From the IMG/VR virus record IMGVR_UViG_3300042519_004024, positions 62,001 through 126,000 of that record: a stretch of DNA of 64,000 nt. The stretch is one strand, 5' to 3'. Below the pieces are notes generated by a model that saw only the letters and a program-made list of their open reading frames with translations, was not told where the DNA came from and searched no databases. Position numbers and translations under genes: made by a program. This DNA comes from a virus. Positions 1-64,000 of the stretch are shown here, piece after piece. Every line of letters starts with the position of its first letter. Position 1 is the stretch's first letter.

Positions 1-252
1 ATCACCAGATCCCCTAACAGAAAACGGATCTTCCATTTTTTTATCTTCTATAAAATAACAAAAGAAATCAAAATTAGCATATTCATCACCTTTTTCAAAA
101 TGAATATTCTGTAATTCAAAATCTTTTTTATTTTTAAACTGATTAATAACAAATCTAGATAAAGCCAATGATAGTTCATCTGTTTTTCTTTCTGTAATAA
201 TTTTTTTTGAGATTTTTTTTACAATCCCCTCTAATAGTGTTTTTTTGTACAT
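1..252 (-). CDS. N-terminal part of an unknown protein with a capsid-signal-like N-terminus (partial)
   Basis: The reading frame starts with ATG at 252 and stays open for 84 codons to the window edge, so the C-terminus is missing. The first 21 residues are basic and amphipathic (…IVKKISKKIITE then RKTDE), matching the [I/L/V]-x-E ending shared by many proteins in this window. I do not recognise the remainder. A TATTTAT box lies 4 nt upstream of the ATG. The start is chosen because of this box and because no upstream ATG fits. Inference: a virion-packaged protein. Confidence 0.75.
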   Translation of the reverse strand, partial: MYKKTLLEGIVKKISKKIITERKTDELSLALSRFVINQFKNKKDFELQNIHFEKGDEYANFDFFCYFIEDKKMEDPFSVRGSGD

Positions 253-256
253 ACTA

Positions 257-263
257 ATAAATA
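257..263 (-). promoter_or_regulatory. Late-like TATTTAT box, 4 nt before ATG
   Basis: TATTTAT read on the minus strand ends 4 nt before the start codon at 252. It is one of ten boxes at the same tight spacing in the window. Confidence 0.45.
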
Positions 264-308
264 TCATTTAAAAAAAAAGTATTATATTTGTATCTAAATA
301 AAATAGAT

Positions 309-878
309 ATGAGATTTTTTGTTGTACTTTTTTTCTTGATTATTAATAATTTTTTACTTTCTCAACAAATTAATAATCAAAATTTTAACTCTTCGGAGAT
401 GAACCGTGTTTTGTTAAAAACTTTTAACGAATTTCGTAAATCTAAAGGTTTGGATACCCTTATTTATTCTGAAACAGTGTTTGATAGTCTTTCTTACCCA
501 AACTGTGTTGAGGTTTCTTCTTCTTGTAAATTTTACCATCCGTCGCTTACTAATAGATGGAAAAACAAAACTTTAAGAGAGTTAATTGTAAACGAATCTT
601 ATAATAAAATTGGTGGTAACGTAATGAGACATTCTTCAGGACTTCCTTGGATGGATACTTGGGAAAATGCCTTTAGATCTTATGGAATCTTTACTAGTTA
701 TGAAGAAATTGCAAAAATAGCAATTGAAAGTTGGGAAAATTCTCTTGGACATAGTAGAGTTCAAAATATGTCTTTTGAGTCTGGTGGGTTACCGGGGTTA
801 TTTTCTTGTCATTCGGCTTATGGTAAGAACGGTTACATTTACATATATATAAATTTTGTTACCGTACACAGAAATTAA
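309..878 (+). CDS. Secreted CAP/SCP-superfamily protein
   Basis: The 189-residue product begins with a typical signal peptide (about residues 1-20, hydrophobic and ending in LSQQ, as in many Bacteroidota exported proteins). Around residue 150 the motif W-E-N-S-x-GH resembles the CAP (SCP/PR-1) signature W-x-x-S-x-GH, and upstream residues fit a small CAP domain. Function in phages is unknown; CAP proteins are extracellular. I chose ATG 309 rather than the TTG at 288 because it places the signal peptide at the N-terminus. It is one of few plus-strand genes and converges on the GAF gene 3 nt away. Confidence 0.7.
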   Translation: MRFFVVLFFLIINNFLLSQQINNQNFNSSEMNRVLLKTFNEFRKSKGLDTLIYSETVFDSLSYPNCVEVSSSCKFYHPSLTNRWKNKTLRELIVNESYNKIGGNVMRHSSGLPWMDTWENAFRSYGIFTSYEEIAKIAIESWENSLGHSRVQNMSFESGGLPGLFSCHSAYGKNGYIYIYINFVTVHRN

Positions 879-881
879 TTT

Positions 882-1490
882 TTACTGTTGTAGATGTGTC
901 ATAAGAACACCACCTAACGCAGTTGCATGTACTTGTAAATGGTTAATCGATTCCATATCAAGTCTTGTTTTTCTTTTTGTATAATCTAAACCTAAAGTTC
1001 CAATAAACTTATCATCAATTGTTTTAATTGCAAATAAGTAACCAGACTTACAGTTAGTATCTTCTGCAATATATTTTAAACCATATGTAGCAATTGATTC
1101 ATCCTTGTAATCAGGAATTTCAATAACGTCGTTACTTAGTAATTGATTTATAGATTTTGAAAATAGGTTTACTGGTATGTTATGAAAATTTGTTTGGACT
1201 GATGTGACTCCAGGATGTACCGTTTCATACATTATAGAAAACTTAGCCATTGATTTTCCTGTTGGGTAAAAGTTACCCCCATTGTGGAATTGTGTTATCC
1301 AAACCCTATCAGCATTAAACTCTTCTTTTATGTGTTCTATTTTGTTTGTTACAAGCTCTGAAACCCTTAAAGTTTCTTTAACCATATCAGGTTTTTCCTT
1401 CTTCTCAAGCTTACTCTTTATATAAAGAACTAAGATTGGTCCGATAACTCCCGTTATAAATGCAATAATAATCCCCACGTATTCACTCAT
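882..1490 (-). CDS. Membrane-anchored GAF-like domain protein
   Basis: This 202-residue protein has one N-terminal membrane segment (residues 4-26), a charged linker, then a GAF-like domain (about 45-195) that includes the run ADRVWITQFHNGG, which resembles the ADR motif of the GAF domain in the histidine kinase at 3993-6116. GAF domains bind small molecules or mediate dimerisation. It lies on the same strand and in the same cluster as the holin, endolysin and two-component genes. A sensory role is inferred; no output domain is present. Confidence 0.6.
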   Translation of the reverse strand: MSEYVGIIIAFITGVIGPILVLYIKSKLEKKEKPDMVKETLRVSELVTNKIEHIKEEFNADRVWITQFHNGGNFYPTGKSMAKFSIMYETVHPGVTSVQTNFHNIPVNLFSKSINQLLSNDVIEIPDYKDESIATYGLKYIAEDTNCKSGYLFAIKTIDDKFIGTLGLDYTKRKTRLDMESINHLQVHATALGGVLMTHLQQ

Positions 1491-1499
1491 AATATTTTT

Positions 1500-1748
1500 T
1501 TAATTTGATCCAGAATAATTTCTTTTATTTTCCATTTTTTCATAATAACCTTCTTTAGAACCTTTCCAATCCCAAGGCAAATTATTTTTCATATTGTATT
1601 CCAACTTATCTTTAGAAATTCCTTTTAATTTCATCATAAGTTTTTTATAAAAAGATTCATCATTATTATCCTCCTTATCTTTTTCTAATATAACTTTTTT
1701 GACAATTCTTGTCAAATCAGTTTCGGTTAATCTTGTAAATCTTTTCAT
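1500..1748 (-). CDS. Small unknown protein with capsid-signal-like N-terminus
   Basis: The 82-residue product starts RLTETDLTRIVKKVILE after MKRFT, a member of the shared N-terminal signal family, with predicted cleavage after I-L-E. The rest is charged and helical and is not recognised. ATG 1748 is preferred over an upstream alternative frame start because the signal then begins at residue 1, and a TATTTAT box lies 8 nt upstream (1757-1763). Confidence 0.75.
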   Translation of the reverse strand: MKRFTRLTETDLTRIVKKVILEKDKEDNNDESFYKKLMMKLKGISKDKLEYNMKNNLPWDWKGSKEGYYEKMENKRNYSGSN

Positions 1749-1776
1749 ACTAATTAATAAATATACCGTTAATCTA

Positions 1777-1801
1777 AAAACCCCCACTTTTGGTGGGGGT
1801 T
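1777..1801 (-). terminator. Intrinsic terminator after the holin gene
   Basis: A CCCCCAC/GTGGGGG stem with a TTTT/AAAA loop is followed on the minus strand by TTTTT. It would end the lysis transcript (holin) before the small gene at 1500-1748. Confidence 0.75.
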
Positions 1802-1823
1802 AGTTACTAATTTTAATAAAAAT

Positions 1824-1991
1824 TTATTTCTTGTCAACAATAGACCAAATAGCCCCTGTTAATGTCATAGCACCACCAACTATTTCAGTAACAGTTGTTT
1901 CATCCACTAAACCTTTCATTACTAAGATACCACCAACAAATGTCAATGCATGTCTGATGATTCCCATAATTTGTTCTTTAGTTAATTTCAT
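1824..1991 (-). CDS. Putative holin, Pam3-gp28-like
   Basis: The 55-residue product has an amphipathic start (MKLTKEQIMGIIRHALTF), a glycine-rich membrane segment, a short polar turn (VDETTVTE) and a second membrane segment (about 36-50), ending in a charged tail. The layout and the IIRHALTFVGG-type run match small phage holins of the Pam3-gp28 type as I remember them. It is immediately downstream of the endolysin and is followed by a terminator, which supports a lysis role. Confidence 0.7.
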   Translation of the reverse strand: MKLTKEQIMGIIRHALTFVGGILVMKGLVDETTVTEIVGGAMTLTGAIWSIVDKK

Positions 1992-2026
1992 AATATAAAT
2001 TTTAAAAGTTTATTTTATAATAAATA

Positions 2027-2851
2027 TCACTTAAGTAAGTTATAGTATTCTTTAAAGTGTTTTATTCTATCGGCAAGTCCTATTGTACCACCATTTACTC
2101 GTTTTGTCACCGCAGTAACTGTAGCATCATCAGCCCCCTTATCACAAATGGACCACAATTTATTTGAGTCGAAAAAGAATGCAGCAGAAGCTAATGGGTA
2201 TTTTGTTGCTACCAAGTCAGGATTTGCAATACAATCTTCACCAATGAACTTAGTAAAACTTGTGTAGTTTGCCTTCCCTGTTAATTGGATATAGCCTCTT
2301 CCTCTGAATTTAAAACCTTCTTTAGACAATTCATCACCATTACCCATTCTTCCACCATAAACTCTTGAAGCAATTTTTTCGGGTTGTCTTGCATATGATT
2401 CAGCAAGGGTTCCTGGAAAGTATTTACCAAATATTTTCTTTAGACCGTCCGCAGAATAGTTTAAATTTTCTGAAACCGCTTTAAATCCGCCTGATTCGTG
2501 TCCACATTGTGAAAGGAAATGTGCAAGTCTAAGGTTATTCGTAATATTGAATTTTTTTGCAGTTTCAGGTATTTGTGCAATAACAACATCAGGAATATGT
2601 CCTTTTAATCTTTCAATATTTAATCCTGTCACTGGTGTAATTACAACGTCTTCTTTAACTACTTGGGTTGTTCCAAACATTTTCGACCAAGTGCCGTCAC
2701 CAACAATACCATCGGCAGTTAATCCGTTTGCTGATTGCCATTCTTTAACTTTTTTTTCAGTGTTAGGACCAAATGAACCGTCTGCAGTTAAACCTAATTT
2801 TGTTTGGAGTTTTTTTACATCGTCTCCTTTCGATCCTACTTTTAATAACAT
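2027..2851 (-). CDS. Endolysin: peptidoglycan-binding plus GH19 lysozyme-like domain
   Basis: The 274-residue enzyme has an N-terminal PG_binding_1 repeat (residues 1-58: LQTKLGLTADG … GIVGDGTW) joined to a GH19 chitinase/lysozyme-like catalytic domain (about 80-274). The catalytic glutamate is probably E119 in GHESGG, and the family run FRGRGYIQLTGKANY lies near residue 190. It should cleave peptidoglycan glycan strands at lysis. There is no signal peptide, so release depends on a holin; the putative holin is the next gene. The upstream neighbour is the coiled-coil membrane protein of the two-component cluster. Confidence 0.9.
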   Translation of the reverse strand: MLLKVGSKGDDVKKLQTKLGLTADGSFGPNTEKKVKEWQSANGLTADGIVGDGTWSKMFGTTQVVKEDVVITPVTGLNIERLKGHIPDVVIAQIPETAKKFNITNNLRLAHFLSQCGHESGGFKAVSENLNYSADGLKKIFGKYFPGTLAESYARQPEKIASRVYGGRMGNGDELSKEGFKFRGRGYIQLTGKANYTSFTKFIGEDCIANPDLVATKYPLASAAFFFDSNKLWSICDKGADDATVTAVTKRVNGGTIGLADRIKHFKEYYNLLK

Positions 2852-2862
2852 AGTTTTTTGTT

Positions 2863-3540
2863 TTATTGTTTATTTTCTGTTGCGTATTTAATACCCATAA
2901 TGGTTCCTACAATTGAGAATGCGTTTGTTAAAAGAATACCAAAAATGTTAGACCAAGCAGCACTAATAACTTGTGTGTCTTTACCCATAACAAGTGTGAA
3001 CACATAAACACCGGTAGTAATAATACCAACACCAACAATAATATAAAGTGCGACTCTTACTATTGTTGATATTAATTCTGTTTGATTTTTCTTTTGTAGT
3101 AAGTCTAAATCATTTTCGGCGTTTTGTTTGGCGGTTTCAGCCACGATCCTTGCTTGTTCGACTTTAACCATTTCATTTTTTAACTCTTCGGTAAGTCTTA
3201 AATTATCTTGTTTCCACTCATTTAATTCTCTATTTTGAACTTCAAAGGTTAATCTCGATTCTTCAACATTACTTAAACTTTGTTGTAGCTCCTGTAGTAT
3301 TCTTTCATTTTCTTGATTTGCAACCACTAAGTCTTCATTTTGTTTTTGTATTTTTTTTGTCATCTCAAGACGTTTCTTTCTTTTATCTTCGTCTTTTGAT
3401 AAACAATTTTTTAAATACTCTTTAAACTCTTCGTCACCCTCATTGTCAATAAGTTTAGTAATATTACCTTCAAGACCTATACCTTTTTTTTGATACAAAT
3501 CTATTAAAGTTTTTTTAGTATTACTATCTATTTTTATCAT
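2863..3540 (-). CDS. Coiled-coil membrane protein coupled to a response regulator
   Basis: This 225-residue protein has a long charged coiled coil (about residues 40-150) followed by two membrane segments (about 160-182 and 195-217). Its ATG overlaps the stop codon of the receiver gene upstream (ATGA), so the two are probably translated together. I know no family for it. Position between the receiver protein and the endolysin makes it a candidate effector linking signalling to the membrane or to lysis; this is inference. Confidence 0.7.
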   Translation of the reverse strand: MIKIDSNTKKTLIDLYQKKGIGLEGNITKLIDNEGDEEFKEYLKNCLSKDEDKRKKRLEMTKKIQKQNEDLVVANQENERILQELQQSLSNVEESRLTFEVQNRELNEWKQDNLRLTEELKNEMVKVEQARIVAETAKQNAENDLDLLQKKNQTELISTIVRVALYIIVGVGIITTGVYVFTLVMGKDTQVISAAWSNIFGILLTNAFSIVGTIMGIKYATENKQ

Positions 3541-3974
3541 TTGTAAACTTTAAATGGTAATGTTCTGTTTTTATAACCCTCATAGTCTTTTCTGAATTCT
3601 TCTAAACGAGGTTCAATATCATCTGATTTAATAATCCAGAATTGAGCACCAGCCTGGAGCGCTTTTGCTTGTTCTTCAGATTCATTTGATGATGATATAA
3701 TACCAATAACTACATGATTACCATACTCAAAATTAATTTTTCTAATTAATTCTATACCATCAAAAGAACTTCCTATTATATTTAAATCAACAAACACACA
3801 TTCAGGTTTATCATTATCGTCCCCATTTTGGAACCATTTTTGAAATAGTTTTGCCGCTTCATCAGAACTGCTTAACGCATTTAAAGACAAACTTATGTCA
3901 AGTAACGAACAAGCGTCTTCAAATACCAAATGGAATAAATCCTCGTCATCCACTAATAAAATTGAATCAATCAT
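3537..3974 (-). CDS. Stand-alone receiver (CheY-like) domain
   Basis: The 145-residue protein is a single REC domain: acidic residues D9, D10 and E11, phospho-acceptor D63 in VFVDLN, hydroxyl residues at 94-96 and conserved K116 in WIIKS. There is no DNA-binding or enzymatic output domain, so it must act through a partner. The histidine kinase gene ends 18 nt upstream and the coiled-coil membrane gene overlaps downstream by ATGA. It is most probably phosphorylated by that kinase. Confidence 0.85.
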   Translation of the reverse strand: MIDSILLVDDEDLFHLVFEDACSLLDISLSLNALSSSDEAAKLFQKWFQNGDDNDKPECVFVDLNIIGSSFDGIELIRKINFEYGNHVVIGIISSSNESEEQAKALQAGAQFWIIKSDDIEPRLEEFRKDYEGYKNRTLPFKVYK

Positions 3975-3992
3975 TTTTTCTTTTTTTGTTTT

Positions 3993-6116
3993 TTATTTTA
4001 TTTTTATTTTCATTTTTGTTCCTATCTCATTTTTCTCACAAGTAATATTAAACTTGTGTTCCTCTAAAATTGCAACGCAAATATTTAACCCCAAACCTGT
4101 GCCTGATTCTGTTTGTCCTTCTTTTCTTATGTATGGTTTACGTAGGTGATCAAAATCTTGTTGTGTAATCCCTCTACCATTATCTTGAATGTATATATTA
4201 TTCTCATCAGAATAAATTTTAACGAACTTAGTGTCTGAATCATTATATTTTAAACCATTCCTAATAAGGTTATCTACCGCAGTACAGAATAACGCTTCGT
4301 TTACTTCTATTGTTGGTAAGTCCTCAATAATAACCTGACTACTATAAGCCGTAGATGATAGGTAATCAGATAGAATTGATTTTAAATTACATTCCGTTTT
4401 ATTTAAAACCACGTCTTTTTTAACTAAGTTGGTGAACTCATAAACGCCTTTATAAACTTTTTGTGAATGTTTAAGTCCTTCCTTAATCATTCTAATTGGT
4501 GCTTCTATTTTTAATGATGTAATATCTTCAGAACTTAATCTTCTTTCTAAAGAACTTAATCCTCTTGGCATGTAAGTATTTATACCTGAATGCATATCGT
4601 GTCTTAATATCTTTGCTGCGTGTTCTAAGTAAGTGTTTTTCTTTTCAATTTCTTTTCTTTGTTCATATGAATTGGTCACATCTGTTGCGATTTTCATAAC
4701 ACGATAAATTTTACCGTCTAAACCAACAATTGGGTTGTATGTTGCTTGTAGATGAACTAAAGTACCGTCTTTTTTAACTCTAGTGATTTCACCCGTAAAT
4801 AATACTCCTTCATTTAATTTTTTCCAAAAAAGTAAATATTCTTTACTTTTTGCATGATCCTCGTCTATAAAAATTCTGTGGTGTTTTCCAATTATTTCAT
4901 CCGGTGAAGAATAACCCATAGTATTTAAAAACAATTCATTAGCAAAAATAATGTTCCCTTGTAAATCAAACTCAATAACCGCATTAGATTTATTTATCGC
5001 ATTCATTCTATTACGGATCTCAACTTCTTTTCTTTTAAGTTCTGTGACATCTTGTCTAATTGATGAAAACCCTTCTAATTTACCATACTTATCAAAATTC
5101 GCTTTGATGTATGTATCAACATAGTATAACTCTCCTGACTTTCCTTTATTGGTTACAACGTCATTCCATATCTCACCTTTCATTACGGTTTCATACATCT
5201 TACCCCAATATCCATCAGGTTGTAATCCAGAGTTAACAACAATATGGTCCTTACCTTTAACCTCCTCTAAAGACCATCCTGAAACTTCTTCAAACTTATG
5301 GTTTACATAAGTTATTTTACCTTTGTTATCAGTAACTGAAACAATTGACGACTCGTTTAAAAACTTTTCAGTTTCTTTATTTCTTCTATTTAAATCGTTT
5401 CCTTCTTTAACAGAATAGGCAAACGTATATAAAGATGAAAGAAGTTGTGCAAAATCAACCTCAACTTTATCCCATTCACGAAGAGTTAAACTTTCAATAC
5501 ATATGACACCAATAGTTTCTCCTTTATATGTTATTGGAACATCCAACATTGATTTTACACCGAGTGGTTTTAAATACCCCTCAGTAAAACAAGAAGTCGC
5601 ACTATGTGTTTCAGCATCATTAGCAATAATGATTGGGTTAATTAATAGGGATAGGAAATATGGTTGGAAGTCTTTTTTATGTAGTTCAATGTTTTGGTAC
5701 CAAGTATCTTCTGATTTAATATATAATTGCTCACATATGATTGAACTTTTATCTTTATTATATAACCATATTGAACATCTATCAGCATTAATAGATTCTA
5801 TCACTTCTTTGGTTAAAACCTTAGCGCCTTCCGAAGTATTACCCTCATAAAATAAAGGATTGTGTGATTGAGATATAAGAGTTTCATTTAGTTTTTTAAC
5901 ATACTTACTCTGTTCTTTACCTTTTTTATTTCTTTTTATGTATTCAATAACAACGAAAGCAAAGAATGGTAAAAACGCCAAAAAACAAGTATAACCAAAA
6001 TACCCAATTTCGTCTATGTAATTTATAAAATGAAACACAAGTAGTGATTGGGTGGTAAAGAATGTTCCCATAATTATTACGGAAATAATCAAAGAAATTT
6101 TAGATAATTTTGTCAT
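3993..6116 (-). CDS. Membrane hybrid sensor: GAF-PAS-PAS histidine kinase
   Basis: The 707-residue protein has two membrane segments (about 8-30 and 41-60), a GAF domain (88-235), two PAS domains (about 252-360 and 370-480), an H-box with H506 in LRHDMHSGIN, an N-box (N616, N620), DNGRGI at 645-650 and a G2 loop SGTGLGL near 671-677. All catalytic motifs are intact, so it should be an active kinase for the adjacent receiver. Phage-encoded histidine kinases are rare. A TATTTAT box sits 4 nt before the ATG, suggesting late expression. The ligand is unknown. Confidence 0.9.
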   Translation of the reverse strand: MTKLSKISLIISVIIMGTFFTTQSLLVFHFINYIDEIGYFGYTCFLAFLPFFAFVVIEYIKRNKKGKEQSKYVKKLNETLISQSHNPLFYEGNTSEGAKVLTKEVIESINADRCSIWLYNKDKSSIICEQLYIKSEDTWYQNIELHKKDFQPYFLSLLINPIIIANDAETHSATSCFTEGYLKPLGVKSMLDVPITYKGETIGVICIESLTLREWDKVEVDFAQLLSSLYTFAYSVKEGNDLNRRNKETEKFLNESSIVSVTDNKGKITYVNHKFEEVSGWSLEEVKGKDHIVVNSGLQPDGYWGKMYETVMKGEIWNDVVTNKGKSGELYYVDTYIKANFDKYGKLEGFSSIRQDVTELKRKEVEIRNRMNAINKSNAVIEFDLQGNIIFANELFLNTMGYSSPDEIIGKHHRIFIDEDHAKSKEYLLFWKKLNEGVLFTGEITRVKKDGTLVHLQATYNPIVGLDGKIYRVMKIATDVTNSYEQRKEIEKKNTYLEHAAKILRHDMHSGINTYMPRGLSSLERRLSSEDITSLKIEAPIRMIKEGLKHSQKVYKGVYEFTNLVKKDVVLNKTECNLKSILSDYLSSTAYSSQVIIEDLPTIEVNEALFCTAVDNLIRNGLKYNDSDTKFVKIYSDENNIYIQDNGRGITQQDFDHLRKPYIRKEGQTESGTGLGLNICVAILEEHKFNITCEKNEIGTKMKIKIK

Positions 6117-6120
6117 ATTA

Positions 6121-6127
6121 ATAAATA
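6121..6127 (-). promoter_or_regulatory. Late-like TATTTAT box of the kinase operon
   Basis: TATTTAT on the minus strand, separated by 4 nt from the kinase ATG at 6116. Confidence 0.45.
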
Positions 6128-6191
6128 TAACAAAATCTTAAAAACTATTTACTTTTCAAACTAAGACATATTTATAAATAAAATTAATATT

Positions 6192-6800
6192 ATGAGTTAC
6201 ACAAGAGAACAAATTGAGACAGCCGTAAAGGCTAAAGGGTACAAATGGTTTGAGGATTCTTCAAACAAAAGTTATGACGTAAACATAGTTGGGGTTAGGA
6301 ATACTTCTCCAGCCGTTTATAGAAAGGTTACAAATGTTTTTGATGATCACTTAACCATTTCTTTTAAAGATGAAAAAGGTAGTTGGCAGTTCTACTGTTG
6401 GATGGGTACTTGTGATCCAGGTAAAAAAGGTGTACAACAATTCCATAACAGTAAAGGTGTTGCAAGACTTGTTCCGGGACAATACAGAGGTGTATGGAAA
6501 GTGGATAAACATCAAGGTAAGTATGATGCTCTTTGTCAAAGAAATGGTAACGTTACTGTATGGAGAGATGCTAACAAAGATTTAGTCTTTGAAGAAAAAG
6601 TAACTGATACAGGAATGTTTGGTATTAACATTCACAAAGCAGGTCAGGATTCACAATGGGTTGAAAATTGGTCTGAGGGTTGTCAGGTATTCAAAAGAGT
6701 TAAGGACTTTGATGAATTTATGTCAATATGTAAAAAAGCCGCAAAAATTCACGGAAACAAATTTTCTTACACTCTTTTAGAGTCGACAGATATTAAATAA
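6192..6800 (+). CDS. L,D-transpeptidase (YkuD)-like wall enzyme, putative
   Basis: The 202-residue protein carries H148 in GINIHKAG and S161-x-G163-C164 in WSEGCQVF, the His and S/T-x-G-C pattern of YkuD-type L,D-transpeptidase catalytic sites. Such folds act on peptidoglycan cross-links; whether this one is active or only structural is not clear. There is no signal peptide. A TATTTATAAATA box lies 16 nt before the ATG and a strong terminator follows directly, so it appears to be a single-gene transcript opposing the kinase operon. Confidence 0.6.
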   Translation: MSYTREQIETAVKAKGYKWFEDSSNKSYDVNIVGVRNTSPAVYRKVTNVFDDHLTISFKDEKGSWQFYCWMGTCDPGKKGVQQFHNSKGVARLVPGQYRGVWKVDKHQGKYDALCQRNGNVTVWRDANKDLVFEEKVTDTGMFGINIHKAGQDSQWVENWSEGCQVFKRVKDFDEFMSICKKAAKIHGNKFSYTLLESTDIK

Positions 6801-6802
6801 AT

Positions 6803-6825
6803 AAAGGCTCTTAGGAGCCTTTTTT
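6803..6825 (+). terminator. Intrinsic terminator of the YkuD-like gene
   Basis: AAAGGCTC/GAGCCTTT stem with a TTAG loop followed by T6 on the plus strand, immediately after the stop codon. Confidence 0.85.
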
Positions 6826-6903
6826 ATTATGTGTCAAATAGTAATATAAAAAAACACCCATAATCACAATGGGGGTTAAAACTGCAGCAATATACTCACT
6901 CAT
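6811..6903 (-). CDS. 30-residue membrane peptide
   Basis: ATG at 6903 opens a 30-codon frame (MSEYIAAVLTPIVIMG… ending in a KKGS tail) with one clear membrane span. The MSEY-I start resembles the GAF membrane protein at 882-1490. Its stop codon lies inside the terminator of the opposing gene. Function unknown; small phage membrane peptides of this kind are common but unclassified. Confidence 0.5.
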   Translation of the reverse strand: MSEYIAAVLTPIVIMGVFLYYYLTHNKKGS

Positions 6904-6962
6904 AACATTAATTTTAATATAATTATCCAAACAAAAAACAATCCAATCTATCAAATGAACAA

Positions 6963-6988
6963 GGTGGTTGTTTAAATTAACAACCACC
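6963..6988 (-). terminator. Strong hairpin, probable terminator
   Basis: A perfect 10-bp stem (GGTGGTTGTT/AACAACCACC) with a 6-nt loop lies 16 nt after the stop of the gene at 7004-7738. The following T run is weak (TTGTTCATTT). Confidence 0.55.
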
Positions 6989-7003
6989 CCATTTAGATTA
7001 TTA

Positions 7004-7738
7004 TTACACCATCTTCAACAAGATGTCAGCCGTTCCCTCCCAAGTTTTGATTTGAGATTTTGGAACCCAAAACTCCATCTCACCGATTTCGTCAACACGT
7101 TTCATGTACTCCAAACGGAAAGCTTCTGCTTGTGACTTGTCAGTGATGTAAGGAACCCCTACGTGACTTGCACAAATCTTACCAAGTCCTGTCAACATTG
7201 AAAACTCATCAGTAAGAGTTTTCATACAACAAGTACAAACAGAACCTCTTTTGATTGTAAGTTTAGCTGCGAATTTCACGGCTTTAGGTGAGATTGCAAG
7301 AACCTTAGTCACATCCAAAAGGATTGGGTTGAACTTCAATCCGTAAGTCTCTTTAAGAGATTGTCCCGCCTTACGTCCGATTTTGATTGTATCACCGATA
7401 GCCGGTACATTCAAATGAACAGTCTTTGCCTTGTCCTCTTCTTTTTGGATTTGGTTCAAAGCCGCTGAGATTTGTTTGTCAGACAACTTTCCGTACTTCT
7501 CAAGTTTACCTTTCAACTCGTTAACGAAAGAGTTCTCACCCTCGTATGCTGCGATTTTTTTCATATCGTCAGTCATCTCAACAGCTTTCGCCTCTACAGG
7601 GTTGTTGAAGATTTTTTCAACTGCGGCTCTTTGGTTAGCCGTCAATGATCCGTATTTAGTCATTGCGTCTTTCATTTTCAAGATGAAAGAATTTTTACCG
7701 TTGTAGTTTCTTACTTGTGTTGCGATGTCTGTTGTCAT
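7004..7738 (-). CDS. Repeat-containing protein with a CxxC-C…C-type metal site
   Basis: The 244-residue product has two copies of a helical module (around residues 10-50 and 64-100, consensus Y-x-G-x-NSF…KYG.L…Q) followed by a domain with a compact cysteine cluster (CTCC) and a later C…H, probably a zinc site. The same helical module recurs at the C-terminus of the DHH protein at 25060-26571 (KLRF-type, KLSEKQIQAAI). Its codon usage is visibly more GC-rich than its neighbours (many C/G third bases). It has its own host-type promoter. Not recognised; possibly highly expressed early. Confidence 0.75.
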   Translation of the reverse strand: MTTDIATQVRNYNGKNSFILKMKDAMTKYGSLTANQRAAVEKIFNNPVEAKAVEMTDDMKKIAAYEGENSFVNELKGKLEKYGKLSDKQISAALNQIQKEEDKAKTVHLNVPAIGDTIKIGRKAGQSLKETYGLKFNPILLDVTKVLAISPKAVKFAAKLTIKRGSVCTCCMKTLTDEFSMLTGLGKICASHVGVPYITDKSQAEAFRLEYMKRVDEIGEMEFWVPKSQIKTWEGTADILLKMV

Positions 7739-7760
7739 ATCTTTTCCGTTTTGATTTATA

Positions 7761-7790
7761 CAAAGATATGAAAATTTTATTAATTACAAA
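7761..7790 (-). promoter_or_regulatory. Host-type promoter, gene at 7004-7738
   Basis: Minus strand TTTG (7787-7790), 18 nt, TATCTTTG (7761-7768). This fits the Bacteroidota -33/-7 consensus TTTG / TAnnTTTG. Confidence 0.8.
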
Positions 7791-7803
7791 ATTTATTTCT
7801 GAT

Positions 7804-8310
7804 TTATTTATTTTTTAATTCAAGTAAATATTGATAAAGTTCGTCTTCTTGTCCCGGTGAGTATCCAACATATGATTTAACAATATTACCATATACATCT
7901 AAAATGAAAGTGTGTGGTATATTATTTACCCCTAAAGCTCTTTTTAAATCACCATTTACATCCAACCAAACTTCATAATCCCAAGAACTTCCTTTAACGT
8001 ATGTCTCTACAGAATTTTTAGTTTTCTCATCATCTACTGAAACAGCAATTAGTGTTACACCGGTACTATCAACCCACTGAGAGTAAACATCATTAATTGA
8101 ATTTAATTCTTTTTTACACGGAGCACACCAAGTAGCCCAAAAACTAATAACAACCGGCCCTTCATACTTTAATTTAGCAGTATTTACCCCTTCCCCATCT
8201 AAAGTTTTTATATAAACTGTTGGTAGTTTTCTTAATGTGGTATCAATTTGTGTTGATTGCCCAAAAAATAAGAATGGAATTAAAAATAGTGTTATCAAAA
8301 AAGACTTCAT
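7804..8310 (-). CDS. TlpA-like exported thiol-disulfide oxidoreductase
   Basis: The 168-residue protein has an N-terminal signal peptide (about 1-18, ending FFGQ) and a thioredoxin fold with the active site W61-C62-A-P-C65 and a cis-proline in NNIPHTF. TlpA/ResA-type proteins reduce disulfides in the periplasm. The sequence looks like a Bacteroidota host protein, so it may have been acquired from a host. It could alter envelope redox state during infection. A TATTTAT box is 20 nt upstream. Confidence 0.85.
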   Translation of the reverse strand: MKSFLITLFLIPFLFFGQSTQIDTTLRKLPTVYIKTLDGEGVNTAKLKYEGPVVISFWATWCAPCKKELNSINDVYSQWVDSTGVTLIAVSVDDEKTKNSVETYVKGSSWDYEVWLDVNGDLKRALGVNNIPHTFILDVYGNIVKSYVGYSPGQEDELYQYLLELKNK

Positions 8311-8388
8311 AATTTTGTTTTTTTATTATAATAAATACTCTTGAGGTTACAGAGTTAATTAAATATTGAGCACCTCTATCTCATTTTG

Positions 8389-8461
8389 TTGTCAGTAAAG
8401 GATTCGAACCAATGACACGTCCCTAAAAAGGGATTGCTCTAACCAACTGAGCTAACTGACA
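8389..8461 (-). tRNA. tRNA-Lys(TTT)-like, degenerate
   Basis: Perfect 7-bp acceptor (TGTCAGT/ACTGACA) and D-arm GCTC…GAGC, but the T-stem has two mismatches and the anticodon region (CCCTTTTTAGGG) gives a short or distorted loop. TTT is the only reasonable anticodon. It may be decaying, because a clean tRNA-Lys exists at 17814. Confidence 0.55.
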
Positions 8462-8499
8462 TACCTAATAATAAAACTTTAGTTTTACATTGTCAAGTG

Positions 8500-8573
8500 T
8501 GGTCCTTGTTGGGATCGAACCAACCACCCACAGATTATGAGTCTGTTGCTCTAACCGAATGAGCTAAAGGACC
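8500..8573 (-). tRNA. tRNA-Met(CAT)
   Basis: Full cloverleaf: acceptor GGTCCTT/AAGGACC, anticodon arm ACAGA-CTCATAA-TCTGT, T-arm GTTGG/CCAAC. CCA not encoded. Being paired at 1-72, it is elongator Met or Ile2 rather than initiator. Confidence 0.9.
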
Positions 8574-8579
8574 TATTTG

Positions 8580-8662
8580 ATGTCAGGGAGGGATTCGAAC
8601 CCACAATGAGCAACCATCTTTAACAGATGGATTCAGTACCACACTTCTTTACACTCCTGACA
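8580..8662 (-). tRNA. tRNA-like element with an extended anticodon stem
   Basis: Acceptor TGTCAGG/CCTGACA is perfect and the T-loop is TTCGAAT. The anticodon stem CCATC/GATGG encloses TGTTAAA, which lacks U33; it can be read as TTA (ochre) in register or as GTT (Asn) with a shifted loop. Identity unresolved. Confidence 0.5.
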
Positions 8663-8664
8663 AA

Positions 8665-8769
8665 CAACGACTCTTCAGCATTCTACTCCCCGCAAATACA
8701 TAAATGTAACACGAAATTGTATCTAATTTAACCCTACGTTGGCGGTACGGGTACTGAAGTTCATCGTTG
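8665..8769 (-). ncRNA. Structured spacer RNA between tRNAs
   Basis: The spacer is closed by paired ends: 8665-8670 with 8764-8769 (CAACGA/TCGTTG) and 8673-8678 with 8754-8759 (CTTCAG/CTGAAG). It abuts tRNA-Leu(TAA) and the tRNA-like element. Function unknown. Confidence 0.45.
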
Positions 8770-8854
8770 GTACTCGAAGAGGGACTCGAACCCTCACAAC
8801 CCACTGGTCAACAGAGCTTAAACCTGTCGTGTCTACCAATTCCACCATCCGAGC
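8768..8854 (-). tRNA. tRNA-Leu(TAA)
   Basis: Class II tRNA with a long variable arm; anticodon arm ACAGG-TTTAAGC-TCTGT, T-arm with TTCGAGT loop, acceptor GCTCGGA/TTCGAGT with G·U pairs, and an encoded CCA end. Confidence 0.92.
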
Positions 8855-8944
8855 ATTTTAAAGAGTTATTTTCTCTTTCTTACCATAAAGATAAACAAAA
8901 CAAATAATACAAATAATATTGGTGTCATAATTTTTTAATTTTTG

Positions 8945-9029
8945 TAGTCAGGACAGGAATCGAACCTGTACTAAACCTGGTATACACCATATTAAATTAG
9001 GAACGTGTTACCAATTACACCACCTGACT
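8945..9029 (-). tRNA. tRNA-like element, enlarged anticodon arm
   Basis: Acceptor AGTCAGG/CCTGACT, D-arm GTGT…ACAC and T-arm ACAGG/CCTGT are intact, but 33 nt separate D and T arms and no canonical anticodon stem forms; a nested hairpin TGGT-GTAT-ACCA lies inside CTAA…TTAG. Identity unresolved. Confidence 0.5.
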
Positions 9030-9041
9030 ATTTTTATTGTG

Positions 9042-9113
9042 CGGTCCATCCGGGAATCGAACCCGAAGCATATCCGTGACAGGGATATATGTTAGCCGTT
9101 ACACCAATGGACC
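9042..9113 (-). tRNA. tRNA-Asp(GTC)
   Basis: Acceptor GGTCCAT/ATGGACC, anticodon arm TATCC-CTGTCAC-GGATA, T-loop TTCGATT, discriminator G as expected for Asp. Confidence 0.92.
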
Positions 9114-9175
9114 AAAAAACCACATTACAAAACCATAAAGGTACAACTCCTGCGGTTGCGTTGTTCATCATATTG

Positions 9176-9247
9176 TAGTCCGTACGGGAATCGAACCCGT
9201 GACTCTGCCGTGAAAGGGCAGCGACTTAACCCCTTGTCGAACGGACC
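9176..9247 (-). tRNA. tRNA-Glu(TTC)
   Basis: Acceptor GGTCCGT/ACGGACT, anticodon arm CTGCC-CTTTCAC-GGCAG, T-arm ACGGG/CCCGT. Confidence 0.92.
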
Positions 9248-9263
9248 ATCTTATTTGGTATTA

Positions 9264-9295
9264 CAAAGATATGTAAACTGTTTCAATCTACCAAA
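9264..9295 (-). promoter_or_regulatory. Host-type promoter inside the first tRNA array
   Basis: Minus strand TTTG (9292-9295), 20 nt, TATCTTTG (9264-9271). It would transcribe tRNA-Glu down to the Lys-like element. Confidence 0.75.
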
Positions 9296-9301
9296 TTTTT
9301 T

Positions 9302-9457
9302 TTACTTTTTTTTGTGGGACCCGCTCCCCACTCTAAACTTGTACTTCGTTCTATTAAGCGTTTTTTTCAGTTTTTTTAACCAATCAGTATTCGTGTTAGT
9401 TTTAACAAATTTAAATCTTCCTGATTCGCAAGTTCCTGATAAAACTTCTCTCATCAT
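9302..9457 (-). CDS. Small basic unknown protein
   Basis: A 50-51 codon frame opens at an ATG-ATG pair (9457/9454) and encodes a basic product (MREVLSGTCESGRFKFV… ending SGSHKKK). It lies in the 230-nt gap between tRNA-Glu and the next tRNA, just upstream of a promoter. Compos­ition is gene-like but no family is recognised. Confidence 0.4.
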   Translation of the reverse strand: MMREVLSGTCESGRFKFVKTNTNTDWLKKLKKTLNRTKYKFRVGSGSHKKK

Positions 9458-9479
9458 TCATTTGTATTAATTGTTTATT

Positions 9480-9552
9480 TGGTGGACACTGTGGGAATCG
9501 AACCCATACGATCTGATTGCAAATCAGTCGACCTGCCGTCGGCATCAGGCCC
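9480..9552 (-). tRNA. tRNA-Ala(TGC)
   Basis: Anticodon arm ACTGA-TTTGCAA-TCAGA places TGC at 34-36. The acceptor GGGCCTG/AGTGTCC has G3·U70, the alanine identity pair, with mismatches at pairs 5 and 7. T-arm TGGG/CCCA. CCA is encoded. Slightly degenerate but identity is well supported. Confidence 0.75.
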
Positions 9553-9557
9553 ATTTG

Positions 9558-9629
9558 TGCGGGTAGAATGAATCGAACACTCATCTCCACATTGGAAGTG
9601 TGGAGTAATAACCATTATACGATACCCGC
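9558..9629 (-). tRNA. tRNA-Gly(TCC)
   Basis: Acceptor GCGGGTA/TACCCGC, anticodon arm CCACA-CTTCCAA-TGTGG, T-loop TTCGATT. Confidence 0.93.
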
Positions 9630-9848
9630 AAATTGTGACTACTCCGTTGGGATTTGTTTCGTCACTTTATCGTGAATGGGGTGATCAAACCCACTAACAT
9701 CACGGGTGTAAGTTTGTATGTCAAACTATCTCCACAAAACATTAGTTTTTATCTCTAAAACTAAAAAAACGACTTGACACCTTGTAACCCCCCTTTTAAG
9801 TGCGTGTTACCATCCTTTCTCAAGTAGAATATACTGCTTACACTCCCG
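9630..9848 (-). other. Structured spacer between tRNAs, no gene seen
   Basis: No convincing reading frame. On the minus strand it holds several hairpins, e.g. TAGTTTT-AGAGATA-AAAACTA, GTTTG-ACATA-CAAAC and GTGAT…ATCAC. It may be another array-borne RNA, but I found no single closing stem. Confidence 0.3.
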
Positions 9849-9929
9849 TACTGACGGTGGGATTCGAACCCACGTTTTAAACTTACCGCTACAGGCATAG
9901 ATGATATAAGCATCCACTGGTACATCAGC
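9849..9929 (-). tRNA. tRNA-like element, possibly Ile(TAT), D-arm lacking
   Basis: T-arm GTGGG-TTCGAAT-CCCAC is perfect and acceptor GCTGATG/CGTCAGT pairs. A canonical anticodon arm GGATG-CTTATAT-CATCT (TAT) follows only 7 nt after the acceptor, leaving no D-arm and a 25-nt extra region before the T-arm. Confidence 0.45.
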
Positions 9930-9935
9930 ATTTAG

Positions 9936-10007
9936 TTGCGGGGGCAGGATTCGAACCTGCGACCTACGGGTTATGAGCCCGCCGAGCTACCACTGCTCTA
10001 CCCCGCG
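9936..10007 (-). tRNA. Initiator tRNA-fMet(CAT)
   Basis: The first pair is a C1×A72 mismatch in CGCGGGG/CCCCGCA, the anticodon stem has three G-C pairs (GCGGG-CTCATAA-CCCGT), both hallmarks of bacterial initiator tRNA. D-arm GAGC…GCTC and T-arm GCAGG/CCTGC are standard. CCA not encoded. Confidence 0.93.
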
Positions 10008-10014
10008 ATATTTG

Positions 10015-10089
10015 TGGTGAGGGAATGGAATCGAACCATCGGCACAAGAGTTTTCTGTCTCCTTGCTCTACCTACTGAGCTACCGCACC
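10015..10089 (-). tRNA. tRNA-like element with 8-nt anticodon loop
   Basis: Acceptor GGTGCGG/CCTCACC (one mismatch), D-arm GCTC…GAGC and T-arm GATGG/CCATT are present. The stem AGGAG/CTCTT encloses ACAGAAAA, which has no U33, so no anticodon can be assigned. Confidence 0.45.
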
Positions 10090-10096
10090 ATAATTT

Positions 10097-10274
10097 GTGA
10101 TTTAGTAGTTGACTCACACTCTCGTTTCACCATCTTGAGCCAACAGGTTAATGTACTTTACGAGTTTCCCGTTTCTTACAACCACAATATTTTAAAATCA
10201 CTTTCGCCCCCTGTATAGACATACGTCAGATGCTTAAGGTCAGCCTTAACTATTAAGGGAGCCACCCGTGATTT
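10097..10274 (-). ncRNA. Two-domain structured spacer with competing closing stems
   Basis: A heptamer occurs three times in alternating orientation: GTGATTT at 10097-10103, AAATCAC at 10195-10201, GTGATTT at 10268-10274. The middle copy can pair with either end, enclosing domains of about 105 or 80 nt. Internal hairpins include CCTTAA-TAG-TTAAGG. It is the first RNA after the array promoter. Confidence 0.45.
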
Positions 10275-10310
10275 TTATTTTTAATATTTCAATGAACTTC
10301 TTCTTTCTTC

Positions 10311-10349
10311 ACGGGAGTAGGACACCAACCTCTAACTTCCTACCCCCGT
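10311..10349 (-). ncRNA. Leader hairpin of the tRNA array
   Basis: A 12-bp stem (10311-10322 with 10338-10349, one G·U) forms at the predicted 5' end of the transcript started at the promoter 10361-10392. Confidence 0.5.
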
Positions 10350-10360
10350 TCTCTGTCTTA

Positions 10361-10392
10361 CAAAGATATGTAATCTATTTTAATTTGCCAAA
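10361..10392 (-). promoter_or_regulatory. Host-type promoter of the first tRNA array
   Basis: Minus strand TTTG (10389-10392), 20 nt, TATCTTTG (10361-10368), directly before the leader hairpin and tRNAs. Confidence 0.82.
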
Positions 10393-10400
10393 TCTTTTTT

Positions 10401-10748
10401 TTATTTTTTTATAAAGTACTCTTCAACTACGAATTTTCTTCCTTCTTTTTTTAGTACTCCAACAAAATCATCTTCGTGATGAATACCACAATAAAAACCT
10501 GAACCATCATGCCACAAACCACGTTTATTGTTTTTGTAAACGTTTTCACCATCAAACGTGATGTAATCAGGTTGGAATTCCTTTGTAAGGTTTGCCGCTC
10601 TAATCATTTCACGATTTTCAGAAGGGGTATAACTCCCACCAAAATCACTTTTGCAAAGAAACGTCGCCTTTCCAACCACAACTTTCTCTCCGTTGAGTGT
10701 TGCGTTTTTATCAAATTTTTTCTTGTAAGTGTAGATATAAACTCCCAT
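10401..10748 (-). CDS. Unknown protein, 115 residues
   Basis: Start at ATG 10748 (MGVYIYTYKKK) is chosen because the -7 box of its promoter lies just upstream (10765-10772); the longer start at 10781 would lie upstream of that box. The product is mixed alpha/beta with a basic N-terminus and no motif I recognise. It sits between the tRNA array and the short transcript at 10833-10994. Confidence 0.7.
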   Translation of the reverse strand: MGVYIYTYKKKFDKNATLNGEKVVVGKATFLCKSDFGGSYTPSENREMIRAANLTKEFQPDYITFDGENVYKNNKRGLWHDGSGFYCGIHHEDDFVGVLKKEGRKFVVEEYFIKK

Positions 10749-10764
10749 ATGTTTTTTATTTCTA

Positions 10765-10795
10765 CAAAGATATGTAATCACTTTTGATTTGCAAA
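10765..10795 (-). promoter_or_regulatory. Host-type promoter, gene at 10401-10748
   Basis: Minus strand TTTG (10792-10795), 19 nt, TATCTTTG (10765-10772). Confidence 0.8.
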
Positions 10796-10832
10796 ATCTT
10801 TTTTAAACTTTTTTTACCAATATGTCAAAGAA

Positions 10833-10863
10833 CAAAAAAACCCACCTCTTTTGGAGATGGGTT
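10833..10863 (-). terminator. Intrinsic terminator of a short transcript
   Basis: ACCCATCTC/GAGGTGGGT stem, CAAAA loop, then T7 on the minus strand. Confidence 0.8.
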
Positions 10864-10888
10864 TCAAAATTTATTATGTATTAAATTA

Positions 10889-10963
10889 TCATACCATCTC
10901 CTTATAGGAACGATCCTCAGCTATCACCAATCCGCCTAATAATATGATATGTAAATTTTTCAT
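10889..10963 (-). CDS. 24-residue peptide in a short autonomous transcript
   Basis: ATG 10963 opens MKNLHIILLGGLVIAEDRSY…, hydrophobic then acidic. It lies between a TATATTTATAACAA box (10988-10994 core) and a terminator, in a unit of about 150 nt. The same box precedes a peptide at 18389-18499. It could instead be a small RNA. Confidence 0.4.
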   Translation of the reverse strand: MKNLHIILLGGLVIAEDRSYKEMV

Positions 10964-11022
10964 TTGCGTTTTTATTTGTTTTGTTATAAATATATGATAC
11001 TTTTTAAAAGTGTCAAGTTTTT

Positions 11023-11346
11023 TTAATATTTTCTTCTTGAGTATTTAAAATTTCCGTGTCTCTTTTTGTATGCGTCATAAAATGTTCTACCATACTTTTC
11101 GTCACCAAATAATCTTTTTTTAATGTCTTCAGGTATGTCTTCAAAATTTTCTACTTCACTATATGGATCATAATCAAATTCGTAATAACCAGTATCTTCT
11201 AAGTCCTTATCAAAATATGTGTGCTCACCTTCATCATCAACCCAATGATCAGTATCGCCAAACTTTGCTCTATACTTAGATTCTTTAATGACTTTATTAA
11301 CAATTCTAACTAAATCTGATTCTGTTAGTCTTATAATTTTTTTCAT
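11023..11346 (-). CDS. Capsid-signal protein, acidic, unknown (array copy 1)
   Basis: The 107-residue product begins with IIRLTESDLVRIVNKVIKE then SKYRA, the archetypal shared N-terminal signal, followed by an unrelated acidic and tyrosine-rich body (WVDDEGEHTYFDKD…). It is the last of four consecutive genes with nearly identical N-termini but unrelated bodies. Predicted cleavage follows I-K-E. I do not recognise the mature part. Confidence 0.8.
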   Translation of the reverse strand: MKKIIRLTESDLVRIVNKVIKESKYRAKFGDTDHWVDDEGEHTYFDKDLEDTGYYEFDYDPYSEVENFEDIPEDIKKRLFGDEKYGRTFYDAYKKRHGNFKYSRRKY

Positions 11347-11355
11347 AATAATCTA

Positions 11356-11868
11356 TTAATATCCATGTTTTTTTGGGTACATTATATGTTCTAAATGAGA
11401 AGTATATTCAAAAGTTAAAACATCAAGTACGTCATTAATTCCATTTTTCATTTTTGAATCCTCTTCAAGTGAGTTATATTCATTTTCATAATAACTTATT
11501 AATTCTTCAAAAAGTTTTCCAATCATATTAATATTTGTTTTCCACAACGTCTTCCATTCTTCTTTTTCGTATTGTGAAAGTTCGTCATATTCAATTTCAT
11601 CATTAAATCTTTTTGATGGTCTTCTAGTGAATTTAGACATGTTTCTTTTTCTCCATAAATCATAATCGTGTTGAATGTCTCCATAACGTAAATAATTTCC
11701 TGGGATATTTTTTTCTATAAGGTAATTATTAAACAAATCTATTAACTCCGTTTTAAATTTTTCAATTTCTTCAGGTGTGATTACTTTATAAATTTCAGAT
11801 ATATTATTTTCTTTAATTACTCGTCTAACAATTCTCGCTAGATCGGATTCTGTAAGTCTATTTCTCAT
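11356..11868 (-). CDS. Capsid-signal protein, unknown (array copy 2)
   Basis: The 170-residue product starts MRNRLTESDLARIVRRVIKE, slightly shorter than its neighbours, then NNISE and a mostly helical body with many charged residues. It is separated from the next genes by 9 and 14 nt, so the four-gene block is one operon. No domain is recognised. Confidence 0.8.
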   Translation of the reverse strand: MRNRLTESDLARIVRRVIKENNISEIYKVITPEEIEKFKTELIDLFNNYLIEKNIPGNYLRYGDIQHDYDLWRKRNMSKFTRRPSKRFNDEIEYDELSQYEKEEWKTLWKTNINMIGKLFEELISYYENEYNSLEEDSKMKNGINDVLDVLTFEYTSHLEHIMYPKKHGY

Positions 11869-11882
11869 TTTTATATTTTTTA

Positions 11883-12497
11883 TTATGCATATTCTTCATC
11901 GTCAAAGTCCTCATACTCATCAAATGGGTCCTCACGCCTTTTTGTTATTATCGTCCCTTCACCATCTATTTTACCACCAGTCCCGAATACGTCTTTTGGT
12001 AATTTTCTATACTTTTCAGGTTTATAATCTTCAGGATATCTTTTTTTTTGTATAAAGTCATCCCAACCTTCACCTAATTCTTCATCTCTTCCTTTTGTTT
12101 TTGCAAATGCTTTTTTCAAATCATTAACTGAGTGTCCTCCAATCGCATCGTATGGTTCGTCCTCATCAACTTTATAGAAACCTTCTTTTTCCATTAAGTA
12201 TTCAATATCGTTAGGCAAATCACCATAACCTTCATCACGTAAAGCCATAACAATATCAAATTCACTCATCAAATTAAGGTCGTGTATATCATATTCACAT
12301 TCATTTTCAAGTATATCTCTTGCCTGTTCAATTAAATCTTGAAGTCTTTCCTCACCTCTATCGGTTTGTCCCCACTCTTCATCATCACTATAGTATGGAT
12401 CATACATACTTCTATCTTTATAGTCGTCGTTTTCTTTAATTACCCGTCTAACAATTCTTGCTAAATCTGATTCTGTTAGTCTTATTATTCTTTTCAT
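11883..12497 (-). CDS. Capsid-signal protein, strongly acidic (array copy 3)
   Basis: The 204-residue product begins with RLTESDLARIVRRVIKE and continues with an extremely acidic body (many D/E, ending DEYEDFDDEEYA). Acidic internal proteins could balance DNA-binding partners, but this is speculation. It starts 2 nt after copy 4 ends. Confidence 0.8.
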   Translation of the reverse strand: MKRIIRLTESDLARIVRRVIKENDDYKDRSMYDPYYSDDEEWGQTDRGEERLQDLIEQARDILENECEYDIHDLNLMSEFDIVMALRDEGYGDLPNDIEYLMEKEGFYKVDEDEPYDAIGGHSVNDLKKAFAKTKGRDEELGEGWDDFIQKKRYPEDYKPEKYRKLPKDVFGTGGKIDGEGTIITKRREDPFDEYEDFDDEEYA

Positions 12498-12499
12498 TA

Positions 12500-13033
12500 T
12501 TATCTGTTGTTTCTACTTTTATCGGACTTTCCGTAATGGTGTCCTGATTGGTATTTATCATAACCTTTTCTTTTAAACCAAGCGGCGTCTCTAAGAGTAT
12601 TACTCGCTAAAGCATAAACGCCTAAAGCAGCAGCAATTCCCCCACTTATAAACATCGCTGCCGGAACAATTGCTAATGCCGCACCAACTGAACTATAGCC
12701 AATAATTTTATCAATAATACTTCTTATTTCATATTCATTATCACCCATTTCATTTTCATCCTCTTCCGTCAATACAGACTCCAAAGAATCTTTAACTATT
12801 GATTGTAAAGATTCAATACCGTTACTTTCTATAAAATCACGTAACATATCTTGCTCTTCAGGACTCAATTGTTCTGTAGCCTCTTTACTACTTTGTTCCA
12901 ATTCCATTTTTGAAAAATCGACATCCGATTCCATATCTTCAGATTGTGAAATCCATTCTTCTTCGTTTTCTTTAATCACTCGTCTAACAATTCTTGCTAG
13001 ATCAGATTCTGTAAGTCTTATAATTTTTTTCAT
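12500..13033 (-). CDS. Capsid-signal protein with membrane hairpin (array copy 4)
   Basis: The 177-residue product begins with RLTESDLARIVRRVIKE, then an acidic linker, then two glycine/alanine-rich membrane segments (about 112-145, VGAALAIVPAAMFISGGIAA), then a basic tail (SGHHYGKSDKSRNNR). If packaged and injected it could insert in the host membrane. First gene of the block, with a TATTTATAAATA box 13 nt upstream. Confidence 0.8.
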   Translation of the reverse strand: MKKIIRLTESDLARIVRRVIKENEEEWISQSEDMESDVDFSKMELEQSSKEATEQLSPEEQDMLRDFIESNGIESLQSIVKDSLESVLTEEDENEMGDNEYEIRSIIDKIIGYSSVGAALAIVPAAMFISGGIAAALGVYALASNTLRDAAWFKRKGYDKYQSGHHYGKSDKSRNNR

Positions 13034-13046
13034 TATTTTTTTATTT

Positions 13047-13053
13047 ATAAATA
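13047..13053 (-). promoter_or_regulatory. Late-like TATTTAT box of the four-gene block
   Basis: TATTTAT on the minus strand, 13 nt before ATG 13033, within TATTTATAAATA. Confidence 0.4.
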
Positions 13054-13063
13054 CTTTGTTATT

Positions 13064-14020
13064 TTAAAAACCAAAGTTTAATCTTAAATCGTCTAATTTA
13101 ATTACCTCGGTAACTTCAACAAAATTATCTTCCATACCAACACTATCTCTTCTATCCTCCATTGTCATCTCATCATCTTCAATATATCTTACATGAATTT
13201 CAAGATTAAATGGAACAATTTCTTCATTTGATTCAATTTCATTAAAATCTTCCACTGAAAAATATTTACCTTCGTATTGACTGAACCCATCTCCAATCAT
13301 TATGTTGAAACTTTTTCTTATATTATACCTGTAATCGTCAGTTTCAACTTCTCCATTTCCATCACAATTACTACAAGTACTTGATCCATACCCATCACAC
13401 CATCCACATTCTTCATCTCCAGCACCTTCACATGATGGACATTCAAAATTACCTGTCCCACCACAATCACTACATCTATCTTCACCGGTTCCATCACAAT
13501 GAACACACTCTACCTCCACTTCAACCTCATCACCTTCATCATCTTCTTCAGTATCGGTTTCACTTCCTCTACCATCACAATAACGACATTCTTCATTACC
13601 TGATCCATCACAAGTATCACAATCTATAGTTGTTTCTCCATCACAACTACGACATTCTCGTCTACCTGACCCATCACAGTGTTCACATTGTTCATCACCT
13701 GAACCGTAACAGTAATCACATTCATTTTTAATTACTTCAGTGTCTTCATACAATTCAATAACTGCAACGTATAGGTTCATTATTATTCCTTCCATTGCAA
13801 CAGGATCCATTTTTCTATTTAAAATAAAATATGTCATAACACATACTTTAATTCTTTCTTGTGTGGAATTGACTTTTGATAATAATAATTCGGCTAAATG
13901 ATCACTTTTTATGATATTTATTATTTTTGAAATACCGATAAATACGTTTCCGTATTCGGTTTTCATTAAATTAGCTAAATTATTAGCTATTGAGTATAAT
14001 TTTTTAAATTCAGGTGACAT
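13064..14020 (-). CDS. Ten-fold CxxCxGxG zinc-finger array protein without J domain
   Basis: The 318-residue protein has a helical N-terminus (1-100), then ten CxxC-x-G-x-G repeats (about 103-225) split by an acidic insert (SETDTEEDDEGDEVEVEVE), then an acidic C-terminal domain. DnaJ has four such motifs after a J domain; here there is no J domain and more than twice as many repeats. It probably binds five zinc ions as paired fingers and unfolded protein. A TATTTAT box lies 5 nt before ATG 14020. Confidence 0.8.
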   Translation of the reverse strand: MSPEFKKLYSIANNLANLMKTEYGNVFIGISKIINIIKSDHLAELLLSKVNSTQERIKVCVMTYFILNRKMDPVAMEGIIMNLYVAVIELYEDTEVIKNECDYCYGSGDEQCEHCDGSGRRECRSCDGETTIDCDTCDGSGNEECRYCDGRGSETDTEEDDEGDEVEVEVECVHCDGTGEDRCSDCGGTGNFECPSCEGAGDEECGWCDGYGSSTCSNCDGNGEVETDDYRYNIRKSFNIMIGDGFSQYEGKYFSVEDFNEIESNEEIVPFNLEIHVRYIEDDEMTMEDRRDSVGMEDNFVEVTEVIKLDDLRLNFGF

Positions 14021-14025
14021 ATAGT

Positions 14026-14032
14026 ATAAATA
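14026..14032 (-). promoter_or_regulatory. Late-like TATTTAT box, 5 nt before ATG
   Basis: TATTTAT on the minus strand before ATG 14020. Confidence 0.45.
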
Positions 14033-14054
14033 TTAAAATACTATAAAATGTACA

Positions 14055-14372
14055 CTATATTAATTTAATAAGGTCCGTTGGGTAAACTTTTTTTAGTTGG
14101 ATGTCGTATGTTTTTATAAACCAATCTAAAAGTAGGCTATCGGTTTCATAATCAAAAAATGACTTTAATTCATTATATAATTTTAAAGGACAATTTAAAT
14201 CGTCTCCGTAACCAATATGATTAAAATAAAAAAACACAAATTGTTTTTTGTTTTTTGTGTCAACTAAATAAAAGGCAATGAAATCTCCATCACATTTGTG
14301 AAGTAGTTTGAGTTTATTTAACTCAGGTAAAAACATATTAATATAATCTGAAAAAGACTTCTCTAAACTCAT
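14055..14372 (-). CDS. Unknown protein, third gene of a coupled operon
   Basis: Start ATG 14372 (MSLEKSFSDYINMF) overlaps the preceding stop codon as ATGA, so it is preferred over an in-frame start at 14399. The 105-residue product has alternating hydrophobic strands and helices and no known motif. Confidence 0.65.
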   Translation of the reverse strand: MSLEKSFSDYINMFLPELNKLKLLHKCDGDFIAFYLVDTKNKKQFVFFYFNHIGYGDDLNCPLKLYNELKSFFDYETDSLLLDWFIKTYDIQLKKVYPTDLIKLI

Positions 14373-14674
14373 AACTCTTGTACTTGAATCATAATCCAAT
14401 CAACTTCACCTTCAGTTAGGTTACCAAGTACGTCTTCAGTTATATGAGTATTGTATGTAATTTCCCATTCATTTTCATTTCCATGCAGCACGGCAACTTC
14501 CCATTCATTTTCATCTGAAGTATATGACGCATACCTAAACCCTTTTTCAGATATAGGACTTGGTATTTTAAACCTTACAACAGATAATCCATATCCATTA
14601 GGAAAAAATATTAATCCGTGTTGCCCATCAAATGTTGGGTGTGGTTTAAATACAATATCCTTAAATGATTTCAT
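14369..14674 (-). CDS. Unknown phage protein, 101 residues
   Basis: The product (MKSFKDIVFKPHPTF…) is a compact beta-rich protein containing an imperfect internal duplication (SDENEWEVAV / GNENEWEITY). Its ATG overlaps the stop of the 50-residue gene upstream (TAATG). It resembles widespread phage proteins of unknown function. Confidence 0.7.
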   Translation of the reverse strand: MKSFKDIVFKPHPTFDGQHGLIFFPNGYGLSVVRFKIPSPISEKGFRYASYTSDENEWEVAVLHGNENEWEITYNTHITEDVLGNLTEGEVDWIMIQVQEL

Positions 14675-14826
14675 TACGCGAAAGTTTTTTTATGTTTTGT
14701 TTTTCTAGTATAAAGGTTTTTTGGTTTTTCAACACGAGCAACAAATCTACCATCAAAAAATCCCGCATCTAATTGATCTTTTCTGATTTGAGTTCTTTTT
14801 ACTTTATGTTGATCGTACGTCTTCAT
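14674..14826 (-). CDS. Small basic protein heading a three-gene operon
   Basis: A 50-residue basic product (MKTYDQHKVKRTQIRKDQL…, ending KTKHKKTFA). ATG 14826 lies shortly after a host-type promoter and its stop overlaps the next start (TAATG), which supports translation. Function unknown; basic composition allows nucleic-acid binding. Confidence 0.6.
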   Translation of the reverse strand: MKTYDQHKVKRTQIRKDQLDAGFFDGRFVARVEKPKNLYTRKTKHKKTFA

Positions 14827-14841
14827 CTCATTTATTTTTTA

Positions 14842-14872
14842 CAAAGATATAAATATTTTATTATATACCAAA
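14842..14872 (-). promoter_or_regulatory. Host-type promoter, operon 14055-14826
   Basis: Minus strand TTTG (14869-14872), 19 nt, TATCTTTG (14842-14849). Confidence 0.8.
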
Positions 14873-14879
14873 TTTTTTG

Positions 14880-14953
14880 TACCTCCGGCAGGACTCGAAC
14901 CTGCAAAATTCACTTTCTAAGAGTGACGTGTATACCTATTCCACCACGAAGGC
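14880..14953 (-). tRNA. tRNA-Leu(TAG), short variable loop
   Basis: Anticodon arm TCACT-CTTAGAA-AGTGA, Leu-like D-arm (GTGG…ACAC), acceptor GCCTTCG/CGGAGGT, T-arm GCAGG/CCTGC. The variable region is only 5 nt (ATTTT), unusual for bacterial leucine tRNA, which is class II. Confidence 0.85.
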
Positions 14954-14964
14954 ATTTATTTATG

Positions 14965-15036
14965 AGCTCAGGGAGGGATTCGAACCCACATACTACGGTT
15001 TTGCAGACCGAGACTTTACCAATCAGACACCTGAGC
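14965..15036 (-). tRNA. tRNA-Cys(GCA)
   Basis: Acceptor GCTCAGG/CCTGAGC, anticodon loop CTGCAAA on stem CGGT/ACCG, discriminator U typical of Cys. Confidence 0.88.
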
Positions 15037-15038
15037 AA

Positions 15039-15494
15039 TTAACGGCAGTGATGGTCTGCCGCTCTTGTTGCAATTTGATTGTCAGGTTTAATATTTGCTT
15101 TATAACCTAACGACGTTGCCCACCCAACAACGGGTTGTACAAGTTTTGAACTAAAGTGTTTTTCTTCACAGTTATAATCCAAATCTATTTCAACCTTAAC
15201 TTTTACTTTTTGAGTTAACCATTCGGCAACCTCGATTGAATAATCAGCTTCATTCCAAAGACGTGTCCATTTGTCTTTTATTTTTTTCACTTTTTGTTTG
15301 TGTAGGATGTAGTGAACACCTCTGTTTCCGTATCTGTATGCTATCACTGTAACATATACGGTACTTCTTCTATGGTTTTGTGAATCCGTTCCAATATGTA
15401 TTTCAGCCCATGGACATTCCTTTAAAACATCTAAGGTGTGTTTTACCACATCAGGGATTGCTTCACCATTAATTGTTCTAAATACTCTGTTCAT
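15039..15494 (-). CDS. RNase H-like fold protein, YkuK/DUF458 family
   Basis: The 151-residue protein contains EIHIGTDSQNH with D37 after a beta strand, then VYVTVIAYRYGNRGVHYI, the pattern of the YkuK (DUF458) RNase H-like family. A further acidic site is plausible at E99-D103 (VEIDLDYNCEEKH). The family is predicted to bind or cut nucleic acid but is poorly characterised. Its end lies against tRNA-Cys, so it is embedded in the tRNA region. Confidence 0.75.
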   Translation of the reverse strand: MNRVFRTINGEAIPDVVKHTLDVLKECPWAEIHIGTDSQNHRRSTVYVTVIAYRYGNRGVHYILHKQKVKKIKDKWTRLWNEADYSIEVAEWLTQKVKVKVEIDLDYNCEEKHFSSKLVQPVVGWATSLGYKANIKPDNQIATRAADHHCR

Positions 15495-15505
15495 TATTTC
15501 TACTT

Positions 15506-15643
15506 TTATTTACTTATCAAAAAATAAGTAATAAGAATTTGAGCAATCACGGCAATTATTCTTGCTATTGTTCTTGCTAATGTCATTCGATTTTTCCAAC
15601 CTTCCAACCTTTCTTCAAATGTTGGTTTAACATTTTCATCCAT
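15506..15643 (-). CDS. 45-residue single-span membrane protein
   Basis: Start ATG 15643 (MDENVKPTFEERLEGW) gives a charged N-terminus followed by one membrane helix (about 24-43). The longer frame upstream would run into tRNA-Phe, so it is rejected. Function unknown. Confidence 0.6.
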   Translation of the reverse strand: MDENVKPTFEERLEGWKNRMTLARTIARIIAVIAQILITYFLISK

Positions 15644-15656
15644 ACTATTTTTTTTG

Positions 15657-15732
15657 TGGAACCATAGGGAGTCGAACCCTAACCTCTGGATTTTCAGTCC
15701 AGCGTGACACACCACACTTACACCATAGTTCC
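15657..15732 (-). tRNA. tRNA-Phe(GAA)
   Basis: Acceptor GGAACTA/TGGTTCC, anticodon arm CTGGA-CTGAAAA-TCCAG, T-arm TAGGG/CCCTA. It begins directly after the stop codon of the next gene upstream. Confidence 0.93.
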
Positions 15733-16227
15733 TTATTTAACTTCAAATGCAAATTTAATCACACGTTTCTTTTTTACCGCATCATCCCAATTACCAATAA
15801 CAACACCATCTTTAATTGTGAATGCGTGTCTTGAAACAAGGATGAAGAATGTCCCAACAGGATTTTGTTTTGCAAAAGTACCAACAGTCATTTCTCGTTT
15901 AGTTACAACACCCTTAGTTTTAACTTCGTACTTTAAACTGTACATCCCCATAGTACTTTTAGTACCCATACATTTAACTTTCTTGTAGTTAATCTGTCTT
16001 CTATCTTCGGCGATTTGTTTCATTTTTAAAACAGTACCATAAGTCCCCTCACGATCTTTACGTCCAAAGTTCTCTTTAACATATTTGTGAGCGTAGTCAT
16101 ATGAAACCCCAAATGAAGATGCAAATGCTCTAACAACACAATCATTCTTCTCTCCTCTTGCGATAGGTGATTCAGCATACCCCTTAATCGCTTCTTTCGT
16201 CGTACAATATGGTAATCCTTCTTTCAT
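15733..16227 (-). CDS. Papain-like cysteine-peptidase-fold protein, putative
   Basis: The 164-residue product has C30 in GEKNDCVVRAFA followed by a helix, and later H134 in SRHAFTI and N145 in GNWDD, a Cys-His-Asn order typical of papain-like/C39 folds. The NDCVVRA run is frequent in unannotated phage proteins. Catalysis is unproven. ATG 16227 is chosen because a promoter-like -7 box lies 5 nt upstream. Confidence 0.6.
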   Translation of the reverse strand: MKEGLPYCTTKEAIKGYAESPIARGEKNDCVVRAFASSFGVSYDYAHKYVKENFGRKDREGTYGTVLKMKQIAEDRRQINYKKVKCMGTKSTMGMYSLKYEVKTKGVVTKREMTVGTFAKQNPVGTFFILVSRHAFTIKDGVVIGNWDDAVKKKRVIKFAFEVK

Positions 16228-16231
16228 ACTG

Positions 16232-16262
16232 TAAAGATACAAAAACTTTTTTAATTGGCAAA
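16232..16262 (-). promoter_or_regulatory. Host-type promoter variant, gene at 15733-16227
   Basis: Minus strand TTTG (16259-16262), 19 nt, TATCTTTA (16232-16239); the last base of the -7 box deviates. Confidence 0.65.
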
Positions 16263-16274
16263 ATTAAAAATTAG

Positions 16275-16345
16275 CGCGCCCCCAAGGTTTCGAACCCTGA
16301 CCGATGGGTTTGGAATCCATCATGCTACCATTACACCAGAGACGC
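16275..16345 (-). tRNA. tRNA-Trp(CCA)
   Basis: Anticodon loop TTCCAAA, acceptor GCGTCTC/GGGGCGC, T-arm CAGGG/CCTTG, discriminator G as in Trp tRNAs. Confidence 0.9.
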
Positions 16346-16382
16346 AAGTTGTCCGACCTAGCTCGGAACCGACATCGGATTG

Positions 16383-16455
16383 TACCCCCTCAGAGATTCG
16401 AACTCCGACCTGACACCTTAGAAGAGTGTTGTACTTCCAATTATACGAAAGGGGC
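16383..16455 (-). tRNA. tRNA-Arg(TCT), first copy
   Basis: Anticodon arm ACACT-CTTCTAA-GGTGT, acceptor GCCCCTT/AGGGGGT with G·U at the end. Confidence 0.88.
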
Positions 16456-16459
16456 AAAT

Positions 16460-16632
16460 AAAAGATGATGAATGACTTTATCAGGAATCCCGCTACTTCT
16501 ATCAAAGCTTCACACACCATTAGAGAGTTGGGTTGTTACATCAATACAATTAAGATTGAATACCTATCCTTAGTTTGTACCCTTGCGACACGTCTCTCCA
16601 CGCTTATCATTCTACGCTTCTTATCATCTTTT
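16460..16632 (-). ncRNA. Structured spacer RNA closed by a 10-bp stem
   Basis: Perfect inverted repeat AAAAGATGAT (16460-16469) / ATCATCTTTT (16623-16632) closes the whole spacer, leaving only 4 and 1 nt to the flanking tRNA-Arg genes. No reading frame is convincing. tRNA processing would release it as a separate RNA. Confidence 0.55.
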
Positions 16633-16633
16633 G

Positions 16634-16706
16634 TACCTTCGGCGAGATTCAAACTCACATCTTGCGGGTCGTAACCGCAGGTTCTATTCTATTTAACTAC
16701 GAAGGT
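16634..16706 (-). tRNA. tRNA-Arg(ACG)
   Basis: Anticodon arm TGCGG-TTACGAC-CCGCA, acceptor ACCTTCG/CGAAGGT, T-arm GTGAG/CTCGC. A34 would need host TadA editing to inosine. Confidence 0.9.
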
Positions 16707-16708
16707 AT

Positions 16709-16804
16709 AAATAGTTCTGGTCAACCACTCGCCACCCACCTCAGGGAATAAAGGGAATACCACCCTATACTTTGAGCCTAAGCCTTGTCCGTTGTGAACT
16801 ATTT
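16709..16804 (-). ncRNA. Structured spacer RNA closed by a 9-bp stem
   Basis: Perfect inverted repeat AAATAGTTC (16709-16717) / GAACTATTT (16796-16804) closes the spacer, 2 nt from tRNA-Arg and 1 nt from tRNA-His. Confidence 0.55.
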
Positions 16805-16805
16805 G

Positions 16806-16879
16806 TGTGTATGATGGGGGTCGAACCCATGACCTCTTGAACCACAATCAAGCACTCTACCAACTGAGCTACATACACC
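16806..16879 (-). tRNA. tRNA-His(GTG)
   Basis: Anticodon arm CTTGA-TTGTGGT-TCAAG, acceptor GTGTATG/CATACAC preceded by an extra G (position -1, from 16879) as required for His. Confidence 0.92.
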
Positions 16880-16884
16880 ATATT

Positions 16885-16954
16885 GTCCCGTGTAATGGTA
16901 TCGAACCACTCTAAAGTCGGATATGAGCCAACTTTGATCCCTGATCACACGGGA
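16885..16954 (-). tRNA. tRNA-Met or Ile2 (CAT), compact
   Basis: Acceptor TCCCGTG/CACGGGA, anticodon arm GTTGG-CTCATAT-CCGAC, T-arm AGTGG/CCATT. The D region is a short hairpin TGATC-AGG-GATCA. Could be Ile2 after lysidine modification. Confidence 0.75.
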
Positions 16955-16960
16955 GTTGAG

Positions 16961-17026
16961 GAAAACAGTGGTAACGATCCACAATCGGTTTCTCACCGAT
17001 CACATTGTTTAGCAAACAAGTCCCGT
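16961..17026 (-). tRNA. tRNA-like element, weak acceptor
   Basis: Three stems in tRNA order: TGTTT-GCT-AAACA, ATCGG-TGAGAAA-CCGAT and GTGG-ATCGTTA-CCAC. The acceptor pairs poorly and U33 is absent. It shares the A54/U58 T-loop with the next two tRNAs. Confidence 0.35.
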
Positions 17027-17047
17027 CGCCTTCAGGGATTACTTTCC

Positions 17048-17092
17048 ATAGAGTGTGGTAGGACTGCAGTTCCTTGGGGATCCCACACTATT
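17048..17092 (-). ncRNA. Spacer hairpin
   Basis: AGTGTGG/CCACACT (17052-17058 with 17083-17089) closes a small element containing the near-palindrome GGAACTGCAGTCC. Confidence 0.35.
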
Positions 17093-17106
17093 TATTCCCC
17101 TTTTTG

Positions 17107-17179
17107 TGTTCACGACGGGTTACGATCCCATTACCTCCGACGTATCAGATCGGCGCTCTACCAATTGAGCTACGTGAAC
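17107..17179 (-). tRNA. tRNA-Ile(GAT)
   Basis: Acceptor GTTCACG/CGTGAAC, anticodon arm CCGAT-CTGATAC-GTCGG. The T-loop is ATCGTAA rather than TTCGAAT. Confidence 0.9.
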
Positions 17180-17185
17180 TTATCG

Positions 17186-17258
17186 CGGACAAGGAAGGGT
17201 ACGATCCTACAACCTATCGGTTAACAGCCGATTGCTCTACCAATTGAGCTACTTGTCC
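17186..17258 (-). tRNA. tRNA-Asn(GTT)
   Basis: Acceptor GGACAAG/CTTGTCC, anticodon arm ATCGG-CTGTTAA-CCGAT, discriminator G. T-loop ATCGTAC, again the swapped form. Confidence 0.9.
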
Positions 17259-17262
17259 ATTG

Positions 17263-17348
17263 TGGTGGGAGAGGAGGGACTCGAACCCCCAAGGTCTTTC
17301 GACGACAGATTTACAGTCTGCTGAGCCAACCAATTGCTCAACTCTCCC
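17263..17348 (-). tRNA. tRNA-Tyr(GTA)
   Basis: Class II with variable arm; anticodon arm GCAGA-CTGTAAA-TCTGT, acceptor GGGAGAG/CTCTCCC, encoded CCA. Confidence 0.93.
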
Positions 17349-17359
17349 AGTTTAGGAAA

Positions 17360-17466
17360 GGGGAAGATGGTTCTGTGGACATCCCCTTTTATGATTGGCG
17401 TTACTATGACAGTTAAAACTCCGACATAACCACGACTACTGACACGTTAACGTTATATCATTCCCC
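17360..17466 (-). ncRNA. Structured spacer RNA
   Basis: GGGGAA (17360-17365) pairs with TTCCCC (17461-17466), enclosing the spacer between tRNA-Tyr and tRNA-Val; internal repeats AACGTTAACG. No gene seen. Confidence 0.4.
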
Positions 17467-17478
17467 AATCAACCTTTG

Positions 17479-17552
17479 TACACCCTACAGGGATCGAACC
17501 TGTGACCTGTTGTATGTAAAACAACCGCTACTACCAGCTGAGCTAAAGGTGC
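17479..17552 (-). tRNA. tRNA-Val(TAC)
   Basis: Acceptor GCACCTT/AGGGTGT, anticodon arm GTTGT-TTTACAT-ACAAC, T-arm ACAGG/CCTGT. Confidence 0.92.
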
Positions 17553-17554
17553 GT

Positions 17555-17770
17555 TTATGATGTTATCATTTTAATACTTTCAATTGTGGTAGAGTACATT
17601 CCTTGTTCAATGTAAGGTTTACTATCTTTTAATAGTTTCAAAACAATTTCTGTTGCCTCGTTTTCGGTTTTACCTTGTTTAACCAATCTTACGATTGCTT
17701 TTTCACATTCTTCACCAACCTTAACCATTCCACTTGGAAGTCCTTTTTTAATCTTCTCTACTTTTTTCAT
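17555..17770 (-). CDS. Small unknown protein inside the tRNA array
   Basis: The 71-residue helical, lysine-rich product (MKKVEKIKKGLPSGMV…) has no recognised domain. A host-type promoter ends only a few nucleotides before ATG 17770, giving a very short leader, and transcription would continue into tRNA-Val. Its stop lies 2 nt from tRNA-Val. Confidence 0.7.
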   Translation of the reverse strand: MKKVEKIKKGLPSGMVKVGEECEKAIVRLVKQGKTENEATEIVLKLLKDSKPYIEQGMYSTTIESIKMITS

Positions 17771-17774
17771 AGTA

Positions 17775-17805
17775 CAAAGATAATACTTTTTTTTAATCTA
17801 CCAAA
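17775..17805 (-). promoter_or_regulatory. Host-type promoter, 17555-17770 and tRNA array
   Basis: Minus strand TTTG (17802-17805), 19 nt, TATCTTTG (17775-17782). Confidence 0.8.
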
Positions 17806-17813
17806 TTTTTTTG

Positions 17814-17888
17814 TGATCCCGGTGAGGCTCGAACTCACGACCCCTCCATTAAAAGTGGAGTGCTCTAAACCAACTGAGCTACGAGATC
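17814..17888 (-). tRNA. tRNA-Lys(TTT)
   Basis: Acceptor GATCTCG/CGGGATC, anticodon arm CTCCA-CTTTTAA-TGGAG, T-arm GTGAG/CTCAC. Confidence 0.93.
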
Positions 17889-17948
17889 TTCTGTTTGTCA
17901 TTCTTGTCACTTTCCATGTTACTTGTTTTTAATTGTTTATTTATTTAG

Positions 17949-18022
17949 TCTAAGTGGCAGGGATCGAACCTGCGGCCTGATGCTCCCAAAGCACCCGCTC
18001 TTCCAAACTGAGCTACACCTAG
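17949..18022 (-). tRNA. tRNA-Pro(TGG)
   Basis: Acceptor CTAGGTG/CACTTAG, anticodon arm GGTGC-TTTGGGA-GCATC, T-arm GCAGG/CCTGC. Confidence 0.9.
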
Positions 18023-18028
18023 TTATTG

Positions 18029-18117
18029 TGGAGGAAGAAGTAGGTGTCGATCCCAATACCCGCAAAGGTACCGCCCGTTTTCAAGACGGGGTCACAAGCC
18101 GTTGTGATTCATCTTCC
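18029..18117 (-). tRNA. tRNA-Ser(TGA)
   Basis: Class II; anticodon arm CCCGT-CTTGAAA-ACGGG, long variable arm, encoded CCA. T-loop ATCGACA lacks U54 and the T-stem is imperfect. Confidence 0.85.
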
Positions 18118-18124
18118 TTATTGT

Positions 18125-18194
18125 TGTTCCCCAAGGGTTCGAACCTCGATTCCATGGACCAAAACCATGTGTCCTGCCGATTAGACGAGGGAAC
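18125..18194 (-). tRNA. tRNA-Gln(TTG)
   Basis: Acceptor GTTCCCT/GGGGAAC, anticodon arm CATGG-TTTTGGT-CCATG, T-arm CGAGG/CCTTG. Confidence 0.9.
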
Positions 18195-18238
18195 ATTAAT
18201 GAAGCCAATATGTCAAAGAACTTTTTCTTTTTTGTTTG

Positions 18239-18311
18239 AGGTTCCTATCAGGTTCGAACTGATGACTCCGGGTTACAAAGCCGGGATATTACCAAACTAT
18301 ACTAAGGAACC
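18239..18311 (-). tRNA. tRNA-Thr(TGT)
   Basis: Acceptor GGTTCCT/AGGAACC, anticodon loop TTTGTAA on a stem with one C×C mismatch, T-loop TTCGAAC. Confidence 0.85.
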
Positions 18312-18323
18312 AAATTTTTGGGT

Positions 18324-18353
18324 ATAAAAAAACCCGAACTTTTTGGGTTCGGG
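18324..18353 (-). terminator. Intrinsic terminator of a short transcript
   Basis: ACCCGAA/TTCGGGT stem followed by T7 on the minus strand. Confidence 0.75.
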
Positions 18354-18388
18354 TCTTATATTTCTTTTATATTTTTAGTTAATCTCTA

Positions 18389-18499
18389 TCAACTCATAAA
18401 TGAAAATGCCCTAACTCGCGACTTAAGCGTACGATACACATTGAACGACCACTGAATGCTCGGGTTACAAATGTTCATATGTCTATTAGTTGTTTTCAT
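18389..18499 (-). CDS. 36-residue peptide in a short autonomous transcript
   Basis: ATG 18499 opens MKTTNRHMNICNPSIQW… between the box TATATTTATAACAA (core 18506-18512) and a terminator. Box and layout match the unit at 10833-10994, though the peptides differ. It may instead be a small RNA. Confidence 0.35.
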   Translation of the reverse strand: MKTTNRHMNICNPSIQWSFNVYRTLKSRVRAFSFMS

Positions 18500-18617
18500 C
18501 TTGTTATAAATATATCGTTATTTCTAAAAGTTTTAATTCTTATACAAATTTAGTTATTTTTTTCTATTTGAAAAGTGTTTTATTGTTTTTTTTATATTTA
18601 TTTAAAAAATATTTCTT

Positions 18618-20003
18618 GTGGTAGAAAAAAAGGCTTTAAATGAAGAATTAAAAAGAATTAAACAATTAATGGTATATGATATGAATTACCATAATTCTAA
18701 AATTTATGAGGATGTTGTCACATCTTCTAAAGTCGGTCAATGTAAAATTACCCCAAATCCAATTCAGGAAAATGAGGTTGCGATTATCTCCTTTGATAAA
18801 AACAAATCACAATTTAGAGTTGGTATGAAATTATTTTTTGGATCCGCTAAAACTGAAACTCAATTAAAAAATGGTTTTGATAAACTCATTAATTTAATTT
18901 TACAATACCCTGATCTTGATGAGGGAATAAAAAATAAAATTAAAAGTGGTGAATTTGCTTTAGGTATACCTACAGTATTAAATGTTATTGGGTCGGCAAG
19001 TAGCGTAAGGGGGGTTCCTGTTATGCCAACAATAACTAATAATAAAGCATCAACAAAAATTACATCAATTAACGTCAATTCTTTTGCGTCAAATATTAAT
19101 AGAACCGCAGATAATTACAAAACACTTAAAGATGATGAAATTAATAACGGATATGCCACAGGACGTATACAAACAATAACTGATTTTATAAAGTCAGGAA
19201 AATTAACAAAAATACAGTCAGGTATGGATGTTGAGGTTAAAAACAATGTTGCGGTTATTACCGATACGGGTGGTTGTGACGATGAGCATAGAAATACCGA
19301 CATATACCCAAATGCTGGACAATTTGCTCTTTTGGATATGTATGTCACTTTATCTAAAAAAATAATTGTCGCCACTAACCCATCAACTTGTATTAATAAG
19401 TTGACAATTAAAATTGGTTATGATAAAGATCTTGCAACTACTGAACTTCAAAAACACGAGTGTGATTTTGGAATTTTTAATGTATATGCAAATGATGTTT
19501 TTGTTAAAACTATTAATTTAAATAATTATGTTTTTGATACCGGTTTAAGAACTAGAGAAACTAATGTTGATGGATTAAAAATAACTGATTTTACTGAAGG
19601 TAGGGAATCTGATGGGTTAACTGGAGGTACTAGATTTTATACCATAACAATAAACCAAAATGATAAGTTATGGAATGATATTATGGCAAACGCACCTAAA
19701 TTTGGTAACCATATTATGTTATCATATAAAGGTTTCCCTAGCGCTTGGTACGCCGGTAAGAAGATTTACGCCCAAGGAGCTAGAAACAGTAAAACACTTG
19801 GACCAGCAAAAAAATGGGATGGTAGTGATGCAGAATCACATGCGTCAGCAGTTTATTTAGATATTACTCTTTATAGAAAAGATAAAACAAAGGACAATAT
19901 TAAAGGTTGGACAACAGCAACTGCAAGAGGTGTTCAAATGATTACAATTGCTGACTTAACACCTTGTTCAAAATCTAGTGATAAGAGAATAGTAATATCT
20001 TAA
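18618..20003 (+). CDS. Unknown protein, 461 residues
   Basis: The best start is GTG 18618 (MVEKKALNEELKRIKQLM…), 16 nt after a TATTTAT box; the first in-frame ATG is at 18669. The N-terminus is helical and could be a distant form of the packaging signal. The body is beta-rich with a cysteine near the N-terminus of the mature part and CDFGIF, CINKL and TPCSKS segments. It resembles no family known to me. It is a rare plus-strand gene and ends overlapping a small minus-strand gene by 4 nt. Confidence 0.7.
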   Translation: MVEKKALNEELKRIKQLMVYDMNYHNSKIYEDVVTSSKVGQCKITPNPIQENEVAIISFDKNKSQFRVGMKLFFGSAKTETQLKNGFDKLINLILQYPDLDEGIKNKIKSGEFALGIPTVLNVIGSASSVRGVPVMPTITNNKASTKITSINVNSFASNINRTADNYKTLKDDEINNGYATGRIQTITDFIKSGKLTKIQSGMDVEVKNNVAVITDTGGCDDEHRNTDIYPNAGQFALLDMYVTLSKKIIVATNPSTCINKLTIKIGYDKDLATTELQKHECDFGIFNVYANDVFVKTINLNNYVFDTGLRTRETNVDGLKITDFTEGRESDGLTGGTRFYTITINQNDKLWNDIMANAPKFGNHIMLSYKGFPSAWYAGKKIYAQGARNSKTLGPAKKWDGSDAESHASAVYLDITLYRKDKTKDNIKGWTTATARGVQMITIADLTPCSKSSDKRIVIS

Positions 20004-20113
20004 TTTTTTTTATTACTATAATGTATTTGTTCTTCCTCTAATCTACGTAAAAAAACGTAGTATTCTTCCGATTCTATAAATTCATTGTGGATTAATTCTA
20101 ATATTTCTTCCAT
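20000..20113 (-). CDS. 37-residue acidic peptide
   Basis: ATG 20113 opens MEEILELIHNEFIESEEYY…, a helical acidic peptide directly downstream of tRNA-Arg in the transcript direction. Its stop overlaps the end of the opposing gene. Function unknown. Confidence 0.45.
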   Translation of the reverse strand: MEEILELIHNEFIESEEYYVFLRRLEEEQIHYSNKKN

Positions 20114-20127
20114 TACTATTGTGTTAG

Positions 20128-20201
20128 TGATCCGCTCAGGATTCGAACCTGAGACCTACTGCTTAGAAGGCAGTTGCTCTATCCAGCTGAGCTAGCGGAC
20201 C
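20128..20201 (-). tRNA. tRNA-Arg(TCT), second copy
   Basis: Acceptor GGTCCGC/GCGGATC, anticodon arm ACTGC-CTTCTAA-GCAGT, T-arm CTCAGG/CCTGAG. Canonical. Confidence 0.93.
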
Positions 20202-20207
20202 ATATTA

Positions 20208-20393
20208 TTAGATTTTTTTTACCTCGTAAACGTGTCCCGAATCTGAGTTGGTTTGAAAAATATCTTTCATTTCTTCAGCCTCTTCTTTGGTTTCAAACTC
20301 CCACACTTCAGTATCACTGTTTAAAAGAATTACAGGTACTTTCTTACTTCGGTTATTTGAATTCACGCTTACGTGTTTAACTATTACGTACAT
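20208..20393 (-). CDS. Small unknown protein
   Basis: Start ATG 20393 (MYVIVKHVSVNSNNR) yields 61 residues with a beta-beta-alpha look (VWEFETKEEAEEM). It lies 6 nt before tRNA-Arg. Not recognised. Confidence 0.6.
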   Translation of the reverse strand: MYVIVKHVSVNSNNRSKKVPVILLNSDTEVWEFETKEEAEEMKDIFQTNSDSGHVYEVKKI

Positions 20394-20474
20394 ATCTTTG
20401 TTTTTAACAAATATAATAAATAAAAATCCCCCAGTCAATAATGAAAGGGGGAATATTTCTTTGATTTTATTTTA

Positions 20475-20777
20475 TTACCTTCCGATAATCAATTCATTAA
20501 AATCAATGTCATTTGCACCTTTTATTTTACCCTCAAGTTCATCGTACATATAAGATTTAACTACCGATGTTACTGACTGTTCCGCTTGTGCAATTTTTGT
20601 TTCCATCCAATCTTCAAGCTCTTCACCATCTTCCATTAATTCCCACATTTTATAGCAAAGTGTTGCCATTGTAAACAATTGTTGTTTAGCCATGTAAGAA
20701 CCATCTTGATCGCTTTCCTTAAGGATTTTAACCATTCGTTCCAATTGTTTTTCTGTTATTATCACTTTTTTACTCAT
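20475..20777 (-). CDS. Capsid-signal protein, helical
   Basis: Start ATG 20777 (MSKKVIITEKQLERMVKI then LKE) overlaps the stop of the upstream gene as ATGA. The N-terminus is a variant of the shared signal (ITEKQL for LTESDL) with cleavage predicted after L-K-E at residue 21. The mature part is a helical 80-residue domain. Function unknown. Confidence 0.7.
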   Translation of the reverse strand: MSKKVIITEKQLERMVKILKESDQDGSYMAKQQLFTMATLCYKMWELMEDGEELEDWMETKIAQAEQSVTSVVKSYMYDELEGKIKGANDIDFNELIIGR

Positions 20778-21577
20778 ACCGCCTTTGTTGTACATCCTAC
20801 TTTAATACACATCTTTATTGCTATTGAATCACAGTACTTGAAATCTTGTCCTGGACCTGGCATACAATTTACAAATTCAGGACACTTAAATACGTCTTTA
20901 CCTCCAACATTCCAATAACATTGGTTAACTTTGCCGTCTTTATTTATATAATTGTTATCAATTTTATCATCACTTTTTTTTGCGTTATTCATAATACATT
21001 CCATAAACCCTGGATAATTAGGAACCGGATTTGCAAATAAGTATTTTTGCATACAGTATTTTACTTCCTCACAATCAAATTGATTGACGTAATCTTGTTT
21101 TGTTTTTTCATCATCAACGTATCTTTCTTGATTATTATCATCATAATCATCACAATTACATTGCGGTAAATCGATACATCCTTCTTCTTCTAACGCCTTT
21201 AATGTGTTGTAACCAACTTTACCATCAACAGTCAATCCATTGTTTTTTTGGAACTCTTTAACCGCATCTCTTGTATGTTGTCTAAATTTTCCGTCACAAC
21301 TATTTTTATCTTTGGCACAACCGGTATTCATTCCTCCACCTTCATACTTAATGTTGTAACCACATTTAGATAATGCGTGTTGGATTTCTTTAACAACGTC
21401 ACCGTTTGATCCGTATGCTGCCATTTTTCGTTTACAAATAATATCACATAACTCATCACCTTCTTGTATTATACCATACTCATAAGCCTCATTAAGGTGT
21501 TGGGTTTTTGTTGCATAGGTATGCATGTTAATTATTCGTTTCTTTTCTTCTTCAGTTATAATAAAACTTTTATTCAT
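20774..21577 (-). CDS. Cysteine-rich protein with peptidoglycan-binding domain
   Basis: The 267-residue product has a variant signal at its N-terminus (IITEEEKKRIINM … QHLNE), then a PG_binding_1-like domain (about 55-135: EIQHALSKCGYN … AVKEFQKNNGLTVDGKVG) with inserted cysteines, and a C-terminal region with many CxxxC/CxxC cysteines. It probably attaches to peptidoglycan, perhaps from the virion during entry. It is translationally coupled to the next gene and 11 nt after the previous one. Confidence 0.75.
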   Translation of the reverse strand: MNKSFIITEEEKKRIINMHTYATKTQHLNEAYEYGIIQEGDELCDIICKRKMAAYGSNGDVVKEIQHALSKCGYNIKYEGGGMNTGCAKDKNSCDGKFRQHTRDAVKEFQKNNGLTVDGKVGYNTLKALEEEGCIDLPQCNCDDYDDNNQERYVDDEKTKQDYVNQFDCEEVKYCMQKYLFANPVPNYPGFMECIMNNAKKSDDKIDNNYINKDGKVNQCYWNVGGKDVFKCPEFVNCMPGPGQDFKYCDSIAIKMCIKVGCTTKAV

Positions 21578-21588
21578 AACGTATTATA

Positions 21589-22071
21589 TTAAGCGGATTT
21601 TACAGTTTCCAAAAATCCTTCATTTATTCCTTTTAGTTGTGCAATTGCTTCAGAGTATGCCTTCATACCTTCATTTAATTTTTCCATTCTATTTTCAATA
21701 TCATCACCTCTTCTTGTCGCCCCTAATTTTTCAACTCTTTTTTCAATTTTTTCTTTATTAGCTTCGTCAAATAACGCCGCTAAATCATTTTCCATTTCTG
21801 TTAATTCATTTTGCATTGATGTTGCTCTACTTCTAACTCTTGCGTATGCCGCTTCAAGTGCCGGATTCAACTGAGTACCACCAGCAAATGTTGATCCAAG
21901 GTTTTGTCCAAATGTTTTAAATCTACTAAAAAACCCAACAGTGTTAGCCTTCAGTCTATCCCACCATCCTTCATTCATTATTTCTATTCTTTTTCTACTT
22001 TCTTGAATAAATCTTTTTTCTGTAATTTTATTCAATTCTTGCATTTGTCTAATTTTTGTGTAACTTTTCAT
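21589..22071 (-). CDS. Helical capsid-signal-like protein
   Basis: The 160-residue product has an extended basic N-terminus (LNKITEKRFIQE then SRKRIEIMNE-GWW) with two possible [I]-x-E/N-E cleavage points, followed by an amphipathic segment (ANTVGFFSRFKTFGQNLG) and long coiled-coil helices. The first gene of a three-gene operon with 20774 and 20475. Function unknown. Confidence 0.7.
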   Translation of the reverse strand: MKSYTKIRQMQELNKITEKRFIQESRKRIEIMNEGWWDRLKANTVGFFSRFKTFGQNLGSTFAGGTQLNPALEAAYARVRSRATSMQNELTEMENDLAALFDEANKEKIEKRVEKLGATRRGDDIENRMEKLNEGMKAYSEAIAQLKGINEGFLETVKSA

Positions 22072-22096
22072 TTTTTTATTTTTTATTTTTTATTTA

Positions 22097-22465
22097 TTAC
22101 CATGTTCTGCAAGCCCAATATCTTGGTTTCCATCTTGGTCCAGGATTATCACAATTATGTCTCGCTCTAAATGAACGTCTCCTCTCAGGATTGTTCTTTT
22201 TAATCACCATTCGTTTTCCTTTTGCGGATTTTCCACCAAACCCAAAATTCACTTTAACAACTTTACCTTTATCGTTTTTAACATATACCTTGAACTTTTT
22301 GATGTCTCCTTGCATAATCTTACCAAGTTGAACTTTTCTTCCTTGGTATTCGGCTTCATTTAAAAAATCAATGTTTTCTACTGTTCCGTAAACGTCCTCA
22401 TAAATTACAGTATTTCTTTTAAGTTCTTCGGAAATTACTTTTTTTATAATATCATTAATATTCAT
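22097..22465 (-). CDS. Conserved phage structural-type protein with capsid signal
   Basis: Start ATG 22465 (MNINDIIKKVISE then ELKRN) lies 4 nt after a TATTTAT box. The mature part is a beta domain followed by a basic C-terminus (RRRSFRARHNCDNPG … YWACRTW) that I associate with widely conserved large-phage head or virion proteins of unknown role. The product has 122 residues. Confidence 0.7.
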   Translation of the reverse strand: MNINDIIKKVISEELKRNTVIYEDVYGTVENIDFLNEAEYQGRKVQLGKIMQGDIKKFKVYVKNDKGKVVKVNFGFGGKSAKGKRMVIKKNNPERRRSFRARHNCDNPGPRWKPRYWACRTW

Positions 22466-22469
22466 ACAA

Positions 22470-22476
22470 ATAAATA
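22470..22476 (-). promoter_or_regulatory. Late-like TATTTAT box, 4 nt before ATG
   Basis: TATTTAT on the minus strand before ATG 22465. Confidence 0.45.
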
Positions 22477-22484
22477 TCACATTA

Positions 22485-22514
22485 ATAAAAAAAAGGTGAG
22501 TGTTACCTCACCTT
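22485..22514 (-). terminator. Intrinsic terminator after 22580-22846
   Basis: AAGGTGAG/CTCACCTT stem with 6-nt loop, then T8 on the minus strand. Confidence 0.85.
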
Positions 22515-22579
22515 ATTTTGGGTCGTCCACGGATTGTGAACCAACTACCACCACTTTGTTTTAAAGAGAAACAAAGAAA

Positions 22580-22846
22580 CTACCCCTCTAACTTGGATTT
22601 TGCCACAACTACTTCAGCCATTGAAACTTCTTTTGCTAAGCCAATAACCATACATTCTTTCAACATATTGGATGGTATATGAATTAAAAAATCCTTCCCG
22701 TTGAATGTTGTAAGGTTTTCACCTAATTCAATTGATACGTGTACCATTTTCAAAAATAATTTGAATTGTACTTCGTCCATAAATGTCTCATTCAATACTT
22801 CCCCGTATTTAGGGTGAACAATCGTTACATGTTTTAGTGTTGCCAT
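22580..22846 (-). CDS. Unknown protein, 88 residues
   Basis: The product (MATLKHVTIVHPKYGEVL…) is a small alpha/beta protein without known motif. It is a single-gene transcript between a host-type promoter at 22861 and the terminator at 22485. Confidence 0.7.
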   Translation of the reverse strand: MATLKHVTIVHPKYGEVLNETFMDEVQFKLFLKMVHVSIELGENLTTFNGKDFLIHIPSNMLKECMVIGLAKEVSMAEVVVAKSKLEG

Positions 22847-22860
22847 ATCTTTTATTTATA

Positions 22861-22891
22861 CAAATGTAATACTTTTTTTTTAATTATCAAA
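22861..22891 (-). promoter_or_regulatory. Host-type promoter, gene at 22580-22846
   Basis: Minus strand TTTG (22888-22891), 19 nt, TACATTTG (22861-22868). Confidence 0.72.
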
Positions 22892-23303
22892 TTTCTGTGT
22901 ACTGAATTTTTGAAATTACAATACTTGAATTTCTATCCTCAATTCCGAAGTATTTTAGCTCATTTAACATAGCACCTAAAATACCTCTTCTGTACCAACT
23001 GTTATATCTTTTAGCGTATCGTTGACAGTAACGGTTAGATTGGTAAAAATGCCCCACCTCTGTTCTCATATCAACAATAACGTCAATCTCATAAACGTAC
23101 TGATCTTGGTTATCAGACCACTGAGTTCTTCTGTGTTTATATTTTCTAATGGATTTGATTTTGAAAACAGAATTTCTTAAGTCCGAATCCACATGGTAAC
23201 CATCATTTTGTTGTGGTTTGATTTCCATATTTTTAGTTAATTTTTTAACCACCTTGATGTGGTTATCTGATATCGCTCTTCCTGTTTTGTCGTTGTTTTC
23301 CAT
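22887..23303 (-). CDS. Unknown basic protein, 138 residues
   Basis: The product is basic and aromatic-rich (KYKHRRTQW, RYCQRYAKRYNSWYRRG), suggesting nucleic-acid contact, with no family known to me. Its promoter overlaps the T-run of the ncRNA terminator just upstream, so the two units are packed back to back. Confidence 0.7.
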   Translation of the reverse strand: MENNDKTGRAISDNHIKVVKKLTKNMEIKPQQNDGYHVDSDLRNSVFKIKSIRKYKHRRTQWSDNQDQYVYEIDVIVDMRTEVGHFYQSNRYCQRYAKRYNSWYRRGILGAMLNELKYFGIEDRNSSIVISKIQYTEI

Positions 23304-23307
23304 ACAT

Positions 23308-23338
23308 CAAAGATAAGCAAAAAAAATTAATGCACAAA
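23308..23338 (-). promoter_or_regulatory. Host-type promoter, gene at 22887-23303
   Basis: Minus strand TTTG (23335-23338), 19 nt, TATCTTTG (23308-23315), overlapping the ncRNA terminator. Confidence 0.78.
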
Positions 23339-23368
23339 AAAATGGATACAAATATTATCTGCATCCAT
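23335..23368 (-). terminator. Terminator of the large ncRNA
   Basis: ATGGATGC/GTATCCAT stem (one G·U) at 23342-23368 followed by T7-8 on the minus strand. Confidence 0.8.
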
Positions 23369-24341
23369 CAATTTTTTTACTTATAAGATTTTAAACCTAA
23401 AAAAGAACGCTGAGATTACACGTTTATGTGAGAATCTTTTGAAGGATTATTTTTTCCCTTCGTATCCACCATCTTTTGAATGGTACTTCTCAGTGACGAT
23501 TATTTAGGTGAATCACTCCTTGAGGTATCAATTACTCTCTCATTACTCAACTCTCTTCGAGGATGCCTCCCCAACTAATCCTTGCGGGATTAGAGGTTTT
23601 TGGTAAGAATGTAGTTCAACTTGCGGTATCACTACGCAACGAACGGCTCGTTACTATGTAGTCACCTTTCATTGACACCTGACGGACACTTTTGCTTTAT
23701 AGTTCTTAATTTTACTTAATTAGCTGTAAAGTTTTTTGTGTCGTGGATTGATCGAAGTAGTGGTCCGTCTTTCAGCTTCGTTATCTTTTGAACAACGAAA
23801 TACCAAACTACTCCGTGAAATGTCCCCATTTCCATATTTCAAGATTACTTCGAGATTTAACCTTTGGTAAGGTTCAATCAAGGACAATGTCAGCACCACC
23901 TGTTTGTTGTCATACCTTTCGGTTTTAAGTATCCTATCATAATGGAACACGCAATAATAAAATCGGATAATCTTATTTTTTGCACTATTCCTACGGGTTA
24001 TTCCTATTGGTGTTCCCACCTCAAACTGACAACCCACATTGCCAGTTCGTCTAACCACTTTCCCTACAGCGTTGCCCTCGGTACTAAAGGTTATACGGTA
24101 TCCCGCTTGTGTACTCGATCTCGACAAGTCCGAAGACTCACCAAGACGCAAACCCAACACACTTAAGGGTTCACTTTATCCTACTTTCGTAGTTTATTTT
24201 AATGGACCATACACGGCCCAATGACTTAATTTAGTTTCACACTTAAAGAAAGGGAGGTGTTAATTCTCTTCTTTTATTTTGTGACGACTGTTTCAGTCGG
24301 ATTTAGATTTTCAAAGAACGTTTCAGGACTTTTCCTGATTT
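23335..24341 (-). ncRNA. Large structured non-coding RNA, about 1 kb
   Basis: No credible protein is encoded, composition is visibly richer in G+C than the surrounding genes, and the minus strand is full of stable hairpins: TCAGGA-AAAG-TCCTGA (24323-24338), CGACTG-AAA-CAGTCG (24285-24299), a 10-bp stem with G·U pairs (24022-24049), AACCTT-ACCA-AAGGTT (23859-23874) and CTAATCC-CGCAA-GGATTAG (23575-23593). A host-type promoter places the start at about 24341 and an intrinsic terminator ends it near 23335. Size, structure and a tRNA-rich phage context resemble the GOLLD and ROOL classes of giant phage-associated RNAs; I cannot confirm membership. Confidence 0.75.
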
Positions 24342-24347
24342 GTTTTA

Positions 24348-24379
24348 CAAAGTTAAGTCTTTTTTTTTGATTAGACAAG
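24348..24379 (-). promoter_or_regulatory. Host-type promoter of the large ncRNA
   Basis: Minus strand TTG (24376-24378), 20 nt, TAACTTTG (24348-24355). The first RNA hairpin begins about 10 nt downstream. Confidence 0.7.
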
Positions 24380-24396
24380 TACTTTGTGAACTTTTT

Positions 24397-24540
24397 TTAA
24401 AATTTTTCTACGTACACTTTTTCGGTTCCGTATTTAATCGACATTAAATGTGCAAATTCCAAATTTGGTGTTACCACTTTTTGTCCTTTGTCGTTAACGT
24501 AGGAGTAAATTTCATTTTCTTTAATTGTTTCTTCTGACAT
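24397..24540 (-). CDS. 47-residue unknown protein
   Basis: ATG 24540 opens MSEETIKENEIYSYVNDKG… and the stop lies 18 nt before the ncRNA promoter. Codon use is normal for the window. Not recognised. Confidence 0.6.
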   Translation of the reverse strand: MSEETIKENEIYSYVNDKGQKVVTPNLEFAHLMSIKYGTEKVYVEKF

Positions 24541-24698
24541 TTTAAAAAACTTTTTATTATTATTAATGACTTTTGATAATCTTAATGATATTAATTTGTT
24601 TTGTCAAATGTTTAAAGAAAAAAAATGAATTTTTTACGGAAGTATATATAAATATATCATTCAATACCAAAAAACACATTTTTTAAATTTTTTTTGAA
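24541..24698. other. AT-rich divergent intergenic region
   Basis: It holds the start regions of the genes at 24540 (minus) and 24710 (plus). A TATTTAT-type box lies on the minus strand near 24650; otherwise I see nothing specific. Confidence 0.3.
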
Positions 24699-24705
24699 TA
24701 TTTAT
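24699..24705 (+). promoter_or_regulatory. Late-like TATTTAT box, 4 nt before ATG
   Basis: TATTTAT on the plus strand, 4 nt before ATG 24710. The same spacing on this strand shows that the pattern is not an artefact of one strand. Confidence 0.5.
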
Positions 24706-24709
24706 TAGT

Positions 24710-25063
24710 ATGAAATTATTAATTAATGATAACCTATTTAGATGTAAGGTTTGTAACACACCTGAATCGATTACAAAGGGTATGATGAAAAGGAGATTCG
24801 AAGGTTTTGATTGTATGGTTTTTTTAATGCCGGAAAAAAAGAACCAAGAATTTTGGATGTATGATTGTTTAATACCTTTAGATATTGTTATGGTTAATGA
24901 TAATATTATAGAAACCATTAATTCAAATTGTCCTCCATGTAAAGACACATCATCTTGTGAATATTATAATGGTTTCGGGAATGTTGTTTTAGAATTTGAA
25001 GGTGGTACCTGTAACACTTTAGGTATTAAATCAGGTGACAAGATAAAAATTGGGTTGAGTTAA
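24710..25063 (+). CDS. DUF192 family protein
   Basis: The 117-residue product contains the DUF192 hallmarks GMMKRRFEGFDCMVFLM, QEFWMYDCLIPLDIVM and SNCPPC, with GIKSGDKI near the C-terminus. Cellular members are mostly exported beta-barrel proteins of unknown function, and phage copies are common. There is no signal peptide here, but there are additional cysteines near the N-terminus (CKVC). Converges on the DHH gene with a 4-nt overlap. Confidence 0.8.
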   Translation: MKLLINDNLFRCKVCNTPESITKGMMKRRFEGFDCMVFLMPEKKNQEFWMYDCLIPLDIVMVNDNIIETINSNCPPCKDTSSCEYYNGFGNVVLEFEGGTCNTLGIKSGDKIKIGLS

Positions 25064-26571
25064 CCGTTTTTTATTTTACTATTTAATATTTCAACAAACT
25101 TATCTCTTATGTCTTTTGTTAGTTCTGTCGTTCCTCTTCCTTGTTTTGGATTTGCAAGTGATTCAACATCAATACCTTCTCTCTTCATTCCACTAATAGC
25201 CGCTTGAATTTGTTTTTCAGAAAGTTTTCTAAACCTTAAAAGTTTTTGTTTTATATCTTGTATGAATGTATTTGGTCCTTCATAAAATGCAATTGGTATA
25301 GCTTCTGCCGGTAAGTCTTTGGTGTATGGTTTATCGTAACCACTATAAACAAAACCAATACCCGAAATAGTTGTTATACACTTATGTCCACCAGCATTTG
25401 CAACCAAATAGTCATATGCACTTATTGTATTTGTTTCAGGATTATAAGAAGGCATTTCCCCATAAATTGCGTCCATATCTTTTTGTGTAAACCCAACAGA
25501 ATCTTTTGTTGCCTTTTTTTCAGAAACTTTTTTAATTATCTTATAAGGTAAAATTACTTGTTCAAGTTCAGGTTTGAAACTTAAGAGTACCTCGTCTTTT
25601 ATTTTTCCTAAATCAACCCCTTTTAGTTCCCTATCCGCTTTATAAGGATTACAAGATGCTTGAACCAAACCTACAGGTGCTCCAAGCCCTGTCACTAAAA
25701 AGTCAGCATCAGGGTTTAAGTCAAATGGTGTATATCTATCATATGAACCCTTTTTCATTGATCCTAAACCAAATTGGTATAGTACTCCGCCTTCTTTTTG
25801 GATTACCCCTTCTTTTGATCTATCTTCAAGATATTTTTCTTGGTTTTTTTGCATCGTCTCTACTGAAGCATATCCTTGATCTTTTGCAATTTTTGTTATT
25901 GTATTATATAAATTTTCTAATGATGGTTCGCACTTCATTACTAGGTATTCAAGTAAATCTCTACCATCAACCTTATCATTTTTATAAGCCAAAAGTAGTT
26001 TATTTACAACAAGCCCCATCATCATTTTATTTCTTCTAACACTTTGATCCTTATCGTATTTAAAAATAAAATTCATTACCATTTTTGTTGTAATCTGATT
26101 TGTGGCAAAATTTGCAGAATCAATTGTTGATACGACATATAAATCTTCATCTTTAAATAAATCTTTTGGTGAAATTGTTTGAGAAATTGTTTCAACATTT
26201 GATCTTGAGTGTTTGAAACTGGTTTTTGTATCTTTTTCAACACCAACTTGTGAGTCGTGGTGATCAGTATGAATTTCAAACATTGGTTTTCCGTGTGCAA
26301 AATCAACAAGAACAGGCATAATTTCTCCACTTCCATCCGGTTTTTTAACTGCCCATTCTTTTTCACCGTATTGGATTATTTCGCAATCAACAACTTTAAA
26401 CCCTTGGTTTTCAAGGTACTTTTTCATTGCAATTGCAGTTGTAACTCCATCCAAATCTTGATGAAAGTATATTTTTGCTTTCTTGTACCTTTTAAGAAGT
26501 TCATTTATATCTCTAATACCTGACTCTTTAATAAGTTGTTTTAATTGACTTTCAGTTATAATAATTTTCAT
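25060..26571 (-). CDS. DHH-family phosphoesterase with capsid signal
   Basis: The 503-residue protein starts MKIIITESQLKQLIKE then SGIR, a variant of the shared signal. The DHH domain shows HQDLDG (37-42), VLVD (87-90) and HTDHHD with D103-H104-H105. DHH enzymes hydrolyse phosphodiesters (RecJ, oligoribonuclease NrnA, cyclic-dinucleotide phosphodiesterases). The C-terminus carries a helical module (KLSEKQIQAAI) shared with the gene at 7004. If the signal works as proposed, this hydrolase enters the cell with the DNA. A TATTTAT box lies 4 nt upstream. Confidence 0.85.
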   Translation of the reverse strand: MKIIITESQLKQLIKESGIRDINELLKRYKKAKIYFHQDLDGVTTAIAMKKYLENQGFKVVDCEIIQYGEKEWAVKKPDGSGEIMPVLVDFAHGKPMFEIHTDHHDSQVGVEKDTKTSFKHSRSNVETISQTISPKDLFKDEDLYVVSTIDSANFATNQITTKMVMNFIFKYDKDQSVRRNKMMMGLVVNKLLLAYKNDKVDGRDLLEYLVMKCEPSLENLYNTITKIAKDQGYASVETMQKNQEKYLEDRSKEGVIQKEGGVLYQFGLGSMKKGSYDRYTPFDLNPDADFLVTGLGAPVGLVQASCNPYKADRELKGVDLGKIKDEVLLSFKPELEQVILPYKIIKKVSEKKATKDSVGFTQKDMDAIYGEMPSYNPETNTISAYDYLVANAGGHKCITTISGIGFVYSGYDKPYTKDLPAEAIPIAFYEGPNTFIQDIKQKLLRFRKLSEKQIQAAISGMKREGIDVESLANPKQGRGTTELTKDIRDKFVEILNSKIKNG

Positions 26572-26575
26572 ATTA

Positions 26576-26582
26576 ATAAATA
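26576..26582 (-). promoter_or_regulatory. Late-like TATTTAT box, 4 nt before ATG
   Basis: TATTTAT on the minus strand before ATG 26571. Confidence 0.45.
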
Positions 26583-26593
26583 CCCATTAAAAT

Positions 26594-26622
26594 AAAAAAC
26601 CCACTATAATGGTGGGTTTTGT
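26594..26622 (-). terminator. Intrinsic terminator after 26698-27072
   Basis: ACCCAC/GTGGGT stem followed by T6 on the minus strand. Confidence 0.75.
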
Positions 26623-26697
26623 TTTGTTTGTTTTAAATTTAATTTTAAGTAAAATAATATTTTTTCTTATTTTTTGTTTTTTAAGTTTAAATAAATA

Positions 26698-27072
26698 TTA
26701 ATTACGGTAGGCATAAAAACCAAACCTAAATCCCTGAGCGGTTAAATCTTTAACTTTTTGTACTAAATTGTCAAATCCTACAATATTATATTTACCAACT
26801 AGCATCATTAATTCATTTAAAAATTCAGCATCAGTTTCATTACCTTGTCCAGAGCTCACAAGTTCTGAATTATAACTAGGTGCTCCTTTTCTTATTTCAC
26901 CATATGTTTTTCCAACAGAAGCCATTTCATCATCACTATTTGGTGTAAAATCAGATGACGAATCTTTTGGTCTACCATATCCGGTATTGTTACCCTCTTC
27001 CTCAGTTTCTTTAATGATTTGTCTAACAATATGTGATAAATCTCTTTCTGTTAATTTTACAATTCTTTTCAT
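26698..27072 (-). CDS. Capsid-signal protein, unknown
   Basis: The 124-residue product begins KLTERDLSHIVRQIIKE then TEEE, a clear member of the signal family, followed by a low-complexity polar linker and a small folded C-terminal domain (about 75-124). A TATTTATAA box lies 15 nt upstream. Not recognised otherwise. Confidence 0.8.
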   Translation of the reverse strand: MKRIVKLTERDLSHIVRQIIKETEEEGNNTGYGRPKDSSSDFTPNSDDEMASVGKTYGEIRKGAPSYNSELVSSGQGNETDAEFLNELMMLVGKYNIVGFDNLVQKVKDLTAQGFRFGFYAYRN

Positions 27073-27114
27073 AATTTGATTTTAATTATAAATATAACTT
27101 AAATTAAAAAAAAA

Positions 27115-27966
27115 CTATAATGGTGGGGTTTTTTGTAGGATTTCTAATGTTTTGAAGTATTCAACTCTTGTTCTTGCAATATTTGTATAATTTTCACTTA
27201 GTTCTATTCCCAACCATCTTCGGTCAAGTATTTGTGCTGCCACTAAACTAGTACCACTACCGGCAAATGGGTCCATAACTATATCGTTCTTGTAGGACAA
27301 TATTTTGATTGCTTTAGTTGGGATGTCCATCGAAAACGTTGCCTTGGTGAGTGACTTAGTGTCTGCAAAGTAATTCCACTGACCAAAAACAAGTTCCATA
27401 AACTCTTTCTTATCTTCTTCTTCATATACCACTTTCTTTTTTATTGTACCGTCCTCCTGTTCAATTTCAGTTGGTACTCCTTTCCATTGTGGTTCTCCCT
27501 TAACCTTTTTGATGTGATGTTTTTTGTAAGCCAAAATTACACACTCCTTTGGATTATAAATATATGGACTTGATGGTGACATCCAAGAACCCCAAGCAGT
27601 TGTCTTACTACGATGAGGTGATTGTTCTTCTAAATCTACGATCCCAAAGAACCCAAACCCAATTTCTTTCATTATTTGATACATTTCAGAAACAAAGAAA
27701 ATTCTTCCACCTTTTTTTTGTCTATTTATTTCGTAAGGTATGTTCAACGCAATGCGTCCGTCATCCTTCAATACGTTATAAGCCTCTGTTAACCAATTTC
27801 TTGCAAACACAACATAATCATCAAACTCAACATCATCGTCGTGTGTATCATACGCAATACCAACCCCATAAGGTGGTGATGTGACAATTAAATCAACACT
27901 ACCTTCAGGTAATGTTTTCATCACATCAACACAATCTCCAGTTATTATTTTTCCTGTTTCTATCAT
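27115..27966 (-). CDS. DNA methyltransferase, beta-class (N6-adenine or N4-cytosine)
   Basis: The 283-residue enzyme has the catalytic motif TSPPYG at 29-34 and the SAM-binding motif DPFAGSGTS near residue 235, the motif IV-then-I order of beta-class enzymes. Substrate is a base amino group in a short DNA target; TSPPY does not by itself settle A versus C. ATG 27966 overlaps the previous stop (ATGA). No nuclease partner is adjacent, so it is probably an anti-restriction or regulatory modifier. Confidence 0.9.
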   Translation of the reverse strand: MIETGKIITGDCVDVMKTLPEGSVDLIVTSPPYGVGIAYDTHDDDVEFDDYVVFARNWLTEAYNVLKDDGRIALNIPYEINRQKKGGRIFFVSEMYQIMKEIGFGFFGIVDLEEQSPHRSKTTAWGSWMSPSSPYIYNPKECVILAYKKHHIKKVKGEPQWKGVPTEIEQEDGTIKKKVVYEEEDKKEFMELVFGQWNYFADTKSLTKATFSMDIPTKAIKILSYKNDIVMDPFAGSGTSLVAAQILDRRWLGIELSENYTNIARTRVEYFKTLEILQKTPPL

Positions 27967-28418
27967 TTTTTCTCTAATGTTTTAATGTGGTGTTCTAAAT
28001 ACCACAACGCCTTTTTAAGGTCTTGTAATTCTTTATCTTTTTCTTTTTTGCCTGCTCTTGATATATACTTAACTGTATTTCCAAGTGAGAAACCTAAGTC
28101 CCAAGCATCAATCACTTTAATTGCCTCATATGGGTTGTTTTCCCCCCCGTAATGTTGTGGGTGGTTTACTTGTTCTTTTTGTGGTGGTGGGGGTATATTT
28201 TTATATGACAAATCATTATTTTCTTCTTCTGACATTTTATTATTTTTATCTATATAGTCTAATATTTCTTCCCGTGTTTTTCCTTGACTGAATAACTTAT
28301 AAACTTCTTTTGAAAATTCATCTGTTGTAAATATTGCATCAGCATCGAGATATTCCATTATTCTATCTAAATTTAGAATAATGTGATATTTACTTAGATA
28401 CCTCTTGTTGAATCCCAT
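27963..28418 (-). CDS. DUF3310 domain protein
   Basis: The 151-residue product ends with a DUF3310 domain (about 88-145: VNHPQHYGG … AIKVIDAWDLG … NTVKYISRAGKK … LKKALWYLEHH). Members are widespread in phages, sometimes named nucleotide kinase, but are not biochemically settled. The N-terminal 80 residues are helical. It is coupled to the methyltransferase downstream and overlaps the small gene upstream. Confidence 0.85.
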   Translation of the reverse strand: MGFNKRYLSKYHIILNLDRIMEYLDADAIFTTDEFSKEVYKLFSQGKTREEILDYIDKNNKMSEEENNDLSYKNIPPPPQKEQVNHPQHYGGENNPYEAIKVIDAWDLGFSLGNTVKYISRAGKKEKDKELQDLKKALWYLEHHIKTLEKK

Positions 28419-28530
28419 TTTTTTGGTTTTTAATCTCTAATATCATTTTTCTGATTTGTTTACCTAAATCCATATCGTTTGGATTTTCTTTCACTAATTG
28501 TTCTAAAACTGTTAATTTAACATCTTCCAT
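28390..28530 (-). CDS. 46-residue helical protein
   Basis: ATG 28530 opens MEDVKLTVLEQLVKENP… and the frame overlaps the start of the DUF3310 gene by 29 nt. Overlap and codon use suggest a real small gene in the same operon. Function unknown. Confidence 0.5.
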   Translation of the reverse strand: MEDVKLTVLEQLVKENPNDMDLGKQIRKMILEIKNQKNGIQQEVSK

Positions 28531-28556
28531 AATTTTTTTATTAAAAAAGTATTAAA

Positions 28557-29306
28557 TTATATTTTACTTGTCAAATTTTTGTGTCTGATAATTTTTGACT
28601 GTATCACATAATTCATAATTTTTCTTTTTACTATAGGTAGTAAGGTTTCTTTCAAGGGGTAGTCGTTACTATGGTTAACGTTAAAAACTATTAATTTACT
28701 ATGAATGTCTTCATTTTGTAAATTTTTAATCAATGTATTTTTAACTTCTTTAAGTTTTTCATTAAAGTCAGATTTTGAGCATTCACATATTTTTTTTATC
28801 TGACATTTTGTTTCTAAGGATCCCCTCTTTATTGGTTTAATAACAAATTCATATAATAATGTTTTATCCTTATAATCTAAAAAAAATAACCCTTGTTTTG
28901 GGTCTATGTTTTTTGGGTTTTGTACAGCACTTATTGACACTGTATCATTAACAATATCCCAAATTGCCTTAGCGTGATTAAAATAATCTTTAAGACTTTC
29001 TGTGGAATATCTACAAATATGGTATATTTCTAATACCTCTTCCTTTGTTAATAAAGGACAGTCTACCGAAACTAAATCTGATATTAAAATTTCGTCATCT
29101 GGATCCTTTAATGTTTTATTAAGAATAAGGTATTGCCCTTTTTCTATTAAAAGATTGATACTCGCAAGATGTAAGGATATTTCTTGAAATTGTGGATATA
29201 ATTTTAAATTATTTAAATTCTTATCTAATTTTTGTAGATAATCTAAAAGAACATATTGTTTATGCTCTAAATCTATGGGTTCTTGAAATAACCAATCCGT
29301 TTTCAT
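28557..29306 (-). CDS. Unknown protein, 249 residues
   Basis: A mainly helical protein (MKTDWLFQEPIDLEHKQYVL…) with a CQIKKICECSK cysteine cluster near residue 170. I associate this type with large T4-like phages but know no function. First gene of the operon running to the methyltransferase. Confidence 0.7.
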   Translation of the reverse strand: MKTDWLFQEPIDLEHKQYVLLDYLQKLDKNLNNLKLYPQFQEISLHLASINLLIEKGQYLILNKTLKDPDDEILISDLVSVDCPLLTKEEVLEIYHICRYSTESLKDYFNHAKAIWDIVNDTVSISAVQNPKNIDPKQGLFFLDYKDKTLLYEFVIKPIKRGSLETKCQIKKICECSKSDFNEKLKEVKNTLIKNLQNEDIHSKLIVFNVNHSNDYPLKETLLPIVKRKIMNYVIQSKIIRHKNLTSKI

Positions 29307-29355
29307 TGAAATTTTTAAGATAAAAGTAAGTGAAAGATTAAAGAGTGTAAATAAA

Positions 29356-30531
29356 TTAATTATATCTCATGACGTGATACCAAGTATCTCCTATTTTATA
29401 TTCATCGTCATTACCGTCATAACCATTTAGTATGTTTCCGTAACCATCACTTCTAATCACATAATCAATAAGCTCGTCCATGTCAACAAAATCTAATATA
29501 AAGTCTTTGTCATATCCACGATTTTCTATAAAACTAGCAAAATCATCAGCATATTCGTCAACTTGTGATTCTATAGCGTCTTCTATATCATCTTCACTAT
29601 AATCGCCTTCAGGGTTTTCTTTAATATCTTCAATTAATTGTTCAGAATCATATATTTCATCTTCAATTTGAGATATCTGTTCTTCACTTAGACTTTGGGT
29701 GTTTAATTTATTTTTTAAATCAAATATCTTTTTTTCATAAATTTCAACATACTTTTCTTGTTGTGCTGACAACTCTTTACTTATATTCCATCCTTCAGGA
29801 TCATCTCTTATTGCGTCTTCAAAATCATTGTATAACCATCTTCTAACTTCATCGTCATTTAAATGTTGTTCCCAAACGTGTGAATAAAAGGCTTCATAAC
29901 CCATTTGTTCAATATCGGATTCTAATTTTTCGTAAGCAGCGTCACCAATTTCATTATCCGCATATACTAACCATTCTGATTCAAATTTATCTTCACCTAA
30001 CCAAGTATAATACCCTCCTTTACCATAGTGTTGGTATTTTTCTTTATAAAGATTATATTTATCTTCACCTTCCTCTACAATACCACTATTTAATAAATGA
30101 TCGAATATCGCTTCAGTTTCTTCAGAAACTTTTTCACCGTTTTCAACCTTCCAGGCACCTTCTTCTCTTAATTCTTCTTGTATTTCGCGTTTTATTTTTA
30201 AAACTTTTTCCCTTTCTAAACGATACATTTTAGAACGATGATAATAAAAGCTACCCCTAACTTTAGATTTGTCAAAATAAGGAACTTGTGAATTACCTAA
30301 ATCAAGACCACCATTAACATAGTCAATACTATCAATATTTGTTACATCATCGTCAATTACTAAATCACCAGTAATTGCAATTTTTTTACCCCTATATTGT
30401 GGGAACATTTTAATCATTGCTCCATCACCGTTAACGTACTTTAAAAGATCGTTATACTCATCAGGTGAGACTTCAACCCATTCTTCAGATTGTTCACTTA
30501 AAACCTTTCTAATAATATTTCTTACAAACAT
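29356..30531 (-). CDS. Large acidic capsid-signal protein
   Basis: The 391-residue product begins MFVRNIIRKVLSE then QSEEW, a short form of the signal with L-S-E. The mature part is very acidic and tyrosine/tryptophan-rich with a predicted central coiled coil (about 250-320). TATTTAT lies 5 nt before the ATG. Its function is unknown; size and acidity suggest an abundant internal protein. Confidence 0.75.
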   Translation of the reverse strand: MFVRNIIRKVLSEQSEEWVEVSPDEYNDLLKYVNGDGAMIKMFPQYRGKKIAITGDLVIDDDVTNIDSIDYVNGGLDLGNSQVPYFDKSKVRGSFYYHRSKMYRLEREKVLKIKREIQEELREEGAWKVENGEKVSEETEAIFDHLLNSGIVEEGEDKYNLYKEKYQHYGKGGYYTWLGEDKFESEWLVYADNEIGDAAYEKLESDIEQMGYEAFYSHVWEQHLNDDEVRRWLYNDFEDAIRDDPEGWNISKELSAQQEKYVEIYEKKIFDLKNKLNTQSLSEEQISQIEDEIYDSEQLIEDIKENPEGDYSEDDIEDAIESQVDEYADDFASFIENRGYDKDFILDFVDMDELIDYVIRSDGYGNILNGYDGNDDEYKIGDTWYHVMRYN

Positions 30532-30536
30532 ATATT

Positions 30537-30543
30537 ATAAATA
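30537..30543 (-). promoter_or_regulatory. Late-like TATTTAT box, 5 nt before ATG
   Basis: TATTTAT on the minus strand before ATG 30531. Confidence 0.45.
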
Positions 30544-30618
30544 CTTTCTATTTACAAATGATTATTTTATAATTATCAAATATTTATATAGAACATAAAC
30601 CTATTAAAAAATTTAGTC

Positions 30619-30774
30619 ATGGGATGCGGATGTAAAAACAAAAATAACGGACAGCAACAACAACCTGAACAAGGTGTTAATACTACTGTTGTTAATACAC
30701 AACAACAACAAAACAACGAGTCTGTTAAAACTTCAATCCAAAAAATTGTAGAAAAATATTACAATAAAAAATAA
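30619..30774 (+). CDS. Small Cys/Gln-rich protein
   Basis: ATG 30619 encodes 51 residues starting MGCGCKNKNNGQQQQPEQG with a helical C-terminus (SIQKIVEKYYNKK). The MGCGCK start recurs in small phage proteins. A TATTTAT box lies 31 nt upstream. Metal binding by the N-terminal cysteines is possible. Confidence 0.6.
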   Translation: MGCGCKNKNNGQQQQPEQGVNTTVVNTQQQQNNESVKTSIQKIVEKYYNKK

Positions 30775-30839
30775 TTACTGTTTAGTGTATTCTTTTTTTT
30801 ATTTAAGATTGTTTTAAAATAAACAACTAAATAAAAATT

Positions 30840-31727
30840 ATGAGTACAATAAATGTTTACAATTTTTTAGATGGTGCTAACCTTTGTAATATTTTTGCAA
30901 ATTTAATAGTATTGAAAATAAAAGAATCCTTTCCTGACGCAAAAACTGAAATTTCAGTAATAAACGTCAGGAATTTTTTTATTATTAAAGGGCAAACAAC
31001 ATCTGAAACACTTATTAATATTGCCGAAATTTTCCAAGATTTTTTAAATAACTATAACGAAGAATTATCTAAAAAAGTTAGAGTATTTGATATGATTCTT
31101 TACGGTAAAGAGTTTGATGATTTACCTTTAAATATATCATATAAAGAAATCAAGAAAGAATCGATTAAAATAAATAATCTACAGAAAATGATTAATAATC
31201 ATTCAAAAAATAAAATCTACTTTAATATTAAACTTGACGAACTTTCAAAGATAGTTTTTTTTGATTGTCAAAATGAACAATATAGTGATGTTAAAAACAT
31301 TTTAGAAAAGGAGTTTGTAGGGTACGAACTTATTAAGCACGATTTTTCAAATGAGACATATATTTCAGAAAAAATTTACGGACAATCGATGCACAATGAA
31401 AAACCTTATTTATTATTATTTAAATTTATATCAGATCACCTTTTTAAATTAGGTATTAGTAAAGAAGTTGATATGTCGATATCAAGTGTATTACATACAA
31501 AAGATATAACAAATGAAAATATTAATTTAATAATTTCAAATGATAACCATATAGTTAAAAGAGAATGGTTGGAATCTTTAGTTATGGATGTTTTTCCTTT
31601 TGAATTAGAAAAATTAAAAATTCGTTTTTCGGATTGTGATGATTTAACAAGTTTTGTTATAGACTCAGATACCGATAACTACTCAGTATCTGATTTATCT
31701 ATAAGACACGAAATGATATTAATCTAA
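30840..31727 (+). CDS. Unknown protein, 295 residues
   Basis: An alpha/beta protein with no recognised motif; the N-terminal part (IINVRNFFIIKGQTT) vaguely recalls S-adenosylmethionine synthetase N-domains, but I do not rely on it. It follows the small plus-strand gene by 65 nt and converges on the glutaredoxin gene with a 9-nt overlap. Confidence 0.65.
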   Translation: MSTINVYNFLDGANLCNIFANLIVLKIKESFPDAKTEISVINVRNFFIIKGQTTSETLINIAEIFQDFLNNYNEELSKKVRVFDMILYGKEFDDLPLNISYKEIKKESIKINNLQKMINNHSKNKIYFNIKLDELSKIVFFDCQNEQYSDVKNILEKEFVGYELIKHDFSNETYISEKIYGQSMHNEKPYLLLFKFISDHLFKLGISKEVDMSISSVLHTKDITNENINLIISNDNHIVKREWLESLVMDVFPFELEKLKIRFSDCDDLTSFVIDSDTDNYSVSDLSIRHEMILI

Positions 31728-32006
31728 TAAATACTCTTTAACCATTTTAACGCCCTCGTGGATATCTTCATAATCTCTATCGGGGGCTAATAATTTAACA
31801 TTAAATGGTTCATCGTTTTCATCTAAAGTTAATAACATTAAAGAAGGTACGTATTCGTTATTTGTAACATTTACATACTCATTATACTCTTCCTCAAAAT
31901 CATCAATATCCCTTTCAATGAATAATATGTTATTTTTTGTAAATTCTTCTTTTATTTGGGTACAGAATGGGCACCCTTTCATTGTGTAAACTACCGTAAC
32001 TTTCAT
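31719..32006 (-). CDS. Glutaredoxin-like protein
   Basis: The 95-residue thioredoxin-fold protein has the dithiol site C12-P-F-C15 after a beta strand and a cis-proline in YVPSLML. It is the usual size for a phage glutaredoxin, which supplies electrons to ribonucleotide reductase in T4-like phages; no reductase is in this window. It lies 2 nt after the next upstream gene. Confidence 0.85.
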   Translation of the reverse strand: MKVTVVYTMKGCPFCTQIKEEFTKNNILFIERDIDDFEEEYNEYVNVTNNEYVPSLMLLTLDENDEPFNVKLLAPDRDYEDIHEGVKMVKEYLLD

Positions 32007-32008
32007 AA

Positions 32009-32362
32009 CTAATTGAATGTATAATACTTTTTTAATCCATTTATAAGAAGGGTAAACGTTTGATCCTCACTACCTTCATTTAATATATATAATTTATATA
32101 TATTCTCATCTTTATTTCTTTTATAATATATCATTAATTTACCGTACTCTATCACACCCTCTAACTCAATAACCAAATCCAATAAATTAAATCTATCGTA
32201 CCATATTTTTTTATTCTTTTCAAAAAGTGTGTTTAATCCCTCTATTGTTATATTTCTAGTCCTAGTAATACACGGATAGTTTTCATATTTTTTAAGATAT
32301 AAATCTAAAACATGTTGGGGTAAAACCTTTTCTGTATTTTCTTCAATTTTATGGTAATTCAT
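32009..32362 (-). CDS. Unknown protein, 117 residues
   Basis: Start ATG 32362 (MNYHKIEENTEKVLPQH) overlaps the end of the upstream PcfJ-like gene by 14 nt. A small alpha/beta protein with no known motif. Confidence 0.6.
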   Translation of the reverse strand: MNYHKIEENTEKVLPQHVLDLYLKKYENYPCITRTRNITIEGLNTLFEKNKKIWYDRFNLLDLVIELEGVIEYGKLMIYYKRNKDENIYKLYILNEGSEDQTFTLLINGLKKYYTFN

Positions 32363-34010
32363 CGAATAAATCATAATCAGCAATATAATCTAGTAAATAG
32401 TTTTTAGGTTCTTGATTATCCCAAGTTGGTAACATGTACTTTATGTCTGGTTTATTTTCAAATACGGCAATTTGTTTAATTACTTTACCATTAGGAAATT
32501 TTTTAGTCATCTCAGGTAATTTAATCATACCCTTACTATAAAGGTAATTTGCAAACCCTTCTAACTCATTAATTGGTGACAACCAATCTTCACTTAAGTG
32601 TTTATTGTATTTACCTAATTTTTGAACCACTTTAACTCCATCGTTCATATATTTTAACTCAATACTTGCTCTTATAACACTATCTTCACTTCCTTTTCTT
32701 AAAGACACAATAAAACAGTATGGTTTTTCACTATAAGTTCTAACACAGTTACTTTGTACCATAGATTCTCCTTCGTATTGTTCTGTCGTCTTTAATAATA
32801 CAGGATAATATGTTTCACCATTGTTATATATTGGTTTTTCAATCAAATAGGCGTCTTCACCATAAAATCTTGTTACTGTACCTGAACGATAAGATTGTAC
32901 AAGTGCTGACCACTCTGAATGTTCTTTTACATAATCATCGTAGTTTGTTGCTGTGATTTTAACGTACTCACCATATTTTTTTAAGGACTCTTTATATTGA
33001 AGGTGATCGTTTAACGAGTTTAACACGGTTTCGGAGTTACTTGTATTTAAAATTTTAACAATATTTTCTTTTTCTTTTTTACTAATATTTGCCATTATGG
33101 AACCGTAGTCACCGTAAAAATCATTAGTTCTTTCACTTAAAAAACATTCACTATTAATTGTATTAAATAAGTCTAACCCAAATAATCTATAAAAAATCAT
33201 AATACCACTCAAATCGATATTGTTGTACTTATTCAATAGTTCTCTGATTTTAGTCCCTTTAAGGTTATGTTTATTCATAAACCAAGTAACTAAATTATTA
33301 TCATATTGTTTGATTTCTTTTTTAGGTGTATAAAATGACTTAAACTTTGAAAAAGCGTCTGGGTATTTAATACCTGAAAATTTAAGGTACAATTGGTAGA
33401 ACTTATCGTTATTGTCTAATTCGGTGTCAAATTTGGTTCCTGTTCTTTCAGCAACTATATTTAAAAACGTAGAAATAACCTCATCTTTAAATTTTATATT
33501 TTCATCATCTTTAGGTGTCATATAAAAATAACATATGTTGTTATATAACGACATATTACGTAAATCCGTTTTATGCATAGACATTTTAGATCCAATCTTA
33601 CTCTTCTTTTTAAGGTTAAGTTCACCAGAATAAAAAGTCTTTCTTTTAATGTTAAAAGTCAGATAACTAATTTGTCTTCTAACTTTAAAATATTTTTTTG
33701 ATACGTCCCTATAATTAATGTATGAATAAAACTTTAATGCAATTTTATTTTCATTCTCTTCAATTACCAAAGTTTTTCTTTTCATATGTACTTCAGCAAA
33801 TGGATTACCATAGTTTTCTAAAAAAACCGTTTCATCTTGTGATTTAAATTTTAATTTGAATGATCCTTGAACTCTATAGGGAACAGGATTAAGGTTATCA
33901 AAAATATCGTCATTATCAACTATTTTTTGTTCAATTTCATTAAAATTTTCAAAAACTTCAGTTATATAATGAACGTCTTGTGCTTTAAACAAGTTTGTCA
34001 TTTCAGACAT
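32349..34010 (-). CDS. PcfJ-like protein, putative
   Basis: The 553-residue product has in its C-terminal third the run MVQSNCVRTYSEKPYCFIVSL followed by a beta strand with IRASIEL, the pattern (HC/NCV-x-x-Y, then a tIEL strand) of PcfJ-like proteins found in conjugative elements and phages. Function in phages is unknown. The N-terminal 350 residues are unrecognised. Confidence 0.55.
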   Translation of the reverse strand: MSEMTNLFKAQDVHYITEVFENFNEIEQKIVDNDDIFDNLNPVPYRVQGSFKLKFKSQDETVFLENYGNPFAEVHMKRKTLVIEENENKIALKFYSYINYRDVSKKYFKVRRQISYLTFNIKRKTFYSGELNLKKKSKIGSKMSMHKTDLRNMSLYNNICYFYMTPKDDENIKFKDEVISTFLNIVAERTGTKFDTELDNNDKFYQLYLKFSGIKYPDAFSKFKSFYTPKKEIKQYDNNLVTWFMNKHNLKGTKIRELLNKYNNIDLSGIMIFYRLFGLDLFNTINSECFLSERTNDFYGDYGSIMANISKKEKENIVKILNTSNSETVLNSLNDHLQYKESLKKYGEYVKITATNYDDYVKEHSEWSALVQSYRSGTVTRFYGEDAYLIEKPIYNNGETYYPVLLKTTEQYEGESMVQSNCVRTYSEKPYCFIVSLRKGSEDSVIRASIELKYMNDGVKVVQKLGKYNKHLSEDWLSPINELEGFANYLYSKGMIKLPEMTKKFPNGKVIKQIAVFENKPDIKYMLPTWDNQEPKNYLLDYIADYDLFDELP

Positions 34011-34031
34011 AAAAATAATATTATAAGATTA

Positions 34032-34316
34032 CTAATTCAAACAAATTAACCCCATGTGGTGTTGCATATACGGTAAAACCTTTTCTACATTTTTTGTTTC
34101 ACCATTCAAATCTAAAATTAACTTAATTAATTGATTTCTTGTTGGTTCTAATGGTTTTCCGTCTTCTTTGGAGTTTTCCTCAACAATTTCTCTAACACCT
34201 TCAAAAAACTTCTCTGAATCAATTTTACCAATTAATTGTTTTAACTGTTCGGGGTTCTTATCAAAGAATCCTTTAAAATTAACCATATATATTTCCACAT
34301 CAACATTCATACTCAA
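34032..34316 (-). CDS. Unknown helical protein, 94 residues
   Basis: The product (MSMNVDVEIYMVNFKGF…) is mostly helical and charged. Start could be ATG 34316, 34310 or 34286. No motif recognised. Confidence 0.6.
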   Translation of the reverse strand: MSMNVDVEIYMVNFKGFFDKNPEQLKQLIGKIDSEKFFEGVREIVEENSKEDGKPLEPTRNQLIKLILDLNGETKNVEKVLPYMQHHMGLICLN

Positions 34317-34365
34317 TATTTTAATTCAACAAAAATAACAATTATTTTTGGTTATAAAAAGTTTT

Positions 34366-35721
34366 TTAAGAGAATAAATGGAAATTTTCGTCAGTATCTA
34401 TTCTTTCTCTTAAAGCGTCAGGGATTACATTACTTACATTACTATTCTTTAAGTTAATTACTGTTAATCTTGGTAGATTTGCAATACAACTAGGTAATTT
34501 TTCAAGAGTAGGGTTATCAGGTAATGATAAAAATTGTAGTTTATCTAAATTACATATAGCTTCAGGTATTTTTGAGACACACCCAACTAAATGTAATGCT
34601 GATAAATTTTTAAATTTACCGATACTTTCAGGTATAGGTAAACTAAATGGTTCTCCACCTTTTCTAGTAAATTCAAGTCTTTCAATATTTTCAGGTAATG
34701 TTTCAAAAAACTCAGGGAAACCGTAAAGAACGATGAATTTTGATGCCGAATCACCAGGGTAATTTACCGATACTTTCTTACCGTTATTTTGTGATAATCC
34801 TTGCATAAACTGTGGTTTGAAGTACTCCTTCAATTCAGGTTCTTGTTTACGTAAGAAATCAACTAAATCAATTTGTCTATCTGATGGATCCATGTATTGA
34901 TTTGATGGGAAGTGGAATTGGTATCTTAATGCTGGTAGTCCTGATTTTTCACCGACATCCATACTTCCTGTGAATTTTGTAGGTGAATTAGGTATCACAA
35001 CATATAAAGGACCATCTTTAATGTATCTATCAAACCAAGTTAAACCTGGTGATGATGTACACCATCTTGTTTCACCTCTTTGTGGTTCTAAGTAATATCC
35101 ACCATAAAAACATGCGGCGTCTTTACCAAGTTGTCCTGTATCTGAAATTTTTACAACAGTCCAATTACCAAATTTCTTAACTTCTTCGGCACCTGGATGT
35201 TGGTAAGTTGTTGACGCTTCTTTTTTCTCGTCTGCAGTTGCTTTAGTCTTCTCTAATGAAAAGTCTTTAACTTGATCGTAAAGAGTTTCAGGGGTTAACT
35301 TATTAATATCACGGTATTCTTGTTGTAATCTATTTTTATATCTTTCAAACTTCATCAAGTCACCCGTAACTTTGTACAAGTCTTCCATAAATAACTCTTG
35401 GTATTGTTGATACGCACCTTTATATCTTGGTGAGTCAGGTTCAACGTCCAAATTTGTTGGGGTTACAAAATTTTTAAGTATCCATTGGGTGTATTTGCCA
35501 ATTTTTACTTTTTCCATATCTTCGGGTTTAGCGGTTCCTGCATCCATTCCTTCAGGAATTCTTGATGTTGGATCGGCAGCGATGATGTCAAATAAAATAT
35601 TAAAAGGCATCATACCCTTTCTTGTTTCTTTTTTAGGTTTAACATATTTGTCAAATAGCACCTGAAATCTTGAACTCTCAATGATTAAATCTCTTAAAAT
35701 GCTCGTAAATCTAATAGCCAT
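34366..35721 (-). CDS. Leucine-rich-repeat protein with capsid signal
   Basis: The 451-residue product starts with FTSILRDLIIE then SSRF, a divergent form of the signal. Its centre contains RWCTSSPG…WFDRYIKDGPLYVVIP, a motif shared by unannotated proteins of T4-like phages. The C-terminus (about 335-445) has LRRs (FKNLSALHLVGC, LDKLQFLSLPDN, LPRLTVINLKNS). LRRs bind proteins, so a host-directed effector delivered from the head is plausible. A TATTTAT box is 15 nt upstream. Confidence 0.75.
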   Translation of the reverse strand: MAIRFTSILRDLIIESSRFQVLFDKYVKPKKETRKGMMPFNILFDIIAADPTSRIPEGMDAGTAKPEDMEKVKIGKYTQWILKNFVTPTNLDVEPDSPRYKGAYQQYQELFMEDLYKVTGDLMKFERYKNRLQQEYRDINKLTPETLYDQVKDFSLEKTKATADEKKEASTTYQHPGAEEVKKFGNWTVVKISDTGQLGKDAACFYGGYYLEPQRGETRWCTSSPGLTWFDRYIKDGPLYVVIPNSPTKFTGSMDVGEKSGLPALRYQFHFPSNQYMDPSDRQIDLVDFLRKQEPELKEYFKPQFMQGLSQNNGKKVSVNYPGDSASKFIVLYGFPEFFETLPENIERLEFTRKGGEPFSLPIPESIGKFKNLSALHLVGCVSKIPEAICNLDKLQFLSLPDNPTLEKLPSCIANLPRLTVINLKNSNVSNVIPDALRERIDTDENFHLFS

Positions 35722-35765
35722 AATTGTTTTTTATTAATAAATATCACAAATATAAGAAAAATTAT

Positions 35766-36605
35766 TTAATAATTCATTATTAAAAGTTCTTCACCCATGT
35801 TTTGTTTTGTTCCTTTCTTTGCCGCCGCAGCCTTTGCAAATTCTTTTTTAACCCAAGTATATTCATTTTCAGGAAACCATTCATGAAGTAGTTCAAAATC
35901 ATAATAAGATAAACTAAATTTACCTTTTATTTCTTTTAGTGTATTTGCAAGTCTTTCGTGGTCTTGTCTATCAAAATCATGGTTGGAATAGTAATTCTCT
36001 GTTTTCCAATATGGTGGATCTAAATAGATGTATGTCGTTGGTGAGTCGTACTTTTTAATAACGTCAGCAAAATCCATATTCTCAACGTGCGTAATTTTTA
36101 AAAAGTGTTCAATCCAATCAGGTTTAGATAACTTATCTCTAAATGTAAGATATTTTGATTTGTACTTACCCTTCAAGTCAATAAATGAACTCGTTTCAGG
36201 TTTACTACCACTAAATACTTGTGTTAGTACATATACGTATTTAGCGGCAACTTCATAATCACCAGGTTCTAAGCTGAAACCTTCATTAAAAATTTCAGCC
36301 TGAAACCTTACAAACTGTTCTTTATATATTGGTGGTGTTGGTTCCTCACCAAACTTCTGACAATCAATTGCGTTAATTGCCCTCAATAATTCACTTGGGT
36401 TTTGTACACACTTAAATAGATTGTAATTTAGTGGATTAAAGTCGTTGTAAACAACTTTCTTTAGGTTAGGGAACTCTTTTAAATCCATATTAAAGAAACA
36501 CCAAAACATCCCACCAAATGTTTCAACATATGTTTCCATATCTTTATCGTAGAAAGGGACTATCCACTTTCCAATCTTACTTTTACCACCAATATAACTT
36601 AACAT
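35766..36605 (-). CDS. Dam-like N6-adenine DNA methyltransferase (D12 class)
   Basis: From ATG 36605 the 279-residue enzyme starts MLSYIGGKSKIGKWI (D12 motif X), has motif I near TFGGMF (29-34) and the catalytic DPPYW at 196-200, the alpha-class order of Dam and T4 Dam. It should methylate adenine in DNA. A longer upstream start would add a hydrophobic stretch atypical of the family and is rejected. Target sequence is not predictable. Confidence 0.9.
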   Translation of the reverse strand: MLSYIGGKSKIGKWIVPFYDKDMETYVETFGGMFWCFFNMDLKEFPNLKKVVYNDFNPLNYNLFKCVQNPSELLRAINAIDCQKFGEEPTPPIYKEQFVRFQAEIFNEGFSLEPGDYEVAAKYVYVLTQVFSGSKPETSSFIDLKGKYKSKYLTFRDKLSKPDWIEHFLKITHVENMDFADVIKKYDSPTTYIYLDPPYWKTENYYSNHDFDRQDHERLANTLKEIKGKFSLSYYDFELLHEWFPENEYTWVKKEFAKAAAAKKGTKQNMGEELLIMNY

Positions 36606-36664
36606 AATACAAATATAGTATTTTAAATATTTATTTTCAAATAGAACTTTATTAAAATATAAAC

Positions 36665-36823
36665 ATGGAACAAAAAAAGGCAACACAAGTTACGGGATGT
36701 AAACAGTGTAAAAAAGGATTAAATTTAACTCAGAAGTCATTAATTGTATTATCTATTTATGTTTTTTTTGCTGCTATCTATGGTACAGTACAAATAGTTA
36801 AAGACTTATACAACTTCTTTTAA
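36665..36823 (+). CDS. 52-residue membrane protein with CxxC
   Basis: ATG 36665 opens MEQKKATQVTGCKQCKKGL… followed by one membrane helix (about 24-46). A TATTTAT box lies 30 nt upstream, the same arrangement as the small gene at 30619. It overlaps the end of dnaJ by 18 nt on the opposite strand. Confidence 0.6.
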   Translation: MEQKKATQVTGCKQCKKGLNLTQKSLIVLSIYVFFAAIYGTVQIVKDLYNFF

Positions 36824-37798
36824 TATATCCTTTAAATTATTCTTTACCTCATCATTTAATTCATAATCGTTGGTGATTGTTAATTTTACATAAAAGTCTC
36901 CGCTACCGTGAGCATCTTTATAACCTTTTTTAACTAACCTCAATGGTTTGTCTGAATTTAAGTTTTTAGGCATACTAATCATCAAATTACCATCTGGGTG
37001 TGGTAATTTAATTTGTTTTTCAGTTAAAATTTCTAAAACATTTAATTTTAAACTATAAACAAGATCCCTACCTACTTTATCAAAATCATCTTTTTTTATT
37101 AATTCAACCTTCAATATTAAATCTCCACGATTATTAGTCATTCTACCATAGTCACCCTTTGTTGGTATCCTCAAGAAATCACCATTATCTACATTTTTTG
37201 GTATGCTAACTAATAAATTTTCCTTTTCTTTAACCATCCCATGTCCACTACATGTATTACACTTTTTAGTAATCACACTTCCGCTCCCACCACAATAATC
37301 ACATGACATGTTAAAAATTTGTTGAAACATCCCCGTTCCCATTTTTTTCATAACATATCCTTGTCCGTTACACACATTACATACCGATCTATCCCCACCA
37401 TTACCATTACAAGGTTTACAGGAAACTAAATAATCATAACTTAGATTTTTTTGTACACCAAAATAAGATTCAATGGGGGTTATCTCTAGATTTATCACTT
37501 TGTCGGGAACCTTTGCGGTTTGTTTTCTACCACCATTCATCATTTCTTCAAACATAGAATGTACGTCAAACCCTCCACCCATATTACCCATAAATGGGTT
37601 ATTTTTTCTGTGATCGTAATCTCTTCTCTTACTCTCGTCACCTATTATGTCATAAGCTTCAGCAATATCTTTAAATTTTTCCTCACCATCAGGGTTTACA
37701 TCTGGATGATATTGTTTACTTAATTTTCTATATGACTTTTTTATTTCGTCCTGAGAAGCCTTTTCATCAACCTCAAGTATATCATAATAATTTTTCAT
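36806..37798 (-). CDS. dnaJ: DnaJ co-chaperone
   Basis: The 330-residue protein has a J domain with HPD at 31-33, a G/F-rich linker (67-80), four CxxCxGxG zinc motifs (C127/130, C140/143, C166/169, C180/183) and a C-terminal substrate domain, all in DnaJ order. It should stimulate the host DnaK ATPase and may assist head or tail assembly. Slightly shorter than bacterial DnaJ (about 375). Its ATG shares a CATG with the divergent gene. Confidence 0.95.
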   Translation of the reverse strand: MKNYYDILEVDEKASQDEIKKSYRKLSKQYHPDVNPDGEEKFKDIAEAYDIIGDESKRRDYDHRKNNPFMGNMGGGFDVHSMFEEMMNGGRKQTAKVPDKVINLEITPIESYFGVQKNLSYDYLVSCKPCNGNGGDRSVCNVCNGQGYVMKKMGTGMFQQIFNMSCDYCGGSGSVITKKCNTCSGHGMVKEKENLLVSIPKNVDNGDFLRIPTKGDYGRMTNNRGDLILKVELIKKDDFDKVGRDLVYSLKLNVLEILTEKQIKLPHPDGNLMISMPKNLNSDKPLRLVKKGYKDAHGSGDFYVKLTITNDYELNDEVKNNLKDILKEVV

Positions 37799-38441
37799 GA
37801 AATCAAATTATTTAATTGTTTTATTCAAAAATAAGAAAAAAAGAAAAATTATCAAACATTACGTAAATAAAAGTAGTGCTCTGAAGAAATTCAATGATAT
37901 GGTATTAATTAATAGTGAAATATTATTTGATAAATTAATTGAGAACGCTACCCCCTGTGATTATGAAATAGCGTTATTAACAAACCAAACAAAAGTACAA
38001 CAAAGTCTATTTTTAACAGATAACTTAGGTAGGAATAATCCAGTTAATTTAGAAAATCCGGATTACGTTTTTTTAGATATAAAAAAATATAAAGTAGAAG
38101 AAACTATTTTTGATTGGCAGGAACAAAAAAAAATAAAGTTTTTAGATTTAATTAAAGAATATTGTAGTGATAAAAATTTTAAGAGTATTTTTACACTTAA
38201 CAATAAATTATGTATTCAGATAGATGAGGACGTTTCTTTATTTTCTCTTAAGGATAAAGATGAATCTGAAAGATTATTAGAAGTAATGCAAGATTACTTT
38301 ATATCTAACTCAAGGAGTGATGCGTTCTTTGTTAAAGATGTTTCTAACGCACAAAGAAAATGGTTGTACGATATTATGGAAAAGAAGGGGTTCGATAAAA
38401 GAAGATTATATCGACTAAAGACTACTTTTTCAAAAAGATAA
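37797..38441 (+). CDS. Unknown protein, 214 residues
   Basis: Starts at the ATG that overlaps the dnaJ ATG on the other strand (CATG at 37796-37799). A lysine-rich N-terminus precedes a mixed alpha/beta body and a basic end (GFDKRRLYRLKTTFSKR). It is of a type I have seen only as hypothetical in large phages. Confidence 0.7.
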   Translation: MKSNYLIVLFKNKKKRKIIKHYVNKSSALKKFNDMVLINSEILFDKLIENATPCDYEIALLTNQTKVQQSLFLTDNLGRNNPVNLENPDYVFLDIKKYKVEETIFDWQEQKKIKFLDLIKEYCSDKNFKSIFTLNNKLCIQIDEDVSLFSLKDKDESERLLEVMQDYFISNSRSDAFFVKDVSNAQRKWLYDIMEKKGFDKRRLYRLKTTFSKR

Positions 38442-38643
38442 ATTCAACATCACCTATAGAAATTATTGCCCTTTCATCTTTGTTGTTTTTATTAAGGTTT
38501 CTACTTATATCGTTGAACTCATATTCATCTAAAACAACATTAATTGTTATTTTTTTTGAGTTCTTAAATACGTCTTCCGATAATTCAACAATCTGAGCCA
38601 TCTTGGTTAATTTATCCCTAAAGTTCTCTTGATTCTCTCCCAT
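38422..38643 (-). CDS. Unknown protein, 73 residues
   Basis: A small alpha/beta protein (MGENQENFRDKLTKM…) overlapping the preceding gene by 37 nt. Part of a run of tightly overlapping small minus-strand genes. No motif known. Confidence 0.6.
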   Translation of the reverse strand: MGENQENFRDKLTKMAQIVELSEDVFKNSKKITINVVLDEYEFNDISRNLNKNNKDERAIISIGDVEFIFLKK

Positions 38644-38819
38644 AAAGTGTATTTTTTTTCAACAAATATGGTATTTTTTATATGTTGCGGTTTTGTTTTT
38701 TTAATCTCATCACAAAACCTCATTTTTAAATCCTCGTTTTGTTTTTCAGTTATTGTAAATTCTTCTTTGAGTTTATTCAGTTGGTTCTGTAACTCCGCTA
38801 TCGACTTCTTTTTGCTCAT
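38607..38819 (-). CDS. Unknown coiled-coil protein, 70 residues
   Basis: From ATG 38819 (MSKKKSIAELQNQLNKL) the product is a coiled coil followed by a basic end (TLWERIKRTLGIN). It overlaps both neighbours (47 and 37 nt), typical of compact phage operons. Confidence 0.6.
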   Translation of the reverse strand: MSKKKSIAELQNQLNKLKEEFTITEKQNEDLKMRFCDEIKKTKPQHIKNTIFVEKKYTLWERIKRTLGIN

Positions 38820-39201
38820 TTTCAATAAATTTATTTAATTCTTCCATGTCAAATTTTAAACCTTTCAAATTTTCTAAGTTTTCTTTTTCAAAAATGTTTT
38901 TTAGTTCCTGTACTTTATTTTTAAAAAGTCTTTCTTTTTCTTCTCTATCAATGTTTGTTTTAATTATATTATCAATTATAGATTCTATTTTATCTATTAA
39001 GACTTTTTTATTTTCACAAACTAAAGAATATATCGGGTTTCCTTCCTTTCCTTCACTTTCTAACACCTCTAAGTCTTGAGGTATATTTTTTAACATCACC
39101 CATGTTGATGGGAATGTCATATCAAAACTGACGTAGTTTTTTAATACTCTTACAGATTTTAAATATTTCGAACACTTCCCGATAAAGTTACTATAAATCA
39201 T
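38773..39201 (-). CDS. Unknown protein, 142 residues
   Basis: Alpha/beta N-terminus (VSFDMTFPSTWVMLKN) followed by a long coiled coil (65-135). No family known. It lies 3 nt after the small membrane-protein gene. Confidence 0.65.
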   Translation of the reverse strand: MIYSNFIGKCSKYLKSVRVLKNYVSFDMTFPSTWVMLKNIPQDLEVLESEGKEGNPIYSLVCENKKVLIDKIESIIDNIIKTNIDREEKERLFKNKVQELKNIFEKENLENLKGLKFDMEELNKFIENEQKEVDSGVTEPTE

Positions 39202-39204
39202 TAT

Positions 39205-39393
39205 TTAATATATTAAGTATGTTATTATATAAGAAACAAATAAACCATAAGTTAATGTTTCCCATTTATTTAATTCAAAGGGTTTTGGTGGATCTGAAAA
39301 AATGGCTCTAACAAAATCAAATGTTAATTTTAAAAGAGCCACTATCGAAAATATAAAAATAAACCCAAAAATCGGTGTAAGGTTATTAAGCAT
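39205..39393 (-). CDS. Two-span membrane protein, 62 residues
   Basis: Two membrane helices (about 7-32 and 44-61) with a short loop containing SDPPKPFELNKWE. Its start overlaps the end of the histone-like gene by 8 nt. Function unknown. Confidence 0.65.
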   Translation of the reverse strand: MLNNLTPIFGFIFIFSIVALLKLTFDFVRAIFSDPPKPFELNKWETLTYGLFVSYIITYLIY

Positions 39394-39571
39394 TTTTTTC
39401 TTCTTTAGAATGGTTTAATACTTCTTTTCTTAAAACTTGCATAAGTTCTCTTAATTCTTGAGCGGTTTTTCTTGCTCTTGTTCCTGCCGACTTATTTCCT
39501 TTTTCATAAAATTTAGTTGTCTCAGCGGATAGTTGTTCTACTAATGTTTTTATTTGTTCAAGTGTTTTCAT
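39386..39571 (-). CDS. Histone H1-like (Hc1-type) protein
   Basis: The 61-residue product has the signature KFYEKGNKSAGTRARK followed by LRELMQVLRKEV, which matches the small Hc1-like histone proteins typical of Bacteroidota. Cellular members bind and compact DNA, but this copy lacks the long lysine/alanine-rich tail. Possible roles are genome condensation or host nucleoid control; it also points to a Bacteroidota host. Confidence 0.8.
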   Translation of the reverse strand: MKTLEQIKTLVEQLSAETTKFYEKGNKSAGTRARKTAQELRELMQVLRKEVLNHSKEEKNA

Positions 39572-39639
39572 TTTTTAAAAAATTATTTTTTTATTTTTTA
39601 TTATAATAGATGTTATAACTTATTTGTAAATAACATATA

Positions 39640-40128
39640 CTAATTTTTAAGTGATCTTTCAAGTACTTTATATATGTCAGTAAAAATTTCAATGTCAGAT
39701 TTTGTTTTTTTATACTTACTATCAAAGATTTGTCTAAAAAAAGTATAAATACTATCTTTTATTTTTAAATCATTCTGGGAGTAAAAAACCTCAAAGAAAA
39801 ACCCTTCAAAAAATTCTAAATCAGTTTCATTAAAGTTGAACTTTATGTTTTCTTTTTTAAAGTTTTCTATTGTTTTGCCCCAACACCATCTAAAGTGGTT
39901 TAATTTTTGCTCTGTTGTCATACCGACTTTAGTCTCTTTATTATCATCAAAATCATCACCCAAATAGGTGTCATTTAATAAATTTAAAAAGGATAAACAA
40001 AAATCTCTAAATAATTCTGTCAATTCAGGTGTAATGTTATTTGCAAGGTACCAAGCGGTTATATCTTCTTGGGACATTGGTTTGGCTAACCAATCAAAAA
40101 AACGACCCATGTTATTATCTGTATTCAT
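39640..40128 (-). CDS. Unknown protein, 162 residues
   Basis: A helical, aromatic-rich protein (MNTDNNMGRFFDWLAKPM…, later WCWGKTIENF). Reminiscent of conserved large-phage hypothetical proteins. No motif or partner is evident. Confidence 0.65.
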   Translation of the reverse strand: MNTDNNMGRFFDWLAKPMSQEDITAWYLANNITPELTELFRDFCLSFLNLLNDTYLGDDFDDNKETKVGMTTEQKLNHFRWCWGKTIENFKKENIKFNFNETDLEFFEGFFFEVFYSQNDLKIKDSIYTFFRQIFDSKYKKTKSDIEIFTDIYKVLERSLKN

Positions 40129-40171
40129 ATAACAAATAATAACATGGGTCTAATTAAAAATGAAGTTTAAT

Positions 40172-41575
40172 TTATTGTGTTTTTTTACCGTATGAAATTA
40201 AATCTTTCATTTTTTCAATGTCAGAAATAACTTTTCTTTCATTTTGTGATTCTAATTTCATCATTATTTTAGATACTTTATCTGTTGTTTCACCACTTTT
40301 ATCGGAAACTACGGGTTGAGGTGATTTGTTGTAAGCCTTTCTTTTAATTTTAGCCAACAAGTTATCTTTTCTTATTTTATTTCTTCTTTGGTTTGTAGGT
40401 GTCTCTACCGCATTTGCCCATTCAGGGTTATTTCCCGTTCTTGAAGATCCAACTGTTAAATCATCAACCCATTTTTCGTCAGGGTGAATTTCATCATAAT
40501 CTAAATTTTCTAAAGCCGCTGCTGTAAAATTATCAATATATTCGCCAACAGCGTCTGAAGGAATATAAGCCATTTTTGACATTTTTGCTAATTCTCCATT
40601 TCCTTTTGGAAAATGTCTTGGGTTCATTTCATAACCACCTTTAGAACCATCCTTTAGGTAGTCCTTCATTTTCTTAACTACGCTATCAATGTAATCGTCA
40701 TTTTCTTTTTTAGACTTTTCTTGGTTAGCTCTTGTTAATTTAATAGGATCACTTTTACGTTTTGTTGTTGTTTTTTTCTTTTTCTTCTTTTCTTCTAAAA
40801 CAATATTTTCAATTATATCTATAATTTCGTGTTCACTAAAAATAAATCTTTCTCCTGTTGATTCGTCTAAGTATAACTCATATGTCTCACCACACTCTTT
40901 ACACTCACTCTCTTTACGATTATTAAGTTTAACTCCTCTACCTAATAAAATATCTTTTCTTGTCACTTTTTTGTCACCACTTAAATCAGGAAATCCACTT
41001 TCTTTTGTTTCAGTTTTTTTACCTCTTCTTAAAAGTTTAAAATCTTCAGCATCGATTCTATTATTTTTATTTCTATCGATTCTTTTTTGATTACCTTTTA
41101 ATGATTCTCCAAGTTCACTATCTTTACTTTTCATATGATGTTTCATCATTCTTATATTTGGCATATCATCATCTTCAAATGATGTTTCATCTTCATCGTC
41201 ACCTCTAAGTAATTTTTCAATATCCTCAATAGACATTGGGCTTTTAAATCTTTTTTTACCAAATCTTGGGTGTCCGTCATCCATCCCCCCTAATTCTTGA
41301 ATATCACCTTCATACATTGATCCACCACATTCCGAACATTCTCCTTCATACATTGATCCACCACATTCCGAACACTCATGTCCATTATCACTTCCTTCGT
41401 ACATTGATCCGCATTCCATGCATTCGTTTTCATACATATTTTTAGAACCACATTCTGAGCAAATTTGTTTTTTCATTTTACTATCTTCAAAAATTTTATT
41501 TTTAATAATGCCAATTCTTTTATCAATTTCTTCTGAAATTATTCTATCAACAATATTATTTATTTCTCTATTCAT
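40172..41575 (-). CDS. Zinc-ribbon-repeat protein with capsid signal
   Basis: From ATG 41575 (MNREINNIVDRIISE then EIDKR), 4 nt after a TATTTAT box, the 467-residue product carries at residues 35-80 a set of CxECG half-ribbons in repeats (CSECGGSMYEGE), with another CKECG later. The rest is charged and low-complexity with a KKKKKK run. The repeated DNA shows as two near-identical 30-bp units at 41312-41378. Zinc binding is likely; function unknown. Confidence 0.7.
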   Translation of the reverse strand: MNREINNIVDRIISEEIDKRIGIIKNKIFEDSKMKKQICSECGSKNMYENECMECGSMYEGSDNGHECSECGGSMYEGECSECGGSMYEGDIQELGGMDDGHPRFGKKRFKSPMSIEDIEKLLRGDDEDETSFEDDDMPNIRMMKHHMKSKDSELGESLKGNQKRIDRNKNNRIDAEDFKLLRRGKKTETKESGFPDLSGDKKVTRKDILLGRGVKLNNRKESECKECGETYELYLDESTGERFIFSEHEIIDIIENIVLEEKKKKKKTTTKRKSDPIKLTRANQEKSKKENDDYIDSVVKKMKDYLKDGSKGGYEMNPRHFPKGNGELAKMSKMAYIPSDAVGEYIDNFTAAALENLDYDEIHPDEKWVDDLTVGSSRTGNNPEWANAVETPTNQRRNKIRKDNLLAKIKRKAYNKSPQPVVSDKSGETTDKVSKIMMKLESQNERKVISDIEKMKDLISYGKKTQ

Positions 41576-41579
41576 ATAA

Positions 41580-41586
41580 ATAAATA
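41580..41586 (-). promoter_or_regulatory. Late-like TATTTAT box, 4 nt before ATG
   Basis: TATTTATTTAT on the minus strand before ATG 41575. Confidence 0.45.
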
Positions 41587-41595
41587 TCAAGTACT

Positions 41596-42087
41596 TTATA
41601 AAGTACCATCTATTTTATTTATTATAATAGCTTTTATTTCTTCAACACTTAACCCTGTTCTTAAAGAAACATTGTATATTGCCTCATTCATTGGTGATAG
41701 TTTCCTTTTGACTTTAACCGGTTTGTCTTTACTATCTCCTTGACTGCAATAAGGAAAAGTTTTACATTTTTTTCTTATCGCCACAAACCCACCTCCTTTA
41801 ATTTGTGGTACCTTAAATGATCTCCCTCTACCAACGGGATTATTTCCTCTCATATTAACGTCTTCAAATCCAGGAGCATCATAACTACCAGCAGATGTTG
41901 ATGATGTTTCCTCTTTAAATTCACCTTCTTCTTTTGGTAATCTTTTATATTCGGATCTAGCCTTGTCGTCATCAGCAAATAAACTTAATTTTGAGTTGAC
42001 TGCACCCGCAGAAACGGCACCTGTACTTTCTTTACCTTCTACTTTCTTTTTTAATGCTTCAAGTATTATTCTATTAATATTCATCAT
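41596..42087 (-). CDS. Capsid-signal virion-type protein
   Basis: The 163-residue product begins MMNINRIILE then ALKKK, a minimal form of the signal with I-L-E at residue 10. The centre has a polar linker and KCKTFPYCSQGD, then a C-terminal helical segment (NEAIYNVSLRTGLSVEEI) that recurs in proteins of large phages as I recall. Overlaps the preceding gene by 4 nt. Confidence 0.7.
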   Translation of the reverse strand: MMNINRIILEALKKKVEGKESTGAVSAGAVNSKLSLFADDDKARSEYKRLPKEEGEFKEETSSTSAGSYDAPGFEDVNMRGNNPVGRGRSFKVPQIKGGGFVAIRKKCKTFPYCSQGDSKDKPVKVKRKLSPMNEAIYNVSLRTGLSVEEIKAIIINKIDGTL

Positions 42088-42332
42088 TTTTTATTTTTTA
42101 GTGTTGTTTGCCACTGATTCTTTTTAGACCACATTAAATAATAAAACTCAGACATCATATGAACTATAATTTCATTTATATCACCTCTCAAGTTACCTTT
42201 ACTTAATTCTGATTTAATTTTATCGACAATATTATCTTCAAATTTTTTTAATGTAGTTGCATTTAAAAAATCTTTTATTTCTTTTTTAATAGTCGCCTCA
42301 ATTTCTTTTTTTTCTACGTTAGTTAAAGCCAT
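42084..42332 (-). CDS. Unknown helical protein, 82 residues
   Basis: A charged helical protein (MALTNVEKKEIEATIKKEI…, later FYYLMWSKKNQW). Seen as a conserved hypothetical in large phages. Its start and the upstream stop share one base. Confidence 0.65.
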   Translation of the reverse strand: MALTNVEKKEIEATIKKEIKDFLNATTLKKFEDNIVDKIKSELSKGNLRGDINEIIVHMMSEFYYLMWSKKNQWQTTLKNKK

Positions 42333-42742
42333 TACTTAAATATTAAAATACTTGATAATATTGTTATGATGGATCCACCGACAATCTGAAATACGGTATT
42401 CTTTACCTTTAATTTTTTGATGTCCTGTCTAAGTTCTTTATTTTGATCATCAACAATTTTAAATTTTTCGTTTTCTTTTTCTATTTGTAATTTGTAGTTT
42501 GTTTCTTTCTGTTCAAAAGTCACAATAATAGAATCTTTTAATTCTACTTTTTTTATTGTTTCAACTAATTCAATATCAGTTAGTTTTGAAACTTTTGTTA
42601 TTGAATCCAATCTATTTAAATCCGATGCTATTTTTTTAGCTACCGTATATGGTATACATATTTGGTTTGTATCATTTACTGTTGTTTGTGAAAAGGAAGT
42701 AAATGATGTTATTAAAGTGATAATAAAAAGTAATTTTTTCAT
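42332..42742 (-). CDS. Exported coiled-coil protein with C-terminal anchor (spanin-like)
   Basis: The 136-residue product has a signal peptide (1-19, ending SFSQ), a coiled coil (about 45-110) and a C-terminal membrane segment (FQIVGGSIITILSSILIF). With the next gene it forms a pair of envelope-spanning coiled-coil proteins, the layout expected for lysis spanins in Gram-negative hosts. Identification is by topology only. Confidence 0.55.
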   Translation of the reverse strand: MKKLLFIITLITSFTSFSQTTVNDTNQICIPYTVAKKIASDLNRLDSITKVSKLTDIELVETIKKVELKDSIIVTFEQKETNYKLQIEKENEKFKIVDDQNKELRQDIKKLKVKNTVFQIVGGSIITILSSILIFK

Positions 42743-42744
42743 GT

Positions 42745-43095
42745 TTAGTAATTATATCTTTTATGTAATAGACTATCGATTTCTGATTTTGTCATTTTAT
42801 CAATCTCTTCACCTTTTTCTTTATAGTATTCTTTTATTGTTATCTTTTGATTTCTAACTTTGGCAATTGTTGAGTCTATTTTCGTTAATTCTTTTTTATA
42901 TGATTCAATTTGTGAGTCTAATTTTTTTTGGCTTTCCACTAACAAATGAATTTCATTATTTAATTGTTCTAATTTATATTTGTCTAATTCTGACATTTCA
43001 GGTTTTGGTGTTGCCAAATAAACAACTAAATATAAAACACCAATGAATAGTATTCCCCCTAAAACGTATTTATAATATTTTTTTACAGTTTCCAT
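42745..43095 (-). CDS. Inner-membrane coiled-coil protein (i-spanin-like)
   Basis: The 116-residue product has one N-terminal membrane helix (10-30), then a periplasmic coiled coil (35-90) and an end IDKMTKSEIDSLLHKRY, the layout of Rz-type i-spanins. It is adjacent (2 nt) to the exported coiled-coil gene, though far from the holin and endolysin. Confidence 0.55.
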   Translation of the reverse strand: METVKKYYKYVLGGILFIGVLYLVVYLATPKPEMSELDKYKLEQLNNEIHLLVESQKKLDSQIESYKKELTKIDSTIAKVRNQKITIKEYYKEKGEEIDKMTKSEIDSLLHKRYNY

Positions 43096-43097
43096 AA

Positions 43098-43646
43098 TTA
43101 TTCAGGTTTTTGTATTGTCTTTTTTCTACTTGAAATAACTTTAGCCCATTTTGATTTAAATTTTTCATAAAAACCTGTCAACTTAGTTATTAGTTCTGTT
43201 AATTTTTCGTCCAGTTTAATCATATCTCCGTTGATATAAACTCCATTATTCTCTCCAATTGAAAAGAAGAATTCTAAATCAAAGTCAATAACTTTACCGC
43301 TCCATTGTACTTCATTTTGATACATATTTAATACACCAAAATCAGATAAGTCTGAAACATCCTCAACGAATTCATCCATTGTTTCTTGGAACGCTGTTTT
43401 TTCCTCTGTCGTTAATTCTAAATCTCTTTTTTCTTTTCCGTGTAGTGATAATAACCCACCAGAGATTCTATACGTCTTACTTTTATCTCTTTTAATTTGA
43501 CTTGAGTCTGTTTCAGATGAGTTTTGTAATTCATCGTCTTCTATGTTATTTTCAATACTTTTACCTAAATTAGTTGCTTCAGGTTGTTCCATAAGCATTC
43601 TAGTTTTTTTAAGTAATGCTTTTATTTCGTCATATTCATTTATCAT
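43098..43646 (-). CDS. Unknown virion-type protein, possible capsid signal
   Basis: The 182-residue product begins MINEYDEIKALLKKTRMLME then QPEA, which ends in L-M-E and may be a divergent signal. A polar linker precedes a folded C-terminal domain (about 60-165). It overlaps the amidase-like gene by 11 nt. Confidence 0.65.
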   Translation of the reverse strand: MINEYDEIKALLKKTRMLMEQPEATNLGKSIENNIEDDELQNSSETDSSQIKRDKSKTYRISGGLLSLHGKEKRDLELTTEEKTAFQETMDEFVEDVSDLSDFGVLNMYQNEVQWSGKVIDFDLEFFFSIGENNGVYINGDMIKLDEKLTELITKLTGFYEKFKSKWAKVISSRKKTIQKPE

Positions 43647-44235
43647 TTTCTAATTGTTGTTTAAAATGTTTAAAATTAAAAGAAGGGTTTACGTCTTTAT
43701 GTGTGAAATCAAAATTACTTCTAGACACTATACCTTTAAAATGTTCAACCCCATCGAATCTAACATTATGTCCTATACAATCTTTTGGTATTTTAAACTT
43801 TTCACAAAGTTGGTTAACCAATATTGTAAGGCTATTCATTTGTTTTTTGGTATATATGTCCCAAAAAAAATAATCTCTCCATTTTTTCTCGTACACCTCT
43901 TTTTTATAAATATCTCCAATCCAATTAACGTACGTTTCATCTAATGGATTTTTTTTTAACCACCCATTATTCTCTATACTTATAATTATTGAGTTTTTAT
44001 CAATATCAACATCTTTCATAAACTCTGAATATTTTTCAGGTTTCATTACTTCATATGTGTCCCCATTTTTAGATATTATATAATTTGGTAAATATGGGTT
44101 TTTTTTATTATATCTATACCTTAAAGAATTGATATAGTTTTTATAATCCCGTCCGGTGTCTGTTAAAATAATTTGTTTTTTATTTTCGTTGACTCCCTTT
44201 TCTTTAAATTCTGTTAATTCGTAAAGATTTCCCAT
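43636..44235 (-). CDS. N-acetylmuramoyl-L-alanine amidase-like protein
   Basis: The 199-residue protein matches Amidase_2 features: NYIISKNGDTYEV, E88 in ISIENNGW, H156 in CIGHNV, and H179-x-D181 in THKDVNPSF. The first zinc-binding histidine normally found near residue 25 (H-x-T) is replaced in ILTDTGRD, so catalysis may be altered or lost. It could be a wall-binding tail component. Confidence 0.65.
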   Translation of the reverse strand: MGNLYELTEFKEKGVNENKKQIILTDTGRDYKNYINSLRYRYNKKNPYLPNYIISKNGDTYEVMKPEKYSEFMKDVDIDKNSIIISIENNGWLKKNPLDETYVNWIGDIYKKEVYEKKWRDYFFWDIYTKKQMNSLTILVNQLCEKFKIPKDCIGHNVRFDGVEHFKGIVSRSNFDFTHKDVNPSFNFKHFKQQLENDK

Positions 44236-45613
44236 AACCGTCTCTATTAAGGTATGTTAATTTTTTAGATTTAGGTTCTTGTGATGGTAAATTATCTACT
44301 AAAATTTCTTCTTTCTTTTCTTCTTCTACTTCTTTATTTTCTTTTTCAAATAATAAATTCTCTAATTTAATTAATTCCTCTTCGGTTGGTTTTATCGGTT
44401 CATCACTATTATTTTCAGGTATTTTATAATTTTCGTCTAATATTTTTTGTAATTGTTCTAACCACTCCTTAGTAGGTTTTAATTTATATTTTTCTTCATC
44501 TTCTACTTGATCGGTACTTGGTCGGTACTTGGTCGGTACTTGATCGGTTTCTTCCTCATCGTTATAATATGGTGTAAAAGCTAACGACGTAGGTTCATCT
44601 ACTAAATCTTCTTCAGTTGGTTCTGGTAATTTACTTTCTTTTTTTAATTTTTTTACCCTGTCCCATACCCTTTTTATTTGGTCGGTATTTGGTCGGTACC
44701 TATTTGGTACTTGGTCGGTTACTTCAACCTCATCATGTATGGTATCATGTATTGTATCATGTATGGTCTCTTCTTTGTGAGGGACATTGTTGTCCCTCTC
44801 TGAATTTTTGTCTTTTCTTTTACTTTTAAAGGCTTGGTTTGTTGCAATAACTAATGTTATCGCTAACGGATCAAAAACAAAAATTAATATCAATATGAAA
44901 AGATTTGCAGTTCTTTTAATATCCCAATCAAGTAACTCACTTACATATTTTAATGCCCCTAATTCACTTCCTGATATTTCTTCTGATTCCATATTTAAAA
45001 TATCAACATCAAGTTTTGTAATACTATCATTCATATTGTCAATTCTTTTTGCAATTGTATCCCTTCTCACTTGTGCCTGTGATAACTGAGTTTCAAATGA
45101 TTTTCTATTGTCATTATTTGCCCGTGTAACAACTTGTCCTGTTTTTCTATCAACAGATTGTGTTGTTGTATTATTAGACAAACCATCTCTTAATTTTGTA
45201 ATGTCACCATCTAATGTGTTTTTTTCTTTAGTTAACTCGTCTTTAACTTCTTCAAATCTTTTCTTTTTGACTTCAACGTTTTTAACCTGTTTTTCATTTA
45301 TTTCAAGTTTCGTAATATTTCCTTGAAATCCTGTACTTAGTAATCCATAGATACCTAATGAAGTGATTAGTGATAAAGTAATAAGAGCGATTGTTAAATA
45401 TATTTTTAAAACTCCGTAAGTCTCTTTCCACTTATCGTGAAGATATGTTGCGATAGCAATTTTAGATACCTCTAAAAATGAACCCATAATAATTACCGGT
45501 ATCGCAACACCAACAAAAACAATAGACAACCCAACGACACTATAATATGCTGCGGTTCCTGACAACCCTAAGGCACAAACTAACAAAAACCAAGGTAAAA
45601 AATTTTCTTTCAT
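44204..45613 (-). CDS. Membrane protein with coiled coil and repeat-rich cytoplasmic tail
   Basis: The 469-residue product has three N-terminal membrane helices (within 5-100), a long coiled coil (105-215), a fourth helix (about 238-262) and an acidic tail with peptide repeats (HDTIHDTIHDE; TDQVPNRYRPNTDQI and TDQVPTKYRPSTDQV). The DNA repeats at 44509-44545 and 44680-44720 arise from these. TATTTAT lies 18 nt upstream. Function unknown; the type occurs in other phages. Confidence 0.7.
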   Translation of the reverse strand: MKENFLPWFLLVCALGLSGTAAYYSVVGLSIVFVGVAIPVIIMGSFLEVSKIAIATYLHDKWKETYGVLKIYLTIALITLSLITSLGIYGLLSTGFQGNITKLEINEKQVKNVEVKKKRFEEVKDELTKEKNTLDGDITKLRDGLSNNTTTQSVDRKTGQVVTRANNDNRKSFETQLSQAQVRRDTIAKRIDNMNDSITKLDVDILNMESEEISGSELGALKYVSELLDWDIKRTANLFILILIFVFDPLAITLVIATNQAFKSKRKDKNSERDNNVPHKEETIHDTIHDTIHDEVEVTDQVPNRYRPNTDQIKRVWDRVKKLKKESKLPEPTEEDLVDEPTSLAFTPYYNDEEETDQVPTKYRPSTDQVEDEEKYKLKPTKEWLEQLQKILDENYKIPENNSDEPIKPTEEELIKLENLLFEKENKEVEEEKKEEILVDNLPSQEPKSKKLTYLNRDGYGKSLRINRI

Positions 45614-45649
45614 AATATAATATTATAGTAAATAAATATAAAAGATAAA

Positions 45650-45680
45650 CAAAAAACCCTTCACCGGTACCAATGAAGGG
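45650..45680 (-). terminator. Intrinsic terminator
   Basis: CCCTTCA/TGAAGGG stem around GGTACC followed by T6 on the minus strand. Confidence 0.8.
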
Positions 45681-45783
45681 GGTAGTTTCATCTTACCATG
45701 TAGATAAAATTGAGGAATTTCACCCTGAGAACCTCGTGTCTCATTCCGCCGAGTTGTATGGGTAATCTCGGTTCAACCCCTTT
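45657..45783 (-). ncRNA. Structured 3' RNA with terminator
   Basis: Between the stop of 45784-46323 and a terminator there are about 125 nt with stems CCGAG/CTCGG (45749-45771), GAGA/TCTC (45727-45742) and a GGGG/CCCC closing pair. It is either a processed small RNA or a long structured 3' UTR. Confidence 0.4.
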
Positions 45784-46323
45784 TTAAATATATATTACTT
45801 TATATTTAGTTATTAATTTTTGTTCAACAGTAACTCTATTTGTTTTTTTTTCTTCGTCTTTTGTTTTTAAAAAATCACCATCATCAGAAAATGCCGAAGT
45901 AATTATATTAAAAAAGTTACCGTCCTTTTTTAATAAAACCTCCATATAATTAAATTTTTTCTCATCTTCATTATCTGTTCTTTTATGTACAAAAATTATT
46001 TGGTTATTATGTGGTGATTCATCTTTAAATGAATTATAAATTTTTTCCACATTTTTTGAAAATAGTTTTTTAATCATAGAATCAGGTACGGCAAGTCTTG
46101 GTTCAATTTGGTACTTAGATTTTCTTGTTTCCAAATATTCTTTATATTTATCAACAATTTCATTGTAAGTATCTGATCCAAACCTTTCTTTTCTTTGGTG
46201 AAATGTTGATTTTAATTGAATGAGTCTATTATCCACCGCCTTAGAGAATATTACAGTTCCACTTTGTCTTCTGTGTGAAGTTTCATTAATTACTATATTT
46301 TTTAATGAGAATAATAGTTTCAT
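45784..46323 (-). CDS. Capsid-signal-like protein, 179 residues
   Basis: The product starts MKLLFSLKNIVINE then TSHRR, ending in I-N-E as in the signal family. The mature part is basic and helical with a beta-rich end. TATTTAT lies 5 nt before the ATG. Not recognised. Confidence 0.65.
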   Translation of the reverse strand: MKLLFSLKNIVINETSHRRQSGTVIFSKAVDNRLIQLKSTFHQRKERFGSDTYNEIVDKYKEYLETRKSKYQIEPRLAVPDSMIKKLFSKNVEKIYNSFKDESPHNNQIIFVHKRTDNEDEKKFNYMEVLLKKDGNFFNIITSAFSDDGDFLKTKDEEKKTNRVTVEQKLITKYKVIYI

Positions 46324-46328
46324 ATAAT

Positions 46329-46335
46329 ATAAATA
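46329..46335 (-). promoter_or_regulatory. Late-like TATTTAT box, 5 nt before ATG
   Basis: TATTTAT on the minus strand before ATG 46323, just downstream of the ncRNA terminator. Confidence 0.45.
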
Positions 46336-46336
46336 T

Positions 46337-46479
46337 AAAAAGGGTGAGAAAACTCACCCTTTTATTTTTTCCGTACCGATTAGAGGATTTTAAACCCGAC
46401 ACACTAACCGCGGTGTCACGACGACTTACGACCCCAGGAGTAAGCTTCCCGACAAACATTTAGTTAACTATCAACGTTT
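46337..46479 (-). ncRNA. Small structured RNA, about 140 nt
   Basis: It has its own host-type promoter and a strong terminator (AGGGTGAG/CTCACCCT, 46341-46360) and no reading frame of note. Internal stems: CTTAC…GTAAG (46425-46444) and GACAC…GTGTC (46398-46417). Class unknown. Confidence 0.6.
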
Positions 46480-46485
46480 GTGATA

Positions 46486-46517
46486 CAAAGATATATTCTT
46501 TTTTTGAATCTGCCAAA
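46486..46517 (-). promoter_or_regulatory. Host-type promoter of the small RNA
   Basis: Minus strand TTTG (46514-46517), 20 nt, TATCTTTG (46486-46493). It lies in the gap after the sigma-factor gene. Confidence 0.78.
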
Positions 46518-46524
46518 CATTTTA

Positions 46525-47340
46525 TCATAAATATTCAAATAAATCCGCACATTCATTTCTAAGTTTTCTTAGTGCCTTTTCTTTAATCTGTCTAACACGT
46601 TCTTTTGTTAGTCCAAAATCAGAACCAATATCTTCAAGTGTTCTTGGTGTTCCTGAAATACCGTAGTAATCTTCAACAATCAATCTTTCTCTTTCGTCCA
46701 ATATGGACATTATGTTCATCATCTTTTCTTTTAACGCATCTTTAGTGGAAAAAACTTCATCAGGTGATTCAACATTATCATTTTTAATAATATCGATAAG
46801 TGTGTCACCATCTTCATTGATGTGCATATCTAAATCGATGATTTTAGGTAATGTTGCGAATTTATCGGATAATTCCTTATTAGTCTTCTCGTTTTCTTTT
46901 TTCTCTTTGTACATGTCTTGTACAACATTAACCGGAAGTCTAATAGTTCTTGAATTCTCATTAAGGGATTGTAAAATAGACTGCTTAATCCACCAAACTG
47001 CGTATGAGATAAATCTATTGTTTTTAGTCCAATCAAAGTTTTTGATAGCTTTCATTAATCCGAAGTTACCTTCAGCAATTAAGTCAGCCAAATCTATTCC
47101 TTGATTTTGATATTGTTTTGCAACTGTAATAACAAACCTTAGATTACCTTCAAGTAATTCTTTATAGATATGTTCTCTTTCTCTTTCGCTACAGTCGTTA
47201 GATGTAATACGTTGTGACAACATTTTTTCTCTTTCGGGAGTCATCACTTTATATTTTCTAATTTCTCTTAAATAAATTTGAATCTCATCTTGATTCAAAG
47301 GGTTTGACGACTTAATGTCCTCCATCTTTTCTCTTTCCAT
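46525..47340 (-). CDS. RNA polymerase sigma-70-family factor
   Basis: The 271-residue factor has region 1.2 (16-45), region 2 (66-125: NLRFVITVAKQYQNQG … FISYAVWWIKQSI), region 3 and region 4 (235-265: LEDIGSDFGLTKERVRQIKEKAL). It resembles the short primary-type sigma factors of Bacteroidota. It would redirect host RNA polymerase; the TATTTAT class of promoters is a candidate target. Start could be ATG 47340 or 47325. Overlaps the previous gene. Confidence 0.93.
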   Translation of the reverse strand: MEREKMEDIKSSNPLNQDEIQIYLREIRKYKVMTPEREKMLSQRITSNDCSEREREHIYKELLEGNLRFVITVAKQYQNQGIDLADLIAEGNFGLMKAIKNFDWTKNNRFISYAVWWIKQSILQSLNENSRTIRLPVNVVQDMYKEKKENEKTNKELSDKFATLPKIIDLDMHINEDGDTLIDIIKNDNVESPDEVFSTKDALKEKMMNIMSILDERERLIVEDYYGISGTPRTLEDIGSDFGLTKERVRQIKEKALRKLRNECADLFEYL

Positions 47341-47947
47341 AATTGTCTAAAATCTCTTTTTCTTTCTCTGTTAATGAATCTATTCCTTTCTCTGATATTT
47401 TGTCCAAAATCTCATCTACCGTTGGTAAGTAATCGGGTTCTGTTTTCATAACCATCTGATTAAAGTCTGCGGGTAGAAGAAACTCAAACGTAAAATTTTT
47501 TAATTCTTCTCTTCTTTCTTTTAATTTTGTTTCTACATTAATTTCACCTGTTCTGTTTTCTTTCTTTTTTTCTCCGTCAATATTCAAAAAATCTTTCTTT
47601 AGTTTTCTTGGCATTTTTATGTCTACGTTCTTAGTTACTTCCATTAAAAAGTATTGTTCCGTTATTTCTGACATAGCCATATCGATATAATCTTTAAGGT
47701 CAGTAAAAACTTCTTTACTTCTAAAATGAAAAACCACACCATACTCACCATAAGTAAATTTTAAAAACGGTGAAGAAACTACGGTTAATAACTGAGACGA
47801 CAAATTTGTTGCCAAGTTTTCTTGTTCGTCAAAATCTCCAAAAATAAATAACATATAACAGGGATCTTGTTTTGGTTGTCTTTTACGCATCAATTTGTTT
47901 TTAATATATACTACAAAGTTATAAATTTTTTCACTAACACCAAACAT
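47312..47947 (-). CDS. Unknown protein with a rhomboid-tail-like C-terminal motif
   Basis: From ATG 47947 (MFGVSEKIYNF) the 211-residue product has a C-terminal stretch DEILDKISEKGIDSLTEKE that resembles the soluble tail found after the membrane domain of Bacteroidota rhomboid-family proteins, but there is no rhomboid domain here. The gene overlaps the sigma factor by 29 nt and may be expressed with it. Confidence 0.65.
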   Translation of the reverse strand: MFGVSEKIYNFVVYIKNKLMRKRQPKQDPCYMLFIFGDFDEQENLATNLSSQLLTVVSSPFLKFTYGEYGVVFHFRSKEVFTDLKDYIDMAMSEITEQYFLMEVTKNVDIKMPRKLKKDFLNIDGEKKKENRTGEINVETKLKERREELKNFTFEFLLPADFNQMVMKTEPDYLPTVDEILDKISEKGIDSLTEKEKEILDNYGKRKDGGH

Positions 47948-47965
47948 ATTCAACTAATAAATATT

Positions 47966-48865
47966 TTATTTAAGTGTTTTATTATTTTTTCTTTTCAAAA
48001 GGGCATCTTCTTTAGAGAGTATGAATTTAACTTTTGGGTTTGGTTCTTCATGAGTAAATGGTGTTAAATTCTCCACTCTTTTTTTAGATAAATCAACATA
48101 CTCTTCATTTAAATCGATTCCAACAAAATTTCTATTATTAAGTTTTGCCATTTTTAATGTTGTTCCACTACCACACATTGGATCTAAAACTAAATCCCCA
48201 ACATTACTCCAAGATAAGATATGATCCTCTGCTAAAGATTCAGGAAATATTGCTGGATGTTGAAACGCTAAGTCGTCCTTACTTGAAAACCCTTTACCGT
48301 TATTTATGTACCAAACATTATATCTTGTACCAAACTCAGACACAACGAACTTATCTACTTTTTTTAGATTACCATCTTTTTCTCTCTTAGATGGATCTCC
48401 AAAGTTACTATGTCCTGCCCATCGGTTAGGTTTGTCTTTAAGAAGATTAACAGTTTTAGGTTTACCTTTTGAAAGGATTAACATGTATTCAAATACTTGT
48501 GAATATCTACCCGTTTCAGGAAACGGAGCTCCATTCTTATGGTATATCATGGTATCATACAAGGTAAAACCAATCTCCATAAATTTAAGGGCTTGTCTAA
48601 ACGAACTCCCTGTTTCACCACCATTTTTTACCTGATCATTAACAACCCAAACAACCACACCACCTTTTTTAGTTACTCGATATAATTCTTTAGCCATCTC
48701 AACAAATGGGAAACTAAAACCGTCTTCATACACAACCTCATCTTTAATCTTACCATTATAGGTTCTAAGATTATCGTATGGCGGTGATGTTACCGTCAAA
48801 TCAAAAGTATTGTCTTCATAATTCTGTAATACCTCAATAGCATTACCTAGTATAACTTCATTCAT
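47966..48865 (-). CDS. DNA methyltransferase, beta-class, adjacent to a nuclease
   Basis: The 299-residue enzyme has TSPPYDNLRTY starting at residue 26 and DPMCGSGTT near residue 230, the motif order of beta-class N4-cytosine or N6-adenine enzymes typical of type II systems. Its start overlaps the stop of a PD-(D/E)xK nuclease-like gene (ATGA), which makes a restriction-modification pair likely. Confidence 0.9.
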   Translation of the reverse strand: MNEVILGNAIEVLQNYEDNTFDLTVTSPPYDNLRTYNGKIKDEVVYEDGFSFPFVEMAKELYRVTKKGGVVVWVVNDQVKNGGETGSSFRQALKFMEIGFTLYDTMIYHKNGAPFPETGRYSQVFEYMLILSKGKPKTVNLLKDKPNRWAGHSNFGDPSKREKDGNLKKVDKFVVSEFGTRYNVWYINNGKGFSSKDDLAFQHPAIFPESLAEDHILSWSNVGDLVLDPMCGSGTTLKMAKLNNRNFVGIDLNEEYVDLSKKRVENLTPFTHEEPNPKVKFILSKEDALLKRKNNKTLK

Positions 48866-49551
48866 ATTTTTTCAAAAATTATCTTTTTATATTTTGCATT
48901 TTTTTTAAGACTACCACAAATAATGTTTTCAGTATAATCAACATCAGCAGAAAATTTTAACTGAGTAAAACTACTATTATTTTTGGCTTCTCCTTTCCAA
49001 AAGTTTTTATCTAAATTAACTAACATAATAAAAATACCATTAACATAGTCACCACCAACCTCAACTTTTTTATCTCTGTCTATTGATAATGATATTAAAA
49101 GAAATATATCTGTCTTTGACGTGGTGTGTGTTGCGCCGGTAAACCCTTTATCACTTTGTGTAACTTTTATTTCGATTATTACTATTTCGTCGTTAAACTG
49201 AAATATAGCATCAAAAGATTTGTCTTTTATTTCATCGGTATTAGTAACCTCAGTTATTTTAAGGACTTTTATGTTAGCATCTCTATATAAAGAAAGAACC
49301 GTATTTAGTTTATAAACCAAATACGATTTTACACCATCATAAGATAGTCTAGTTGTTGTCAATACAGTGTGTTGTTTTGTGTCATCTTCAACATCTTTAA
49401 CCCACTGATTTATACTTAAACCTTCTCTATTTGCAATAGGAAATATGGTTAAAGGAATTTCGTTATTGATATAATCGACAAGGTGTTTAGCAAACCCAAG
49501 TTTTTTTAAATGAATAACTAAATCCCTAACCAAAATTTTCTTATCTGTCAT
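48862..49551 (-). CDS. PD-(D/E)xK endonuclease-like protein (candidate restriction enzyme)
   Basis: From ATG 49551 (MTDKKILVRDLVIHL) the 229-residue product shows D114 in SFDAIFQF and E127-I-K129 in IIEIKVTQ, the D-x(n)-ExK core of this nuclease fold, followed by THTTSKTDIFLLISLS, as in several type II restriction enzymes. The methyltransferase directly follows with an ATGA overlap. The specificity is unknown. Alternative: a nuclease against host or competitor DNA. Confidence 0.65.
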   Translation of the reverse strand: MTDKKILVRDLVIHLKKLGFAKHLVDYINNEIPLTIFPIANREGLSINQWVKDVEDDTKQHTVLTTTRLSYDGVKSYLVYKLNTVLSLYRDANIKVLKITEVTNTDEIKDKSFDAIFQFNDEIVIIEIKVTQSDKGFTGATHTTSKTDIFLLISLSIDRDKKVEVGGDYVNGIFIMLVNLDKNFWKGEAKNNSSFTQLKFSADVDYTENIICGSLKKNAKYKKIIFEKI

Positions 49552-49602
49552 TTTACACTTATTTATACAAATATAAGAATAAAATATCAATTGGTCACTA
49601 GT

Positions 49603-51936
49603 TTATTGAAAAACTTTCGAGATATTATCTTCTTTGACTATTTTTATCGTATTATCCCCCCATGTATTAACAATTGTTGAGTGACTTATTATTAATATTG
49701 TTGGGAAAAAGTCTTTAATCGCCGTAAAGAAATTATGTACCATATCTAAATTTTCATTTGATATTTTTCCGAACACCTCATCAAATACAATAATATTTGG
49801 TCGAGGTAAACTACATATCTTACTTAAAACCGATCTTAAAGCAAGTGATGCAATTGTCCTTTCATAACCACTACCTGAAGACATTAGTTTCTCAACACCA
49901 GTACCATTATCAATCATATTAAACTCAACTTCGTTTTTATCATTGATTTGAATTTGTAGTTTAAAATATGCGCTTTCTTCCATTAGTCTTTGAAGTTCCG
50001 AATTAATAAGTGGAATCATTGTTTTCATTATAATCTTAGAGATTCCGTTTTTACCGTAAACTTCCAAATAAATCTTATAAATTTTTTCCTTTTCTTGTTC
50101 TTCAGCAATTTTTATAATATTATTCAAATTTGTTTTAATTTTTTCTTCTAAAGATTTAATGGAATACTCATCACCATTGATTTGGTTTTGTGTATTAGTT
50201 TTTTGTCTATCTAACTCTTCCAATCTTAGATTAGCCTTCATTATCATTGAATCAGTGTGTTCGTTAGATTTAATTTTATCCAACATCTTATCGTACTCAG
50301 TTAACTTTGACTGTAGTCCTTCTATCTTTAACTGATAATTTTCAATTGTTGCATCATATTTTTCTTTGATGAGTTTGTTTTTTTCGTACTCATCAAACTC
50401 CTTTTTAAGTCTAACAAATGTTAATTCTATGCCTGTTAAAACCTGCATTGTTTGGTAATTTTGATCCTTTTGCAGGATATAACCATCAAGTTCAGATATT
50501 TTTTGTTGGGTGATTGATGCATTCATTAAATCAATTCCACAATGTTCACATTTAATTCCTCCCTTTACTGAAGATTTTAATTTTTCAATTTCAGATATTT
50601 TTGTATCCAATTCAACCTTCACTTTAAACGCATTATTATACTCTTCCTTTAACTTGTCGTGTTCGTCTTCTTTATAGTACTCTTTTGGTTCAACAACATT
50701 AAGTTCATTAAGTTTTATTTTTGTTTGTTCAATTTGATACTCGTGTCCTTCAATTTCTTGTTTAACCTGGCTTGGATTCAATCTACTTAACTCAACATCA
50801 ATATCTGTATGTTTTTTAGATATCATTTCGTCTCGGTAATTACTACCTTTACTGATGTTAGCAACTATATTTATTAGCTCAAGTTTATTAGTTTCAATTT
50901 TACCCTTTAATTCAGATATTTTTATTTCATTATTTTCATTATCTGTTTTTAACTGTTCTGTATTATATATGTTTGATAACATAGACTTAGAAAAGTCAGA
51001 ATATATTGATTTTGCAACCTCTTCTTTTCTTCTTAAAAAATCAAGACCCATAAACCGTGAAAGAACTTGTCCTCTCGCAGTTGGTTTTGAATCAATTAAT
51101 TCTTCAAGGTTTGTTGCTGTTGTAAGAATTGTCATTAAGAAGTCTTCTTTTGTTCCGATAGATTCTTTAATGAATTTTTCAGTTTCTCTTCTTTGTTCAC
51201 CAGTAAAGTTTTGTAATGTCCCATCAGATAATTTTTTAAAAAAGTCCAATTCGGTTTTTACATTCCATTCACCCTTTTTAGATAATTTTCTTTCAATATT
51301 TCTAATGATAATATACTCTTCACCATCAATAATAATCTCACCTTTAACTGTTACTTTATCTTTATCGGTAAACCTGTTAAAGATTTCTTCGGCTTTTGTG
51401 GTTTTTGTTGTTTCATTAAAGAATAAAAATAATAATAAGTCCACTGACAAAACAGTTTTACCTCCAAAATTTGGTGGATTTGATTCAATAACAGTTAATC
51501 CATTTGTTTTTTCAAAATCAACTTTTTGATTTTCACCGTAAGAAAGAAAATTTGAGAACTCGATATTTTTTATAAACCATTTCTTAAAAACTGCGGTTTC
51601 TGTTTCAGTTTCTAACATTTTATTTTCAACCATTTTATTATGATTCAAAATCGCATCCAAATGTTTATCGTAATTTTTACTTGTTATAAACTGTCTAAGT
51701 AACTCAATTTGGTAGTTTGTGTCCATGATATTCACAGACACATCTACTGTTTGCTCACCTTCTTCCTTTTCAATTTTAGCCTTTGTTATTACATTGACAT
51801 TTGTTGTGTTATACTTTTTTTGAAAGTAATGTTTGACACTCTTAATCTTATCTTGGGTAAAATTTTCATTATTGTCTTCCCAAACAACTTGAATTGTTGG
51901 GTTATCAAATTTTGAAAAATCTAAATCTTTTGTCAT
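49603..51936 (-). CDS. SbcC/Rad50-like recombination ATPase (T4 gp46-like)
   Basis: From ATG 51936 the 777-residue SMC-type ATPase has Walker A at 153-161 (NPPNFGGKT), long coiled coils with a zinc hook CEHC in the middle, the signature SGSGYERT and Walker B NIIVFDE near the C-terminus. With the SbcD-like nuclease it processes DNA ends for recombination. An extra 115 residues precede the ATPase. A longer start at 52026 would overlap the upstream gene and is less likely. Confidence 0.92.
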   Translation of the reverse strand: MTKDLDFSKFDNPTIQVVWEDNNENFTQDKIKSVKHYFQKKYNTTNVNVITKAKIEKEEGEQTVDVSVNIMDTNYQIELLRQFITSKNYDKHLDAILNHNKMVENKMLETETETAVFKKWFIKNIEFSNFLSYGENQKVDFEKTNGLTVIESNPPNFGGKTVLSVDLLLFLFFNETTKTTKAEEIFNRFTDKDKVTVKGEIIIDGEEYIIIRNIERKLSKKGEWNVKTELDFFKKLSDGTLQNFTGEQRRETEKFIKESIGTKEDFLMTILTTATNLEELIDSKPTARGQVLSRFMGLDFLRRKEEVAKSIYSDFSKSMLSNIYNTEQLKTDNENNEIKISELKGKIETNKLELINIVANISKGSNYRDEMISKKHTDIDVELSRLNPSQVKQEIEGHEYQIEQTKIKLNELNVVEPKEYYKEDEHDKLKEEYNNAFKVKVELDTKISEIEKLKSSVKGGIKCEHCGIDLMNASITQQKISELDGYILQKDQNYQTMQVLTGIELTFVRLKKEFDEYEKNKLIKEKYDATIENYQLKIEGLQSKLTEYDKMLDKIKSNEHTDSMIMKANLRLEELDRQKTNTQNQINGDEYSIKSLEEKIKTNLNNIIKIAEEQEKEKIYKIYLEVYGKNGISKIIMKTMIPLINSELQRLMEESAYFKLQIQINDKNEVEFNMIDNGTGVEKLMSSGSGYERTIASLALRSVLSKICSLPRPNIIVFDEVFGKISNENLDMVHNFFTAIKDFFPTILIISHSTIVNTWGDNTIKIVKEDNISKVFQ

Positions 51937-51955
51937 TATATTATAATTAAACGGT

Positions 51956-52210
51956 TTACTCTCCTTGAACAGGTTCAGTTGATTCGGATCCTTCTTGTGT
52001 TGTTTCTTCTTGTATGTTTTCCTCATCTTGTAATAATCCTGTTAATCCTGACATTGTGTCTCCTGACATTGACGCAAATTGTTCTTTCATTTTTTCCATT
52101 TGTTCTTCAAATGCCGCTTGCCAAAGTTTTTGCATTCTTTTTTCTTGTACTTTCAGATTGGCGTTTCTTTTCACCACTTTTGCTCTATGAGCCTTTGCTG
52201 CTTTTCCCAT
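51956..52210 (-). CDS. Unknown small protein, basic head and acidic tail
   Basis: The 84-residue product has a basic helical N-terminus (MGKAAKAHRAKVVKRNANL), a middle helix and an acidic tail (QEETTQEGSESTEPVQGE). It lies between SbcC and a membrane protein within the recombination operon. Not recognised. Confidence 0.6.
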   Translation of the reverse strand: MGKAAKAHRAKVVKRNANLKVQEKRMQKLWQAAFEEQMEKMKEQFASMSGDTMSGLTGLLQDEENIQEETTQEGSESTEPVQGE

Positions 52211-52232
52211 TATTAGTTATTATTAGTTATTA

Positions 52233-52583
52233 TTACTTGTTATTACTTGGTCTATTTTCTTCAAACCATTCTATTATTGCATTTATTGCCCATACAAATC
52301 CGGCAGATAACATACCATCAAAAAATACGGATAAAAATTTATTAAGTCCAATAATATCTGCGTTTGGTGAAAAATATACTAAAGATAAAAAGAATCCAAC
52401 CCATGTTGAAGTACAGAGTACACAAGATATTAACCCTGATAAAAACTCACCTAAAAAATTAAATGGTGATAATTTATTATTACCCCAATTATGGATTTTT
52501 TGTCTAAATCCGTTAAAAATCGATCCGTAAACCAAAATGTTTGTCATTCCATAGGCAACTATTGCCCAAATTAATAAATTCAT
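52233..52583 (-). CDS. Membrane protein, DUF1360-like
   Basis: From ATG 52583 (MNLLIWAIVAYGMTNIL) the 116-residue product has three membrane segments and CVLCTSTWVGFFLS, a C-x-x-C…W-x-G pattern like DUF1360-type proteins found in several phages. Function unknown; it may stabilise or remodel the inner membrane. Confidence 0.6.
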   Translation of the reverse strand: MNLLIWAIVAYGMTNILVYGSIFNGFRQKIHNWGNNKLSPFNFLGEFLSGLISCVLCTSTWVGFFLSLVYFSPNADIIGLNKFLSVFFDGMLSAGFVWAINAIIEWFEENRPSNNK

Positions 52584-52584
52584 A

Positions 52585-53253
52585 TTATTTGTATAAATCA
52601 TCGTTTAGGTTAGAACTCCCGTGAAAACGAGCCTTTGTAAAGTCACTCTCTTTTGGTTGTTCTAACAGTTTATTTTCTAACTCTTTGTTTTTTATTTTTA
52701 AATCTCTAATCTCAACATTCAAATTTGTTATTGTTTTTTGTAACATTTGAAGTTTGTTATTATCTGTATTTTGGAAATTATTTTCCATTTCTTCTATCTT
52801 AGTGGAAAATATTTTCCGTTCTGACTCAATTTGTTCATTTAAATGGAAAATATTTTGCTCCAACTGTTCGATTTTTCCGAATAGTTCGTTTTCACTACTG
52901 TTGTCGTAAATTGTTACAATTTTTTCTACGGGGACTTCTTTAATAATCTCCTTTTCAACTATTATTTCTTTTATTACTTCAACCGGTACTTCAACTATTT
53001 TTTCAACTTCTTTAATAACCTCAACAGGTATTTCCACCCGTTTTTCAACTATCACCTCTTTAATTACCTGTTTTTCACCAACAATACCCGTTTTTAAGTC
53101 TTTTTCATCTTCATTAAGTGTTTTTCCTAAAAGTCCGTATTTCTCAATATTAAACCCAGTATCAAAACACTTCTTAACAAATCCATCGACATCTTCAATA
53201 CTGTTTAATTTACAATATTCAGATACTAATTTCATTATGTTTTTATTAAACAT
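52585..53253 (-). CDS. Coiled-coil protein with valine-proline repeats
   Basis: From ATG 53253 the 222-residue product has a helical head, a repeat region (VEVPVEVIKE, VEIPVEVIKE, IKEVPVEK) and a long coiled coil. It overlaps the SbcD-like gene by 8 nt. The repeats recall surface or scaffold linkers. Function unknown. Confidence 0.65.
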   Translation of the reverse strand: MFNKNIMKLVSEYCKLNSIEDVDGFVKKCFDTGFNIEKYGLLGKTLNEDEKDLKTGIVGEKQVIKEVIVEKRVEIPVEVIKEVEKIVEVPVEVIKEIIVEKEIIKEVPVEKIVTIYDNSSENELFGKIEQLEQNIFHLNEQIESERKIFSTKIEEMENNFQNTDNNKLQMLQKTITNLNVEIRDLKIKNKELENKLLEQPKESDFTKARFHGSSNLNDDLYK

Positions 53254-54025
53254 TTCTGAGTACTTCAGTTCCATTTTCAATATCTTCAAAAGATTTTATT
53301 GAGAACTTTAAAAAAGGTTTTGGGTTTTCAAGATCCGTATAGACATATTCTTTAGTTCCGAAATCATAAGTTCCGAAACCGTGGTTTCGGATACTCTCAC
53401 CAATGTTCTGTTGTATTGGTGATCCAATCATATATCCTTTACCTGTTTTAAAACTAAATTCTTGTCTTTTATGAATATCTCCACATAAAACAATATCTAA
53501 CCCATCAAACTTTTCAGTATCGTAAGCATGATCACCAAAGTCATAACCTAAATCAGTAGTCATACCTTGTATTGGTCCGTGAAATAAACCAACCTTATTA
53601 CCTTTAGCTTCACTAATATCAGGTGGGATATTCCCTTGGTATTGTGAATAAACGCACCAACTAATGTTCTCATCTTCATAAACACCTCTGTCTTTATAAT
53701 AAACAATGTTTTTATTATTTAATGAGTCTATAATTGGGGATAATGCGTCTAACCTTTCAATATTATTCACCAAAAAGTCGTGGTTACCTGGTATGATGAT
53801 TGTTTTTGCGATATTTGCACATTCAGTTAAAATCCAAGCAACAAACTCAATAAGTTCAGGAGTCATTTGATTTTTAGAATGAACTAAATCTCCTGTAAAA
53901 ACAATTCTATCAGGATTTAATTCTTTCCATTGTTCAATTGCATTCTGCAATATCTTTCGATATTGTTCGTGATCCTTAAATAGTTTTACGTGAAGATCAG
54001 AAAAGTGTATAAGTTTATTAATCAT
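53246..54025 (-). CDS. SbcD/Mre11-like nuclease (T4 gp47-like)
   Basis: The 259-residue metallophosphoesterase has SDLH (9-12), GDLVH (45-49), GNHD (80-83), HG (149-150) and GDIH (182-185), the complete dimetal set of Mre11/SbcD. It is shorter than SbcD, as T4 gp47-type proteins are. It partners the SbcC-like protein three genes downstream. Confidence 0.93.
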   Translation of the reverse strand: MINKLIHFSDLHVKLFKDHEQYRKILQNAIEQWKELNPDRIVFTGDLVHSKNQMTPELIEFVAWILTECANIAKTIIIPGNHDFLVNNIERLDALSPIIDSLNNKNIVYYKDRGVYEDENISWCVYSQYQGNIPPDISEAKGNKVGLFHGPIQGMTTDLGYDFGDHAYDTEKFDGLDIVLCGDIHKRQEFSFKTGKGYMIGSPIQQNIGESIRNHGFGTYDFGTKEYVYTDLENPKPFLKFSIKSFEDIENGTEVLRNV

Positions 54026-54269
54026 TTAATTGTGTTTTTGTTCCGCAATATACTTCAAAAGGTGGTTTATATGGATCATCATCTTTTTTCAGAGGCATAA
54101 TTATAGGATTAAAAGGTGATGGTATTGTTGTTCTTGGGTTAGGAAAAAATGAATCAACCTCTTTAACCTCATTCATTTTTTCAACAATTGGTGCTATTAA
54201 AATGTGCTCATCCTCTAACCTACCATGTAGATATCCTTCTAACCAAAAATAAAATTCTTTATGTGTCAT
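54018..54269 (-). CDS. Unknown protein, 83 residues
   Basis: A small protein (MTHKEFYFWLEGYL…) with an ordered N-terminus and a proline-rich tail (NPRTTIPSPFNPIIMP). Its ATG overlaps the upstream stop and its end overlaps the SbcD-like gene by 8 nt. Conserved hypothetical type. Confidence 0.65.
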   Translation of the reverse strand: MTHKEFYFWLEGYLHGRLEDEHILIAPIVEKMNEVKEVDSFFPNPRTTIPSPFNPIIMPLKKDDDPYKPPFEVYCGTKTQLND

Positions 54270-54412
54270 ATTAATTCTCTATTATATAAATTTACTAAAA
54301 TAAGTCTTGCTAATTTAAACTCCTTTACCCTGTTTAATCTTAACCCATATGCTAACGATACTGTTTTAAGATGAGGGTACGCCTCACTAATAGTCATTTT
54401 ACCTATTTCCAT
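54266..54412 (-). CDS. 48-residue small basic protein
   Basis: ATG 54412 opens MEIGKMTISEAYPHLKTVS…; its stop overlaps the next ATG (ATGA) and its start overlaps the upstream stop (TGATG). The two overlaps support it as a real gene. Possibly a DNA-binding helix-turn-helix fragment, but too short to say. Confidence 0.6.
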   Translation of the reverse strand: MEIGKMTISEAYPHLKTVSLAYGLRLNRVKEFKLARLILVNLYNRELI

Positions 54413-54627
54413 CACTTATCAAATAATTTAAAATCTTCGTTAACATTACCACATTCATTACACATGTAAGTTGGAAAAGGTACGATAGTGTCTTCAGAAC
54501 TACCTGTTAATATTTTTGATACTTTTTTTAAAATTGTTACTTCTTTGAAGTAAACTGATTTACATTTTTCACACTCAACAGTTGGTTGATCTTTTAAGTT
54601 GATTTTTGGTTTAATGATGTCTTCCAT
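54412..54627 (-). CDS. Zinc-ribbon protein, 71 residues
   Basis: Two CxxC pairs (CEKC near residue 19 and CNEC near residue 56) form a zinc ribbon in a mostly beta protein. It could be a transcription or replication accessory factor. Coupled to both neighbours by overlapping stop/start codons. Confidence 0.7.
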   Translation of the reverse strand: MEDIIKPKINLKDQPTVECEKCKSVYFKEVTILKKVSKILTGSSEDTIVPFPTYMCNECGNVNEDFKLFDK

Positions 54628-54716
54628 TATTTTATAATATAATTTACGTTTATTTTAATTGTTGAACAGTCCCAACTTGTGTTGGTGTACCATATAGGTG
54701 TTATCGTACTTTCCAT
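54627..54716 (-). CDS. 29-residue peptide
   Basis: ATG 54716 opens MESTITPIWYTNTSWDCST…; its stop overlaps the following ATG (TAATG). Translation coupling is the main evidence. Confidence 0.4.
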   Translation of the reverse strand: MESTITPIWYTNTSWDCSTIKINVNYIIK

Positions 54717-54738
54717 GATTTAATATAATTTATTTTAT

Positions 54739-55596
54739 TTATTTAGTCAAATATTCCTTGATGTTCATCTTCATAATTGTGTCCACAACCTCTTTTGAAA
54801 CTCGGTATTCGGTAAAATCTTGCTCATCAGTAAGATGTACTATTACACAACCATAAAAACTGATACCCTCATATTTGGTTCCTTCTAACATTTTTACAAG
54901 TAATTTACCATATAGCGGTAACTGTGTATTATAGTGTCCAAGAGCATTGTTTGGTAAATACTTAAATGGTTCTCTCATTGGTTTTGTGTAGTCGTTGGTT
55001 TCCATGTTTTTCTTTTTGTTGGTTTTCCAATCAGTTATGACAATACCAAACCCCGTTCTTTGTTTATTAAACATTAACCAAGCTTTATCAGGTTGTCCTG
55101 TATACCCTAACTCAGGATGACCTAAAACTATCTCCGTATCTAAAAGTACGGCACCTCTATCTTCCATAAGTTTTAAAAACTTATATCCAGCCTTAATCAT
55201 ACGATCACCTTTCATAATCATTTCCATATCACATTCATAGATTGGTTGTCTGACTTGTTTGTTTAAACCACTTCTTTTTAATGTTTCAATTTCCAATTCA
55301 TAGTGAACCCTACTACCCATATTTGTGGATATTTTTCCCGCTTCTTCCCATTCTGCAAGTAAAGTTTGCATAACATAAGGATCCCCTTTTGCTTTATTTC
55401 TTGCAGCCTCCTCGGTTGGGAAATCGTCATAGAATAACTTCATTACTTTTGACACTGATGGGAAATCGTCTTTGATTTCTCCATCGGTATCTTTCATGGT
55501 GTATCTATGTTTATCTTCTTCAAAAGTTAAACAAAGTTCTTTTTGTCTCTCTGATAAGATATCACGTATTTCTTCTGCTATTTTTTTTAAATTCAT
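54739..55596 (-). CDS. PD-(D/E)xK exonuclease, RecB/Cas4-like
   Basis: The 285-residue nuclease has H98 in GSRVHYE, D170 in GYTGQPDKAW, D189-W-K191 in VITDWKTNK and a following HYNTQLPLYG glutamine, the set of RecB-family exonucleases. It probably processes double-strand ends in recombination-dependent replication. Its ATG overlaps the primase stop. Confidence 0.85.
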   Translation of the reverse strand: MNLKKIAEEIRDILSERQKELCLTFEEDKHRYTMKDTDGEIKDDFPSVSKVMKLFYDDFPTEEAARNKAKGDPYVMQTLLAEWEEAGKISTNMGSRVHYELEIETLKRSGLNKQVRQPIYECDMEMIMKGDRMIKAGYKFLKLMEDRGAVLLDTEIVLGHPELGYTGQPDKAWLMFNKQRTGFGIVITDWKTNKKKNMETNDYTKPMREPFKYLPNNALGHYNTQLPLYGKLLVKMLEGTKYEGISFYGCVIVHLTDEQDFTEYRVSKEVVDTIMKMNIKEYLTK

Positions 55597-56513
55597 TGTT
55601 TTTCTTGTATGAAATATTGTGTTATATGCCCTCTTAAATCACAAACATCCTTATCTTTTGGTAGTTTGACGAGTTTTACTCTGTTGTAAAGGGTACCTCC
55701 ATTTAGTTTATCGTATAATTTTTTTGCGTCATCATATGCGTCACCATCTAAACAAATTATAATGTCTTTTTTCGCCTTTTCGTAAAGTTTTTCCCACATA
55801 TTATCATTAATGTACTTTCCAAGAAGTGCAATTGAATTGTCTAAAAAGAATGAGTCAAATACCCCCTCAACAATATATATGTCTTTTTTAAAATCTATTA
55901 AACTTTCATTAAAAATTAAAAAATCTTTTGCCGCTTCAGGATTTTTGTATTTTAGTTTTGATTTTGGGTTCCAAGATCTTGATACAAAAAAGTTTAGTTC
56001 TCCTTTTTTATTATATGATGGTACTATGATTCTTCCGGCATATTCCCCGTCAATACATAACCCAATTTGGTACTTATCTATAATTTCTTGAGTAATTCCT
56101 CTTTTTTTAAGATAGTTAAAAGCCTCTTTTCTTGGTATATGTAATGGGTGTATTTCGTCAAACTTTTTATACTCTTTAGGTAATTCTAATTTTTTAAATA
56201 CCTTTTCTTTTTTTTCAAATTTATCAGGTCTGATTAACTTATAGGTCTTTTTGTCTTTTTTAGAACCATACTTATCAATCAATTTACCTAAATGTCCGTG
56301 AGTTTCGTGAGTTTCCGCACAAGCCCAACATTTATATACATGATTTTGATAATTAATTTCAAGATTACCTTTTCCGTCAGTTTTAGACAATCCTTTAATA
56401 TCATAAGAACAAACAGGACAATCCACCGATATTTGTCCAGAATATTCATTAACATTTTTTGGTTCTCCAAAAATTGTTTGTATTAAATCTATTAAAAGTG
56501 ATTCATCTTCCAT
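55593..56513 (-). CDS. DnaG-type DNA primase
   Basis: The 306-residue protein has a zinc-binding domain (C32/C35 and C62/C65), the catalytic-core strand GRIIVPS at 160-166 and a Toprim domain with E216 in VEGVFD and D256-x-D258 in LDGDAYDD. It lacks the C-terminal helicase-binding domain of bacterial DnaG, as in phage primases. It makes RNA primers for lagging-strand synthesis; the helicase is outside the window. Confidence 0.92.
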   Translation of the reverse strand: MEDESLLIDLIQTIFGEPKNVNEYSGQISVDCPVCSYDIKGLSKTDGKGNLEINYQNHVYKCWACAETHETHGHLGKLIDKYGSKKDKKTYKLIRPDKFEKKEKVFKKLELPKEYKKFDEIHPLHIPRKEAFNYLKKRGITQEIIDKYQIGLCIDGEYAGRIIVPSYNKKGELNFFVSRSWNPKSKLKYKNPEAAKDFLIFNESLIDFKKDIYIVEGVFDSFFLDNSIALLGKYINDNMWEKLYEKAKKDIIICLDGDAYDDAKKLYDKLNGGTLYNRVKLVKLPKDKDVCDLRGHITQYFIQEKQ

Positions 56514-56586
56514 ATATTAAAAATAGTAATTTTATATGGAATGTCAATTATCGGTTATTTAAACGATAATCTAAAATATCGTATAA

Positions 56587-56613
56587 ATAAAAAACCCACC
56601 TTTTTGGGGTGGG
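56587..56613 (-). terminator. Intrinsic terminator after 56635-57126
   Basis: CCCACC/GGTGGG stem followed by T6 on the minus strand. Confidence 0.8.
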
Positions 56614-56634
56614 CTAATAAAATATTTTATTTTT

Positions 56635-57126
56635 TTATTCGTCAGATGCGTCACAATAATCATAACAAATATCTTCTAATTTTGGACATTCTATTTCAAA
56701 TTGTTGTCTTCCACCAAAGAATTTTTTCTTACCTCTTAGGTATAGTTGATTCTCTTCGCAATCATAAAATAATTCTAATTTACTATCCATTCCTGGTTCC
56801 CAATTTTCTCCTCGTTCAACTAAAAATCTATGTAGTTTTTTGTTACAACCCTCTTCAGGACCATTATCAAAAAATTGAGGATTGTTTGACATGTCTCTAA
56901 CTTCTAATATACTGTTACAACCTAACTCATCTTCTGTTTGTGATTCGCAAGCCGTTCCACCTAAAATTACTTCCATGATTTCTAATCCACAACTTGGGTC
57001 AACTATTGTAAATTGTTTGCCTCTAACTTTCATATCTAATTTAGAAATTCCAGATTCCGATTCTTTAACAATTCGTCTAACCAATCTAGTTAGATCCGAT
57101 TCAGTAAGTCTAATAATTTTTTTCAT
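56635..57126 (-). CDS. Capsid-signal protein, cysteine-containing
   Basis: The 163-residue product begins RLTESDLTRLVRRIVKE then SESG, nearly identical to the block at 11023-13033 although 44 kb away. The mature part is beta-rich with seven or more cysteines and an acidic end. It has its own terminator and a TATTTAT box 26 nt upstream, and interrupts the replication operon. Confidence 0.8.
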   Translation of the reverse strand: MKKIIRLTESDLTRLVRRIVKESESGISKLDMKVRGKQFTIVDPSCGLEIMEVILGGTACESQTEDELGCNSILEVRDMSNNPQFFDNGPEEGCNKKLHRFLVERGENWEPGMDSKLELFYDCEENQLYLRGKKKFFGGRQQFEIECPKLEDICYDYCDASDE

Positions 57127-57183
57127 TATTTTTTTTTTAATTATTTATAATAATAAATATATGTTATTCATAAAAAAATTAAT

Positions 57184-57789
57184 TTACCAAATTTTTTCTT
57201 GGTTCATATAACCTAAAACACAAGTATAAGAATCTGCCATATCAAAACACTCTTTTTTCAAAGTATTGTTTTTTGTATATTGCCATTGTATTTGTGGTTC
57301 TTTGTCTGACACTTTTTTCCAAATAAGTTCTTTCTTATCTATGTCTTTTGGAAGTCCTCCAAATAAAACATGTTTACCCTTATCGTTTTGTTGTACGAAC
57401 TCAGGCCAAGCATATTTTCTTGAATTATAGGTTGATATGAAATTTGGCGCAATTCCTATTATATCATAAATCGATTTAGTAATCATTGAATTATAACGTA
57501 ATAGTGTTCCTACTGTCCAAATATTATTAGAATTAAGTAATGGTTCTTCTATGACTACTTTAGTAATACCTAAGTTTCTATAACCTTCTAATTTTTCTTC
57601 AAAAGCTTTAACCTTTAAGATTAACTCTAAAATTTTATCGTCAACTTTTGGTTTAATTACTGGCGAGAAATGTGTTAACTCTAAAAGTTCTTTTGTTTTT
57701 ATATCAAATAAACTCCACCCAATGGTTTTTGTTGAAATGTCTAACCCTAATACTTTTGGGGTATTTTTAAAATCTAAATTTTCTGACAT
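57184..57789 (-). CDS. RuvC-like Holliday-junction resolvase
   Basis: The 201-residue RNase H-fold protein has D17 in VLGLDIST, E81/E82 in VVIEEPLL and D183 with D186 in CFDMADS, the acidic set of RuvC-like nucleases. It should resolve branched DNA before packaging, the role of T4 gp49. The fit to RuvC is by motif order, not close similarity. Confidence 0.8.
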   Translation of the reverse strand: MSENLDFKNTPKVLGLDISTKTIGWSLFDIKTKELLELTHFSPVIKPKVDDKILELILKVKAFEEKLEGYRNLGITKVVIEEPLLNSNNIWTVGTLLRYNSMITKSIYDIIGIAPNFISTYNSRKYAWPEFVQQNDKGKHVLFGGLPKDIDKKELIWKKVSDKEPQIQWQYTKNNTLKKECFDMADSYTCVLGYMNQEKIW

Positions 57790-57793
57790 ACTA

Positions 57794-60007
57794 TTAAAAA
57801 TCTAACTTAATCGGATACTGTTGTATTCCCTGTCTTTTTTCAGGGGATTGTATCTTCGATATAACCATAAGTTCTTTATTAGCATTGTAAAGAGCAACTT
57901 CAGTTATGTAAGGAGGTGTAGAACCGTTCCACGTAGGGTTAGACGAATCAAAAAATTGTGTTTGTCCTAAATTACAAAGGAAATTCATAACATATATCGT
58001 TGCCTGTATATCCGTTTCAATATTACCAAAGAAATAGTATTCCCCACCAAAATTCAAAGTTAATCCTGTTTGCCCTATTTGTGGTAGTTGTATGTAATTA
58101 TTTAAATCATAGATAGGTGCGGTGTCATACATATTTTTTGTAATCTGTATTGTGGTGCCTGTCATACCTGTTTGTGTTAAATAATTATTTACAGTTGTTG
58201 CCGATATTTGTGAATATACGTTAATTTCTCTCCATAATGTTGAGGATGGTCTGGTTGTACCACTTGGTACTTTTTGAGCTAATATTTTAATATTATTTGC
58301 GGTAAACCCTGAAGGTATTGTTGCGAGATTTTCTTGTAAAAATGGAAATTCATTACCAAATCTAACTAAAATGTCCGAAGCCCCCGGCAATAAACTTTGA
58401 TTGTTACCTGTAATTGTTGAGTAATAATTACAATGCAGTGAGTTTGTGAATCCTGTATTTTCAAATAGATAAGTTAAAAATAAAGTCTCAGTGTCCCCTG
58501 TTAATAAACCTGCTGTCCCACCTAAAACGCCACTAAAAGTATTTGGTGTGACTAAACCAAGTTTAGGTGCCGGTAATGTCCAACTTCTATTTGATTTATA
58601 ATTTAATGATGCAATTATTTCATCATCATCAAAAACAATCATTTTTAAATCAGGAAACACTTTACCTACTCTATTCGGTACACCATTAGTGTTTGCGTGT
58701 GTATCCCATAAATGATAGTATCTTAAACCAGGTGCGTTAAAATTTAAATCTTTTTTAGATTTCATATAATGTACTTGGAACAAGTTTTGAGTTGTGAACC
58801 CCGATGGGTCAGTATAGAAAACCTCACCTATAGTTGCGTTTGGATTTTTGTGCCACATTAACCAAGGAATCGATAGTTTAAAATTTCTAGCTTGTCCTGT
58901 ATTTCCTGGATTTGTTGGATCATAGTCCTCCATTGCAAATTTTTCACCATAAAAATTATCTATGGATTGATTTGTATAATGTATAATGGCTATTGCCTTT
59001 TGTTCTTCAGGTGTTACTGTTATTTTTTCTAAAAATGAATTATAATAATAAACAGAATCCGTATCTAATTGTCCTTTTTGACTATTGTAACCTAAATATT
59101 CTTTAGTGTTTGTGTAACCTGTAGATTTAAATTTATTATAGTCTTGATAAGTATTACTGAATAATCCTGCCGGTGATTCTGTCCAAGGAATATTCATATT
59201 CCATATGTACACATTTCTTTGTGAAACGTCACAATTTGTTTCAAAATTGAATACGTCATTTGCCCAAAATGGTTGTGGTGTAAACGTATCATACATCACA
59301 GTCATACCGCTTGGATAGAACATTGTACTTGACAAACCACTCAAACCAATAGATGCAAAATTAGGTAAATTCCTATCAACTTGAATATCTATTGTTGTTG
59401 CTGTCGAACTATCCCCTGTAACGGCTACCACTAAATATGTGAACATAGGTGTCGATGCCGATAAAGGTTGTAAACTATCTGTACTAAATAATGTTAAAAA
59501 CATTCCAGGTGTTACTGTACCAGAAACTGAAGGATCTATAGTTGTTGCTGATAGTGTTATTACATTTCCTGATGTTATACCTGAATTTTGTATTACAAAA
59601 TTAGGGTTTATTGTGTACGCTGAAGATGTAAAAGCACTAAAACTAATTGATGACCCCGTAGAACCCGTAAAAAAACCTCTTGGTGCCGCACTATTATATA
59701 CACTATCAATATATGAATTATCAAATGGAACACCAAAAGTACTACCTGAAGTTGAGTCTATAAAAAGTGGGTATTTAACATGCATCCTATTTTTCTGTGG
59801 TACAGGTGATAAATTTTGGGCGTTATACTGAGGCATTAAAACGTTATAATCAACCATATCCATGTTTGATACACAATCATAACAAACTTCACTATCACCC
59901 ACTTGAAAATATGCAATATCAAACTTACCTTGTGATATTTTTTTTCTTGCGGCGTCTGTCATTAACGTGTTTATTAATGCTGCGGTATTTTTAATAATAT
60001 ATGACAT
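57794..60007 (-). CDS. Tail/baseplate-associated structural protein
   Basis: The 737-residue protein has an N-terminal segment (AARKKISQGKFDIAYFQVGDS) resembling the conserved start of P2-type tail-fibre and baseplate proteins (A-x-x-x-I-x-x-G … F-x-VGDG). The body is beta-rich, low in charge and rich in T/S/G/N/Y, like tail fibres. TATTTAT lies 5 nt before the ATG. It heads the set of long structural genes at the window end. Confidence 0.7.
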   Translation of the reverse strand: MSYIIKNTAALINTLMTDAARKKISQGKFDIAYFQVGDSEVCYDCVSNMDMVDYNVLMPQYNAQNLSPVPQKNRMHVKYPLFIDSTSGSTFGVPFDNSYIDSVYNSAAPRGFFTGSTGSSISFSAFTSSAYTINPNFVIQNSGITSGNVITLSATTIDPSVSGTVTPGMFLTLFSTDSLQPLSASTPMFTYLVVAVTGDSSTATTIDIQVDRNLPNFASIGLSGLSSTMFYPSGMTVMYDTFTPQPFWANDVFNFETNCDVSQRNVYIWNMNIPWTESPAGLFSNTYQDYNKFKSTGYTNTKEYLGYNSQKGQLDTDSVYYYNSFLEKITVTPEEQKAIAIIHYTNQSIDNFYGEKFAMEDYDPTNPGNTGQARNFKLSIPWLMWHKNPNATIGEVFYTDPSGFTTQNLFQVHYMKSKKDLNFNAPGLRYYHLWDTHANTNGVPNRVGKVFPDLKMIVFDDDEIIASLNYKSNRSWTLPAPKLGLVTPNTFSGVLGGTAGLLTGDTETLFLTYLFENTGFTNSLHCNYYSTITGNNQSLLPGASDILVRFGNEFPFLQENLATIPSGFTANNIKILAQKVPSGTTRPSSTLWREINVYSQISATTVNNYLTQTGMTGTTIQITKNMYDTAPIYDLNNYIQLPQIGQTGLTLNFGGEYYFFGNIETDIQATIYVMNFLCNLGQTQFFDSSNPTWNGSTPPYITEVALYNANKELMVISKIQSPEKRQGIQQYPIKLDF

Positions 60008-60012
60008 ATAAT

Positions 60013-60019
60013 ATAAATA
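60013..60019 (-). promoter_or_regulatory. Late-like TATTTAT box, 5 nt before ATG
   Basis: TATTTAT on the minus strand before ATG 60007. Confidence 0.45.
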
Positions 60020-60037
60020 CTAATTTTTTATTTTTAT

Positions 60038-61639
60038 TTAAAACTCCCTTGGTGGTCTTGGACAAATTAAACCTGTTTTTGTAAGAATTACTTGTTGTGG
60101 AACCGTTGAAGAGTTAACTGACTTACATAATATAGGACTTATTGTTATATTTTGTATGTTTACACTATCTTTTATATTAGCAAATAAGTTACAATGATCG
60201 CTTTCAACACAAGGTGTGTTTATGTATTGTACTATAGTTCCCGTTATAGTTCCACTACCAGATAATTGTACGTTATAGGATGTTGTGTAAGAACTTAAAT
60301 TTATATCACCTCCTTCACATATAGGATTAAAAGATGTTGATCCAACTGTTGGTCCTGTTGTTGGTGATGATATTGTAAACGTTCCCGTTTGGTTTGTTGT
60401 AATATTGTTACTGTAGCTGATTGATGGTGTAGTGATTGTATATGCAGTTGTATTGATGTTAAATAATAAATCCATATTAATTACTGTACCTACAGGTAAT
60501 GGATATGGACTAACATTTATTGCCCAAGTCGATGTTTTTGTTGTTGCATTACCTACAGTTACATTTGAACCGGGTGTTAATGTTAGACTTACGTTATAAT
60601 TTTGAAATAATTGTTGTGGTGTTAATGTTACTGTCTGACTTGTAATTGTATTATTAACATCTTTAACGTAAACTGTATATGTTCCTGCGGCTAACCCAAC
60701 AAAACTATTTGATATTTGATAATTTACAGAATCAATTGAATACGTATACGGTGCTAATCCTCCGCTAGGTGTTATTGTTATTGTACCATTACTAGTCGTT
60801 GAACATGTAGGATTTGTACTATTAACTGTCATAGTTAACGGTGGTGTTTGACATATTCCTGAACTAACAAAAACAGAAGAGTTAAAAGCCAACGGTCCTG
60901 TTAATGTCCAAGTACCTGTTGGTGGGATTGTTGGTGATTGTAGATATAAACCTCCGACATAAGTCCATCCACTAACATTCCATTGTGTTGTTCCTGTATT
61001 ATAATATATTGTTTGGGTTGAGCTAGTCCAAGATGGGTAACCATTTATAGTTCCTCCTGAACTAAAATTAAATTGTTGTATATTTGATGGTCTGATAAAT
61101 TCTAAACATAAATCAGTTGGGTATACTGGTGTTGGTGTGGGTGGAGGTAAACATTCTGTACATCCCGTAAAAGGGCCTGCAGAGTATATTGGGAAATTTC
61201 CAATGTATGTTTGTCCCGTATATGTTGTGGTACCATTACTTATCCAACAACCTATTTGTGTTGTTAATTGATATATTGAACCATTATTAAGTGGGTTAGT
61301 TAAATCCGCTAAATAATATATATTATTATTTGGTGTTTCACAATTCTCTAATACTTCAAGATAGAACGTGTCGTAACCTACAGTACATGTTGTTGTTGCA
61401 GTAAAATCTCCGTAATAATCAACTACAGTTGCGGTATAATTACCGGGACTTAGGTTTGTTAATAATGTACCTTGTGAACCATTGTCCCAAGTAACATTAT
61501 ATGGCGATGTACCACCTGTAACAAATAAAGCAATTAACCCATTTGTAGATTCAGGTGTTGATGCGTTAATACTGTCACATTCTAAACCTAAAGGTAAGAT
61601 TGTTATTATATTACAACTATTTCCACTTAATTGCCCCAT
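60038..61639 (-). CDS. Tail adhesin with SprB-like repeats
   Basis: The 533-residue protein contains at least two SprB-type repeats (about 13-85 and 268-345), seen as GTITITPSGGLAPYTYSID … LAAGTYTVYVKDVNN and GGTSPYNVTWDNG … LSPGNYTATVVD. SprB repeats are typical of gliding adhesins and other surface proteins of Bacteroidota. The remainder is beta-rich with few charges. It is likely on the virion surface and involved in host attachment. Only 1 nt separates it from the upstream fibre gene. Confidence 0.75.
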   Translation of the reverse strand: MGQLSGNSCNIITILPLGLECDSINASTPESTNGLIALFVTGGTSPYNVTWDNGSQGTLLTNLSPGNYTATVVDYYGDFTATTTCTVGYDTFYLEVLENCETPNNNIYYLADLTNPLNNGSIYQLTTQIGCWISNGTTTYTGQTYIGNFPIYSAGPFTGCTECLPPPTPTPVYPTDLCLEFIRPSNIQQFNFSSGGTINGYPSWTSSTQTIYYNTGTTQWNVSGWTYVGGLYLQSPTIPPTGTWTLTGPLAFNSSVFVSSGICQTPPLTMTVNSTNPTCSTTSNGTITITPSGGLAPYTYSIDSVNYQISNSFVGLAAGTYTVYVKDVNNTITSQTVTLTPQQLFQNYNVSLTLTPGSNVTVGNATTKTSTWAINVSPYPLPVGTVINMDLLFNINTTAYTITTPSISYSNNITTNQTGTFTISSPTTGPTVGSTSFNPICEGGDINLSSYTTSYNVQLSGSGTITGTIVQYINTPCVESDHCNLFANIKDSVNIQNITISPILCKSVNSSTVPQQVILTKTGLICPRPPREF

Positions 61640-61640
61640 A

Positions 61641-64000
61641 TTAGAATGTTGATCCGTTTAATCTTTTCCAACCTGTATTTGTTTTATAATAAAGATATGT
61701 ATTATCCCAAGTTATTGAACCTGGCTCACCTGCAGTGTCGGCACTACCTGTTGGTGTATATGATTCTGTTATTATGAAATTAGGTACATATACAGTATCA
61801 CTATTTGTTGCACTTATTGAGTTTCCTCCTAATATAACACTTCTAGATGCACTAACATTATTATTTATACCTCCAATTATTGCTGATTGGAAAGACGTGA
61901 TGGTATTTCCTGAACCGACAAAAATACCTGAATGGTAAACAGGGTCCGATGGGGTAGCCCCTGAAATTACGCTATAAGCACTTCCAATAATTGTTGATCC
62001 TGATGTATCTCCAGAATCTACAGTATTTAATCTACCACCTATAACTACACTCCAATCTCCATCAGCATAATTTAATTCTCCGTGTGAAAATGCTAATTCA
62101 TTTGATCTTGAACCAACACCACCAGCATGTGAACTACTTCCGTAAGCATTTGTACCTTTATTTTGTGCGTGAGAATATTGCCCTGACGCTATTGAGGAGT
62201 CTCCTTCAGCATGTGCAAAAACATTTGTCGCTTGTGAAGAACCTTCAGCGTGTGAGAACATTCCTGACGCTAACGAACCACTACCCTCTGAGTGTGAAAA
62301 ATTACCTGAAGCGGTTGTTGATCCACCTTCAGCGTGGGCTCCAATACCTGTGGCGTTACTTCCTGAACCTTCACTATGTGAATAATCACCTGATGATGTT
62401 GTTAAATTACCTTCAGCGTGACTATAAATACCATAACTATATGATTGCCCTTCAGCAGATGAAAATTGACCAATAGAATATGAACCAGACCCTTTTGAGG
62501 TTGATCCTGTACCTATTGCGTAAGTCCTTATACCACTAGCATTACCATAATGTCCACCAAAAACTTGGTTCCCTCCCCAAAATGATGGTCCGTTAGTGTC
62601 AGACATAATAGCATTGTCTCCTAAAGTATCAACTGACGTGTCATATAAATAAACAATAGTATTTGTACCATCAAATGTTACCGCACTAACACTAAATACG
62701 GATGATGGATATAATGAAGAATATGAAGTATCATCAAAAAATACAAATGAAGATATTCCTGTTGAAAAATTTGAGGATACGTCTCCGTAGGTTGACTCTA
62801 TAGCACAAATACCTGCGGTACACCCCGTTAATAAATAACCGTTATTTGATCCTGTTTCAGTCAGTTCACCATTCGCATGTGAATAATCACCATAAGTTTT
62901 ACTGTTATTACCTAACGAAAAAGATAATGTTCCATAAGCGTTAGAACCATTAGTTTGTGTTTCATCCCAAATTGATATTGGTGAACATCCGTGAACGTTT
63001 CTTACATAAAAGTCTACAAAACAATTTCCTGAAGAAGAACCAGGTAAGTTATAATATGTTGTGGCACTTATTGTGTTTGCCGATAACCCGTTTGTAAAAT
63101 TAGTCGGTCCGTTAACTGTTCCTCCCGTAAATACACTACCACCCCCTGATGGTGCTTGCCAAGTTGCGTTTCCATCATTGTCAGATGTTAAAACCCACCC
63201 ATTCAATTCGTTTCCATCCACATATTTAAAAGTCCCTGTTGTTCCCGTTCCACCAACCTGTAAATTAGCTGTTGGGATTTCTGTTCCGTCAGGATTTAAC
63301 CTCAAACCTAAACTACCATCGGATGGTAGTGGACCACCTTTAAGATACATTACTGAATTACCATTTTGTTCAAACCATAAATTACCAGTATTTCCTGTTT
63401 GTGAGATGTTTATTACCATCCCGTCACTATTATTACCAAGAGATAGTATTCCTTTATTTTTATAAAAATTACTTCCCGTTACAGATACCCCGCTTGGTCT
63501 AACATAATTGTCTCCACCATATTCTAATTTTATATGTTTGTTAGATGCTAACGTTGAGGAAGCCATAATAACTGTATTACCACTTGTATTATTATTTGCC
63601 GATTGTATTGTGTTTGTGTCAGGATTATCAAAATTTACAATAAACCCTTTTCTATTTATTGCGTTATATCCAGCAACTATGGTATATGGATTAATTGAAT
63701 TGTCAGATTGTACATTAACACTTCCAAGATTCATAATGTTACCACCACTTGATATATCTATCGTTACTCCACTTGTGGATCCAAAATAAACATTACCTTC
63801 ATCAAGAGGGTTTATTCGTAAAGGTGAACACGAATGTATGTTAGAGACATATAAGTCACTAATACAATAACCTGTTATTGCATCAAACACTTGTTGTATT
63901 GATGCTTTATATGATGAACCCGCAGGGTCTTGTGATGTATCTCCTGTTATTACGATGTGAAGTAAATCGTTTACGGTTACTCCACTCGCTAAGGTTCTTG
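61641..64000 (-). CDS. Trimeric tail fibre with YadA-head-like repeats (5' partial)
   Basis: The frame stays open to the window end, so the true N-terminus is outside; GTG 63890 is only an internal candidate. A module ending in a CSP motif occurs twice (DLYVSNIHSCSP and DFYVRNVHGCSP). The central part has many 14-15-residue repeats of the form SHAEG…ASG..SHSEGS, as in YadA-type trimeric adhesin heads, followed by a C-terminal beta part (VIGGRLNTV … SVILGGNSISAT). It is probably a receptor-binding fibre. Confidence 0.8.
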   Translation of the reverse strand, partial: RTLASGVTVNDLLHIVITGDTSQDPAGSSYKASIQQVFDAITGYCISDLYVSNIHSCSPLRINPLDEGNVYFGSTSGVTIDISSGGNIMNLGSVNVQSDNSINPYTIVAGYNAINRKGFIVNFDNPDTNTIQSANNNTSGNTVIMASSTLASNKHIKLEYGGDNYVRPSGVSVTGSNFYKNKGILSLGNNSDGMVINISQTGNTGNLWFEQNGNSVMYLKGGPLPSDGSLGLRLNPDGTEIPTANLQVGGTGTTGTFKYVDGNELNGWVLTSDNDGNATWQAPSGGGSVFTGGTVNGPTNFTNGLSANTISATTYYNLPGSSSGNCFVDFYVRNVHGCSPISIWDETQTNGSNAYGTLSFSLGNNSKTYGDYSHANGELTETGSNNGYLLTGCTAGICAIESTYGDVSSNFSTGISSFVFFDDTSYSSLYPSSVFSVSAVTFDGTNTIVYLYDTSVDTLGDNAIMSDTNGPSFWGGNQVFGGHYGNASGIRTYAIGTGSTSKGSGSYSIGQFSSAEGQSYSYGIYSHAEGNLTTSSGDYSHSEGSGSNATGIGAHAEGGSTTASGNFSHSEGSGSLASGMFSHAEGSSQATNVFAHAEGDSSIASGQYSHAQNKGTNAYGSSSHAGGVGSRSNELAFSHGELNYADGDWSVVIGGRLNTVDSGDTSGSTIIGSAYSVISGATPSDPVYHSGIFVGSGNTITSFQSAIIGGINNNVSASRSVILGGNSISATNSDTVYVPNFIITESYTPTGSADTAGEPGSITWDNTYLYYKTNTGWKRLNGSTF

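Follow-up and report, generated by a model that had tools for sequence, protein, structure and literature searches.

What does a stretch of about 1 kb encode that carries a promoter, a terminator and no credible gene in a tRNA-rich phage? The stretch in question lies at 24379-23335 on the minus strand of the window, i.e. the 64 kb of DNA analysed here from a virus record of 213,924 bases (all features described below are located on this strand). It forms one transcription unit, in which TTG, 20 nt, TAACTTTG, a leader, a densely structured region of ~800 nt and a terminator made of a 13-bp hairpin and a T run follow each other. In an earlier note on this DNA, it had been described as an autonomous structured non-coding RNA, likened to the giant phage RNAs GOLLD and ROOL with the class left undecided, and a search with the Rfam models of both was suggested. 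In the Rfam covariance-model scan, the GOLLD model RF02032 (gathering score 150 bits) matched 23815-23407 over its complete length (model positions 1-416) with 329.1 bits and E = 1.5e-93, while no match was obtained for ROOL or OLE; GOLLD was the sole Rfam match in the scanned stretch at E <= 1. Since RF02032 alone matches, and does so over the complete model, the class is settled as GOLLD, neither ROOL nor new, and membership of the ~1-kb RNA in this known family is virtually certain. Such membership is ordinary in itself, and possible novelty may lie in the leader. That the RNA is ROOL or represents a new giant class is next to impossible: no Rfam family gave a match for its 5' half, as would be expected of a new class, but the 3' half matches the whole GOLLD model, ROOL is silent even at E = 1 and the 5' half travels together with the GOLLD 3' half in homologues. 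A first scan of genome contigs with a GOLLD motif gave no match, and no GOLLD was found in 41 genomes of one family, a result that does not show its absence there because the controls were silent in the same run, too.

With a motif taken from the 3' domain, 74 loci were retrieved from IMG/VR, and homologues of the 5' half were present in all loci (L001-L076) except one, a fragment ending before this half. For the 38 phage homologues kept after removal of near-duplicates (66-92% identity), RNAalifold yielded a consensus structure of 242 pairs, and covariation was assessed by a background-corrected G-test (E <= 0.05) with 30 tree-simulated alignments without pairing as the null. Significant covariation was obtained for 65 of the 242 pairs, compared with a mean of 0.07 and a maximum of 2 in the null alignments; the alignment used for the test had also supplied the consensus structure, and the seed motif at ~23555-23535 is invariant by construction. 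Covariation in homologues had been proposed as a test, and together with the unit's own promoter and terminator these data confirm the autonomous ~1-kb structured RNA. Conservation at the protein level in one frame, which had been named as evidence against such an RNA, was not seen; covariation in both halves was found instead. Among the reading frames, the longest (146 aa, 24160-23720) was ruled out as a gene, in agreement with the claim that no credible gene is present: it does not stay open in 29 of 36 homologues, where as many as 14 in-frame stops and several indels that shift the frame were seen. That this or another frame encodes a protein has almost no probability: the window and six relatives have the 146-aa frame open, but it is closed in the remaining homologues, frameshifting indels are common and base-pair covariation runs across the same region. 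The RNA is non-coding, and both of its domains are conserved.

The two domains correspond to the architecture known for GOLLD, namely a conserved 3' domain with covarying helices and a separate, less conserved 5' domain. The 3' domain (23815-23407) is the part covered by positions 1-416 of the Rfam model, and 33 of its 119 pairs covary significantly. The 5' domain (24218-23816, 403 nt) lies beyond the Rfam model and has significant covariation in 32 of 123 pairs; it agrees in size and position with the cap domain of GOLLD env-38. It is homologous throughout this lineage, and covariance models of its parts also match the huge phages LR745206 and LR756502 as well as the Acinetobacter phage Herod, in which only its start matches (43.6 bits). 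No convincing match to the 5' domain was obtained in Weiss13, Javan636 or DSS3_MAL1. As Rfam does not model the 5' cap domain, the set of 38 sequences provides a source of covariation for it. The least conserved stretch between the domains is a variable A-rich linker (23752-23700) with 67% identity, compared with 82-85% on either side, and a length of 32-55 nt in the homologues; its counterpart in env-38 is a disordered loop in the cage interior. Two helices that are missing from the Rfam consensus line are supported by compensatory change. The first is a pseudoknot between GACGGAC (23769-23763) and GUCCGUC (23687-23681) which covaries over the whole helix, its key pair 23766-23684 being canonical in 38/38 sequences as G-C or A-U (p = 7e-6). 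The second is a long-range helix between GUGAC (23665-23661) and GUCAC (23497-23493), with the pair 23662-23496 canonical in 38/38 and present as three pair types (p = 6e-6). A helix proposed by RNAalifold at 23744-23738/23689-23682 was dropped, as the pseudoknot is better supported.

GOLLD env-38 is a D7 14-mer with caps formed by the 5' domains, rings formed by the 3' domains and a disordered linker inside the cage (PMC12286853). The loops that would correspond to its intermolecular contacts were assigned from the text of that study and not from coordinates. In bridge B7, the dinucleotide GC of J13/15 (23695-23694) would kiss the loop L20 (CGCAA, 23625-23621) of another copy, and 23694-23624 showed the strongest canonical covariation outside the nested structure (p = 1e-6). 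The two sites are GC/GC in 28 and GG/CC in 10 sequences, a two-sided switch that keeps them complementary in 38/38. Bridge B8 requires that the dinucleotide of L21a pairs with itself in a second copy (PMC12286853). In the corresponding loop (CGCAA, 23586-23582) the dinucleotide is GC in 29, CG in 8 and AU in 1 of the homologues, and thus self-complementary in 38/38. Because the assembly contacts are conserved, copies of the GOLLD RNA from this phage are likely to assemble into a cage as well. We found no point in favour of a GOLLD remnant that has decayed and lost its function, and consider it very improbable, given that promoter, terminator, kissing loops and well-supported helices are all intact.

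The host-type promoter, TTG-N20-TAACTTTG, is present as it had been described. Its -33 element TTG (24378-24376) is invariant in the 36 homologues with a 5' end, and in the -7 element TAACTTTG (24355-24348), located 20 nt past TTG, TA and TTT are invariant in 36/36 and the final G is found in 35/36. The -7 element fits the sigma-A consensus TAnnTTTG, the flavobacterial form (PMC9723704), and the promoter is of the Bacteroidota type. From the types of promoter and boxA, we infer that Bacteroidota are the host of the phage; two phage proteins from the window had no named relatives informative about the host. Two neighbouring genes are mentioned here as separate observations. A sigma-70 family factor with Pfam regions 1.2, 2 and 4 is encoded by the phage itself (46525-47340, minus), and an ORF of 47 aa without Pfam family lies just upstream of the GOLLD promoter (24397-24540, minus), with similar ORFs at about the same place (29 loci with a match).

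The leader begins with the two 6-bp hairpins that had been noticed at the opening of the RNA. The first, TCAGGA-AAAG-TCCTGA (24338-24323), is boxB-like by position only; 19 of 23 distinct leaders form a perfect stem of 5 bp or more (mean 5.0, compared with 2.8 in shuffles), and compensatory versions such as ATCGGA/TCCGAT and CTTGG/CCAAG occur. The second, CGACTG-AAA-CAGTCG (24299-24285), is restricted to close relatives. Between them lies the boxA-like element GTTCTTTGA (24319-24311), which is exact in 35/36 homologues. The box is 99% identical, compared with 74% for the leader before it and 51% after it. Among non-redundant leaders that precede a 16S start in Bacteroidota, 62 of 107 contain an element of the form GTTC[AT]TTGA, where 1.55 were expected, and the other 45 lack it by exact match; GTTCTTTGA itself occurs in 22/107 (0.4 expected). 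The Legionella boxA, GTTCTTTAAAA, is one base off GTTCTTTGA (PMC7862264). In E. coli rRNA operons, the promoter is closely followed by a boxB hairpin, boxA and boxC in this order, of which boxA is necessary and sufficient for a complex of Nus factors, S10, S4 and SuhB (PMC10250234), which is also thought to aid folding of the looped-out RNA (PMC4807359). The GOLLD leader has the order of an rrn-type leader, i.e. promoter, hairpin, boxA and untranslated RNA, and its box is identical to the rRNA boxA of the host phylum.

The box is also found elsewhere in these phages. In the GOLLD phage loci 128 copies were counted, where 40 shuffled motifs gave 18.6 on average; 69 of the copies come from GOLLD leaders, which are related among themselves. 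A position 8-70 nt after a -7 element was observed for 87/128 copies, against 1.8%, and 16 other copies are located at most 500 nt before a tRNA. Within the window, the tRNA array at 10089 has a promoter (TATCTTTG), a hairpin and the boxA variant GTTCATTGA (10297-10289) in the same order as the GOLLD leader. The leader of this array (10350-10095) has its hairpin formed by GGGGGTAGGA...TCCTACTCCC, and the ~190 nt without annotation between GTTCATTGA and the first tRNA may contain another structured RNA. A further GTTCTTTGA (CATATTGG, 18221-18213) is positioned between tRNA-Thr and tRNA-Gln. A third copy (GTTCTTTGACATATTGG, 10833-10825) was seen right behind a terminator-like hairpin, and precedes the promoter-like TTG-N-TATCTTTG of a small gene. 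Outside the window, tRNA-Met, a hairpin, AGTTCTTTGAAATATTG and GOLLD occur in succession in LR745206 (634 kb). In DSS3_MAL1, ACGCTCTTTGA, which resembles a proteobacterial boxA, is located ahead of an array of tRNA, GOLLD and tmRNA (L204:91). The same sequence is present 261 nt before the 16S start on a Roseobacteraceae plasmid, whereas the 16S leaders of Paracoccus and Ensifer, two other alphaproteobacterial ones, did not match the pattern used. DSS3_MAL1, whose name points to Ruegeria DSS-3 as its host, is a possible independent case of boxA combined with GOLLD.

Alternatively, the box might be no boxA but belong to the structure or the processing of GOLLD, as it is invariant and, in nearly all homologues, lies 58-114 nt upstream of the GOLLD core. 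This is unlikely, since the box is also present in host 16S leaders and, in these phages, before tRNAs at places that have no GOLLD, the distance to the core varies while the intervening sequence drifts, and the GOLLDs of other hosts do not have it. A universal link between boxA and GOLLD was ruled out: no boxA-like box was found beside GOLLD in Herod, Weiss13 or Javan636, and because of this absence the box is seen as a trait of this phage lineage and not of GOLLD as such. As a boxA, GTTCTTTGA would with good probability recruit Nus factors. In the literature searched, no link between boxA and GOLLD was found; the two were mentioned together in four cases, all of them plant papers as judged by title, and a host-rRNA-type boxA leader on GOLLD may be new.

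The description of the phage as rich in tRNAs was correct. ARAGORN called 24 tRNAs in the window, all on the minus strand like GOLLD and the nearest at a distance of 3.2 kb, so that the location of GOLLD in phages or prophages near tRNAs applies to this virus record; expression that rises at lysis is a further trait of the family. A stretch at 18120-18030 (minus), called neither by ARAGORN nor by Rfam, resembles a tRNA-Ser on visual inspection (loop CTTGAAA, anticodon TGA), and other stretches between the tRNAs of the window may hold further unusual ones. The 3' end of the unit is marked by the predicted intrinsic terminator, in which a T run comes after a 13-bp hairpin (23369-23341). In 19 IMG/VR loci, near-duplicates among them, tRNA-Met(CAT) starts 10-19 nt past the GOLLD end, and in other loci tRNA-Met is located upstream of boxA. 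In Herod, tRNA-Asp lies 10 nt downstream of GOLLD, and a similarly close spacing is found in LR756502 and Javan636. Because tRNAs sit so close downstream, the GOLLD 3' end in relatives can probably come from tRNA processing. Two peculiar arrangements were observed in addition. In DSS3_MAL1, a tRNA-Arg lies inside the GOLLD match (L204:1570-2507), with the tmRNA gene just after it. Upstream of GOLLD in LR756502, a tRNA-like sequence with an insertion (L201:1096-1213), which otherwise resembles the tRNA 10 nt past GOLLD, is possibly an intron-containing or decayed copy. Neither the boxA element nor the tRNA-Met adjacency in relatives was part of the earlier note.

In our proposal, GOLLD is probably made with the host Nus/rRNA antitermination machinery and then folds into a cage, the phage being one that infects Bacteroidota. 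Transcription by the host RNA polymerase and its housekeeping sigma factor would start near 24345-24340, and the nascent leader would expose the hairpin and the host-type boxA, to which NusB/S10 and the remaining rRNA antitermination complex would be recruited. Through this recruitment the long untranslated RNA would escape Rho termination and receive help in folding. It would then form the 5' cap domain and the 3' ring domain, and kissing loops would join the copies into a closed cage with the A-rich linker inside. The RNA would owe its 3' end to the intrinsic terminator in this phage and, in relatives, probably to processing of the tRNA. More generally, we lean towards the idea that Bacteroidota phages, huge ones included, drive GOLLD and tRNA arrays from leaders resembling those of rRNA operons, with the host antitermination and folding machinery giving rise to a cage larger than the ribosome and with DSS3_MAL1 as an independent case. 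That the cage serves, late in infection, to handle or protect tRNAs of the phage or other components of translation is a tentative idea and rather doubtful. The proposed tie to rRNA antitermination suggests that GOLLD is needed in quantity and at full length, and it points to partners related to translation. The boxA leader, the repeated adjacency of tRNA-Met and the covariation of the 5' domain are testable additions to GOLLD; synthesis tied to rRNA antitermination and a 3' end tied to tRNA-Met or a terminator offer two concrete handles.

Several known systems can be compared with this unit. ROOL is also a phage-associated RNA nanocage near tRNAs, but differs in sequence and fold, and its covariance model has no match here. 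The boxA leaders of rRNA operons and CRISPR arrays (PMC10250234, PMC7862264) are alike in promoter, hairpin, boxA and long untranslated RNA, whereas here the boxA is carried by a phage RNA and binding of Nus factors is predicted. Herod and its relatives have the 3' domain and the start of the 5' domain in common with this phage, but their GOLLD is embedded in a tRNA array and no boxA was found beside it. In the uncultured huge phages LR745206 and LR756502 (642 kb), both sequence and covariance model reveal the 5' domain. The boxA of the GOLLD leader described here recurs in LR745206, which differs in the tRNA-Met placed directly 5' of its leader, while LR756502 differs in the tRNA located 10 nt 3' of its GOLLD. 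GOLLD env-38 (RF02032, PMC12286853) shares the whole 3' model, the two-domain layout, the variable linker and the contacts B7 and B8, and is also alike in size and in its phage and tRNA context. Its oligomer was seen by cryo-EM, whereas the phage GOLLD analysed here, known from sequence alone, has a boxA-type leader and a Bacteroidota promoter and, ending in a terminator of its own and lacking a neighbouring tRNA, constitutes a single autonomous unit.
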